Positions 1 through 42,802 of a DNA stretch of 42,802 nt are shown in pieces (the stretch's first letter is position 1; each line of letters starts with the position of its first letter). Source of the DNA: Candidatus Competibacteraceae bacterium (GTDB taxonomy: Bacteria; Pseudomonadota; Gammaproteobacteria; Competibacterales; Competibacteraceae). A program made the translations under genes and the position numbers. The stretch lies in contig JAGRHQ010000007.1 in NCBI GenBank assembly GCA_020444905.1, positions 1 to 42,802 on the forward strand. The letters run 5' to 3'. Below the pieces are notes generated by a model. It saw nothing but the letters and a program-made list of their open reading frames with translations, did no database searches and was not told where the DNA came from.

Positions 1-1445
1 CGGTCGCCGCCCTCGTGCGCGATGCCCACCGACTTTTCGGCGACTTCGGCGGAGGCGGCGGTCTTCGACGATACATCGTCCATGGATTGCGCCATCTGCA
101 TGACAGTGGCGCTGGCGTTTTCGATCTGCCGGGCCTGAATTTCGCTGGATTTAGCCAATCGGTCGGCAATAGCGCTGGTTTCCTGCACGGCGGCGGCAAC
201 CAGTCCCGAGGTGCTGTTAATGGTGGACACCAGATCGCGCAAGGCTTCGATGGCGTAGTTGACCGAATCGGCGATGGCGCCAGTGATGTCTTCGGTCACG
301 CTGGCCTGCACGGTCAGGTCGCCCTCGGCCAGGTTGCCCAGTTCATCGAGCAGCCGCAGAATAGCGTCCTGATTACGGCGGTTCTGCTCTTCGGTTTCCT
401 GCTTGCGCTGTTCGGCGTCAACCAGTTGCTGGCGGCTTTCGCGATTCTGGACGAACAACAGCGTAAGCAGCAGAATCAGGGCAATGATACCCAGGGCGTA
501 GGCGGCCGGATAACCAAGTGGGATGCCGAACAAGGCGATCTGCTGGCTCTCGATGACGATGACCTCCAGAAGCTGGGTAGCCGCCTTCAACAATCCATCG
601 CCCTTGTCAACGACCCCCTGGGCGGCGTTCTGTATTTTAACCAGTTCCGGCGCCCTCTGAATAATACGATCGGTTTCTGCCCCAAGCGTCTTGAACAGTT
701 CAGTAAGGTCGGCCAGTTTGCTGGCGCTGTCGGGAATGGTGACCCGCTCGATGCCTGGTCCGCCTTCACGCATACCGCGCAAAATCTGTCCAAATAATTT
801 GACATTACGACTGAAGCGGTCGGCTGCGGTGGCGGCGCCCAGACCGCTTTCGCTCAACATCCGCTTGAGGTCAATGACGATTTGTTCGCCCAGCTGCAGT
901 TGCTTGGCGGCCTGATAAACCTGACGCGGATCGGCCCGATTGCTGGCCAGACTTTTGGCAATCTCATCGGACAGGGTATTCATCTGCGTCAGCGAGCTTT
1001 CCAGCAACGGAACAAAATTGTTGACCGACACCACCGGTTCGCGCCCCGCCAGAATGATGTCGATTTCATCGCGGATCGGTTTCCAGCGGTTGAGCAGTTC
1101 ATCCAGAGCTGAACGCGCGCCCTGTGGCGCCGGGGACAATCCGAGGGTATCGTTGCCTTTTTGTTGACCATTCAGAATGAGTTCAAAACGGTCGCGGCTC
1201 TCCTTAAGTTGGCCAAACGCACTGTCTTTACCCTGCCTCGCTTCGAGCGCCTCAGTCACGATGGCGCGCGATAGCAGGCGCTGCTCGCTGGCCAGGTTAA
1301 CCTGGGTTTCGCTTTGTTCGCTCTGTCCCGCCAGCAGGATAAAAATAAAGCCCATCAGCATGATGGACAGCACCAGCGCCCCCAGCAATGACAGATAGGT
1401 GGCAGAAAAGCCCTTTAACGCCGAATGGTCTCGCGAGTCACGCAT
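1..1445 (-). CDS. pilJ: Type IV pilus methyl-accepting chemotaxis protein PilJ (C-terminus beyond window edge)
   Basis: This is the transmembrane receptor of the Pil-Chp chemosensory pathway, which controls twitching motility and pilus-linked signalling. Translating the minus strand from the ATG at 1445 gives about 481 residues with no stop before the left edge. The N-terminus is short and basic, followed by a membrane segment (about residues 12-34, GALVLSIMLMGFIFILLAG). A long periplasmic region follows, then a second membrane segment (about 303-325, YALGIIALILLLTLLFV) and a HAMP-like stretch (LLDELGNLAEGDLTVQ). The beginning of the MCP signalling helix (AAAVQETSAIADRLA) is visible, but its conserved hairpin tip lies outside the window. 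The gene follows pilI after a gap of about 70 bases in the same direction, as in the Pseudomonas cluster. The family call is firm; the missing end cannot be judged. Confidence 0.9.
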   Translation of the reverse strand, partial: MRDSRDHSALKGFSATYLSLLGALVLSIMLMGFIFILLAGQSEQSETQVNLASEQRLLSRAIVTEALEARQGKDSAFGQLKESRDRFELILNGQQKGNDTLGLSPAPQGARSALDELLNRWKPIRDEIDIILAGREPVVSVNNFVPLLESSLTQMNTLSDEIAKSLASNRADPRQVYQAAKQLQLGEQIVIDLKRMLSESGLGAATAADRFSRNVKLFGQILRGMREGGPGIERVTIPDSASKLADLTELFKTLGAETDRIIQRAPELVKIQNAAQGVVDKGDGLLKAATQLLEVIVIESQQIALFGIPLGYPAAYALGIIALILLLTLLFVQNRESRQQLVDAEQRKQETEEQNRRNQDAILRLLDELGNLAEGDLTVQASVTEDITGAIADSVNYAIEALRDLVSTINSTSGLVAAAVQETSAIADRLAKSSEIQARQIENASATVMQMAQSMDDVSSKTAASAEVAEKSVGIAHEGGD

Positions 1446-1515
1446 TGTTATTTCTCATCAAACAGAATCTTATGGTCCCCGTCCATGTAGCTGACGGGAA
1501 AATCCCCAGCAACGC

Positions 1516-2091
1516 CTAGCTGGCTGCATTCAGAAATCGTGGATCCGCCAGCAGCTTACCGGTATCGAAAGCCAGCCAGTGCTGATTGTCGTTCAGGAAC
1601 GCCTCGATCACATAGAGTCGCAAATTCGCCTCGATCGCCTCCAGCGAGGGGACGCGATGCTGGGGTCCGAAATGCCGCATGCCAATAATTTCATCCACCA
1701 GCAAGCCATAATCCCACTCACCGGCCCGAACCACCACAATCTGGCTACCTGGGAGTCGCGGAGTAGGGCGGTCGATCAGAAAATCCCTTAAATCCGAGAC
1801 GGAAATCACCTTGCCGCGCAGGTTGGCGATCCCCAGCAACCAGCGCTTGACGCCGGGCACCCGAGTAATACTGCGGGGCACCGGGATGATTTCAGCGACG
1901 TCATCCATGGAGAATAGCAGGTTCCAGGAACCGAGGCGCAGCGCCAGTCGCCCGCGAATCTCCGACAGCTGCGTACCTGCTGTTTCAACCGGCGCCCGCT
2001 CCCGGATGCGCTGATCGAGTTTCAGCAACACATCGAAGGGATGCAACGGCGACGCAGGCGCCGCAGGAGGGGTTACTTCCGCATCTGCCAC
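1516..2091 (-). CDS. pilI: CheW-like twitching motility adaptor PilI
   Basis: A 191-residue CheW-domain protein. PilI is the adaptor that couples PilJ to the histidine kinase ChpA in the type IV pilus chemosensory array. A Pro/Ala-rich N-terminus of about 45 residues precedes the CheW domain (LGSWNLLFSMDDVAEIIPVP, then VPGVKRWLLGIANLRGKVIS and VDEIIGMRHFG). The start is a GTG at 2091, preceded on the minus strand by an AGAGGA ribosome-binding site about 8 bases away; the nearby ATG is out of frame. The gene lies directly upstream of pilJ. In Pseudomonas pilG and pilH stand between gshB and pilI, but here they are missing, so this gene now begins the operon at this locus. Confidence 0.88.
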   Translation of the reverse strand: MADAEVTPPAAPASPLHPFDVLLKLDQRIRERAPVETAGTQLSEIRGRLALRLGSWNLLFSMDDVAEIIPVPRSITRVPGVKRWLLGIANLRGKVISVSDLRDFLIDRPTPRLPGSQIVVVRAGEWDYGLLVDEIIGMRHFGPQHRVPSLEAIEANLRLYVIEAFLNDNQHWLAFDTGKLLADPRFLNAAS

Positions 2092-2340
2092 ATCACTATC
2101 CTCTGATGAAATTCAGACCCAATCATCGCGGATTGAATCCATGCAAGAGCCAGCGCCCAGGTTCGCAGTTTTCCGGCGACAGCGTCACACTGCAATAGAA
2201 CATTGGTTTTTTGAGTGTGATATTTAGCATACTAACAACCTTGACGCCATGACAAAATCGGTGATCTTAAATCATAGTCGCGGTTTATTCCGTATGCCGG
2301 ACTTTTGAACCTAACTTGCCTAACCTGACGGACAGCGCCC
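2092..2340. other. Divergent intergenic region between pilI and gshB
   Basis: This 249-base spacer separates the divergent pilI and gshB starts and must carry both promoters. No convincing -35/-10 pair was found. TTGACG at 2241-2246 is the best -35 candidate for gshB, but the following TTAAAT box is badly spaced. No coding remnant of pilG or pilH is recognisable. Confidence 0.4.
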
Positions 2341-3291
2341 ATGACCTTCAAACTCGGCGTGGTGATGGATCCCATTAGCGCCATTACCATTAAAAAGGAT
2401 ACAACGTTCGCCATGCTGCTGGCCGCCCAGGCCCGAGGCTGGGAACTGCATTATTTCGAACAGGCCAATCTTTATGCGCGCGGCGACCAGGCTTTCGGTT
2501 ATTCCCGGCGACTGAGCGTTAAGGATGAAAAAAATGGTTGGTTCACTTTTCATAACGAGCGCGATCTGCCCTTGACCGAACTCGACGTGATTTTGATGCG
2601 CAAGGATCCACCTTTCGATATGGAATACATTTATACCACTTATTTACTGGAGTTGGCTGAAAGGGCGGGGGTATTGATTGTCAATCGACCGGGTAGCCTG
2701 CGCGATGCCAACGAAAAGTTTTTTGCCCTGCATTTTCCACAGTGTGGACCACCAACCGTGGTCGCCCGGCAACCGGCGCGGCTCAAGGCGTTTCTGGAGG
2801 AGCAGGCGGATATCGTTGTCAAACCGCTGGACGGCATGGGGGGGGCGTCGGTATTCCGGTTGCGGCAAGGCGATCCGAATTTGAACGTGATTCTGGAGAC
2901 GTTGACTGACCACGGTCGGCGTTTGACCATGGCGCAGACCTATGTACCGGAAGTCACCGCCGGTGACAAGCGTATCTTGCTTATCGACGGCGAGCCGGTT
3001 CCCTACGCGCTGGCGCGCATTCCCCAAGTGGGTGAAACGCGAGCCAATCTGGCGGCGGGCGGGCGGGGCGAAGGCGTCCCGCTTAGCGATCGCGATCGCT
3101 GGATTTGCGGCCAGGTTGCGCCGCGCCTGCAAGAGATGGGACTACTGTTCGTTGGTCTGGACGTGATCGGAGACTATTTGACCGAGATCAATGTCACCAG
3201 TCCCACTTGCGCACGGGAACTTGATGCTCAGTTTGGACTGGATATCGGTGGGGATTTGATGGCGGCTATTGCAAAACGATTGCAGCGCTAG
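2341..3291 (+). CDS. gshB: Glutathione synthetase
   Basis: GshB ligates gamma-glutamylcysteine to glycine with ATP in the cytoplasm, the second step of glutathione synthesis. The 316-residue length is that of the bacterial enzyme. The N-terminal domain begins LGVVMDPISAITIKKDTT and contains DVILMRKDPPFDMEYIYTT, both typical of the family. The ATP-grasp region includes VVKPLDGMGGASVFRL, and the C-terminal metal and substrate site is LTEINVTSPTCARELD. The ATG at 2341 fits the family N-terminus exactly. A tonB-like gene follows 18 bases downstream, reproducing the gshB-tonB pairing known from Pseudomonas. Confidence 0.97.
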   Translation: MTFKLGVVMDPISAITIKKDTTFAMLLAAQARGWELHYFEQANLYARGDQAFGYSRRLSVKDEKNGWFTFHNERDLPLTELDVILMRKDPPFDMEYIYTTYLLELAERAGVLIVNRPGSLRDANEKFFALHFPQCGPPTVVARQPARLKAFLEEQADIVVKPLDGMGGASVFRLRQGDPNLNVILETLTDHGRRLTMAQTYVPEVTAGDKRILLIDGEPVPYALARIPQVGETRANLAAGGRGEGVPLSDRDRWICGQVAPRLQEMGLLFVGLDVIGDYLTEINVTSPTCARELDAQFGLDIGGDLMAAIAKRLQR

Positions 3292-3309
3292 CGGTCGTGG
3301 AGATATGAC

Positions 3310-4275
3310 TTGATTCGTTTCGCTCATCCGGTTGCGGACGATGCAGGTTATCGCTGGGCGCTGGCGCTGGCGCTGGCGCTGGGTCTGCACATAGCGTTGC
3401 TGTTCGGCGTACCGATTGACCCGTGGACGTTTCGCTTTCCCGCATTGCGACAGTTCGATGTGATGCTGTTGCCGGCTAAAACAGTCGCGCCGCCGCCTAA
3501 CCTAAAACCTGTTTCCACACCGGCGCCTGAACCGGAACCCAGGCCAGCGCCGGCTCCGAAGCCTGAACCCAAGCCAGTCCCAAAGCCTGAACCCAAGCCA
3601 GTCCCAAAGCCTGAACCCAAGCCGGTCTCAAAACCTGAACCCAAGCCAGTCCCAAAATCTGAACCCAAACCTGAATCCAGGTTGGCGCTAAAACCTCGCG
3701 CTAAGACAACTACGTCAGTCGCTAAAACCAACCCCTCTCCCCCAACCCCTCTCCCGCAAGCGGGCGAGGGGAGTAAAAGGTTACAACCTAAACCAATTGA
3801 CTCGGACAAACGTCCCAGGATGCTCCCTCCCCTTCCGCCGGATCGGCTAAACAGCACAACACTGCTAAGCCAGGTTGCCCGTCTTGAAGCTGAAAAGCAG
3901 CGCCAGCAACTGGCGGGAGTTCGCACGAAGCGCGTTACTTTGGCTGATACACGCTCGGTGGCCGGCTTTTATGCAGTGGACTGGGCGCGAAAAGTGACCC
4001 GGGTGGGGGAAATGAATTTTCCGGATGTCGCCCGACGACTCAGTCTGAGTACTGGACCGTTGCTAGAGGTTGCTATTCGCGCCGATGGCAGTCTGCGAGA
4101 CGTGCGAATTCTCCGTTCCTCAGGCAATGCTGAACTCGACCGTGCTGCTCAACGCATCGTGAAACTGGCCGCGCCTTATCCACCTTTCCCCGATAATCTT
4201 CGCCAACAAGTGGATCTACTGCGTATCGAAAGCCCGTGGCGCTTTGATCCAGTAGGTCGGGTGCAGGCGCGATAG
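3310..4275 (+). CDS. tonB: TonB-family energy transducer with long proline-rich linker
   Basis: TonB proteins are anchored in the inner membrane by ExbB/ExbD and pass proton-motive energy to outer-membrane receptors. The 321-residue product has an N-terminal membrane anchor (about residues 17-35, [19 protein letters not shown]). A Pro/Lys/Glu linker follows, containing four 24-base repeats that encode KPEPKPVP-type octapeptides. The C-terminal TonB domain (about 225-315) includes [19 protein letters not shown] and [18 protein letters not shown]. The start is a TTG at 3310, because the nearby ATG at 3305 is out of frame and stops at once. The linker also contains an in-frame palindromic genomic repeat at 3732-3773. 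No exbB/exbD are adjacent. The family is clear; which receptor it serves cannot be told. Confidence 0.88.
3562..3657 (+). repeat. Four 24-base tandem repeats in the tonB linker
   Basis: Units begin at 3562, 3586, 3610 and 3634, each close to CCTGAACCCAAGCCAGTCCC plus AAAG, with a degenerate fifth unit after them. Units 1 and 2 are identical. The period is a multiple of three, so gain or loss of units changes linker length without shifting the frame. Confidence 0.9.
3732..3773. repeat. Palindromic C/G-rich repeat inside the tonB coding sequence
   Basis: The arms CCCCTCTCCCGC (3746-3757) and GCGGGCGAGGGG (3760-3771) pair around an AA loop with one mismatch. The repeat is preceded by a second CCCCTCTCCC block. 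A similar palindrome lies between rhlE and rfbA at 6903-6924, which marks this as a dispersed repeat. Here it is read in frame as [13 protein letters not shown]. Confidence 0.8.
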
Positions 4276-4359
4276 AGCCAAATCACCGGGTGGCTTGGCG
4301 TTCGTACAAAAACGGGCGCCGAGCGGGATTTTGCGCAAAACCTAAACCCTTTGGCGAAC

Positions 4360-4470
4360 ATGACGCCGGAGATGCTGACTATTCTTATGAGTAGCAAGGT
4401 TCTTTTACCGACGCGTTGCTTGGCCAGCATTTCAAAATCTTCAGTCATTTCAGGAGAAAAACAGCGATGA
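4360..4470 (+). pseudogene. Possible remnant of N-ATPase epsilon subunit (atpC)
   Basis: A 36-codon frame ends at a TGA that overlaps the atpQ start codon. Its middle reads SSKVLLPTRCLA, which resembles the opening beta strand of the F1 epsilon subunit of N-ATPases (typically hydrophobic followed by LLPT). In complete N-ATPase operons atpC lies directly before atpQ, which is where this stretch sits. The match covers only about ten residues and the remainder (SISKSSVISGEKQR) is not epsilon-like. It could be a deletion scar or chance. Confidence 0.3.
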
Positions 4471-4769
4471 CGGGTTTCGATCCTCTACCGAGTCAGATCG
4501 GGCGTAAAGCGTCTCGCAAGCAACGCGCGCGGCAGGCGGATCGACCTAACATCTGGTTCGGGCTAGGCCTCTTTGGCGCCGTAGGCTGGTCGGTGGCCCT
4601 ACCTACCGTGCTGGGCGCATTGCTGGGATTGTGGCTGGACCGGAATTGGCCAGGTCCGCATTCCTGGACGCTGACGCTGTTAGCCGCCGGACTTGCGCTC
4701 GGCTGCGCTAATGCCTGGCGATGGTTGCATGGACAGCGTCCGAAAGATCGGGAGCAACATAATGACTGA
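4467..4769 (+). CDS. atpQ: N-ATPase accessory membrane protein AtpQ (AtpI/AtpZ-like)
   Basis: A 100-residue protein of the AtpQ family, a small accessory subunit of the Na+/H+-type N-ATPases. After a basic N-terminus it has the hallmark first membrane helix (WFGLGLFGAVGWSVALPTVL), a GLWLDRNWPGPHSWTL loop and a second helix (LLAAGLALGCANAWRWL). The ATG at 4467 is chosen because AGGAG lies at 4452-4456, ten bases upstream; the in-frame ATG at 4416 would add an uncharacteristic N-terminus. The frame overlaps atpR by 8 bases, implying translational coupling. No gene for any catalytic or rotor subunit is present on either side, so the pair is isolated from its usual nine-gene operon. Confidence 0.85.
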   Translation: MTGFDPLPSQIGRKASRKQRARQADRPNIWFGLGLFGAVGWSVALPTVLGALLGLWLDRNWPGPHSWTLTLLAAGLALGCANAWRWLHGQRPKDREQHND

Positions 4770-5052
4770 ATTCCTGAACGGGCTGCTGGCTGCGCTGGGA
4801 GGGACCGTGCTGGGTCTGTTTTACTTCGCCGGTCTGTGGTTCACTCTGCGCCGGTTGCCGGGGCATCCACATCCAGCATTATGGATCGCAGGAAGTTTCA
4901 TTTTGCGCTTGACAGTCAGTTTAAGCGGGTTTTATGTGATCCTAGGGTCGGATCGCAGTCTGACCCGGTTGGGGATTGCGCTCTTGGCGTTTCTAGCGGT
5001 CCGGGTGGTGCTGACCCAACGCTTGCAACTGGCCGAGAAGTTACGATCCTAA
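4762..5052 (+). CDS. atpR: N-ATPase accessory membrane protein AtpR
   Basis: A 96-residue membrane protein matching AtpR, the three-helix partner of AtpQ in N-ATPases. The first helix continues into FYFAGLWFTLRRLP, the second region reads ALWIAGSFILRLTVSLSGFY, and the third is LGIALLAFLAVRVVLTQRL. The conserved intramembrane arginines (SFILR and AVRVV) proposed to contact the c-ring are present. The ATG at 4762 overlaps the end of atpQ. In complete operons atpB (subunit a) follows directly; here the coding stops and an AT-rich region begins. The gene is intact, so either the pair has an independent use or the deletion is recent. Confidence 0.85.
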   Translation: MTEFLNGLLAALGGTVLGLFYFAGLWFTLRRLPGHPHPALWIAGSFILRLTVSLSGFYVILGSDRSLTRLGIALLAFLAVRVVLTQRLQLAEKLRS

Positions 5053-5526
5053 TTTTTTTGCTGCTACAACCGAAGGTGTATAGCAATCTTAATACAGGTT
5101 GTTGAATATTTATAATACCAATAAAATCTCATCAAAATTTTTACAAAAATTATAAATTTTATTAAAATTTAATAACATGTAAATGGTTGCTATAGCGATT
5201 AACATTATTTGCCAGAATGACTTTGAATCGATTAAGGCAGGTTCGATATTTTTGCATCAAGCATCAAGAAATTGTTAAAAATTATTGTGGCTTGATGAAA
5301 ACTTAACAGCCCTGCCTGGGTCTGGGAGGGAGATTTGACGGACAGACAGGTGGGGGAATAATAGAATCCCACAAGCTTAATCTCCCGAATCCTGTTAAAC
5401 TGCCTCATCGCGGCATTGCTCCAGTCTCCTGCGCCGCGCCCCATCCCGGTTAACCCCATTTCATCCGCCGCAGACTGGCGCCGAATCCCGGCGGCAGGCC
5501 GATGTTGTTTCTATTTCTGGAGTCTC
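5053..5526. other. AT-rich intergenic region before rhlE with nested inverted repeats
   Basis: This 474-base stretch has no credible gene. Its first half (about 5090-5200) is markedly AT-rich compared with the rest of the window and includes TATAAT at 5111-5116 with a weak upstream TTAATA. At 5235-5317 two inverted repeats are nested: AGGCAGG (5235-5241) with CCTGCCT (5311-5317), and CATCAAGC (5255-5262) with GCTTGATG (5290-5297). A better promoter candidate follows at 5335-5362. The frame open from 5416 into rhlE reads through this leader and is not considered coding. Confidence 0.6.
5335..5362 (+). promoter_or_regulatory. Candidate sigma70 promoter of rhlE
   Basis: TTGACG (5335-5340) is followed after 16 bases by AATAAT (5357-5362); an overlapping TAATAG at 5359-5364 would give an 18-base spacer. 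Transcription from here would leave a leader of about 150 bases before the rhlE ATG. Confidence 0.4.
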
Positions 5527-6882
5527 ATGTCATTTTCATCCCTTGGACTTTCCGATGCCCTCGTTCGCGCTGTTACTGAACGTGGTTACACCGTTCCTAC
5601 CCCGATTCAGCGGCAGGCGATCCCCGCTGTGCTGTCGGGCGGCGATCTGCTGGCCGGCGCGCAAACCGGCACCGGCAAGACTGCTGGTTTTACCTTGCCG
5701 ATTCTGCATCGTCTCGCTGCTGATAGCGGCAATAATAAAAATGGCCGCTCGCCGATCCGCGCTCTAATTCTCACGCCAACCCGCGAGCTGGCCGCACAAG
5801 TCGAGGAGAGTGTGCGTGAGTATGGCAAGTATGTGAATTTAAAGTCGATGGTCATGTTTGGCGGCGTGGGTATCCAGCCGCAGATTCAACAATTGCGCAG
5901 CCGGATAGATATCTTGGTGGCGACACCGGGCCGCTTATTGGACCATGTCGGACAGGGGACACTCAATCTGTCACAAATCGAGGTGCTGGTGCTGGATGAA
6001 GCCGACCGGATGCTGGATATGGGTTTCATTCACGACATTAAAAAAGTGTTGGCGCTGTTGCCTCGACAACGCCAGAACCTGCTGTTTTCCGCAACCTTCT
6101 CCGACGAGATTCGCACCCTGGCCGATAGCCTGCTCAACCGCCCGGCTTTGATTGAAGTCGCCCGCCGCAATGCGCCCGCTGAAGCCGTGAGTCAACGGGT
6201 GCATCTGGTCGACCGCGAACGGAAACGCGAGTTACTGGCTCATCTCATCCAGGAGAATCGCTGGCGGCAGGTGTTGGTCTTTACTCGCACCAAGCATGGC
6301 GCTAACCGCTTGTCCGAACAATTGACCAAGGGTGGCATTGCCGCGCTGGCGATTCATGGCAACAAGAGTCAGTCGGCGCGCACCCATGCCCTCGCGCAGT
6401 TCAAGAGCGGTGCATTGCCGGTTCTGGTCGCGACCGATATTGCCGCCCGGGGCATCGACATTATTGAATTGCCGCATGTGGTCAATTTTGAATTGCCCAA
6501 TGTGCCGGAGGACTATGTCCATCGCATCGGACGCACCGGTCGCGCTGGCGCTGAGGGCGAAGCAGTCTCGCTGGTCTGTGTGGACGAATATAAATTGCTG
6601 GCGGATATCGAGAAGGTGCTCAAGCGCTCCGTACCCAGAGAAGTCATTCCCGGCTTTGAACCCGACCCGCGCATCAAAGCCGAACCGATCCCGAACGGAC
6701 GCAATCGCGGCTCCATGTCCAGTCGTGGATCCTCCAGAGGCCATGCGTCCTCCCCTGCCCGTACTGAACCTGCTGCAAGGCCGCATCATTCGCGGGAGGC
6801 GTTTTCTGGACGAGGACGCCCGGCAAAAACGACTGTTCAGCCTCCCCGGAAAACCGTTAAGATTCCTGCTTCGGTGAGGTAA
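5527..6882 (+). CDS. rhlE: DEAD-box ATP-dependent RNA helicase RhlE
   Basis: RhlE unwinds short RNA duplexes in the cytoplasm and takes part in ribosome maturation and RNA turnover. The 451 residues include the Q motif ([14 protein letters not shown]), motif I (AQTGTGKT), Ia (PTRELAAQ), II ([13 protein letters not shown], about residue 156), III (SAT, about 187), V ([10 protein letters not shown]) and VI ([10 protein letters not shown], about 331). A basic, Ser/Arg/Pro-rich tail of about 75 residues follows, as is usual for RhlE-type helicases. The ATG at 5527 gives the standard [16 protein letters not shown] opening. It is separated from its neighbours by long spacers and is probably transcribed alone. 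Confidence 0.95.
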
Positions 6883-6902
6883 TCCAGCGTCATCGTTCGC
6901 TC

Positions 6903-6924
6903 CCTCTCCCGCTGGCGGGGGAGG
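6903..6924. repeat. Palindromic repeat between rhlE and rfbA
   Basis: The arms CCTCTCCCGC (6903-6912) and GCGGGGGAGG (6915-6924) pair around a TG loop with one mismatch. It is the same repeat type as the one inside tonB. It lies 20 bases after the rhlE stop and just before rfbA, with no T-run, so it is not a typical intrinsic terminator. Confidence 0.65.
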
Positions 6925-6942
6925 ATTGAAGGATAGTAGGGT

Positions 6943-7827
6943 ATGGCATACAAAGGCATCATTCTGGCCGGCGGTTCCGGCACCCGGTTACATCCGCTGA
7001 CCGTTTCTGTCAGTAAACAACTCATGCCGGTTTATGACAAACCGATGATTTACTACCCCATCGCCACGCTGATGCTGGCGGGGATTCGGGACATTCTGAT
7101 CATCACAACTCCTCACGATCAGGAGGCGTATCAGCGTCTACTCGGCGATGGCCGCCAGTGGGGAATCAACTTCCATTACGCCGCACAACCCAATCCCGAT
7201 GGGCTGGCGCAAGCCTTTCTGATCGGTGAATCCTTCATTAGCGCGGATCCGGCCTGTCTGATTCTCGGCGATAACATCTACTATGGCCAGGGCCTGTCGG
7301 CAGTGCTGCGCCGGGCGACGGCGCGTCAGCAGGGCGCTACGGTATTTGGCTACTATGTCCGCGACCCGGAGCGCTACGGCGTCGTCAGCTTTGACGCCCA
7401 GGGCCGAGCCATGAATATCGAGGAAAAACCGAAACAGCCCAAGTCGCACTATGCGGTAACCGGGCTGTATTTCTACGACAACGATGTAGTCAATGTCGCC
7501 AAGAACATTCGGCCTTCGGCGCGCGGCGAGCTGGAGATTACCGATGTCAACAAGGTCTATCTGGAGCAGGGCGCGTTGAATGTTGAACTGCTGGGACGCG
7601 GTTACGCCTGGCTGGATACTGGTACTCATGAATCGTTGCTGGCGGCGGCCAATTTCATGCAGGTGGTCGAACAACGGCAGGGTTTGAAGATTTCCTGTCC
7701 GGAAGAGATTGCCTGGCGCATGGGCTACATCGACGACCAACAGCTGATGCAACTGGCGGCGCCGCTGGCCAAAAATGGCTATGGTCAGTATTTACAGGAA
7801 CTGCTGCAACCGGGGAGCGCGTCATGA
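6943..7827 (+). CDS. rfbA: Glucose-1-phosphate thymidylyltransferase
   Basis: RfbA (RmlA) joins glucose-1-phosphate and dTTP to give dTDP-glucose, the first step of dTDP-L-rhamnose synthesis, in the cytoplasm. The 294 residues start with the nucleotide-binding signature [16 protein letters not shown], followed by [16 protein letters not shown]. The metal/product site ([12 protein letters not shown]) and the sugar-binding segment ([20 protein letters not shown]) are present, and the C-terminus has [13 protein letters not shown]. All are standard for the family. It overlaps rfbC by 4 bases, so the three rfb genes form one operon. Confidence 0.97.
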
Positions 7828-8381
7828 AAGTGATTGAAACCGGTCTGCCGGGCGTGTTACTGCTGGAACCTAAAGTCTTTGGCGATGCGCGCGGCTTTTT
7901 CATGGAAACCTGGCAGGCGGCGCGTTACCAAGAAGCTGGAATGCCGGAGCGTTTCGTCCAGGATAATCATTCCCGTTCACGGCGGGGCGTACTGCGCGGT
8001 TTGCATTATCAATTAGTGCAACCCCAGGGCAAGCTGGTCTGGGTGACCCGTGGCGCGGTGTTTGACGTTGCGGTCGACATTCGCCGGGGTTCGCCGGCGT
8101 TCGGACGCTGGTATGGTTGTGTGCTGGACGATGTGGATCACCGGCAATTGTATATTCCGCCTGGCTTTGCCCACGGGTTCTGCGTGATGTCAGAGGAAGC
8201 GGATTTCTTCTACAAGTGCACCGACTACTACCATCCGCCGTCCGAGCGCGGCATTGCCTGGAATGATCCAGAGATTGGCATCGCTTGGCCGTTGAGTGAC
8301 GTATCGCTGTCGGGCAAGGATCAGCAGAACCGGCGGTTGACTGAGCAGGCGGTTGAGGATTTGCCGGTTTACGAAGGATAA
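7824..8381 (+). CDS. rfbC: dTDP-4-dehydrorhamnose 3,5-epimerase
   Basis: RfbC (RmlC) epimerises dTDP-4-keto-6-deoxyglucose at C3 and C5, the third step of dTDP-rhamnose synthesis. The 185-residue cupin protein contains the family motifs [30 protein letters not shown] (with the catalytic His in LRGLHYQ), [11 protein letters not shown] and [15 protein letters not shown]. The frame is complete and the ATG at 7824 overlaps the end of rfbA. It is followed 4 bases later by rfbD. Confidence 0.97.
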
Positions 8382-8385
8382 GTCC

Positions 8386-9264
8386 ATGCGAATCATTGTC
8401 ATTGGCGCACAAGGTCAGGTCGGCTGGGAATTGACCCGGCGCGCGCTTGCGTTAGGTCACAACGTGCTGGCCTGGGATCAGGCGGAACTGGACATTACCG
8501 ATGCCGCCGCCGTGGATCAGGCTCTGAACGCCAGCAATGCAGATACAGTCATCAATGCAGCGGCTTATACGGCGGTGGATAAAGCTGAACAGGAACCGGA
8601 ACAAGCATTCGCGGTTAACCGCGATGGCCCCGCCCATCTCGCTGCCGCCTGCACCCGCTTGAACCTTCCATTGCTGCATATTTCCACCGACTACGTGTAC
8701 GACGGCGCGAAAACAAGTCCCTACGTCGAGGATGATCCAACCGCACCAATGGGCGTTTATGGCGCAAGCAAGCTGGCTGGCGATGAAGCAGTGCGCCTGT
8801 TATGTCCACGTCATCTGATTCTGCGGGTCAGTTGGGTATTCGGCGTTCATGGCCACAACTTCGTTAAAACCATCCTGCGACTGGCGCGAGAGCGTGAGGC
8901 ATTGCGCGTGGTCGCTGATCAGCACGGCTGCCCGACGTTCGCCGGCGACATTGCCGACGCCTTGCTGGAACTGGCGGGACGCATCGCTGAAATCGACGCC
9001 AGAGCCGCTTGGGGTACTTATCATTACTGTGGACACCCCGCGACGACCTGGCATGGTTTCGCCAGCGCGATTGTCGAAATGGCCCGCGAACAAGAGCCGC
9101 TGCCAGTTAACACCGTGACGGCTATTACCACTGCTGATTACCCAACCCCCGCGGCCCGTCCGGCCAATTCGGTGCTGGATTGTTCGCGCCTGGCCAGAAA
9201 CTTTGGCATTCAGCCTCGTCCCTGGCAGGAAGGCTTGAAACAGGTTTTGTCGTCTAATTCCTAA
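8386..9264 (+). CDS. rfbD: dTDP-4-dehydrorhamnose reductase
   Basis: RfbD (RmlD) reduces dTDP-4-keto-L-rhamnose to dTDP-L-rhamnose, the last step of the pathway. The 292 residues start with the Rossmann motif IIVIGAQGQVGWEL and contain DITDAAAVDQAL, NAAAYTAVDKAE, ISTDYVYDG and the catalytic YGASKLAGD (Tyr and Lys of the SDR triad). The ATG at 8386 is preferred over an upstream in-frame ATG at 8353 that lies inside rfbC, because it begins right at the Rossmann strand. The dehydratase gene rfbB is absent from the cluster. gspE starts 17 bases after the stop. Confidence 0.96.
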   Translation: MRIIVIGAQGQVGWELTRRALALGHNVLAWDQAELDITDAAAVDQALNASNADTVINAAAYTAVDKAEQEPEQAFAVNRDGPAHLAAACTRLNLPLLHISTDYVYDGAKTSPYVEDDPTAPMGVYGASKLAGDEAVRLLCPRHLILRVSWVFGVHGHNFVKTILRLAREREALRVVADQHGCPTFAGDIADALLELAGRIAEIDARAAWGTYHYCGHPATTWHGFASAIVEMAREQEPLPVNTVTAITTADYPTPAARPANSVLDCSRLARNFGIQPRPWQEGLKQVLSSNS

Positions 9265-9280
9265 TTCCTGATTTCCACTC

Positions 9281-10990
9281 ATGTCCGTTGATCTTGGCGA
9301 ACTGCTGGTTAACCACCAGAAACTGGCTGATACCGACCTGCAACGCGCCCGGCGCGTACAGGAAGGGACCGGCGAGAACCTGGATACTCTTCTGCTCAAG
9401 CTGGGCCTGGTTTCCGAGCGTGATTTAGCCGAAGCGCTGGCGGCGCAACTCGGGTTGCCACTGGTGCGGCCTGCTGACTATCCCGACGCGCCCGTGATCA
9501 ATGGCGCGGTCTCGCCGCGTTTCCTCAAGGAGTCGCGCGCGATTCCCTTGGTCGATGAAGAACAGGGATTAGTCGTAGCGATGGCCAATCCCACGGATGA
9601 ATATGTGCTTTCGGCCTTGCGGCTGGCTACCGGCAAAACGATCTTGCCGCAAGTCGGCATTCCCTCGGAATTGGAAGTCGCTTTTGAACGGCTGTATGGC
9701 AGCGGACGTTCAGCGATGGGCCAAATCGTGGATTCCATCGGTCTGGCCGACGATCTTACTGACGAGGAACAGATTCAACACCTCAAGGACTTGGCCAGCG
9801 AAGCGCCAGTGATCCGCTTAGTGAATCTGATGATCGCCCGCGCGGTCGATTCAAGGGCTTCGGATATCCATATTGAACCCTTTGAGAACCGGCTCAAGGT
9901 GCGTTACCGGGTGGATGGCGTGTTGCGCGAGGTGGAATCGCCGCCGTCCCGGCTATCGGCTGCCGTCATCTCCCGCATCAAGATTATGGCCAAGTTGAAC
10001 ATCGCCGAACGGCGGCTGCCGCAGGATGGGCGAATTCAACTGCGGGCGCAGGGCAAGGAGATTGATCTGCGCGTCTCCACCGTGCCAACCTTGTGGGGGG
10101 AAAGCGTGGTGATGCGTATTCTCGACAAGGCTAGCATGGTGTTGAACTTCGAGGCGCTCGGTTTCAGCCCGCGCACCCTCAAACGCTTCCTGGACGTATT
10201 GATGATGCCGCATGGCATCATCGTGGTCACTGGCCCGACCGGCAGCGGTAAAACCACGACGCTGTACACGGCCTTGCTGACTTTGAATACCCCGGAGCGG
10301 AAAATTCTCACCGTCGAGGACCCGGTGGAATACCAACTGGAAGGCATCAACCAGATTCAGGTCAAGCCACAAATCAACCTAACCTTCGCCAACGCCCTGC
10401 GCTCCATCGTCCGCCAGGACCCCGATGTGATCATGATCGGCGAAATGCGCGACCTGGAAACAGCGGGCATTGCAGTGCAGTCGGCGCTGACGGGTCATTT
10501 GGTGCTGTCGACCCTGCATACCAACGATGCCGCTGGCGGCGTGACCCGGCTGCTAGACATGGGCGTGGACGATTATTTGCTGACTTCGACGATCAACGGC
10601 ATTCTGGCTCAGCGCTTGGTGCGATTGCTTTGCCTGCATTGCCGCGAACCTTATCCGGCTTTACCGGAACTGGTCGAGGAAATGCGGTTGCAGCGGTTTG
10701 TTGAGACGGAAGATAAGGGAAGCGGAATCACGTTGTACAAAGCAGTCGGTTGCGAGCAGTGCGGCGGAACCGGTTATCGGGGCCGGGCGGCGATCATGGA
10801 ATTTCTGATCATGAGCGATCCCCTGCGGCGGCTGGTGCTGAAACATGCGGATGCGACGGTGCTGCAAGCCGAGGCTCAAAAAGAGGGTATGGACACCCTG
10901 TACGAGGATGGGTTGCGCAAGGTGGTTGCGGGTCACACAACCATTGAGGAAGTGCTGCGGGTCACGACGCAACAGGAACAGGAGGGCTGA
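9281..10990 (+). CDS. gspE: Type II secretion ATPase GspE
   Basis: GspE is the cytoplasmic hexameric ATPase that drives pseudopilus assembly in the type II secretion system. The 569 residues comprise an N-terminal T2SSE_N domain and the motor domain. Visible motifs are the Walker A (VTGPTGSGKTTTLYT, about residues 315-329), the Asp box (VEDPVEYQLEGINQIQV), the Walker B (PDVIMIGEMRDLETA) and the His box (GHLVLSTLHTNDA). A tetracysteine zinc site follows (CLHC about 450 and CEQCGG about 490), typical of GspE and PilB. It opens the secretion operon directly after rfbD, and gspF follows 1 base after its stop. Confidence 0.96.
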   Translation: MSVDLGELLVNHQKLADTDLQRARRVQEGTGENLDTLLLKLGLVSERDLAEALAAQLGLPLVRPADYPDAPVINGAVSPRFLKESRAIPLVDEEQGLVVAMANPTDEYVLSALRLATGKTILPQVGIPSELEVAFERLYGSGRSAMGQIVDSIGLADDLTDEEQIQHLKDLASEAPVIRLVNLMIARAVDSRASDIHIEPFENRLKVRYRVDGVLREVESPPSRLSAAVISRIKIMAKLNIAERRLPQDGRIQLRAQGKEIDLRVSTVPTLWGESVVMRILDKASMVLNFEALGFSPRTLKRFLDVLMMPHGIIVVTGPTGSGKTTTLYTALLTLNTPERKILTVEDPVEYQLEGINQIQVKPQINLTFANALRSIVRQDPDVIMIGEMRDLETAGIAVQSALTGHLVLSTLHTNDAAGGVTRLLDMGVDDYLLTSTINGILAQRLVRLLCLHCREPYPALPELVEEMRLQRFVETEDKGSGITLYKAVGCEQCGGTGYRGRAAIMEFLIMSDPLRRLVLKHADATVLQAEAQKEGMDTLYEDGLRKVVAGHTTIEEVLRVTTQQEQEG

Positions 10991-10991
10991 T

Positions 10992-12212
10992 ATGCCCCGC
11001 TATCGCTATGAAGCGGTGGACAATACCGGCGAGGTGTTGCGCGACGAGATCGAAGCGCCCACTCCGGAAGCGGCGGTTGAGCGGCTGCGCGATCAGGGAT
11101 TGTTGCCGTTATCGGTCAATGAGGCCAAGGGCGGCTTCCTGCGTGGTGGTCTCGGTCAGCCGTTGTTCAGCAAACGCCGGGCACTCTCCCGCAAATCGAT
11201 CATGCTGCTGACTCAACAATTGGCCAGCTTGCTTCATGCCGGTATGCCGCTGGATCGGGCGTTCACCATTCTGATTGGCGTGACCGATGACGAACAGGCG
11301 CGAACCCTGTTGGAGCGAGTGCAAGAAAAGGTGCGCGGTGGCTCCTCGCTGGCCGATGCCTTGGAGGCGCAGGGCGCGTTCTCGCGCTTCTACTTGAACA
11401 TGATCCGCGCTGGCGAAGCAGGCGGCGCGCTGGAAGTTGTGTTGAAACGACTGACCGAATTCCTGGAGCGGTCGCAGGCGCTGCGGGAAACCGTGACATC
11501 GGCGTTGATCTACCCAATGATTTTGCTGACGGTTTCGGCGTTATCGGTGATCATTCTACTGACCTTCGTGGTGCCGCAGTTCCAGCGACTGTTCGCTGAC
11601 GCTGGCAAGGCGCTGCCGTTGGCGACGCAAATCGTGATCGCAGTTGGCGATGGCTTCCGTCATTACTGGTGGGCCGGGGCGCTGTTCATCATGCTGGCCG
11701 TGGCAGCGGTGCGCCGGCAATTGAACCAACCCGAGAGCCGCGCCCGCTGGGATCGCTGGCTATTGCGCCTGCCACTAGTGGGCGATCTGATCGGCAAGGT
11801 AGAAACCGCTCGACTGTCGCGGACCTTGGGAACCCTCCTCGGCAATGGGGTGTCGCTATTGAACGCGCTGACCATCGTCCGGGAAACGCTCAGCAATCAA
11901 GTGATGGCGACCGCGCTTGGCGAAGTCGCCGAACATGTCAAGACCGGGAGGGGACTGGCCGAACCGTTGCAGGATGCCGAGAGTTTTCCCAAACTGGCGG
12001 TACAGATGATTCGGGTCGGCGAGGAAACCGGCCAATTACAGGAAATGCTGATCCAGATCGCCGATGCCTACGATGGAGAGGTGCAAACGGCGGTCAAGCG
12101 GTTGCTGACCCTGTTGGAGCCGGCCATGATTTTAGGACTGGGCGTAATCATCGCTGGGATTATCATGTCGATTCTGGTCGCAATTCTCAGTTTGAACGAA
12201 TTGGCTTTTTGA
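10992..12212 (+). CDS. gspF: Type II secretion inner-membrane platform protein GspF
   Basis: GspF is the polytopic inner-membrane protein on which the pseudopilus is built and with which GspE interacts. From the ATG at 10992 there are 406 residues with two homologous T2SSF domains. Each has the L..GMPLDRAF / L.NGVSLLNAL pattern and a glutamate-rich G-E-GG/TG motif (IRAGEAGGALEVVL and IRVGEETGQLQEML). Three hydrophobic segments are visible near 170-192, 222-242 and 375-400. The longer in-frame extension from 10845 lies inside gspE and is rejected, since MPRYRYEAVDNTGEVL is the standard family N-terminus. Spacing to gspG is 9 bases. Confidence 0.95.
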   Translation: MPRYRYEAVDNTGEVLRDEIEAPTPEAAVERLRDQGLLPLSVNEAKGGFLRGGLGQPLFSKRRALSRKSIMLLTQQLASLLHAGMPLDRAFTILIGVTDDEQARTLLERVQEKVRGGSSLADALEAQGAFSRFYLNMIRAGEAGGALEVVLKRLTEFLERSQALRETVTSALIYPMILLTVSALSVIILLTFVVPQFQRLFADAGKALPLATQIVIAVGDGFRHYWWAGALFIMLAVAAVRRQLNQPESRARWDRWLLRLPLVGDLIGKVETARLSRTLGTLLGNGVSLLNALTIVRETLSNQVMATALGEVAEHVKTGRGLAEPLQDAESFPKLAVQMIRVGEETGQLQEMLIQIADAYDGEVQTAVKRLLTLLEPAMILGLGVIIAGIIMSILVAILSLNELAF

Positions 12213-12221
12213 AGGTATCTG

Positions 12222-12656
12222 ATGAAAAAAGAGAGTTTTAGCCGCTCGTGCGGTTTCACCCTGATTGAGTTGCTGGTCGTGTTGGTGATTCTGGGGCTAC
12301 TGGCCGGGTTGGTGGGGCCACAGGTGATGAAATATCTGGGTGGCGCCAATACCAAGACCGCCAAATTACAAATTGAAGATTTCAGCACGGCGCTGGACGC
12401 TTTTCGACTGGACATGGGGCGCTATCCCACGACGAACGAGGGCTTACAGGCGCTGGTTGTCCAACCACAGAGCACGAACCGCTGGAACGGTCCCTACCTG
12501 CGCAAAAGCATTGTCCCCAAGGATCCCTGGGGCAATGATTATCAGTATCGCGCGCCCGGCCAGCAGAGTGGCGGCGGTTTCGATCTTTACTCGCTGGGCG
12601 CTGACAATGCCGAAGGTGGCGATGGCGAGAACCAGGATGTCGTGAGCTGGATGTGA
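12222..12656 (+). CDS. gspG: Major pseudopilin GspG
   Basis: GspG is the main subunit of the type II secretion pseudopilus. The 144-residue product has an 11-residue leader ending in Gly, then the prepilin peptidase site and helix G|FTLIELLVVLVILGLLAG with Glu at +5. The globular part carries the T2SG signature (DMGRYPTTNEGLQAL, RWNGPYLRK, PKDPWGNDYQY) and the C-terminal loop (YSLGADNAEGGDGENQD), which is the calcium-binding region of the family. The prepilin peptidase is not encoded in this cluster and is presumably supplied from a pilus locus elsewhere. Confidence 0.97.
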   Translation: MKKESFSRSCGFTLIELLVVLVILGLLAGLVGPQVMKYLGGANTKTAKLQIEDFSTALDAFRLDMGRYPTTNEGLQALVVQPQSTNRWNGPYLRKSIVPKDPWGNDYQYRAPGQQSGGGFDLYSLGADNAEGGDGENQDVVSWM

Positions 12657-13156
12657 ATGAAGGAACGGCTCAACACCTCCCCCCTTTGCCAAAGGGGGGG
12701 CTGAATGATGACCAGGGTTTTACTTTACTGGAAGTGCTAGTGGCGCTGGTGATTGGCGTATTGCTGGTGGCGCTGACGCCGCCCTTGCTGTCGGGAATGA
12801 GCGGCTCGACGGAACTGCGCAGCGCAGCGCGGCAATTGGCGGCTGGCTTGCGCAACGCTCGCAACGCCGCCATCACTCGTCAGCGTGAGGCTGTGTTAAC
12901 GCTGAACCTGGCGGAACATCGTTTTGCGGTCAGTGGCGATACCCGTGAGATCGCTTTGCCGAACAGCGTTGCCCTGCATCTTTATACTGCGCAATCCGAA
13001 TTGCTTGATGGTGAGAGGGGTAACATCCGTTTTTTCTCAGATGGTAGTTCTACGGGCGGCGCTATCACGGTTAGCAGCACTAAATTGGCCTATCGAATCA
13101 ACGTAGACTGGCTGACCGGCGCGATTGCCATTGCTGAACAGGATGTGCAACCGTGA
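12653..13156 (+). CDS. gspH: Minor pseudopilin GspH
   Basis: GspH is a minor pseudopilin of the type II system. The 167-residue frame starts with a GTG at 12653 overlapping the gspG stop. The prepilin site is DDQG|FTLLEVLVALVIGVLL with Glu at +5, followed by a GspH-type domain (LRSAARQLAAGLRNARNAA). The leader is 22 residues, long for this family, and its middle (LPPLPKGGLN) is encoded by a copy of the G-rich palindromic repeat at 12676-12700. A TTG inside the repeat is an alternative start. The frame overlaps gspI. Confidence 0.9.
   Translation: MNEGTAQHLPPLPKGGLNDDQGFTLLEVLVALVIGVLLVALTPPLLSGMSGSTELRSAARQLAAGLRNARNAAITRQREAVLTLNLAEHRFAVSGDTREIALPNSVALHLYTAQSELLDGERGNIRFFSDGSSTGGAITVSSTKLAYRINVDWLTGAIAIAEQDVQP
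12676..12700. repeat. G-rich palindromic repeat encoding the GspH leader
   Basis: CCCCCCTTT (12679-12687) and AAAGGGGGG (12691-12699) form a perfect 9-bp stem around GCC. The same core occurs twice each before gspK and gspD. Here it lies wholly inside the reading frame. Confidence 0.85.
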
Positions 13157-13563
13157 TGGCCCCTGATCGTCAGCACGGCTTTTCTCTGCTGGAAGTGTTG
13201 GTGGCCTTCGCCATTCTCAGCATTTCCCTGGGCGTATTGCTGCAAGTTTTCGCAACGGGCTTACGCAACGCTGGCATCGCTGATGACTATACCCGGGCGG
13301 TTTTGTACGCTGAGTCGATCCTGGCGGCTATCGGTCGGGAAGTTCCGTTGGCTGAAGGCGAGCATAGCGGCCCGGTCAATGAGCAGTTTTCCTGGCGCAG
13401 TGTGGTAAGCGCCTATACCGAAGGAATGCCGGAATCGGAACAACCTCGATTTCGGGCTTACCGAATCAGTGTCGAGGTGTACTGGCCGGGGTTGGTCCAG
13501 GACCGTTCGGTCGTATTGGAGACTTTGCGACTGGCGCCGATTGAACCGCCGGGCCGAGGTTGA
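13156..13563 (+). CDS. gspI: Minor pseudopilin GspI
   Basis: GspI is a minor pseudopilin that with GspJ and GspK forms the tip of the secretion pseudopilus. The product has an 8-residue leader and the site QHG|FSLLEVLVAFAILS with Glu at +5, then the typical FATGLRNAGIADDYTRAVLYAES stretch (in two parts here: FATGLRNAG and AVLYAES). The ATG at 13156 touches the gspH stop (TGATG); a GTG three bases earlier is equally possible. The C-terminus reads YWPGLVQDRSVVLETLRL, as usual for the family. The stop overlaps the start region of gspJ. Confidence 0.93.
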   Translation: MAPDRQHGFSLLEVLVAFAILSISLGVLLQVFATGLRNAGIADDYTRAVLYAESILAAIGREVPLAEGEHSGPVNEQFSWRSVVSAYTEGMPESEQPRFRAYRISVEVYWPGLVQDRSVVLETLRLAPIEPPGRG

Positions 13564-13568
13564 AGATA

Positions 13569-14183
13569 ATGCCACTCGCCACGCGCCAAACGGGCTTCAC
13601 GCTGCTGGAACTGGTCGTCGCCATCACCTTGATGGGATTGGTGCTGGTGGTGCTCTACAGCGGCTTGCGGCTGGGGCTGAATGGTTGGGAGAGTGGCGAG
13701 CGACGCGCCGAAGCCACCAATCGATTACGATTGACCCAGGAATTTCTGCGTCGACAACTCATGCAGTCGATCACGGTTCGTCGAATCACCGAGGAGCGGA
13801 CAAGCGTTGTGGTGTTCACCGGGCAGCCGGACAAAATCGAGTTTGTGGCGCCCATGCTGACTCAACTGGGTCAGGGCGGTTTGTACCGGGTGCGGGTTGA
13901 AGCCAGCGACCACCGGTTGTGGATTCGCTGGCGCCCCTATCTGCCGGACGATTCCGGCGCTGACAGGGGTTCTGATATGGATAAGGAAACCGTGCTCCTG
14001 GAAGGAGTGACGGGTATTGAATGGGCTTATTTCGGCGCTGAACGGAATTATGATCCAGAACCGCCGCGCTGGCGTTCTGAATGGACGAGTTCCGAGCAAC
14101 GCCCCCAATTGGTGCGCCTGAATCTGAGCCTGACGGGCGAGTCCTGGCCAGACCTGGTCGTCGCTCTGACGGAGGCGCTTTAG
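13569..14183 (+). CDS. gspJ: Minor pseudopilin GspJ
   Basis: GspJ is a minor pseudopilin of the tip complex. From the ATG at 13569 there are 204 residues with the prepilin site RQTG|FTLLELVVAITLMG and Glu at +5. The GspJ domain follows (LTQEFLRRQLMQSI, VFTGQPDKIEFVAPM, GLYRVRVEAS), then LLEGVTGIEWAYFG and a C-terminal strand. A TTG at 13560, overlapping the gspI stop, is an alternative start. gspK follows immediately, though its true start lies about 160 bases downstream behind repeat DNA. Confidence 0.92.
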   Translation: MPLATRQTGFTLLELVVAITLMGLVLVVLYSGLRLGLNGWESGERRAEATNRLRLTQEFLRRQLMQSITVRRITEERTSVVVFTGQPDKIEFVAPMLTQLGQGGLYRVRVEASDHRLWIRWRPYLPDDSGADRGSDMDKETVLLEGVTGIEWAYFGAERNYDPEPPRWRSEWTSSEQRPQLVRLNLSLTGESWPDLVVALTEAL

Positions 14184-14205
14184 CATGATGGATTGCACTG
14201 CAAGC

Positions 14206-14349
14206 ATTCATTTCCCCCCTTTGAAAAATCTCCCCCGTTACCATCATCATCTCCCCCCTTTGAAAAAGGGGGGTCGGGGGGAATTGCGCATCGGCGACTC
14301 GTACAAAATCCCCCCTAGCCCCCCTTTGTTAAAGGGAGGGACTGAACGG
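14206..14349. repeat. Composite G-rich repeat block between gspJ and gspK
   Basis: A partial copy (CCCCCCTTTGAAAAATCTCC near 14214) is followed by CTCCCCCCTTTGAAAAAGGG at 14251. Next come GGGGGGTCGGGGGGAATT and, after a spacer, AATCCCCCCTAGCCCCCC at about 14308-14325. The final unit is TTTGTTAAAGGGAGGGACTG at about 14324-14343. The inner halves are inverted relative to each other, so the block can fold into one long hairpin or two short ones. A block of the same construction lies before gspD. Confidence 0.88.
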
Positions 14350-15219
14350 ATGCGCGGCATGGTATTGGTGATCGTCCTATGGATTGTGACCCTGCTGGCG
14401 GTGATGGCGGGCAGCTTTGCCTATTCAATGCGAGTTGAAACCCGCTTGGCGACCACCATGGTCGAGCGCGCTCAGGCTCGGGCGCTCGCTGAAGCGGCGG
14501 CAGCCTATGCGCTGGCTTGGCAACTGGATTTCGCAGCGCAGAAACAATGGCCGGCTAACGGGGATGTTCATGAGTGGGCGTTCGGCGGCAGCCGAGTGCG
14601 AGTCAGCATTGAAGATGCGGCTGGCCGAGTCAGTCTGAATAATGCTAATACCTTGTTACTGAAGGAAACGTTGTTGGGAATCGGCGTAAACGAGGCGGAT
14701 GCGGATCATCAGGTTGCCGCTATTGAAGATTGGCGCGATCCCGATGATCAGACGCGACCGGATGGCGCGGAAAGCGCTGAATATCGCGCCGCCGGGCGAT
14801 CTGGCCCCAAAAATGGCCCGTTCGACAGTCTCGAAGAATTACAACAGGTGCTGGGCATTGACCTGGAAACGGCCCGGCGCTTTGCCAGTGTGGCGACGGT
14901 CGATACCCGGATTTCCGGTATTAACCCAACGCTGGCGTCCATCGATGTGTTGCGCGCTACGACCGGACTCGACGAGAAAACACTTGCTGATTATGTCAAC
15001 GCGCGCGCTCAGGCCGCTCGCGAGGACTCCCCGCAGCCACCGCTGCCCGCAATGGATGGCCGCTCGTTCTTTTCCGGTAGCCGTTCGGGCGTTTATCATA
15101 TCGTCGCCATGGTCGAGACCGAAACCGGAACAACGGTGCGTGTGGAAGCGGTCGCCTCAACCCAAAATCCACCGCCGGGACAGATGGTGCGATGGCTGTC
15201 CTGGCGACTGGCGCCCTGA
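14350..15219 (+). CDS. gspK: Minor pseudopilin GspK
   Basis: GspK is the largest minor pseudopilin and caps the pseudopilus. From the ATG at 14350 there are 289 residues: MRG followed by the hydrophobic helix MVLVIVLWIVTLLAVMAGSF, which lacks Glu at +5 as GspK proteins do. The GspK domain follows (VSIEDAAGRVSLNNAN, AIEDWRDPDDQTRPDGAE, PFDSLEELQQVLGI). The in-frame extension up to 14185 is translated repeat DNA and rejected. The ribosome-binding site GGGAGGG (14334-14340) belongs to the repeat itself. A TTG at 14326 would give a basic 11-residue leader, also repeat-encoded, and is the main alternative. Confidence 0.92.
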   Translation: MRGMVLVIVLWIVTLLAVMAGSFAYSMRVETRLATTMVERAQARALAEAAAAYALAWQLDFAAQKQWPANGDVHEWAFGGSRVRVSIEDAAGRVSLNNANTLLLKETLLGIGVNEADADHQVAAIEDWRDPDDQTRPDGAESAEYRAAGRSGPKNGPFDSLEELQQVLGIDLETARRFASVATVDTRISGINPTLASIDVLRATTGLDEKTLADYVNARAQAAREDSPQPPLPAMDGRSFFSGSRSGVYHIVAMVETETGTTVRVEAVASTQNPPPGQMVRWLSWRLAP

Positions 15220-15291
15220 TCAGGCAAATATGCTATGGCAACATCGAAACTTCCTGCTATTAACGGCCTTATCGCCATTTGATTGTGATCC

Positions 15292-16371
15292 GTGACTGCA
15301 CTTTACCCGCAAATTCTGAAAAGTAACGTCCAATGGAATCCGCTGACCCTCTGGCGTTGGTGGCGCGAGGGCTTATTGGGTTGGCTGCCATTGACAATTC
15401 GCAAGAAACTTGCGGGTTCACAGCGACGGCTGGTTATCGAACCCGACGCCAATGGACTGGCGTTATTTCGGCAGGAAGAGGACGAACGGGAGGAATTAAC
15501 CCGGCAATCCTGGGAATCCTTGAGCCGGGAAACCCTGCGCAAGCTGATGCGAGCCGAACGGCCCACCGCCATCGTTTTGCGGATGCCAGCAAATCGGGCG
15601 CTAACCCGAATGGTGACGTTGCCCATCGCCGCTGCCGGCAACCTGCGTCAAGTACTGGGTTACGACATGGACCGGTTAACGCCGTTCAGCGCCCAGCAAT
15701 TGTATTACGATGCTTTAATCCTGGAGCGTCAACCGGAGCAACGGCGAATTCGGGTCGAACTGTCCGCATTGCCGCGCGCGGAGGTGGATGCAGCCCTGGA
15801 AGCATTGGCCGGACTCGGAATAACGCCGGATATCGTCGATGTGAGCGGCGGTCGGAAGGGCGTTAACCTGCTGCCCGTTGAAAAACGACCGCGACGCGGC
15901 GTTTGGCCCCGGCGTTTGCGAAATAGCCTGGTGGCCGTCAGTCTGAGCCTGATGCTGGCTGCGGCCTTGTTGCCGCTGTGGCAACAACGGGCGCTGGTGA
16001 TCCGCTTGCAAAAGCAGGTCGATATTTTGCAGCGGGATTCCAGCCAAGTGCTGGATTTGCGCGAACAACTGGAAAAAGCGGTTGAGTCATCGCGGTTTTT
16101 ATTGCAAAAGAAACAGAGTAGACCGCCAGTCATCGATTTGCTGCGTGAGTTGACGGTTCTTTTACCGGATAATACCTGGCTGGAGCGCTTACAAATTAAT
16201 GGCGATGCGTTGCAATTGATCGGTCAGTCATCGAGCGCGTCGGCGCTGGTCGGGTTAATCGATGAATCCAAACTACTGGGGGGCGTTGCCTTTACTTCCC
16301 CGGTCACCAATGATCGTCGGACGGGCAAGGAGCGTTTCGTGCTGAGCGCGCAAGTGGTGTTGGAGCCTTAA
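15292..16371 (+). CDS. gspL: Type II secretion assembly protein GspL
   Basis: GspL recruits GspE to the inner membrane and joins with GspM. The 359-residue product has a cytoplasmic actin-like part (RPTAIVLRMPANRALTRMVT, LRQVLGYDMDRLTPFSAQQL), one membrane helix (about residues 207-226, LVAVSLSLMLAAALLPLW) and a periplasmic PilN-like ferredoxin fold (LLRELTVLLPDNTWLERLQI). This split, with a shortened cytoplasmic region, is the XpsL type. The start is a GTG at 15292, 72 bases after gspK, and the stop codon overlaps the gspM start. Confidence 0.9.
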   Translation: MTALYPQILKSNVQWNPLTLWRWWREGLLGWLPLTIRKKLAGSQRRLVIEPDANGLALFRQEEDEREELTRQSWESLSRETLRKLMRAERPTAIVLRMPANRALTRMVTLPIAAAGNLRQVLGYDMDRLTPFSAQQLYYDALILERQPEQRRIRVELSALPRAEVDAALEALAGLGITPDIVDVSGGRKGVNLLPVEKRPRRGVWPRRLRNSLVAVSLSLMLAAALLPLWQQRALVIRLQKQVDILQRDSSQVLDLREQLEKAVESSRFLLQKKQSRPPVIDLLRELTVLLPDNTWLERLQINGDALQLIGQSSSASALVGLIDESKLLGGVAFTSPVTNDRRTGKERFVLSAQVVLEP

Positions 16372-16967
16372 TGAATCCCGTATCTTCTCCATCACTCGGC
16401 CATCGTGGGTTCGCCCTGCTTTTATTGGCGCTGGCGATGGGCCTGTTCTATGTGGGCGTGGATCAATTCTGGATGGGCCGATATCGCTATTATCAGGACA
16501 ACGCTGAACGATTAATGGGCCGCTTGCAGAACCTGGAACGGTTGGCTGCGGCCCGCCCGGAACTGGAAAAAGCGATTCAGGCTATTCGTAATGATCAACG
16601 CACTGCTGCTTATTTTCTCCCGCAAGCGGCGCCCGCGCTGGCCGCGGCGGATTTGCAACAGCGCGTCAAAAGTCTGGTGGAAAACGCGCAAGGCAGTTTG
16701 CTAAGCGTTCAAGCATTACCGGTCATCGAGGAAGGCGGCATGGTGCGCGTAGCGGTCAGCGCTACGGTGCAGGGCGATGTGGAAGCGCTGCAAAAAGTGC
16801 TTCATAGTTTGGAGTCGCAAGTGCCGCTGCTGTTTGTCGATAACCTCCAGGTCACGGCGCGTCAATTTCGACCCCGGTTGCCCGATGGCAAAATCGCGCC
16901 TTACACGCGCGTACAACTGAACAGTCAGATGGAAGTATCCGGTTACCTGCGCAAGGAGCGTGGTTAG
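16371..16967 (+). CDS. gspM: Type II secretion protein GspM
   Basis: GspM is a bitopic inner-membrane protein that stabilises GspL. The 198-residue product has one membrane helix near the N-terminus (about residues 14-32, ALLLLALAMGLFYVGVDQFW), a periplasmic coiled stretch (YYQDNAERLMGRLQNLERLA) and a C-terminal ferredoxin-like domain (VAVSATVQGDVEALQKVLHS, PLLFVDNLQVTAR). This is the GspM/XpsM (GspMb) pattern. It lies between gspL and gspN with 1-base overlap and no gap, as in xps operons. Confidence 0.88.
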   Translation: MNPVSSPSLGHRGFALLLLALAMGLFYVGVDQFWMGRYRYYQDNAERLMGRLQNLERLAAARPELEKAIQAIRNDQRTAAYFLPQAAPALAAADLQQRVKSLVENAQGSLLSVQALPVIEEGGMVRVAVSATVQGDVEALQKVLHSLESQVPLLFVDNLQVTARQFRPRLPDGKIAPYTRVQLNSQMEVSGYLRKERG

Positions 16968-17537
16968 ATGTTCGCCAAGTGGGTAGGGCCGTTGTTTTGG
17001 CTGGCGATGGGCGCAGCGGCAGTGGGTGCGCTGTACATGGAATGGCGGCATCCGCCACGTTTGCCAACGCCGATTGTGGCCGATGCGCCGCCTGCGGTGA
17101 CCGTTCCGCCGCCCAAGCCGTTTGAACCACAACCCTTGGTTCACTACGCCGAGATCGTAGAGCGTCCGGTTTTTATCGACGCCCGTCGGCCAGAGGAGGA
17201 TGAACCGCCCGAACCGCCGGCTGCGCCGCCGCCCGAACCTGACCATCCGCTCGATTTGATTGGCGTATTACTGGTCCCTGGTGCGGCGGCGGCGCTCCTG
17301 CGCCCCACCGAACCCAAGAATGCGCCCGTATTGCGCATCGCCCAAGGCGAAACAGTGAATGGTTGGCAATTGCAGTCGGTGAGCGCGGATCGGGTGGTGC
17401 TGCGCAAAGGCTCCCAAATCCGCGAGTTGGTGCTCAAGCGTGAACCCTCGCCGCCACGACCGCCTGCGCCGGATCGGGTTATTCCACCACGAGGCCAACC
17501 TGTGGCCTCTCCGCCAAGGCCAGAGTCAAGGTCTTGA
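16968..17537 (+). CDS. gspN: Type II secretion protein GspN/XpsN with GspC-like HR domain
   Basis: A 189-residue bitopic protein in the position of XpsN. It has an N-terminal membrane helix (about residues 9-23), a proline-rich linker, then a conserved YAEIVERPVFIDARRP box and, after a second Pro/Glu-rich stretch, a small beta domain (LDLIGVLLVPGAAAALL, LRIAQGETVNGWQLQSVSAD, RVVLRKGSQIRELVLKR). This domain has the pattern of the homology region of GspC, which binds the secretin. No separate gspC is found in the operon, so this protein probably fills that role. It is followed by repeat DNA and then gspD. Confidence 0.82.
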   Translation: MFAKWVGPLFWLAMGAAAVGALYMEWRHPPRLPTPIVADAPPAVTVPPPKPFEPQPLVHYAEIVERPVFIDARRPEEDEPPEPPAAPPPEPDHPLDLIGVLLVPGAAAALLRPTEPKNAPVLRIAQGETVNGWQLQSVSADRVVLRKGSQIRELVLKREPSPPRPPAPDRVIPPRGQPVASPPRPESRS

Positions 17538-17551
17538 TAAGAAATAAGCAT

Positions 17552-17656
17552 TCACCTCCCTCCTTTGAAAAAGGGGGGTCGGGGGGGATTTCGCACGGGT
17601 GACGGGGCCAAAATCCCCCTAGTCCCCCTTTGAAAAAGGGGGGGACTGAACGGTTA
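17552..17656. repeat. Composite G-rich repeat block between gspN and gspD
   Basis: The order is CTCCCTCCTTTGAAAAAGGG, GGGTCGGGGGGGATTTCGCA, a short spacer, AAAATCCCCCTAGTCCCCC, TTTGAAAAAGGGGGGGACTG and AACGGT. This is the same architecture as the block before gspK, ending in the same ACTGAACGG. It can fold into a strong hairpin inside the operon mRNA, but it is not followed by a T-run. Confidence 0.88.
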
Positions 17657-17683
17657 CGATAAGCATTTGCAGAGTACAGTCCA

Positions 17684-19975
17684 TTGAGTAAAACCTGGGT
17701 TAGATCGTTAATAAACGGAGGAGTGCTGGCGCTGCTGCTAGGCGCGTGCGCGACTCCTCCAGAGAGCGGCGATAGCGCTCCTCTTGAAGCGGCGCACACG
17801 GAGCAGGTGACGGTTAGCGCAACGCCGGCGCGTTCGCCTGGTGCGCTTCAATTAACCGCTCAAGCGGAATTGGCAGAGGACGCGGGAATGCATTCGTCGG
17901 ACTCCTCCGCGGTTTCCCCATCCCGGAGGACAGAGATCTTTCCCGGCACCGGCAACTTTATCGACCTGCGCGAGGCCAGCAAGCCATTAGCCCGTACAAC
18001 GCCAGTTACGCCTGCGCCGGGCCACGGCGTCACGCTGAACTTCGAGGGCGCCAGCATCCGCGATGTGGTCAAAGTCGTGTTCGACACCTTGAAGGAGAAT
18101 TACGTCATCGATCCCCAGGTGCAGGGCGAAGTGACGGTCCAGACCAGCCGGCCGCTGACCCAGGATCAATTATTGCCCACCCTGGAGACCTTGTTGCGCG
18201 CGAGCAATGCGGTGCTGGTGCGTGAAGAGGGCGTGTACCGGATTATCCCGGCTGTGGGTGTGCTGCGCCAGGGCAATCTGACCCCGCGTCTGAGGGGCAG
18301 CCGCGTGGGTTACAGCGTGCGTATTGTGCCGCTGAGCTATGTCAGTGCGATCGAGATGCAAACGATCATCGCGCCGTTTCTGCCTGAAGGCAGTATTCTT
18401 AAGGTCGATCCCACCCGTAATCTGTTAATGCTGGCCGGCACTCCCCAGGAGTTGAACAGCGTTCAGGACACCATTGACACCTTTGACGTCAACTGGCTCC
18501 GGGGAATGTCAATCGGCATGTTTCGGCTGCGCAATGTGGAAAGTCAGGCGTTGGCGACCGAGTTGAATCAGTTGCTGGGCGAAAACTCAGGAACGCCCAT
18601 TGCCGGGCTGGTGCGGCTGGTGCCGCTCAGCAAGCTGAATTCGGTGCTGGTCATTTCCCCACAGCGCGAATATCTGCGTGAGGTGGCGGTCTGGATCGAA
18701 CGGCTGGATGGCATCGGTGGCGAACGCTTATATGTCTATCCCGTCCAGAACAGTCGGGCGGACTATATTGCCGAGTTGCTGAATGGTCTGTTCAATCTGG
18801 AAGGGGGAGGAAAGGGCGCGGAGCGCGGCGGCGAGCTGGCCCCTGGACTGAAAGGCGCGCAGTTGTCCAGTAGCGGCGGATTGAATGCGAGTTCAAGCTT
18901 GAGCAGTAGCCTGTCTTCCACATCAGGGAGTTCATCCGCCAGCGGCTTGTCGGCGCCGGGCAGTTCAACCTCTGCTTCGGCGGGCAAAGCCTCTGGTGGA
19001 ATTGGCGCTGTCTTAGGATCGGGGGGACCCAGCGCTGGCATGGAAGAAGTGCGAATTGTCGCGGACTCCGATAACAATTCACTGCTGATCTGGGCGACCA
19101 GCCAGAATTACGAACGGATTCTCAACACCCTGCAAACGATCGATGTCGCCCCCCGGCAGGTGCTGATCGAAGCCACCATTGCCGAGGTGACGCTGACTGG
19201 CCAGTTGCAATATGGGCTGCAATGGTTTTTCAATAACTCGGTGGGTAGAGACTACACGGGGACAGGTTCGCTGGGTCTCCCCACCGACCTAACCCTGACA
19301 GACGCGCTCAATAGCATTCCATCCGGCCAATTCTCTTATGCGATTACCGGCAGTGACGACATCGTCAAGGTGCTGCTGAATTTGCTGGCGAAAGACTCCA
19401 AGGTTAAAGTGCTCTCTTCTCCACAAGTCATGGTGGTGGACAATCAGCAGGCGACGATTCGAGTCGGCACGCAGCAGCCGATTCCGTCCGGCACCAGTAC
19501 AGTGAACAACGTGACGACCAGTGGTGGAGTCACCTATAAAGACACCGGCGTGCTGCTTGAGGTATTACCTCGGGTCAACTCCGGCGGCATCGTCAACATG
19601 GAAATCAAACAGGAAGTGGTTGATGTGGGACCTCTGGTGGATGTTAGCCAGGCGGGTACGACTGCCCGGCAAGAGCGCGCGTTCCTGCAGCGCACTGTGA
19701 CGAGCAAAGTGACGGTCAAAAATGGCCAGACCCTGGTATTAGGCGGTCTGATCCGCGACAATCGCACTGAGGGTCAGAATGGCATTCCGGTGCTTTATAA
19801 GGTTCCCGTGCTGGGCGCGCTGTTTGGCAATACCAGCGAGCAGGTGGATCGTACTGAACTGATTGTGTTGATTACCCCGCGAGTGGTGCAGAATACCGAT
19901 GAAATTGATGCAGTTACTAACGAAATCAAGCGCAAGATGCGAGCGGTGGAGCCGGTGCTCAATAATGCGGGTTAA
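17684..19975 (+). CDS. gspD: Type II secretion outer-membrane secretin GspD
   Basis: GspD forms the outer-membrane channel of the type II system. The 763-residue product begins at a TTG (17684) and has a lipoprotein-type signal (GGVLALLLGAC, Cys about 22), as XpsD does. The N0 domain (VTLNFEGASIRDVVKVVFDT, about 116) and N1-N3 repeats follow. The N3 region contains a Ser/Gly-rich insertion of about 45 residues (around 400-445). The secretin core starts near 492 (VLIEATIAEVTLTGQLQYGL) and includes VLSSPQVMVVDNQQATIRVG and the final VPVLGALFGNT. It closes the operon and is separated from gspN by the repeat block, so its expression may be tuned separately. Confidence 0.95.
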   Translation: MSKTWVRSLINGGVLALLLGACATPPESGDSAPLEAAHTEQVTVSATPARSPGALQLTAQAELAEDAGMHSSDSSAVSPSRRTEIFPGTGNFIDLREASKPLARTTPVTPAPGHGVTLNFEGASIRDVVKVVFDTLKENYVIDPQVQGEVTVQTSRPLTQDQLLPTLETLLRASNAVLVREEGVYRIIPAVGVLRQGNLTPRLRGSRVGYSVRIVPLSYVSAIEMQTIIAPFLPEGSILKVDPTRNLLMLAGTPQELNSVQDTIDTFDVNWLRGMSIGMFRLRNVESQALATELNQLLGENSGTPIAGLVRLVPLSKLNSVLVISPQREYLREVAVWIERLDGIGGERLYVYPVQNSRADYIAELLNGLFNLEGGGKGAERGGELAPGLKGAQLSSSGGLNASSSLSSSLSSTSGSSSASGLSAPGSSTSASAGKASGGIGAVLGSGGPSAGMEEVRIVADSDNNSLLIWATSQNYERILNTLQTIDVAPRQVLIEATIAEVTLTGQLQYGLQWFFNNSVGRDYTGTGSLGLPTDLTLTDALNSIPSGQFSYAITGSDDIVKVLLNLLAKDSKVKVLSSPQVMVVDNQQATIRVGTQQPIPSGTSTVNNVTTSGGVTYKDTGVLLEVLPRVNSGGIVNMEIKQEVVDVGPLVDVSQAGTTARQERAFLQRTVTSKVTVKNGQTLVLGGLIRDNRTEGQNGIPVLYKVPVLGALFGNTSEQVDRTELIVLITPRVVQNTDEIDAVTNEIKRKMRAVEPVLNNAG

Positions 19976-20003
19976 GAATTTTCAAAGGAGATCGACTCTA
20001 GTA

Positions 20004-20031
20004 TTTACAATAGTGAGCGATAGTGTATTAT
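20004..20031 (+). promoter_or_regulatory. Candidate tnpA promoter giving a near-leaderless transcript
   Basis: TTTACA (20004-20009) and TATTAT (20026-20031) are separated by 16 bases. The tnpA ATG is at 20039, seven bases after the -10 box, so transcription would begin at or next to the start codon. No Shine-Dalgarno sequence is present between them. Confidence 0.5.
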
Positions 20032-20038
20032 TAGGTAC

Positions 20039-20698
20039 ATGGAAAGCACTATCAGCACAGGCAAGGCGGCGAAGCTGCTCGGCCTATCGGTCAAGACGCT
20101 GCAACGCTGGGAGCGCGAAGGGCGGTTGGTTCCGGTGGCGCGGACGGACAGCAACCGACGTCTTTACACCGAATCGCAAATCCGTGAATTCATCGGCTTG
20201 CGGCAGGCGGTTCATGCGCCGTCAAGGCGGGTCGCCTACTGCCGGGTGTCGAGCGCAGCGCAAAAGCCGGACTTGGCGAACCAGCGCAAGGTGCTGGAAG
20301 AATTTGTCGTGGCGAAAGGCTTGTCGAACGTCGAGTTCATCGAGGAAGTGGGGGGCGGCTTGAATTTCAAGCGCAAGCGGTTCCTGGCGTTGATGGATGA
20401 GATCGGGCGGCGGGAAATCAAAGCACTGATCCTCGCGCATCGGGATCGACTCACCCGGTTCGGCTTCGAGTGGTTCGAGCATTTCGCCGAGGCGAATGGC
20501 TGCGAAGTGCTGGTACTCAATCAGGAGCGCCTGTCGCCTGAGCAAGAGATGGTGCAGGACCTGATGGCCATTGTGCATGGTTTCTCGTCCAGACTGCACG
20601 GGTTGAGGAACTACCAAAAAAAGCTGGATGAAGTGCTAAAACAGGAAACGACTCATGACGTACATGACGCACAGAATCGCCCTCTGTCCGACGCCTGA
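20039..20698 (+). CDS. tnpA: IS607-family serine recombinase (TnpA) with MerR-type HTH
   Basis: This is the transposase of the element, a serine recombinase that moves the IS through a circular intermediate. The 219 residues start with a MerR-like DNA-binding domain (STGKAAKLLGLSVKTLQRWE, with SNRRLYTESQIREFI). The resolvase catalytic domain follows, with the nucleophile serine in AYCRVSSAAQKPDLANQRKV (about residue 72) and the conserved arginines in LILAHRDRLTRFGFEW. The N-terminal HTH placement is diagnostic of IS607. The 3' end overlaps tnpB by 44 bases in another frame, which suggests coupled translation. All key residues are present, so it may be active. Confidence 0.95.
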   Translation: MESTISTGKAAKLLGLSVKTLQRWEREGRLVPVARTDSNRRLYTESQIREFIGLRQAVHAPSRRVAYCRVSSAAQKPDLANQRKVLEEFVVAKGLSNVEFIEEVGGGLNFKRKRFLALMDEIGRREIKALILAHRDRLTRFGFEWFEHFAEANGCEVLVLNQERLSPEQEMVQDLMAIVHGFSSRLHGLRNYQKKLDEVLKQETTHDVHDAQNRPLSDA

Positions 20699-21998
20699 GC
20701 AGGCGGACTACTTCGCCCGCGCCTGCGGCACGGCCCGGCGCGTCTGGAATTGGGCGCTGGACGCGTGGAACAAGCAGTACGCAGCGGGGCAAAAGCCCCA
20801 CGCGATGGCGCTGAAAAAACAGTTCAACGCCATCAAGTACAGCGACCCGCAATGGCTCGACGAGAACGGGCAACCGTGGCTTAAGACCCTCCATCGTGAT
20901 GCCCACGCGCAGCCATTCGCCCATCTGGCCAAGGCGTGGAGCCGATTCTTTACCGACATCAAGAACGGGAAGCCTGCATACGAACCTCAATTCAAGAAAA
21001 AGGGGCGTTGCCGCGACAGCTTCTATGTGGCGAACGACAAATTCAGTGTCTCGGACCAGACGATTCGCTTACCCAAGATCGGCGATGTCGCCATGACCGA
21101 GGCGCTGCGCTTTGAGGGCAGGATTCTCGGGGCGACGGTTTCGCGCACGGCGGATCGCTGGTTTGTCGCGGTTCAGGTCGAGGCGCCTGATGCGCAGTTC
21201 TACCGCCCACGCACGGCAGATGAGATTCAAGGTATCGACCTGGGCATCAAGGCGGCCGCGACCCTCTCCAACGGCGAATCCGTCGAAGCACCCAAGCCGC
21301 TCAAAGCGGCGCTGCGCCGCCTGAAAATCCGGGGTCGGCGCGTTAGCCGCAAGATTGAGGCGTCCAAAATAACCGCAGGCTTTGCGCCCAAGGCACGTCT
21401 GCCAAAAGGCACGAGACTGCCCGTATCCAACAACCGCACGAAGTCCGCTGCGGCCTTGGCAAGGCTGCACGCCCGCATTGCCAATATCAGAGCGGATTTC
21501 ACCCATAAGCTCACAACCCGGCTCTGCCGCGAAAACCAAACGGTAGTGATCGAGGATTTACACGTCAAGGGCATGTTGGCGAACGAAAAGCTTGCCCTTG
21601 CCATCAGCGACGTTGGGTTCGGGCTGTTCCGCTCGCAGATCGAATACAAGGCGAAACGCTACGGTACTCGGCTGGTGATTGCCGACCGTTGGTATCCAAG
21701 CAGCCGCCTGTGTTCAGTGTGTGACTGGAAAAATGAGGGGCTGACGTTAAAAGACCGGGAATGGACGTGTCCGCAATGCGGCACACATCATGACCGCGAC
21801 CAAAACGCCGCGCTCAATCTAAAACGGCTGGCAACCGCAACTGCCCTACCCGTGGCGAGTCCGTCCGGCAACGGCGGCGCTGCACCTGGAAGGGTTCCTG
21901 GTGTAGCCGGGAAAGTCACGCCTGTCAGATACGAATGTGGTCAGCAAGACACGTCGGGGCAGGAAAAGAACCGTGCGCACCTTCGCGCACTTTCTTGA
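20655..21998 (+). CDS. tnpB: RNA-guided nuclease TnpB of the IS607 element
   Basis: TnpB is an omega-RNA-guided DNA nuclease, ancestral to Cas12, that helps the element persist by cutting the vacated site. The 447 residues include an N-terminal OrfB_IS605 helical domain (TPEQADYFARACGTARRVWN). The RuvC core carries Asp in IQGIDLGIKAAATLS (about 196) and Glu in VVIEDLHVKGM. The zinc ribbon is CSVC and CPQC, and the third acidic residue lies in HHDRDQNAALNLKR (about 380). A C-terminal tail of about 60 residues follows. The catalytic triad is complete. The start is the ATG at 20655 or 20664. Its guide RNA would come from the 3' end of this gene and the DNA just past the right end. Confidence 0.94.
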   Translation: MTYMTHRIALCPTPEQADYFARACGTARRVWNWALDAWNKQYAAGQKPHAMALKKQFNAIKYSDPQWLDENGQPWLKTLHRDAHAQPFAHLAKAWSRFFTDIKNGKPAYEPQFKKKGRCRDSFYVANDKFSVSDQTIRLPKIGDVAMTEALRFEGRILGATVSRTADRWFVAVQVEAPDAQFYRPRTADEIQGIDLGIKAAATLSNGESVEAPKPLKAALRRLKIRGRRVSRKIEASKITAGFAPKARLPKGTRLPVSNNRTKSAAALARLHARIANIRADFTHKLTTRLCRENQTVVIEDLHVKGMLANEKLALAISDVGFGLFRSQIEYKAKRYGTRLVIADRWYPSSRLCSVCDWKNEGLTLKDREWTCPQCGTHHDRDQNAALNLKRLATATALPVASPSGNGGAAPGRVPGVAGKVTPVRYECGQQDTSGQEKNRAHLRALS

Positions 21999-22007
21999 TA
22001 GCAGCGA
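21850..22007 (+). ncRNA. Expected omega-RNA (reRNA) region at the tnpB 3' end
   Basis: In TnpB elements the guide-RNA scaffold overlaps the 3' end of tnpB and runs to the right end. This segment ends with a perfect 6-bp hairpin (GTGCGC 21973-21978, GCGCAC 21985-21990) next to the tnpB stop. Position and hairpin are the only evidence; the RNA's ends are not visible from sequence alone. Confidence 0.35.
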
Positions 22008-22010
22008 TTG

Positions 22011-24164
22011 ATGCAACCGGAAGCTCAGGCCGCGCTGCGCCGCGTATGGTTGAATCAGGAATTGGCCCGCTACCGGCAACGCAGCGCGGCGCAACCGGAT
22101 AATTTTGAAGCCTGGCGTCATATCGGACGGCTTTATTGGGAACTGGGCGAGATTGAGCAAGCCATCGAAGCGCTTGAGAAGGCGCTGGCATTACAGCCGG
22201 ATGATCGTGAATGCCTGTTCGGTCAAATAGTTGCCTGTTTGGCGCTTAACCGAAATGAAGCGGCGTTGACCGCGTCCACTCGTTTACTGGAGCGATTCCC
22301 CAACGATGCCCAGGTTCTGTTGCGCCAGATTGAGGCGTTGCGCCGGTTGAAGCGTCCGCAGGAAGCGCTGACCGCTTGTGAGCGGGCGCGGGCCTTGCCG
22401 TTGTCAACTGAACAATGTTTGGAGGTACTCCACCACCAGGCGAGTCTGGAATTTCAGCTTGGTCAATGGGAAAAATCGCTGGCGTTCATCGATGAGGGGT
22501 TGGCGCTGGCGCCGGTAAATGCCGATTGGCGTCTGAATCGGGCGCGCCTGTTGAACCGGTTGCGCCGCTATGAGGAATCCCTGGCCGAACTGGAGCCGTT
22601 GATTGCTGTTCCCGCCGTCGAGTTCGCCGCCCGGTGCGCCAAGGCGCGGGCGCTGGCCATGCGGTGGCGATTTGATGAAGCGGATGCGATTTTGAACGAT
22701 TTGCAGGCGCATTATTCTCATGCCGCCCTGGAGCGGGAATTCGAGCCGTGGCGGCTGCCGGATGAGACGTTGCCGGACAGTCTGCATAAGCGGTATACCG
22801 GGCGTGGGTTGTATATGATGCAAACTTTCGAGGCGCAGAAAGACTGTGACTGGACCGATTGGGAAGCGATGACCGCCCATTTGGATGAGTTGCTGGGAGA
22901 TGCGCTCCGCTATGGTTTTGTCGCTGGCCTGGAGCCACACCGTCTGCTGAGCCTGCCGATGGATCCGGCCCAACATTTGGCGGTAGCTCGGGCGCAAGCG
23001 ACCGCGGTAGACACATTGATGGCGCCAGCTCGCCAAAAGCTGGCTATTCATTGGGCGCCCCGACAAGGTGATGAACGGCTACGCATCGGCTATGTCTCAG
23101 GGGATTTTCGTGACCACGCGACTGCGCACCTGATCCGCAAGCTGTTCCGGGTGCACGACCGAGCGCGGTTCGAGGTTTTTGGCTATAGCCTGCGCCCTAG
23201 CGATGGCAGCTATTATTGGCAAGACATTTCCCAGACTTGCGACCGGTTTGTAGAGCTACATGGCCTGAGCAATGCTGAAGCAGCAACCCGAATTGCGGCG
23301 GACGGCGTTCATATACTCGTCGATTTGCATGGTTACACTCGTTTTGCCCGCCCCGAAATTTTTGCGTTGCGGCCAGCCCCGGTGCAGGTGGCCTTCCTGG
23401 GATATCCGGGTACGCTAGGCGCAGACTACGTTCCTTACATGATTGCCGATCGTGTGGTATTGCCCGAGGAATCGAGACCATTTTTTAGTGAGCAGCCGGC
23501 CTATCTCAATTGTTATCAAATTAACGATGATGAACAGCCAATTGCTGAGGCTGGGTTAACGCGAGTAGCGGCTGGACTGCCAGAAGATGGTTTTGTTTAT
23601 TGTTGCTTCAACAATACTTATAAAATCGAGCCGCGCATATTCGGTATCTGGATGCGAATTCTGCGACAGACGCCGGGAAGTGTGTTATGGTTGCTGACTA
23701 ATACGTCACGCACTGCTGCTCACCTGCGCAGTGCGGCGGACGGGCAAGGCGTCGATCCTGGGCGGTTAATTTTCGCCCCGCGTTTACCCAAGGCGGAGCA
23801 CCTGGAGCGACACCGGTTGGCAGATCTGTTTCTGGATACTTTCGTAGTCAATGCCCATACTACGGCCAGTGATGCGCTTTGGGTGGGTCTGCCCGTATTG
23901 ACGCAACCAGGCTCAAGCTTTCATTCGAGAGTTTGTGCCAGTTTGTTGAGCGCATTAGGATTAAACGAATTAATAGTTGGAAGTGACCAGGAATATGAAG
24001 AACGAGCTGTCAGCCTGGCCAACAATCCAGATCGCTTGAAAAAATTACAAACTCAACTAATGCATTGCCGTGCGACGCGGTTGCCTTTTGCAACTGGAGA
24101 GTTTGTGCATGGCCTGGAACACATTTACCAGGAATTATGGTTTGGTTGGCAGGAAGGCGGGTAA
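22011..24164 (+). CDS. TPR-repeat GT41 glycosyltransferase (SPINDLY/OGT-like)
   Basis: The 717-residue protein has TPR repeats over about residues 25-250 (for example WRHIGRLYWELGEIEQAIEA, LEKALALQPDD) followed by a GT41 catalytic domain. The catalytic part includes LRIGYVSGDFRDHATAHLIR (with the active-site His, about 356-375), ILVDLHGYTRFARPEIFALR, VQVAFLGYPGTLGADYV, YCCFNNTYKIEPRIFGIW and FLDTFVVNAHTTASDALWVG. GT41 enzymes add a sugar from a nucleotide donor to Ser/Thr or Asn of proteins in the cytoplasm. The ATG at 22011 has no clear ribosome-binding site and lies a few bases from the IS right end, so its expression may depend on the IS or have been damaged. The substrate is unknown; secreted or surface proteins encoded nearby are candidates. 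Confidence 0.9.
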   Translation: MQPEAQAALRRVWLNQELARYRQRSAAQPDNFEAWRHIGRLYWELGEIEQAIEALEKALALQPDDRECLFGQIVACLALNRNEAALTASTRLLERFPNDAQVLLRQIEALRRLKRPQEALTACERARALPLSTEQCLEVLHHQASLEFQLGQWEKSLAFIDEGLALAPVNADWRLNRARLLNRLRRYEESLAELEPLIAVPAVEFAARCAKARALAMRWRFDEADAILNDLQAHYSHAALEREFEPWRLPDETLPDSLHKRYTGRGLYMMQTFEAQKDCDWTDWEAMTAHLDELLGDALRYGFVAGLEPHRLLSLPMDPAQHLAVARAQATAVDTLMAPARQKLAIHWAPRQGDERLRIGYVSGDFRDHATAHLIRKLFRVHDRARFEVFGYSLRPSDGSYYWQDISQTCDRFVELHGLSNAEAATRIAADGVHILVDLHGYTRFARPEIFALRPAPVQVAFLGYPGTLGADYVPYMIADRVVLPEESRPFFSEQPAYLNCYQINDDEQPIAEAGLTRVAAGLPEDGFVYCCFNNTYKIEPRIFGIWMRILRQTPGSVLWLLTNTSRTAAHLRSAADGQGVDPGRLIFAPRLPKAEHLERHRLADLFLDTFVVNAHTTASDALWVGLPVLTQPGSSFHSRVCASLLSALGLNELIVGSDQEYEERAVSLANNPDRLKKLQTQLMHCRATRLPFATGEFVHGLEHIYQELWFGWQEGG

Positions 24165-24343
24165 GCAAATTGAAGGGGGCTTTGCTTTACTAAACGGAGT
24201 TGCGAAGTAATGTCTGATAATATCGCTTTGAAGTGTGTTTGTTGTTTTATTGAAACAACCATAGATTAGATTGATACCAGGCAAGATGCCCAAGATTTCG
24301 CCGTTTTAAGGTATGTTTTAGGCATATAAAGCAATTTTTTACC

Positions 24344-24372
24344 TTGAGACCAAGGAAAGGTTTAAGTATACT
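24344..24372 (+). promoter_or_regulatory. Sigma70-type promoter P1 of the exported protein gene
   Basis: TTGAGA (24344-24349) and TATACT (24367-24372) are separated by the optimal 17 bases, with one mismatch to consensus in each box. Confidence 0.6.
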
Positions 24373-24404
24373 GATTTTGAGTCGAGTTTTTGTGGTTTCG
24401 TGTA

Positions 24405-24432
24405 TTGACAACAACAAACTGTTGTGTAGAAT
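24405..24432 (+). promoter_or_regulatory. Sigma70-type promoter P2 with an internal palindromic operator candidate
   Basis: A perfect TTGACA (24405-24410) is followed after 16 bases by TAGAAT (24427-24432). The spacer contains the palindrome ACAACA-AAC-TGTTGT (24411-24425), positioned so that a dimeric regulator bound there would meet RNA polymerase. Confidence 0.65.
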
Positions 24433-24517
24433 CCACAGCAGGTTAGTTTTCTACCGTTCTAGCAGGAACCTTTGTTACCTTAACCCTCTGTCGGAAGTTT
24501 CAGATAGGAGCTAAATC

Positions 24518-25777
24518 ATGAGATTCAAGATGAACAAGCTTGCAGCCGCCGTAGCGGTGACCATGGGCGTGTCGGCGGTTGGCGTTAGTACCGCCCAGGC
24601 TGATGAGATTCTCTTCCCCTATGTGGTGGCCAGTGACACTGTCACCACCTTGATTTCCACGATCAATATTTACGAAAATTCTTTTCAAGGCCCTGCTGCA
24701 GACCAGTTGCATTACCGCTATTACTACAAGAATGGCGTCAACGCGGAGAACAACCTTGCGTCTTGCGCCGAGGTCGACGACCGGTTGCCATCTAGCCCGA
24801 ACGATATCGTTACGTTTGACGTAGCGGAGCGCTTCGGGGCCGGTAACCTGGGCATTCTGTTTGAGGATGTTGCAACATCCAGTAATGTTGACTATGGCAG
24901 CAAAACTTTCTCGTTGCTAAACATCACCCTGCCGGTGCGTGCGTTCCTGATTGTCGACAACAACGATACCTTAACAGGGGCGGGCCTGGTTAGCACAGCT
25001 AACTCGGTGGCTGGCGAAGCGATTATCTTGGAGTTTGCGGCTGGGGCTGCATGGGGTTATTCTGCTTATAATGCCGCTGGTCTGTACTCCGGAACCGCTG
25101 GGGGTGGGGCTGTTGTTAGCAATCCCTACGACTTCTCCGACTCGGTTGAAACTGCTGGCGAAGTGATCGCCAACAGCTATGTCCCTGTGGCCTTGATGCC
25201 TTTCACCGCTACTGGAGGCGAGTTTATCACCAGATTCTTCGTGACGCCGATTGCGACGAGAGCGATGGGCAGCGGTACCCCTCAGTTGCGGAGTGATCTG
25301 AACGCCCGTATTCGGTTAGCAGTTCGGGATCCAGCTTCGGCTACTCAAGATGCGATATTTGACCGCGATGAGTTGCCCGTGTCAGGTCAGTTTCCGCAAA
25401 ATGTAGTGTGTGTGGGTGCCGTCGAAGCATCAGAGATGCTGACCGAAGGCGCGCTGAACCGAGTGCCGAACGGCGGCTGGTCGAACCTGGTGGTAAGCAG
25501 TGGTACAGTCGCCGGTGCTACTGGCACAGTCACCTCTGGTTCTACTGATCAAGCTATTGTGTTCAAATTGGAATATAACCCGTCTGCACTGGAACTTGAT
25601 ACAGACTCTGGCACCGACCCGGTCGCCGGCATTGTCAACAATGCGATCTGGCTGCGCAAGGGTATCCGCGAGTCGTATCTAGCCCCGGCCTCAGCCACCC
25701 AGCCACGTGTAAGCGTGTTTGCTGCTGACCTTGACCTCAATTCTCCGGCTCCAATTGGCACTAGTGGCGTCCAGTAA
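24518..25777 (+). CDS. Exported protein of unknown function, probably strongly expressed
   Basis: The 419-residue product has a clear Sec signal peptide (basic MRFKMNK, hydrophobic AAAVAVTMGVSAVGVST, cleavage near AQA|DEI). The mature protein is acidic and rich in Ala, Gly, Ser, Thr and Val, with a beta-strand-like pattern (ILFPYVVASDTVTTLISTIN, PVRAFLIVDNNDTLTGAGLV). It has only two cysteines (about residues 80 and 297), which could form one disulfide. The ATG at 24518 has AGGAG seven bases upstream. Two near-consensus promoters, this good ribosome-binding site and a perfect terminator suggest a monocistronic, abundant product. I do not recognise the family. A type II secretion substrate, a surface-layer component or an outer-membrane-associated protein are all possible. 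Confidence 0.85.
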   Translation: MRFKMNKLAAAVAVTMGVSAVGVSTAQADEILFPYVVASDTVTTLISTINIYENSFQGPAADQLHYRYYYKNGVNAENNLASCAEVDDRLPSSPNDIVTFDVAERFGAGNLGILFEDVATSSNVDYGSKTFSLLNITLPVRAFLIVDNNDTLTGAGLVSTANSVAGEAIILEFAAGAAWGYSAYNAAGLYSGTAGGGAVVSNPYDFSDSVETAGEVIANSYVPVALMPFTATGGEFITRFFVTPIATRAMGSGTPQLRSDLNARIRLAVRDPASATQDAIFDRDELPVSGQFPQNVVCVGAVEASEMLTEGALNRVPNGGWSNLVVSSGTVAGATGTVTSGSTDQAIVFKLEYNPSALELDTDSGTDPVAGIVNNAIWLRKGIRESYLAPASATQPRVSVFAADLDLNSPAPIGTSGVQ

Positions 25778-25820
25778 GGCAATTGGGTTCGTTATAGTCG
25801 TTTAGTCGACGCTTGTCCTC

Positions 25821-25860
25821 AGAAAAGGGACTGCTCAAGAGAGCAGTCCCTTTTCTATTC
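25821..25860 (+). terminator. Intrinsic terminator after the exported protein gene
   Basis: AGAAAAGGGACTGCTC (25821-25836) and GAGCAGTCCCTTTTCT (25841-25856) form a perfect 16-bp stem around an AAGA loop, with the T-rich 3' arm running into TATTCTTT. It lies 44 bases after the stop codon. Confidence 0.92.
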
Positions 25861-25916
25861 TTTGGAGCTTACTTGTTAATCAATTTTCTGCTGCGGTCCT
25901 GCAAGGTACCTTCTTA

Positions 25917-27686
25917 ATGAAGCCGTTCACTCTTTTTTTCACTTTTCTGCTGATGATTTCGGGCGACATCCACGCCGAAATCATGAACGATCCGAAAGCG
26001 CTCAATCAACATCCATTAGGTAACAATGCATCTTGGGAATACGCACTCGATAGCCAAAGCGAATTGTGGCTCGCCTATTACGGTGACGACAAATTGCTCT
26101 ATGTACGCCGACCCGATGGATCGGAAGTCGACTTCAGTAGCCAAAATCGCGATCAGTATCTGTCAGGATTGGCAATTGATGCTGGAAAAGACACCCTTTC
26201 CATAGTGTGGAGAGATAAACTTCCCGAGAAAGACCTACGGCTTTTACCTGGATTGCCAACGACCGGACCAATACCACAATCGCTGTCAGTCGGCGGTAGC
26301 GAATCTGAGCCATTGCCACGACTGAAAATAGCACAGCGCGGCGACTACTATTATTTACTGTGGCTCGGCGAAAAACCCGATCTTGAAACGAAACAGACCT
26401 ATCACCAGTACTTCCGCTATTCCGAGGATGGAGGTAAGACTTTTTCAGAAGTAGAACGGGTGATTCCCGGCATCTACCCCATGTGGATTGTCGATGATCA
26501 AAGCATCGCTATCTTCAGTTGGGTCAGGTCGAAAGAACGACAAGTTATAGCGATGCGTCGCTTCGACCGCGCTGCCAAGCATTTTGGCGCGCTCGTCGAG
26601 ATTGCGGAAACTCCTGAACAGATCAGCCCGATTTATCGTGCTTTCGAATCCGCCGGACGTTGGTTCGTAACCTGGTTATCCCAGTACGGGGATGGCCGGG
26701 ATTTTCTACTGGAGGGCGCCTATTCTGAAGACCAGGGTCAAACCTGGAAGCGCTTTGCCTTTGAGACTATCAAGGGCCTGGATCTTTCGCACTTGGTAGC
26801 TGCCGCCGACGGCAAGGGTCATATCGCGTTAGCGTTTAGTGGCTCGCATCGCCTGCGCGACAACAATCCGCAGGCCAAAAATGATGTCTATCTAACCTAC
26901 TCCACGGATAACGGCTCAACCTGGTCCGAACCGCAATCCCTGCGAACCGATGAACAGAAGATCACTCACGCCAAATTTCCCGCAATCACTTTCGGATCAG
27001 AGCCAGGGGTACTGCTTATTGCTTGGGAAGACTGGCGTGATATCCGTCCTAATGTGTATATCGCTTATTCAAAGGATTATGGCGCAACCTGGGAGAGCTC
27101 CATCCCATTGGGCTTGCCTGGACGAGTCAATTTAGGTATGGAATTCGATATGGAACACGAGCTACGCAACCACAATGGGAGCTATCACCTAGTAGTGAAG
27201 CGTTTTGAGAACGACAATTTGAGCCAGGCTGAGTTAGTTCATTATGCGTTCACACTGGATGATTTGAAGCAACTACCGTTGTTGCCACGAGGAATTCAAT
27301 TGGAAAAAGCGCGCCTTAACGATGATCGTTTACGCCAAAGAGTCAAGTTTTACTGGGACGCCATGCAAAGAAAGGACTACGCAGCCAGTTATGCTTTGCT
27401 CGATCCGTTTTTTCAAGCCAAGGTTGGCCGGAAAGCCTATTGGCAAAAGATGGGAACCATCAAATATCATGGCTTCCGTATTGAAGAGACTGAACGGATT
27501 GGCAAAATTGCTAAGGTCAAGATTACTATTGAAGCATCGGTGCCCGAATTTCGGACGGCTAGCGGTAAGGAATACAGCAAGCCGAAGCAGGAATACACGT
27601 TCATCGAGACCTGGTTGTTTATCGGTGGTGACTGGTATCGTGAATACTATGAGGAAAACTCCGGGGTCCGCTACACAGGCTACTAG
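25917..27686 (+). CDS. Exported Asp-box (BNR) beta-propeller protein with C-terminal NTF2-like domain
   Basis: The 589-residue product starts with a signal peptide (MKPFTLFFTFLLMISGDIHA). It contains four Asp-box motifs: SEDGGKTF (about 168), SEDQGQTW (about 270), STDNGSTW (about 328) and SKDYGATW (about 385). They mark a sialidase-like beta-propeller. The C-terminal 120 residues (DRLRQRVKFYWDAMQRKDYA, SYALLDPFFQAKVGRKAYWQ) resemble an NTF2-like or SnoaL-like fold. The catalytic arginine triad and the FRIP motif of true sialidases were not seen, so a binding or glycan-recognition role is more likely than hydrolysis. The next gene, an ABC exporter permease, starts 8 bases after the stop, so the propeller probably serves the exported polysaccharide. 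Confidence 0.75.
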   Translation: MKPFTLFFTFLLMISGDIHAEIMNDPKALNQHPLGNNASWEYALDSQSELWLAYYGDDKLLYVRRPDGSEVDFSSQNRDQYLSGLAIDAGKDTLSIVWRDKLPEKDLRLLPGLPTTGPIPQSLSVGGSESEPLPRLKIAQRGDYYYLLWLGEKPDLETKQTYHQYFRYSEDGGKTFSEVERVIPGIYPMWIVDDQSIAIFSWVRSKERQVIAMRRFDRAAKHFGALVEIAETPEQISPIYRAFESAGRWFVTWLSQYGDGRDFLLEGAYSEDQGQTWKRFAFETIKGLDLSHLVAAADGKGHIALAFSGSHRLRDNNPQAKNDVYLTYSTDNGSTWSEPQSLRTDEQKITHAKFPAITFGSEPGVLLIAWEDWRDIRPNVYIAYSKDYGATWESSIPLGLPGRVNLGMEFDMEHELRNHNGSYHLVVKRFENDNLSQAELVHYAFTLDDLKQLPLLPRGIQLEKARLNDDRLRQRVKFYWDAMQRKDYAASYALLDPFFQAKVGRKAYWQKMGTIKYHGFRIEETERIGKIAKVKITIEASVPEFRTASGKEYSKPKQEYTFIETWLFIGGDWYREYYEENSGVRYTGY

Positions 27687-27694
27687 AAAGGGCG

Positions 27695-28510
27695 ATGCAG
27701 CAGTCATCAGCTTTAATGCTCCACTGCCTGTGGGGTCACTGGCGTCTCCTCCCGCCCTTCATTGGGCGGGAGCTGCGCGAGCAATACGCCGGTTCGCTGC
27801 TCGGCGTGATGTGGAGCCTTTTGCAACCTCTCCTGTTTATCCTGCTTTACTGGTGGGTGTTCTCGGCGGTGCTGCGCACCCGCTTTCCCCAGGATTCCGC
27901 GTTCGCTGAAACGCCTTTCATCGTCTTTCTACTATCGACGCTGTTGCCCTGGTTCGCTTGGCAGGAGGGGTTAAGCCGCTCCGCCGGCGCCATCATCAAT
28001 CGGCGCGACATGGTGCGTAAAATTCATTTTCCGGCGCAGGTTTTCCCACTGGCCGCTACTGCCGCCGCTTATGTCGTGCATGGCATTGGCTACGTTCTGT
28101 TTTTACTCGCGCTTGCCGGGTGGCAGGGTGGGGTATCGCTGACCACGATGGGCGCAGTTTTCGTGCTGCTGATGCTGCAATTTGCGGTCACTGCCGGAGT
28201 GGGTTTGCTGCTGGCCGCGTTTACCGTCTATCTGCGCGATACCGCGCAGGTATTAGGTTTAGTGCTGACCGCCCTGTTCTACACCGCGCCGATTCTCTAT
28301 CCGCTAACCCTCGTGCCGGAGGATTTTCGTGGATGGGTGCGTCTCAATCCTTTTACCCTCTTCGCGGAAGCCTATCATGAGGCGGTGCTAACCAGTGCCT
28401 GGCCAGAACCAGCCATGATCTTCGGATTGCTGCTGTTCGCTGCTGGCGCATTAAGCCTTGGCGCTTATGTCTTTCAGCGACTGGAACCCGGCTTCGCCGA
28501 TGTGCTGTAG
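27695..28510 (+). CDS. wzm: ABC-2 type polysaccharide exporter permease Wzm
   Basis: Wzm is the membrane half of the ABC transporter that carries lipid-linked O-antigen or another surface glycan to the periplasm. The 271-residue product has the family N-terminus (PFIGRELREQYAGSLLGVMW), six hydrophobic segments (including LLFILLYWWVFSAVL and FIVFLLSTLLPWFAW) and the conserved region ALFYTAPILYPLTLVPEDFR, followed by LNPFTLFAEAYHEAVL. It is separated from wzt by one glycosyltransferase gene. The ATG at 27695 is supported by the family N-terminus; an internal ATG seven codons later is an alternative. Confidence 0.92.
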   Translation: MQQSSALMLHCLWGHWRLLPPFIGRELREQYAGSLLGVMWSLLQPLLFILLYWWVFSAVLRTRFPQDSAFAETPFIVFLLSTLLPWFAWQEGLSRSAGAIINRRDMVRKIHFPAQVFPLAATAAAYVVHGIGYVLFLLALAGWQGGVSLTTMGAVFVLLMLQFAVTAGVGLLLAAFTVYLRDTAQVLGLVLTALFYTAPILYPLTLVPEDFRGWVRLNPFTLFAEAYHEAVLTSAWPEPAMIFGLLLFAAGALSLGAYVFQRLEPGFADVL

Positions 28511-28519
28511 GAGTCGCTC

Positions 28520-29674
28520 ATTCACCTGCTGATCCTGCATATTGCCTATGTGTTTGGCGGCGCTGAGCGAACGACAGCCAATCTGCTGAACCATCTCGAC
28601 CGGCAACGGATCACGCGAATCACGCTGGTCGCGCCTGGTGTGCTGCGCACCTGCCTCCCGGAACGCTATGACCACTTTGTCGACGCTGCACACCATCATC
28701 TGGAAGGCGGTTTTACTACGCCACGCTCACTGTATCAACAAGCGCGGGCAACCAGCGAATTGTTGCGGGCGCTCAAGCCGGATGTGGCGCTCGGTATGAT
28801 GCATTATTCTGCGGCGTTGCTGGTGCTAGGCGCACGGCTGGCCAAGGCGCGGACGTGGACAGTGGCCAGTTATCGCGGTCCCTTTTACGAATACATGCGC
28901 TATTACGAGCGTGGATTTCGTCGCCGGTTGTTCCTGCGCGCCGCAGTGGCCGGAACTGCGCTGCTGGCGGATCGAATCATCGTACCATCTCATGGCACCG
29001 CGTCGGAGCTGCGTGAGCGGTTTTTCACGCCGCTAAGCCGAACCGTCATAATCCCTAATGGCATTGATCTGAAAACTGTTGCAACCCTCTCCCAGCAGTT
29101 CGCCCCGGAATTGATCGACCTGGAAGCAGAAAAAACGCCGGTCATCTGCGCCATCGCCCGACTGGCCCCGGAGAAAAATCTTGGGCTGCTGCTTGAGGCG
29201 TTTCGGCGAGTACGGGCAACGCAACCTGCAGTGTTGATCATCCTGGGCGATGGCCCGGAACGGAATGCGCTGGAGGCGCGTATTGTCGAGTGGGGCCTCA
29301 GCGATGCTGTGCGCTTGCTAGGGCATCGTGAAAATGTCTATCCTTATTTGCGCCGCGCCGACCTGTTTATCCACACCTGCCAGTTCGAGGGTTTCGGCTA
29401 TACCCTGTTGGAAGCCTTGGCCTGTAATGTAGCGGTGGTCTCCATCGACTGTCCCTACGGTCCGCGAGAAATTCTGGGCGACAACGTGTATGGCATCCTC
29501 GTGCAACCCGACGATCCAGCGGCGCTGGCGGCGGCGATCCTGCGCCTGCTGACCGACTCCAATCAAAGAAAAGCATTGGCGGCCCGTAGCTTGGAACGGG
29601 CCAAGCAATTATCCATTGAACAGATGGTGAAAGCGTATGAGCGTGTATTTATCGGTTTGGCCGGGTCTGGCTAA
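28520..29674 (+). CDS. GT4-family glycosyltransferase, probably with a non-ATG start
   Basis: A retaining, nucleotide-sugar-dependent glycosyltransferase with the GT-B fold, expected to add a sugar to the cluster's glycan. The C-terminal domain is typical: ICAIARLAPEKNLGLLLEAF, LIILGDGPERNALEARI, LLGHRENVYPYLRRADLFI and the E-x7-E segment FEGFGYTLLEALACNVAVVS. The first strand and glycine loop (LLILHIAYVFGGAERTTANL) are complete only if translation starts before the GTG at 28550. An ATT at 28520 lies six bases after TAGGAG (28508-28513), and a CTG at 28526 is a second choice. There is no ATG in frame in that area. It is in one operon with wzm and wzt. Confidence 0.88.
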   Translation: MHLLILHIAYVFGGAERTTANLLNHLDRQRITRITLVAPGVLRTCLPERYDHFVDAAHHHLEGGFTTPRSLYQQARATSELLRALKPDVALGMMHYSAALLVLGARLAKARTWTVASYRGPFYEYMRYYERGFRRRLFLRAAVAGTALLADRIIVPSHGTASELRERFFTPLSRTVIIPNGIDLKTVATLSQQFAPELIDLEAEKTPVICAIARLAPEKNLGLLLEAFRRVRATQPAVLIILGDGPERNALEARIVEWGLSDAVRLLGHRENVYPYLRRADLFIHTCQFEGFGYTLLEALACNVAVVSIDCPYGPREILGDNVYGILVQPDDPAALAAAILRLLTDSNQRKALAARSLERAKQLSIEQMVKAYERVFIGLAGSG

Positions 29675-29698
29675 TCATCACTCGCGCTGCGCTGTGTC

Positions 29699-30865
29699 AT
29701 GAATAACGCCAAACCCGCTCTGCGGATCAGCCATCTGAGCAAAGTTTACCGGCTGTATGATCAGCCTATTGACCGGCTCAAGGAACTGCTGTTCCAGCGG
29801 CGGCGCCATAGCGATTTTGTGGCGCTGCAAGAAGTAAGTTTTGACTTGCCCCATGGACGCACCCTGGGCGTAGTTGGGAATAACGGCGCTGGTAAAAGTA
29901 CGTTGTTGCAGATGATTGCCGGTACGCTGACGCCCAGCTCGGGAATGATCGAGCGTGATGGAACCGTGCTGGGTCTGTTGGAACTGGGTGTTGGCTTTCA
30001 TACCGAATTTACCGGTCGGCAAAACATCTTCCTGTACGGCGATGTACTCGGTCTGTCGCGGCGATTGGTGCAAGCCCGCTTTGATGAGATTGTTGCTTTC
30101 GCTGAATTGGAATCGTTCGTTGACCGTCCGCTGAAAACCTATTCCACCGGGATGCGGATGCGACTGGCTTTCTCGCTCATTGCCTCCCTGGACCCAGATA
30201 TTTTGATCGTAGACGAGGCTCTGTCGGTCGGTGATGTGTACTTCCAGAAAAAGTGCATCGACCGCATGATGGAATTTCGCAATCGGGGTCGCGCCATCCT
30301 TTTCTGCTCCCATAGCCTGTACCAGATCAGCATGTTTTGTGACGAAACGCTGTGGTTGGAAGCAGGACGGGTTCGTCAATATGGCGAGACCAGCCGGGTG
30401 TTGCCCGCCTACGAAGCCTGGCAAGCGCAACGCAATGCGCATCGCGAGCAGGCGGAAGCCGACGCGCGTCCGGAAATGCCAGCGCGCATTGTCAGCCTGG
30501 AACTGTTGAATGAACTACCCTGCCGGTGCGGTGACGATCTCTGTTTCCGGCTGCAATTGGAGTGTAGTCGTGATGACCTACCCTACCATCTGACGCTGTC
30601 GATCAAGATGGACGATGGGCGTGGCGTCTATGTCACCGGCACCCACTTGGCAGGGCGTCCGCCGCTACGTGGCCGACAGCGCGAGGTGCGGATTACCTAC
30701 CCTCGGGCACCGCTGCTCGGCGGTCTTTACAGCGCTCACGCCCGCATTTTCGATGACCAGGGATTGATGGTCTATCACGAGAAAATTTTTCCGGAACTGG
30801 AAGTGCGCAAAGACTCGCGTGAGTTAGGAATTTGTTATCTGGAAAATTTCTGGGAGATCGCTTGA
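29699..30865 (+). CDS. wzt: ABC polysaccharide exporter ATPase Wzt with extended C-terminal domain
   Basis: Wzt powers Wzm-mediated export. The 388-residue product has the ATPase domain with Walker A (GVVGNNGAGKSTLLQMIAGT), the family motif GVGFHTEFTGRQNIFLYG, the ABC signature (KTYSTGMRMRLAFSLIASLD) and Walker B (ILIVDEALSVGD). A C-terminal beta domain of about 145 residues (from about 240) corresponds to the Wzt carbohydrate-binding domain, which recognises the chain end of the glycan to be exported. No chain-terminating methyltransferase gene was recognised in the window. It follows the GT4 gene by 24 bases and is convergent with the next gene, whose stop is 11 bases away. Confidence 0.93.
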   Translation: MNNAKPALRISHLSKVYRLYDQPIDRLKELLFQRRRHSDFVALQEVSFDLPHGRTLGVVGNNGAGKSTLLQMIAGTLTPSSGMIERDGTVLGLLELGVGFHTEFTGRQNIFLYGDVLGLSRRLVQARFDEIVAFAELESFVDRPLKTYSTGMRMRLAFSLIASLDPDILIVDEALSVGDVYFQKKCIDRMMEFRNRGRAILFCSHSLYQISMFCDETLWLEAGRVRQYGETSRVLPAYEAWQAQRNAHREQAEADARPEMPARIVSLELLNELPCRCGDDLCFRLQLECSRDDLPYHLTLSIKMDDGRGVYVTGTHLAGRPPLRGRQREVRITYPRAPLLGGLYSAHARIFDDQGLMVYHEKIFPELEVRKDSRELGICYLENFWEIA

Positions 30866-30876
30866 TCCCGCAGGCG

Positions 30877-31830
30877 TCAGAAAATGTCCAGATCGCCCAT
30901 AGTGTAGTACAGCTCCTTTTGCACCTCCCCAGTCGGAATCGGCAACCGCCAAACCATATTAGCAACGACGACTTCCGTCGATTCAATCTGGCCAGAAATT
31001 TCCTCTCGCCAATCCAGCGGCAGCCAGATTTCCAGTTCATGATAGCCGCGATCCGCAGCCAGCCGTTCCAGCGCGACCAGCGCCTGGTTCAACAGGTGGC
31101 GAGGGACGAGTAAGTCGATGACGCGCAACTGTTCTTCCTGTTGGATCACAGCCCAGCCCACGAGTCCAGGATTCGACTGGATGGACAGGCCAAAGAGCTG
31201 ATAACGCCGAAACGGATGGGTTGCATAGCGCCAGTTCAGGTAAGCACGATCGCGCACCAACGCCAACGGCAATTCAGGCGCACAGCGATCCCATAAGGCG
31301 TCGAGCCGAGGATCATCCCACTTCAGCGGGTGGACGCTTAGCCACGATCCCAATGTTTTCTGGGCCGCTCGATGCAAACTGGAAGCGCGCTCCACCGCGC
31401 CATAAACCCGGGCATATTCGCCGAGCCGGAAAGGTCGCCGCCCTGGAAAACCATAGGCAAACGCCGTAGGCCAGCGTCCCGCTAATCCCTCTAACAATTC
31501 CCGGACCAGTTGGGTAAACAGGTTGCGCCTGCCGAGTTGCCCGCGCGCGGCGGGATGCACCATAACATCGCAAATCTGGAAGAAGGGCGCTGATCGACCC
31601 TGCCGCCAGCCGCGCAGGGAAACTGCGCCGGCATGTCCCACCAATTCGCCCTCCGCGTTGAAAGCCAGGCGCGCAACCGGGGGCGTTGAACTTGCATCCA
31701 GGTATTTCCATCGCCACTGCGCCTCGGTCAAAACCTGGCCAAACACCAGACCAAAGAGCGTGGTAATAGCGGTTTCGTCGCCGGGTTGGTAATCCCGGAT
31801 ATAATAAGGATCGTCTTTACGTTCGGGCAT
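30877..31830 (-). CDS. GNAT-family N-acetyltransferase
   Basis: A 317-residue protein with a GNAT fold: the N-terminus IRDYQPGDETAITTLFGLVF, the acetyl-CoA strand region PFFQICDVMVHPAARGQLG and RRNLFTQLVRELLEGL. A second half of about 150 residues (LALVRDRAYLNWRYATHPFR) resembles a tandem GNAT-like domain found in sugar- or lipid-linked acetyltransferases of polysaccharide clusters. It may acetylate an amino sugar or another envelope component. It is divergent from the deacetylase fusion gene, with only 27 bases between start codons, so the two may be co-regulated. The substrate is not evident. Confidence 0.8.
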   Translation of the reverse strand: MPERKDDPYYIRDYQPGDETAITTLFGLVFGQVLTEAQWRWKYLDASSTPPVARLAFNAEGELVGHAGAVSLRGWRQGRSAPFFQICDVMVHPAARGQLGRRNLFTQLVRELLEGLAGRWPTAFAYGFPGRRPFRLGEYARVYGAVERASSLHRAAQKTLGSWLSVHPLKWDDPRLDALWDRCAPELPLALVRDRAYLNWRYATHPFRRYQLFGLSIQSNPGLVGWAVIQQEEQLRVIDLLVPRHLLNQALVALERLAADRGYHELEIWLPLDWREEISGQIESTEVVVANMVWRLPIPTGEVQKELYYTMGDLDIF

Positions 31831-31857
31831 AGCGGATTACTTTACGATAAAAATCGA

Positions 31858-34800
31858 ATGCGGATGAGCACTGAAAGCGAGTTAATCCCGTATCATGCGG
31901 CGCCGATCCTGGGAAAGGGTCCGAGCCTGGCGTTGGCGCCGCATCCGGACGATGAAGTCTTCGGTTGTGCGGGCGCGATTATGCGGCATGTCGCTGCCGG
32001 TGATCCGGTCACCGTGATTATTCTAACTGATGGCGGTGGTTTTCACCCGGACGGTCCAGATCGAGCGGCTTATGTGGCGCAACGCCGTCAGGAAAGCCGG
32101 ACTGCCGCCACCGTGCTTGGCTATGGCGAACCGATCTTTTGGGAATACCGGGACCGGGAACTGTGCTATGACGAAGCTCTGGTCAGACGGCTTTGCGCCG
32201 CTATAGCGATGACCGGCGCTTGCTGGTTGTATGCGCCTTCCCCTTACGAACTGCATCCTGATCATCGTCATCTGAGTTTGGCCGCCCTGGAGGCTGCTCG
32301 CCGGCAGGGCGGCGGTTTAACGCTGGCGTTTTACGAAGTCAGCGCGCCGTTGCCGCCCAATCGCTTGCTGGATATTTCCGACCTCCTGGAGCGCAAAAGC
32401 CAGGCGATGCGTTGTTTCACTAGCCAGTTATCCGCGCAAGCCTATGACCGGCATGTCGAGGCGCTGAATCGTTACCGCACGTACACGCTGCCCCGTGAGG
32501 TCAAAGCGGCTGAAGGCTATTGGGTCATCGCTGGCGATGCGGTCGCGGAAAGTTTGCGCATCCTGCGTCCTATGATGGCTGAACGGTGGCGGATGATCGA
32601 TGCTTCAGCCGCGGTACTGGGGCCGCGGGTCTCCGTGATCATTCGCACCATGGGCCGTCCCGAGTTGTCCGAAGCCCTCCACTCAATCGCCATGCAAACC
32701 TATCCCGGCATCGAAATTGTGGTGGTGGATGCTCGGGGCGCGGGTGAATTAACGCTGGAGAAAGCCCAGTCTCGTTTTCCACTGCGCATGATTAGCGCTG
32801 GCCATGCTCTGGGCCGGAGCGCCGCCGCCAATCAGGGATTGGACGCCGCTCAGGGCGAATATCTGATTTTTCTGGACGATGATGACTGGTTCGAGCCGGA
32901 TCATATTGCCGGACTGGTGGAAATCCTGGAAAGGGAATCCAGGACCATAGCGGCGTATGCGGGCGTTCGCTGCGTCCGCCGCTTGACGGAAGACCGCTGG
33001 GAAACGGTGCAAGTTTACAATGATCCCTTTGACGCCGCCCGATTGCGGCTGGAAAATTTTATCCCCATCAATGCCCTGCTATTTCGGCGAGCCGCACTGT
33101 CCAAAGCGCGTCCTTGTCGCTTTGACGAAGAACTTGATCTTTATGAAGACTGGGATTTCTGGCTGCAATTGTTGCAACACGGTGGATTTCAACACCGACC
33201 GGCGCTTTCCGCGAACTACCGGATTCACGAAAGCGGCGGACTGGGAGTAAGCGCCGACGAACAACAGGCGCTGGCGGCTTTTGAAACCTTGGTCGGAAAA
33301 TGGCGCTCGCAATGGAGTGATCGCCAACTCATGGACATGATGGCCCGCGCCCGGCATCTGGACCGATTACTGAAAACCACTGAGGAACAGCGCGCGCTTG
33401 CCGTGCGCAAATTGGATGAAACCGGTTTAGCCGTGCAATCACTGAAAGCCGCGCATGACAAAATTCAACAACAAGTCGAAGACCGGGATCGACAACTGGA
33501 GCAACTGCACAGTCGGCTTGAACAGCTTGTTGCAGACCGGAACCGCCAACTTGAGCAATCGGAAAACCGGATTCAACAGCTTGATCAGGAGTGGAAAAGC
33601 CGCTGCCAGGAACTTGAAATTCGATTGGAAGCCCGGCAACTCGAAATTGCGCAACTGGATCAGGACTGGCAATCCCGTTATGCCTGGGTGATGAACTCGC
33701 GCTCGTGGCGGTTGACCGCGCCACTGCGTGATGGCGTTCGCTGGCTGCGCGAGCGGCGCGACCGCCTGACGGCCATACTCGCGGACAGCGCCTGGCGGCT
33801 GGGCTTGATCGTTTATCGGGGTCCCGGTGGCGGGTTATTGCGTCGTTTGCCCTTTAACTGGAAGCAGGGAGCGCGCCGGTGGTTGCGCCAAGGGGTTATC
33901 ACTGCGCCTGGAGGAAGCGCCTTTGCCCGCGCATCCAGTGATGAAAATTCGCTGGTCAGCATTATCGTACCCATCTACAACCATGCTGATTATCTGGAAC
34001 AATGCTTGAGCAGCGCCCTGGACCAGACCTATCCCGAAATCGAAGTGATCGCAGTGGATGACGCGTCGACCGATCCACGGGTTCAGGAAATGTTAAATCA
34101 ATGGGCAAATCATCCACGGCTCCGGCTATTCGCCAACCCGGTCAATCGAGGCATTGCCGAAACCCAGAACCGGGCGCTGATCGAGTCGCGCGGCGACATT
34201 ATCGGATTTCTCGACTGCGACGATTATTTGCGACCGGATGCAGTGGAAACCTGTTTGCGTTATTGGCGCGAAGGGATTATTTACGCCCACTCGGCCCGCA
34301 TCAACGTGGATGAGAGCGGACGGGAAGTCAGCCGCATTTCCTTTGAACATTTGCCGCGTCAGGACTATTTTGCCGAAAACCTGGAGCGGATGTACGCAAC
34401 GCACTTCAAGCTGATCGGACGGGAAGCGTTCGCCCGGATTGGCCTGTTCGATCCGCGCTTGGATGCCGCGCAGGACTATGATTTGTTGATGCGGATCGCT
34501 TTTCACTACCCCAGTTCGGCGTTTATTCACGCTCCGGAATTCGTGTACCACCATCGCTTTCACGACCGGCAGGCAACCGAAACCTACAGCATCTCCCAGC
34601 GGGAAGCCACAAAGATCATTCAACACGAGGGACGCTTGCGGCAAGCCATTCGGGAAGGCCGGTTCGACCGCTTTCTGTCCATTATCATGCTGTCATTTGG
34701 CAAGCAGCGGCAGACATTGGCGGCGCTGGCAAGCCTGCAAGCGACCGTAAAGCCGCCGCACGAAATCATTCTGTTCGATAATGGCTCTGATTCCGAAACC

Positions 34801-35529
34801 GTCGCGTTTTTACATGAGCGCATCGATGGCCATTTCCCAACCGTTCGAGTCATTTACCATCCCACCAATCTGGGGCCAGCCGCTGGCCGCCGGGAAGCTT
34901 TGAAGCAGGCGCGCGGCGAATGGTTTTTGATCTTTGATAACGACGAGATCGCTGAACCTGGCTGGCTGGAGGAGCTGCTCATTCGGGCGTCGAGCCAACC
35001 CGATGTCGGAGCGGTCTGCTGCAAGGTGGCGTTTCCCAATCGACGCCTGCAATTTTCCGGGGGATTTATTCGGCGATTCGATGAAGAACTGATCGAATTG
35101 GGGCTGTACGACCGCGACCTGGATGTTGCTGATCTGGCCACCGCGGTCTTTCGTGAGTGCGACTGGTGCCCGATTGGCGCTACCCTGTTCACCGTCAATC
35201 CCGGGCCTTTTCTGCACGAGGGTTATCCCAATGCGTTTGAGGACGCCGGCGTTTCCATGGCGCTGCGCCGTCAGGGGTTGCGCTTGCTGAACAGCCCTGC
35301 TTCGTGGGTTTGGCACGAGCATTTTCTGTTTCAGGAAAAAATGGACATGAGAGAACGCTACGTCCGCAGCCGCTATAATCCAAAACGCATGTTGACCAGC
35401 ATCGCCAGTTTTTACGCCGAAACCGGGATGATTATCCAGGATGAATATGTCTGGCGCGAAAACGGATTGTTTGCCCTGAGCCGCGTGGAGTTAAAACAAT
35501 TGCTGGATCGATCCCGGACCGTGGCGTGA
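31858..35529 (+). CDS. PIG-L deacetylase fused to three GT2 glycosyltransferase domains
   Basis: The 1223-residue product contains four enzyme-like domains. Residues about 22-220 are a PIG-L/LmbE deacetylase with the zinc site ALAPHPDDEVFGCAGA and HPDHRHLSL (about 131). GT2 domain 1 (about 255-470) has VSVIIRTMGRPELSEAL and LDDDDW (about 340). A coiled coil (about 500-611, rich in QLEQ) ends in SRSWRLTAPLR. GT2 domain 2 (about 699-910) has SIIVPIYNHADYLEQCL and DCDDY. GT2 domain 3 (about 939-1223) has SIIMLSFGKQRQTLAAL and FDNDEIAEPGW. The start is the ATG at 31858 or 31864, since the open frame upstream overlaps the divergent gene. It probably deacetylates an N-acetyl sugar and adds several residues to a surface glycan. 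The next GT2 gene overlaps its stop. Confidence 0.9.
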   Translation: MRMSTESELIPYHAAPILGKGPSLALAPHPDDEVFGCAGAIMRHVAAGDPVTVIILTDGGGFHPDGPDRAAYVAQRRQESRTAATVLGYGEPIFWEYRDRELCYDEALVRRLCAAIAMTGACWLYAPSPYELHPDHRHLSLAALEAARRQGGGLTLAFYEVSAPLPPNRLLDISDLLERKSQAMRCFTSQLSAQAYDRHVEALNRYRTYTLPREVKAAEGYWVIAGDAVAESLRILRPMMAERWRMIDASAAVLGPRVSVIIRTMGRPELSEALHSIAMQTYPGIEIVVVDARGAGELTLEKAQSRFPLRMISAGHALGRSAAANQGLDAAQGEYLIFLDDDDWFEPDHIAGLVEILERESRTIAAYAGVRCVRRLTEDRWETVQVYNDPFDAARLRLENFIPINALLFRRAALSKARPCRFDEELDLYEDWDFWLQLLQHGGFQHRPALSANYRIHESGGLGVSADEQQALAAFETLVGKWRSQWSDRQLMDMMARARHLDRLLKTTEEQRALAVRKLDETGLAVQSLKAAHDKIQQQVEDRDRQLEQLHSRLEQLVADRNRQLEQSENRIQQLDQEWKSRCQELEIRLEARQLEIAQLDQDWQSRYAWVMNSRSWRLTAPLRDGVRWLRERRDRLTAILADSAWRLGLIVYRGPGGGLLRRLPFNWKQGARRWLRQGVITAPGGSAFARASSDENSLVSIIVPIYNHADYLEQCLSSALDQTYPEIEVIAVDDASTDPRVQEMLNQWANHPRLRLFANPVNRGIAETQNRALIESRGDIIGFLDCDDYLRPDAVETCLRYWREGIIYAHSARINVDESGREVSRISFEHLPRQDYFAENLERMYATHFKLIGREAFARIGLFDPRLDAAQDYDLLMRIAFHYPSSAFIHAPEFVYHHRFHDRQATETYSISQREATKIIQHEGRLRQAIREGRFDRFLSIIMLSFGKQRQTLAALASLQATVKPPHEIILFDNGSDSETVAFLHERIDGHFPTVRVIYHPTNLGPAAGRREALKQARGEWFLIFDNDEIAEPGWLEELLIRASSQPDVGAVCCKVAFPNRRLQFSGGFIRRFDEELIELGLYDRDLDVADLATAVFRECDWCPIGATLFTVNPGPFLHEGYPNAFEDAGVSMALRRQGLRLLNSPASWVWHEHFLFQEKMDMRERYVRSRYNPKRMLTSIASFYAETGMIIQDEYVWRENGLFALSRVELKQLLDRSRTVA

Positions 35530-36347
35530 CCTGTCTCGATGTCTCGATCGTCACTTATGCGCCCAACTTGACGCTATTAGCGGCTGTGTTGGAACGGCTT
35601 GACCAAGCCCTGGATCATGCTTGCCATCGAAGACTGCTGTCCGAGACGCGACTCACCGTGGTGGATAATGGCCCGGGTTCCAAGTGGCGGGAACCTCTGA
35701 GGAATTTGCTGGGTACGGCGTGTTCAACGGGAACGGTCGAGCTACTGAGCGGACAGGGCAATATCGGTTATGGCGCTGGGCATAATCTGGCGTTCCATCG
35801 CAGCCATGGCGACATTCACCTGATTCTGAATCCTGATGTATTGCTGGAGGAAGACGCGTTGAGCGAGGGTTTGATATTTCTGGCGGCGCATCCCGACGTT
35901 GGTCTAGTGGCTCCGGCGGCCTGGGATGAAGCGGGACGGCGACAATACCTCTGCAAGAGCTATCCGACGGTTCTTGATCTGGCGCTGCGCGGCTTTGCAC
36001 CGGCAGCGCTCCGGCGCTGGTTTCACAAACGCTTGGATCGCTATGAGTTGCGTGAACGAGTGAATGAAACCGTGCTCTGGGATCCGCCCATCGCCAGCGG
36101 TTGTTTCATGTTATGCCGACGGACGGCGCTGGAGCAGGTGGGTGGATTTCGCCCGGACTATTTTCTGTATTTCGAGGATTTCGATTTGAGTCTGCGGCTG
36201 GCGGCGGTTACACGCCTGGCCTGTGCGCCCACCGTGCGGATTGTTCATCAGGGTGGCTATGCGGCTCGCAAGGGAGTTCGTCATATTGGGCTGTTCCTGC
36301 GCGCTGCGGTATTGTTTTTCCATCGGCATGGGTGGCGGTGGTGGTAA
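35526..36347 (+). CDS. GT2-family glycosyltransferase (rhamnosyltransferase-like)
   Basis: A 273-residue inverting glycosyltransferase with the GT-A fold, of the WbbL/rhamnosyltransferase type. Motifs are DVSIVTYAPNLTLLAAVL, LTVVDNGPGSK, GNIGYGAGHNLAF and HLILNPDVLLEEDAL (the DXD-equivalent NPD), then SGCFMLCRRTALEQVGGF and YFEDFDLSLRLA. Relatives transfer L-rhamnose from dTDP-rhamnose, which the rfb genes in this window help make; that link is an inference. The start is a GTG at 35526 that overlaps the TGA of the preceding gene, implying translational coupling. Its end overlaps the start region of the epimerase gene. Confidence 0.88.
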   Translation: MTCLDVSIVTYAPNLTLLAAVLERLDQALDHACHRRLLSETRLTVVDNGPGSKWREPLRNLLGTACSTGTVELLSGQGNIGYGAGHNLAFHRSHGDIHLILNPDVLLEEDALSEGLIFLAAHPDVGLVAPAAWDEAGRRQYLCKSYPTVLDLALRGFAPAALRRWFHKRLDRYELRERVNETVLWDPPIASGCFMLCRRTALEQVGGFRPDYFLYFEDFDLSLRLAAVTRLACAPTVRIVHQGGYAARKGVRHIGLFLRAAVLFFHRHGWRWW

Positions 36348-37381
36348 CCAAGGATTTCTTCCAGGATCATCCCGTACTGGTGACCGGGGGAACCGGTTTC
36401 ATCGGTCATCGACTGGTTACGGCGTTGCTGGAACAGAAAGCGCGAGTGCGAGTGTTGATCAGGGAGCAGGGAGCAGGGAGCAGGGAGCAGGGGGCAGGCA
36501 TGGAGCCAGGAGCCGGAAGTCTGGAGCGAATCGTCGGCGATTTGACCGATGCCGCTAGCCTAGTTCGGGCTTGCGCCGGAATGAAAACGGTCTTTCACGT
36601 CGCCGGATTCGCCCATGCCGATGCCGGGAACACCGCCGAATTTGCGGCCCGGCACTGGGCGGTAAATGCGGAAGGGACGTTTCATCTGCTGGATGCGGCG
36701 CGGGAGGCTGGAGTAAGCCGGTTCATCTTTCTAAGCAGCGTCAAGGCCGTAGGCGATCCCGGCATGCATTGCGTCGATGAACGCTGGACTGCGCCGCCAA
36801 AGACGCCTTATGGTCAGGCGAAACGGGCCGCCGAGGAACGCGTGCTGGCGATCGGGCGCGAGTCGGCAATGCATACGGTCAATCTGCGGCCAGCGCTGGT
36901 CTATGGCCCAGGGATGAAGGCGAATTTGTTGCGATTAGTCAAAGCGGTGCAACAGAACTGGTTGCCGCCCCTGCCGGAAACCGGTAACCGTCGTTCGCTG
37001 GTGCATGTCGAGGATGTCGTGCAGGCCCTGCTGCTCGCCGCCCGGCATCCTGCCGCAGCCGGTCAGACCTATTTCGTGACCGATGGCCGGACGTATTCAG
37101 GACGGAAGTTGTATCGGCTGATTCGCCAGGCGTTAGGGCGACCGATGCCCGGTTGGACTGTTCCCGCCAATGTGCTGCGCGGCTTGGCGCAAATGGCTGA
37201 TGGCGTTCGCAGGCTGGCCGGTCGCCGCGATCCCAAGGCTCAGGCCATGTTGGACAAGCTGTTGGGCTGGGCCTGCTATGATTCCCGCCGGATTATCGCT
37301 GAATTAGGCTATCAACCGGTCTGGGATTTGGAACGCGCGCTGCCTGAGCTATTAAGGGGAAGTCAGAATAATGCAGACTGA
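36341..37381 (+). CDS. NAD-dependent sugar epimerase/dehydratase (extended SDR) with a heptamer repeat
   Basis: The 346-residue product is an extended short-chain dehydrogenase acting on nucleotide sugars. It has the Rossmann motif VLVTGGTGFIGHRLV, IVGDLTDAASL, FHVAGFAHAD, FIFLSSVKAVGD and the catalytic TPYGQAKRAAEE (Tyr and Lys), then LRPALVYGPGMKANL and SLVHVEDVVQALL. It resembles UDP-4-keto-sugar reductases such as WbpV, but the substrate is unsure. Between the second and third strands, residues about 40-56 (REQGAGSREQGAGMEPGAGS) are encoded by a GGGAGCA tandem repeat. The start is one of three closely spaced GTGs (36332, 36338, 36341); the longer frame from 36101 lies inside the previous gene and is rejected. 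Confidence 0.88.
   Translation: MVTKDFFQDHPVLVTGGTGFIGHRLVTALLEQKARVRVLIREQGAGSREQGAGMEPGAGSLERIVGDLTDAASLVRACAGMKTVFHVAGFAHADAGNTAEFAARHWAVNAEGTFHLLDAAREAGVSRFIFLSSVKAVGDPGMHCVDERWTAPPKTPYGQAKRAAEERVLAIGRESAMHTVNLRPALVYGPGMKANLLRLVKAVQQNWLPPLPETGNRRSLVHVEDVVQALLLAARHPAAAGQTYFVTDGRTYSGRKLYRLIRQALGRPMPGWTVPANVLRGLAQMADGVRRLAGRRDPKAQAMLDKLLGWACYDSRRIIAELGYQPVWDLERALPELLRGSQNNAD
36462..36496 (+). repeat. Heptanucleotide tandem repeat (GGGAGCA) inside the epimerase gene
   Basis: Four perfect GGGAGCA units (36462-36489) are followed by one unit with a single change (GGGGGCA, 36490-36496). Seven is not a multiple of three, so gain or loss of one unit shifts the reading frame. Confidence 0.92.
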
Positions 37382-38555
37382 TCCAACCAAGCGTCCAATG
37401 GAATTTCTGCCATGGTTGGCCGCATTGTTTGTCGGCGCGGCGCTGACCTTGCTGGCGGTGGTGCTGTATTACCAAACCGGCGGCTATAGCGAAGCCAATA
37501 TTCCATTACGCTGGAATGGCGCTGATTTACAAGTGGCGCGTGGTCAGGCCACAGCTCTGCCCGATGATCCAGGCGCTTTCACGATCCAGGCGGCGGATGC
37601 GCGCGGAGTGATATTATGGACCCCGCCTCGATGGATCAGCGCCGGTTTATATGGGAATCTGCTTTGGAAGATCACGGGTCTTGATGATCGGCATCCGCTG
37701 TATCCGATTTGGCGAACGAACGACGGGAAAGTGGGCCAGGCCAAACAGGCAACGAAAGTTTCTTCTGATCCTATCGATTTGCGAACCGAACCGGATTGGC
37801 AGGGAACGATCATGACCCTGGGTCTCTTTATTCCCGGTCCGTTGGCATCGCCTCTTATCGTGCGCCAGCTTGAATTGCGCCCGGCGGCATTAACTGCCGG
37901 AGAATGGCTGGAGCAGTTATGGCGGGAGTGGACAGCGCGAGAGGATTGGAGTCAGCGTTCAATCAATTTTGCCTCCGGCGCTACCGCAAGACCCTTGGGA
38001 TCGCCGGTTTTGTTGATCGCAATCTGGATGAGTCTGAGCGGACTGCTTTATGGGGGATGGGTGCTTGCGGCAGGTCAGCGGTTACGACCCACGCCGTTCG
38101 TAGCGCTGTTTCTGCTGGGTTGGTTGTTGCTCGATCTGCGTTGGCAGTGGGAGCTGAGCGGGCGTCTGGAGCATACGGTGGAACGCTTTGCGGGTAAGGA
38201 TGCAACCAGCCGGCGACTCGCGGATCTGGATGGCAAGCTGTACAGGTTTCTGCTGGACATCAGGCAACGTCTGCCGAAGCACCCGGTGCGATTGTTTATT
38301 GTCAGCGCCGATCCTAGCGGGTTTCTGGCCGGGCGCGCTCACTATCATCTCCTGCCTCACAACAACTACATGGGTTTTTTGCGACCGCCGACCGCCGCGC
38401 ATGAAGGTGATTATGTGCTGATTCTGTCCCCGTTGCCTGAAGTGCGATTTAATCCGGCTCCAGCGAAGTTGGAATGGGAGGATGGACAATTGGCCGTGGA
38501 AAGGTTGTATGAGGCGCCTCTGGGGGCGCTATTCCGGGTAACAGGGAACTCATAG
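37371..38555 (+). CDS. Membrane protein of unknown function in the glycan cluster
   Basis: A 394-residue protein with an N-terminal membrane segment (about residues 14-34, LAALFVGAALTLLAVVLYY), a non-cytoplasmic region of about 180 residues (RWNGADLQVARGQATALPDD, IQAADARGVILWTPPRWIS), two further membrane helices (about 210-230 and 238-252, FVALFLLGWLLLDL) and a C-terminal soluble domain of about 140 residues. I do not recognise the family. The gene overlaps the epimerase by 11 bases and is followed after 3 bases by a polytopic membrane protein, so the two membrane proteins probably act together, perhaps in sugar transfer on the periplasmic side. Confidence 0.75.
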   Translation: MQTDPTKRPMEFLPWLAALFVGAALTLLAVVLYYQTGGYSEANIPLRWNGADLQVARGQATALPDDPGAFTIQAADARGVILWTPPRWISAGLYGNLLWKITGLDDRHPLYPIWRTNDGKVGQAKQATKVSSDPIDLRTEPDWQGTIMTLGLFIPGPLASPLIVRQLELRPAALTAGEWLEQLWREWTAREDWSQRSINFASGATARPLGSPVLLIAIWMSLSGLLYGGWVLAAGQRLRPTPFVALFLLGWLLLDLRWQWELSGRLEHTVERFAGKDATSRRLADLDGKLYRFLLDIRQRLPKHPVRLFIVSADPSGFLAGRAHYHLLPHNNYMGFLRPPTAAHEGDYVLILSPLPEVRFNPAPAKLEWEDGQLAVERLYEAPLGALFRVTGNS

Positions 38556-38558
38556 CCG

Positions 38559-39983
38559 ATGGAAGGGTTCCGGGTGGGATTAGTGCTGATTATCCCGTGG
38601 TTGGCTGGGACGTTATGGGTGCGGGCGCTTTGGCGGGATGCGCAACCGGGTGTTTGGCCACTGGCGCTGGGTTATGGTTATTTGTTGGGCGGATTGGCGA
38701 CCGTGTTGCTGCTGCGTGCGCAGGCTGTCGCAGGTTTACCGATGGACTTTGCCGGTCCCTTGATCGTTTTAGGACTGCTGGCGCTGGCGGGGAGCGGGTT
38801 GGCGTGGCGGCGCATCCTATCCGCTCATCCTGACCTTCCTCCACAAAAGGCGCAAGCGCCTGATGAAACCTGGCAAACCCTCCTGTTCATTTTGCTGCTG
38901 GGCTGGCTGGGTTGGCGGTGCTTTGGATTGGCGCAGGAAATCGAGTGGCGCCCCCTGTATCCCTGGGACGCCTGGACGACCTGGATGGTGCGCGCCAAAG
39001 TCTGGTCGGAGTTGCAGCAATGGGTTCCGTTCGTCGATCCGCAAACCTGGCTTACGAGCGCTCACGGTTCGGCCTATACCCTTGCAGCCTGGAATTATCC
39101 TGAAACCGTGTCGTTGCTGGCGTTGTGGCCAACGCTGGCGTTTGGCGCATGGAATGAAACGGTTGCCCTGCTACCCTGGTTGGGAATTGCTGTCGCGCTC
39201 GGTTGCGGATTTTACGGTCAGGCGCGACTCTGGGGCGTGTCGCCACTGGTTGCGCTGATTTTCGTCTGGCTCTTGCTGTCGCTACCGATACTGGACACGC
39301 ATGTCGCCCTGGCCGGTTATGCCGATTTGTGGCTGGCGGCAACCTTCGGATTGGCGGCTTGCGCGTTCTTGCAATGGGCGCGGACCCGCGATCCGTGGCA
39401 AGGCATATTGGCGTTGCTGTTAGCCTTGGCCTGTCCCTGGATCAAGCATGAAGGTCTGGTCTGGGCGTTGCTATTACTGCCAGCGGCGGTCTGGGTATGG
39501 ACGCCGCGTCGCTACTGGCCGTGGCTGATCGGTGGATTCATCCTGTTGCTGGTAGGCTGGTGGGCGGCGGGCGGGTTTACTTTTAACATTGCCGGCCTGG
39601 GCAAAATCCGGTTGACCCCGGATACCATCCGATTGCCGCTGGTGGGCCGGTTCGAGTTGCATTACCACGATGTCTGGGGGCCCGTCATTCGTAACCTGCT
39701 GTTGCTCGGCAACTGGCATTTATTCGGCTATCTGTTGCTGGCCACCTTGCTGATGAGTCTTCCAGGCATCTTCGCGGAGCCGTGGCGCATGGCGGGAGCG
39801 ATGCTGGTTATTGCCGGGCTACTGGTGTTATTTATTCTATTCTTTCTTACGGACGCTCATCATTGGGCGCGGCAGTACACCAGCATTAACCGAGTGTTCC
39901 TCCATTTCGTCCCAGCTTTGTTATTCTGGATCATGACCATGTTGCATATCAAGGTTCCGACAACCCCGACCGAATCCCTATGA
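38559..39983 (+). CDS. Polytopic membrane protein, GT-C glycosyltransferase-like
   Basis: The 474-residue product has about ten to twelve hydrophobic segments (among them WPLALGYGYLLGGLATVLLL, LIFVWLLLSLPIL and MLVIAGLLVLFILFFLTDAH). A large loop with RPLYPWDAWTTWMVRAKVWS (about residues 130-150) and SAHGSAYTLAAWNYPETVSL resembles the acidic loop of lipid-linked-sugar-dependent GT-C transferases such as ArnT/PMT relatives. DAHHWARQYTSINR near the C-terminus is another polar loop. This family assignment is from overall pattern only. The gene ends overlapping the start of the nitronate monooxygenase gene. Confidence 0.72.
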   Translation: MEGFRVGLVLIIPWLAGTLWVRALWRDAQPGVWPLALGYGYLLGGLATVLLLRAQAVAGLPMDFAGPLIVLGLLALAGSGLAWRRILSAHPDLPPQKAQAPDETWQTLLFILLLGWLGWRCFGLAQEIEWRPLYPWDAWTTWMVRAKVWSELQQWVPFVDPQTWLTSAHGSAYTLAAWNYPETVSLLALWPTLAFGAWNETVALLPWLGIAVALGCGFYGQARLWGVSPLVALIFVWLLLSLPILDTHVALAGYADLWLAATFGLAACAFLQWARTRDPWQGILALLLALACPWIKHEGLVWALLLLPAAVWVWTPRRYWPWLIGGFILLLVGWWAAGGFTFNIAGLGKIRLTPDTIRLPLVGRFELHYHDVWGPVIRNLLLLGNWHLFGYLLLATLLMSLPGIFAEPWRMAGAMLVIAGLLVLFILFFLTDAHHWARQYTSINRVFLHFVPALLFWIMTMLHIKVPTTPTESL

Positions 39984-41143
39984 ACTGGCCTAATACTCCC
40001 CTTACCGAGCGACTTCACATTCGCTATCCCATTATCCAGGCGCCCATGGCTGGCGGCCCTGGCGCCCCTCATCTGGTTGCAGCAGTTTCTAACGCCGGAG
40101 GATTAGGCTGCCTGGCGGGCGGCTACCTGTGGCCCGACGCCCTGCTTCAGGCCATTTCCGAGGTGCGCAGCCTGACGGATCAACCGTTTGCAGTCAATCT
40201 GTCGGCGGGACATCCGGCTAAAATGGATGCCGAACGCATCGCCCGCGCCGGTGAGTTACTGGCGCCCTATCGCGCTGAATTGGGTTTATCAGCCGAATTG
40301 CCTCCTTTGCCAGAATTGCCGGGGCTCGATGAGCAACTCGACGTGATTCTGGAAACCCGGATACCTGTGCTGAACTTCACCTTCGGCATACCTGACGCTC
40401 AGTATTTGAACCTGCTGCGGGAAGCCGGAATCATCCTGTTAGGCGCTGCCACTCACCTGTTGGAAGCGATTGTCCTGGAAGAAAGCGGCGTCGATTTCAT
40501 CATCGCCCAGGGCGCTGAGGCTGGCGGACATCGCAGCACTTTCATTGGCCACCCCGAACAGGGTCTGGTGGGTACTTTGACATTGACGCCGCTGTTGGCC
40601 AAGCATGTTTCAACACCGATTATCGCGGCGGGCGGCATTATGGATGGACGCGGCATCGCCGCTGCATGGATGCTGGGCGCAGCCGGAGTACAAATGGGCA
40701 CGGCTTTTCTGGCCTGTCCGGAAAGCGGCGCTCATCCCGCCTATAAGGCGCTGTTGAGTCAAGGCAGCGAAATCGCTACCACACTCAGCCGAGTCTTTAC
40801 TGGTCGCCATGGCCGGGTGCTTCGCAACCGCCTGGTCAACGAGCTGCACACCTGTGAGGCTGATTTACCTGGGTTTCCGCTGCAACTCTTTCTAACCCAG
40901 GATTTGCGGCAAGCCGCTGCTGAACGGGGCCTGACGGACTTTATGGCCTTGTGGGCCGGCCAGGGATGTCATCTGTGCGAAGAGCGATCCGCAACCGAGT
41001 TGATCGCCGCCTGGGTAGAGCAAACATCAAATCTGTTAGGCAGGAACGAACCGCCCCTGGAACCTGTTCGCGCATTGCAACCCACTGTCGATCATGAGAA
41101 AGCGGTCGATAACGATCCCGTCGATCCCGGTTGCTTCATCTAA
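39980..41143 (+). CDS. Nitronate monooxygenase (2-nitropropane dioxygenase family)
   Basis: An FMN-dependent TIM-barrel enzyme that oxidises alkyl nitronates such as propionate-3-nitronate, probably for detoxification. The 387 residues include YPIIQAPMAGGPGAPHLVAA, NAGGLGCLAGGYL, FAVNLSAGHPAK (FMN-binding loops) and IIAQGAEAGGHRSTFIGHP with the catalytic His (about residue 182). AAGGIMDGRGIAAAWMLGAA and GVQMGTAFLACPES bind the phosphate. The pattern is that of class I enzymes. The ATG at 39980 overlaps the previous stop, but the function is unrelated to glycan assembly. It is convergent with ampD, and their stops overlap by 4 bases. Confidence 0.92.
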   Translation: MNWPNTPLTERLHIRYPIIQAPMAGGPGAPHLVAAVSNAGGLGCLAGGYLWPDALLQAISEVRSLTDQPFAVNLSAGHPAKMDAERIARAGELLAPYRAELGLSAELPPLPELPGLDEQLDVILETRIPVLNFTFGIPDAQYLNLLREAGIILLGAATHLLEAIVLEESGVDFIIAQGAEAGGHRSTFIGHPEQGLVGTLTLTPLLAKHVSTPIIAAGGIMDGRGIAAAWMLGAAGVQMGTAFLACPESGAHPAYKALLSQGSEIATTLSRVFTGRHGRVLRNRLVNELHTCEADLPGFPLQLFLTQDLRQAAAERGLTDFMALWAGQGCHLCEERSATELIAAWVEQTSNLLGRNEPPLEPVRALQPTVDHEKAVDNDPVDPGCFI

Positions 41144-41700
41144 TCGGTCTGTTCCCCCAGCAGCCGGCGCAACCGTCGCCAGTCGAACGCCGGACCGGGA
41201 TCGGTCTTGCGGCCTGGCGCGATGTCGGCATGACCTGCCAACCGGTTCGGCAGGATAGCAGGATAAGCTTCCCGCAACGCGCGAATGACGGTGGCCAGCG
41301 CTGGATATTGGCGGTCATCATAGGGAATAGTGTCAGCGCCTTCCAGTTCAACGCCAATACTGAAGTCGTTGCAACGGCGGCGGCCCGCGTAAATCGATTC
41401 GCCGGCATGCCAGGCCCGATGATGGCAAGATACATATTGCGTTAATTGACCATCACGGCGAATCAACAGATGCGCCGAAACCCGTAAGCCGGCAATGGCG
41501 GCGAAATAGGGATGAGCTACTGGATCAAGCGTATTGGTAAACAACGCATCAATCCAGGAACCGCCAAATTCCCCAGGCGGCAGGCTGATGCCATGCACCA
41601 CAATTAAGTCGATGCGACAACCTGCTGGACGCTCATCCCAATTTGGGGAACATACGTGCCGCGCGGCGTCCAGCCATCCGGTCAATGCATCAACCCGCAT
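41140..41700 (-). CDS. ampD: 1,6-anhydro-N-acetylmuramyl-L-alanine amidase AmpD
   Basis: AmpD is the cytoplasmic zinc amidase that cleaves the peptide from 1,6-anhydromuropeptides during cell-wall recycling; in many gammaproteobacteria its loss induces beta-lactamase. The 186 residues contain the first zinc ligand in LIVVHGISLPPGEFGG (His 36), YVSCHHRAWHAGES, the catalytic SIGVELEGADT and the remaining ligands in AGHADIAPGRKTDPGPAFDW (His 157 and Asp 167). The length is normal. It lies 3 bases downstream of the EAL-domain gene in the same direction, so they may share a transcript. Confidence 0.96.
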   Translation of the reverse strand: MRVDALTGWLDAARHVCSPNWDERPAGCRIDLIVVHGISLPPGEFGGSWIDALFTNTLDPVAHPYFAAIAGLRVSAHLLIRRDGQLTQYVSCHHRAWHAGESIYAGRRRCNDFSIGVELEGADTIPYDDRQYPALATVIRALREAYPAILPNRLAGHADIAPGRKTDPGPAFDWRRLRRLLGEQTD

Positions 41701-41703
41701 CCC

Positions 41704-42802
41704 TTACAACACCGTCTGATCGAAGTCATAGCTCATGTCGGTATGGGGTCTCTGCAGGAAAAAACCCTGGACGTAGTCGATGCCGGACGACCAGAGCACT
41801 GGCAGGGCCATCGCATCCTCGATGCCGGTTACAATGGTCGTCATGCCCAAGGCGCCCATAGTGCGTGCTAACTGGGTGAGTTCCTCTTGACGAGTCTTGT
41901 TATTCAGAAGGTCATCGGTAAACCGCGCGTCCAGCTTGATGTAGTCAGCCTGCAAGGTCTGCGCAAGCGCTTGGGAGTGTTCATGACCGCTAAAATGATC
42001 CAGGGAAACGCCACAACCCAGTTTTTTGAGTTCAAGCAGGAACGGTTGTAGAACAGGCTTGTACACCTCAGCCGTGGTTTCGGTCATTTCAAACACCAGA
42101 CTGGCTGCCGGAACCCCGGTTTTTTGCAACCCCCCCTGCAACCAGTGCAGAAACTCCTCATCCTGCAAAATAGTCGGGGAAATATTGATGAACAAAACCA
42201 CCGACTGACCGCGCTTCTGCCGCTGGCGCAAGACCCGAATCGAATGCGCAATCACCCAGCGATCGAGCACCATGCCAATCCGGTGGCGCTTGACCAGGCT
42301 GAATACTGTTTCTGGCAGAATTTCCCAGCCCTCATGATTACGCATCCGCAGCAACACTTCATAGCGTTCGGTGGTATCGCCGCGCAGGCTGACAATCGGC
42401 TGGAATAACAGGTTCATCCGCTGTTGCTGCACGGACTCGCGAATTTCATCCAGCAGCCGGCGTTGTTGTGGGCTGGTCGTGTCCTGTTCGACACTACGGC
42501 CATGATGCACATGAATTCGAGTGTCCTTACCCTCCCGGGCCATGCCGCAGGCCAGATCCGCCTGCTGAATCAGCACTGCCGCCTCGCGCAAGGCGGGACC
42601 AGCAATGCTAATGCCAATGCTGGCGCGCAACTCAAAATCCCCATTGTTTAACCGGTAGGGGTCGGTTTCCAATGCGGTTTGCACGGCTTGAGCCGTTGCC
42701 GGCAGCGCCTCCTGACCCGTAAACCCGAGCAGGACTGTGAAGACCGCATCGCTGAATCGCGCGGTGATCGCGTCAGTTCCCAAAGTGGTTTGCAAGCGTT
42801 TG
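41704..42802 (-). CDS. fimX: FimX-like c-di-GMP receptor with degenerate GGDEF and EVL domains (5' end outside window)
   Basis: The frame is open at the right edge and runs at least 365 residues to the stop at 41704. The visible part begins in a GGDEF domain whose signature is lost: ITARFSDAVFTVLLG stands where GGDEF should be. The rest of that domain is recognisable (LRASIGISIAGP, AAVLIQQADLACGMAREGKD). The EAL domain follows with LLFQPIVSLRGDTTERYEVL: the motif is EVL, as in FimX. The lid motif DDFG is replaced (LDHFSGHEHS), which argues against phosphodiesterase activity and for c-di-GMP binding. FimX controls type IV pilus assembly and twitching. The N-terminal REC/PAS domains of FimX, if present, are outside the window. 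Confidence 0.72.
   Translation of the reverse strand, partial: KRLQTTLGTDAITARFSDAVFTVLLGFTGQEALPATAQAVQTALETDPYRLNNGDFELRASIGISIAGPALREAAVLIQQADLACGMAREGKDTRIHVHHGRSVEQDTTSPQQRRLLDEIRESVQQQRMNLLFQPIVSLRGDTTERYEVLLRMRNHEGWEILPETVFSLVKRHRIGMVLDRWVIAHSIRVLRQRQKRGQSVVLFINISPTILQDEEFLHWLQGGLQKTGVPAASLVFEMTETTAEVYKPVLQPFLLELKKLGCGVSLDHFSGHEHSQALAQTLQADYIKLDARFTDDLLNNKTRQEELTQLARTMGALGMTTIVTGIEDAMALPVLWSSGIDYVQGFFLQRPHTDMSYDFDQTVL

Follow-up and report, generated by a model that had tools for sequence, protein, structure and literature searches.

As cited in PMC4692102, heptamers were reported in 2007 to be over-represented among bacterial simple sequence repeats (SSRs), and a slippage-based hypothesis was put forward. 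The TAACTGA repeats of marine Beggiatoaceae are mainly intergenic (PMC4679880). In Xanthomonas and Nostoc, G3N4 heptamers form quadruplexes and favour four units; they avoid coding strands, and no role is known for them (PMC4692102). In Haemophilus influenzae, the heptanucleotide phase-variation tracts of hmw1A and hmw2A comprise 13–38 units (PMC2651432, PMC8262952). Here, a heptanucleotide array was analysed that lies within an epimerase gene of a Candidatus Competibacteraceae bacterium; the window is the whole stretch of DNA under analysis, 42,802 nucleotides in length.

Results

A GGGAGCA array in an epimerase gene

The array occupies positions 36462..36496 of the forward strand and was recognised from the sequence, by TRF and by pattern counting. 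Four perfect GGGAGCA units (36462-36489) are followed by a variant unit, GGGGGCA, with one mismatch (36490-36496). The earlier note had described five GGGAGCA units; an array is indeed present and in frame, but its fifth unit is the mismatched one. The period-7 tract without interruption runs from 36460 to 36492 on the same strand (33 bp, 4.71 units), and TRF reported 5.6 copies at 96%. The two-unit 14-mer did not occur in 100 dinucleotide shuffles, and the longest tract in order-3 Markov simulations of 1.26 Mb was at most 2.43 units. By the published threshold of at least three perfect uninterrupted 7-bp units, above chance (PMC2651432), the array is a heptanucleotide SSR. In the 4.0-Mb genome assembly (538 contigs, one assembly for the species), the GGGAGCAGGGAGCA pattern was found at a single, coding locus, and insertion of a dispersed repeat carrying the exact GGGAGCA unit was rejected on this ground. 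Two-unit matches in genomes G010 and G002 sit outside the epimerase gene.

The gene containing the array (36341..37381, forward strand) encodes a 346-residue extended-SDR NAD-dependent epimerase/dehydratase, which matched the Pfam Epimerase family PF01370 with 150.4 bits against a cutoff of 20.9. Its GTG start at 36341 overlaps the stop codon of the upstream GT2 gene. No NCBIfam equivalog scored above its cutoff (HpnA, 120.7 against 367.65; GalE, 74 against 262.3), so the substrate, and strictly even the word "sugar", is not established for this enzyme. An AlphaFold2 model with a mean pLDDT of 88 matched SDR structures in Foldseek, confirming the SDR fold. In this model strand 2 comprises residues 35-40 and strand 3 residues 61-65; the array corresponds to codons 41-52 and thus lies between the second and third Rossmann strands, where the earlier note had placed it. 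Residues 46-58 (36476..36514, forward strand), in the variable loop between these strands, form the sole segment of the epimerase with a pLDDT below 50.

Consequences of unit number for the reading frame

When zero to 11 perfect units were simulated in place of the four, the frame was open only at 1, 4, 7 and 10 units, and all other counts led to a stop after 58-88 residues. An array shortened or lengthened by one or two units led to a stop within approximately 60-75 codons, whereas three-unit changes preserved the frame. The frame arithmetic proposed earlier, in which a one-unit change shifts the frame, a three-unit change keeps it and the present count leaves it open, was therefore borne out by simulation, and the array shares with contingency loci the property that a change of one unit is frame-shifting. 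An in-frame ATG is present downstream of the array at codon 54; rescue by restarting there was rejected because the glycine-rich NAD motif would be lost. With the loop excluded, dN/dS against congeners was approximately 0.12-0.20 by NG86, a rough value because dS is near saturation, and this sequence comparison indicates that purifying selection is acting on the gene.

The array is absent from the orthologs compared

The epimerase was compared with 29 orthologs, five of them from congeners with 72-76% identity; those orthologs that are named assign the host to Candidatus Competibacteraceae. The frame was open in all 29, and the array was found in none of them, the five congeners included. The repeat is thus not kept in the relatives compared, retention being a supporting rather than a strictly defining criterion. 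The region of the strand 2-3 loop ranged from 57 to 111 nt across the orthologs, and measured 96 nt here compared with 69-81 nt in the congeners. Two congeners carry TCAGGGATCAGG, one base away from 1.6 units, at the codons occupied by the array. The presence of this sequence exactly at the array site makes local growth via slippage the most likely origin of the array.

Other repeats were seen in the loops of relatives. The loop of ortholog L198 encodes APSPLAGEGWGG, derived from a palindromic dispersed element with a CCCTTGCGGGGGAGGG core, for which 24 matches (1 for the control) were counted in the genome carrying L198 and 71 approximate matches (2 for the control) in the congener G005. The loop of G020 contains 2.4 units of GAGGACA, although a tract this short is at about background level; a heptamer family shared with this loop was rejected because GAGGACA is single-locus in the G020 genome. 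At least two relatives therefore have other repeats in the epimerase loop.

The dispersed palindromic element, with the core CCCTTG[C/T]GGGGGAGGG, is abundant in Competibacteraceae (G005, G059 and G020) and is also present in the window at 3747-3762. In L198 it is in frame within the coding loop, and insert-like peptides (PPTPLPRGERG) similar to the palindrome-derived one were seen in the penicillin amidase loop of one congener. Records L203 and L212, titled Phycisphaerales and Synechococcaceae, respectively, show the Competibacteraceae gene order, with orthologs of 58-63% identity, and are probably mislabelled metagenome bins.

Period-7 repeats in the host genome

Repeat periods were surveyed in a 1.26-Mb sample (31%) of the host genome by counting tracts with a lag-match run of at least 11. 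Fourteen tracts were found for period 7, compared with 0-4 for periods 4, 5, 8, 10, 11, 13 and 14, none of which is a multiple of three. The period-7 units are diverse and include AGGTATC (6.3 copies), TATCCGG (4.4 copies), AAGTTTT, AGGCATC and CTTACGC. Most of the tracts are intergenic or at gene ends, the coding share being approximate since the ORF calls were mechanical. Three of the 14 lie well inside domain-bearing ORFs, encoding the epimerase, a penicillin amidase and a transglutaminase; the penicillin amidase tract (CTTACGC, 3.3 units, L043:4735-4757) falls in a loop that differs in length among congeners. The intergenic AGGTATC and AGGCATC arrays (L116:5661-5704, L112:4535-4559 and L094:2461-2484; longest 6.3 units) possibly constitute a small heptamer family.

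No such tract was found in smaller samples, 0.29 Mb of a congener (G005) and 0.37 Mb of another genus (G025), so the period-7 excess may be specific to the host species. The earlier note had held that the same repeat, if a common static filler throughout the genome, would speak against switching. This description suits period-7 repeats as a class, but not the exact GGGAGCA unit.

Gene neighbourhood of the epimerase

All genes described here are on the forward strand. Directly upstream, a GT2-family glycosyltransferase gene (35526..36347) overlaps the start of the epimerase gene and adjoins it in most relatives. Downstream are two conserved neighbours encoding uncharacterised proteins, at 37371..38555, overlapping the epimerase stop codon, and at 38559..39983. 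The order GT2, epimerase, unknown, unknown is retained in most relatives. Further upstream, 31786..35529 encodes a 1247-residue protein in which a PIG-L deacetylase domain is fused to several GT2 glycosyltransferase domains. A polysaccharide-export-like set at 27695..30865, with NCBIfam matches below cutoff throughout, comprises a KpsM-like ABC permease (27695-28510), a GT4 protein (28550-29674) and a TagH/Wzt-like ATPase (29699-30865). The array thus adjoins genes of surface-polysaccharide type, as had been noted before, the export-like set being assigned by these sub-cutoff matches. The export-like and glycosyltransferase genes upstream, together with a gene order kept in most relatives, make a role of the epimerase in a surface or exported glycan plausible from gene context. 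Elsewhere in the window, a 24-bp tandem repeat of 4.6 copies (3559-3668) would encode a proline-rich stretch.

Discussion

The array is probably a young, lineage-specific heptanucleotide microsatellite, grown by slippage from a local seed in a length-tolerant loop. Replication slippage would have expanded the short seed TCAGGGATCAGG already at the site into the present array. The array would then persist because the surface loop between strands 2 and 3 accommodates the added residues and the present unit count preserves the frame. Occasional slips of one unit would give rise to ordinary loss-of-function mutants that are able to revert. We infer that slippage was the cause, that the array is nearly neutral and that slippage is too infrequent to serve as a programmed switch. 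Three considerations count against this explanation. The genome contains a single exact GGGAGCA array, which leaves room for a special locus; the period-7 excess is absent from the congener and other-genus samples; and phase variation is often found in neighbourhoods that combine glycosyltransferases with an export system.

The last of these considerations bears on whether the locus is a true contingency locus, in which one-unit slips switch the epimerase, and hence a surface glycan, for example as a defence against phages. An in-frame 7-bp array with the required frame consequences, flanked by glycosyltransferase and polysaccharide-export-like genes, would be consistent with this, as would the heptanucleotide repeats that mediate phase variation in H. 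influenzae, one of them within an ORF (PMC2651432). Against it stand the 4.7 uninterrupted units, compared with 13-38 in the Haemophilus tracts (PMC2651432, PMC8262952), the interrupted last unit, the lack of the array in all five congeners compared, and its position 120 bp inside the gene, within a loop whose other length differences are of whole codons; comparable tracts elsewhere in the genome are, moreover, mostly intergenic. A short interrupted tract, its absence in relatives and the similar tracts across the genome argue against a dedicated switch, and we regard a true contingency locus as unlikely. The related idea of a newborn heptanucleotide contingency locus, which would be at an early stage and would reversibly switch a glycan-modifying epimerase in an environmental Competibacteraceae bacterium prone to 7-bp slippage when its genome replicates, is likewise improbable. 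The earlier proposal that the array phase-varies is not supported: none of the 29 orthologs has it, the tract of 4.71 units falls short of the Haemophilus range, and the purifying selection indicated for the gene and the many other period-7 tracts across the genome speak further against it. Low-rate switching of the epimerase is possible in principle.

A structural role for the repeat was also considered, in which coding-strand (G3N4)n would fold, as DNA or as mRNA, and modulate epimerase transcription or translation. The coding strand carries five G3 runs separated by 4-nt AGCA spacers (36460..36492), so that the G3N4 unit and the presence of at least four G runs agree with the sequence pattern of quadruplex repeats. 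The predicted energy of a 46-nt RNA fell from -2.7 to -13.1 kcal/mol when a quadruplex term was included, and the G3N4 heptamers of Xanthomonas and Nostoc, with their preference for four units, fold in vitro (PMC4692102). On the coding strands within ORFs, on the other hand, those repeats are depleted, and the study found no regulatory role for them (PMC4692102). They are also dispersed in many, mainly non-coding copies, whereas this one is a single coding locus, and the motif is kept at the site in no relative. Most other period-7 tracts of the genome are not G3N4, so quadruplex capacity does not account for the class. A quadruplex element is therefore a possible but unneeded reading, and a decidedly improbable one. 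Least probable of all, and very much so, is that the array or its copy number is a product of short-read metagenome assembly. Tandem repeats are known to cause assembly errors and the genome is fragmented into 538 contigs, but a usual short read exceeds the 35-bp array in length, the coding sequence on either side of the array is unique, and the open frame of 346 codons aligns end to end with its orthologs.

As it stands, the array neatly illustrates the way in which slippage repeats originate in genes and survive in a length-tolerant loop. It also counsels caution, since a frame-shifting repeat beside glycan genes is insufficient to call a phase switch. If switching were true, a contingency locus would have been seen being born, and repeat-based surface-glycan phase variation would extend to an uncultured, wastewater-type lineage.

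Comparison with known systems

The epimerase shares its fold and glycine-rich NAD motif with the extended-SDR epimerases/dehydratases of PDB entries 3wj7, 6wjb and 1sb8 (PF01370), and differs in a strand 2-3 loop that is 5-9 residues longer than in the congeners. The hmw1A and hmw2A tracts of H. influenzae resemble the array in being 7-bp repeats able to alter expression, one of them, AATTTTG in 14 units, within an ORF; they differ in having 13-38 units and observed copy-number variation, compared with 4.7 units known from one assembly. With the GGGAATC and GGGGA(C/T)T repeats of Xanthomonas and Nostoc (PMC4692102), the array has in common a quadruplex-capable G3N4 unit present about four times, whereas it is single-copy rather than dispersed, has another unit sequence and lies on the coding strand within an ORF. 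With bacterial heptanucleotide SSRs in general (PMC4692102, PMC4679880), the array shares a 7-bp unit and shortness. Published examples are mostly intergenic and species-specific, with copy numbers that change in 7-nt steps, which we count as a further likeness; in this host, in contrast, there are many units, most of them confined to a single locus, and the epimerase array lies inside a coding loop.
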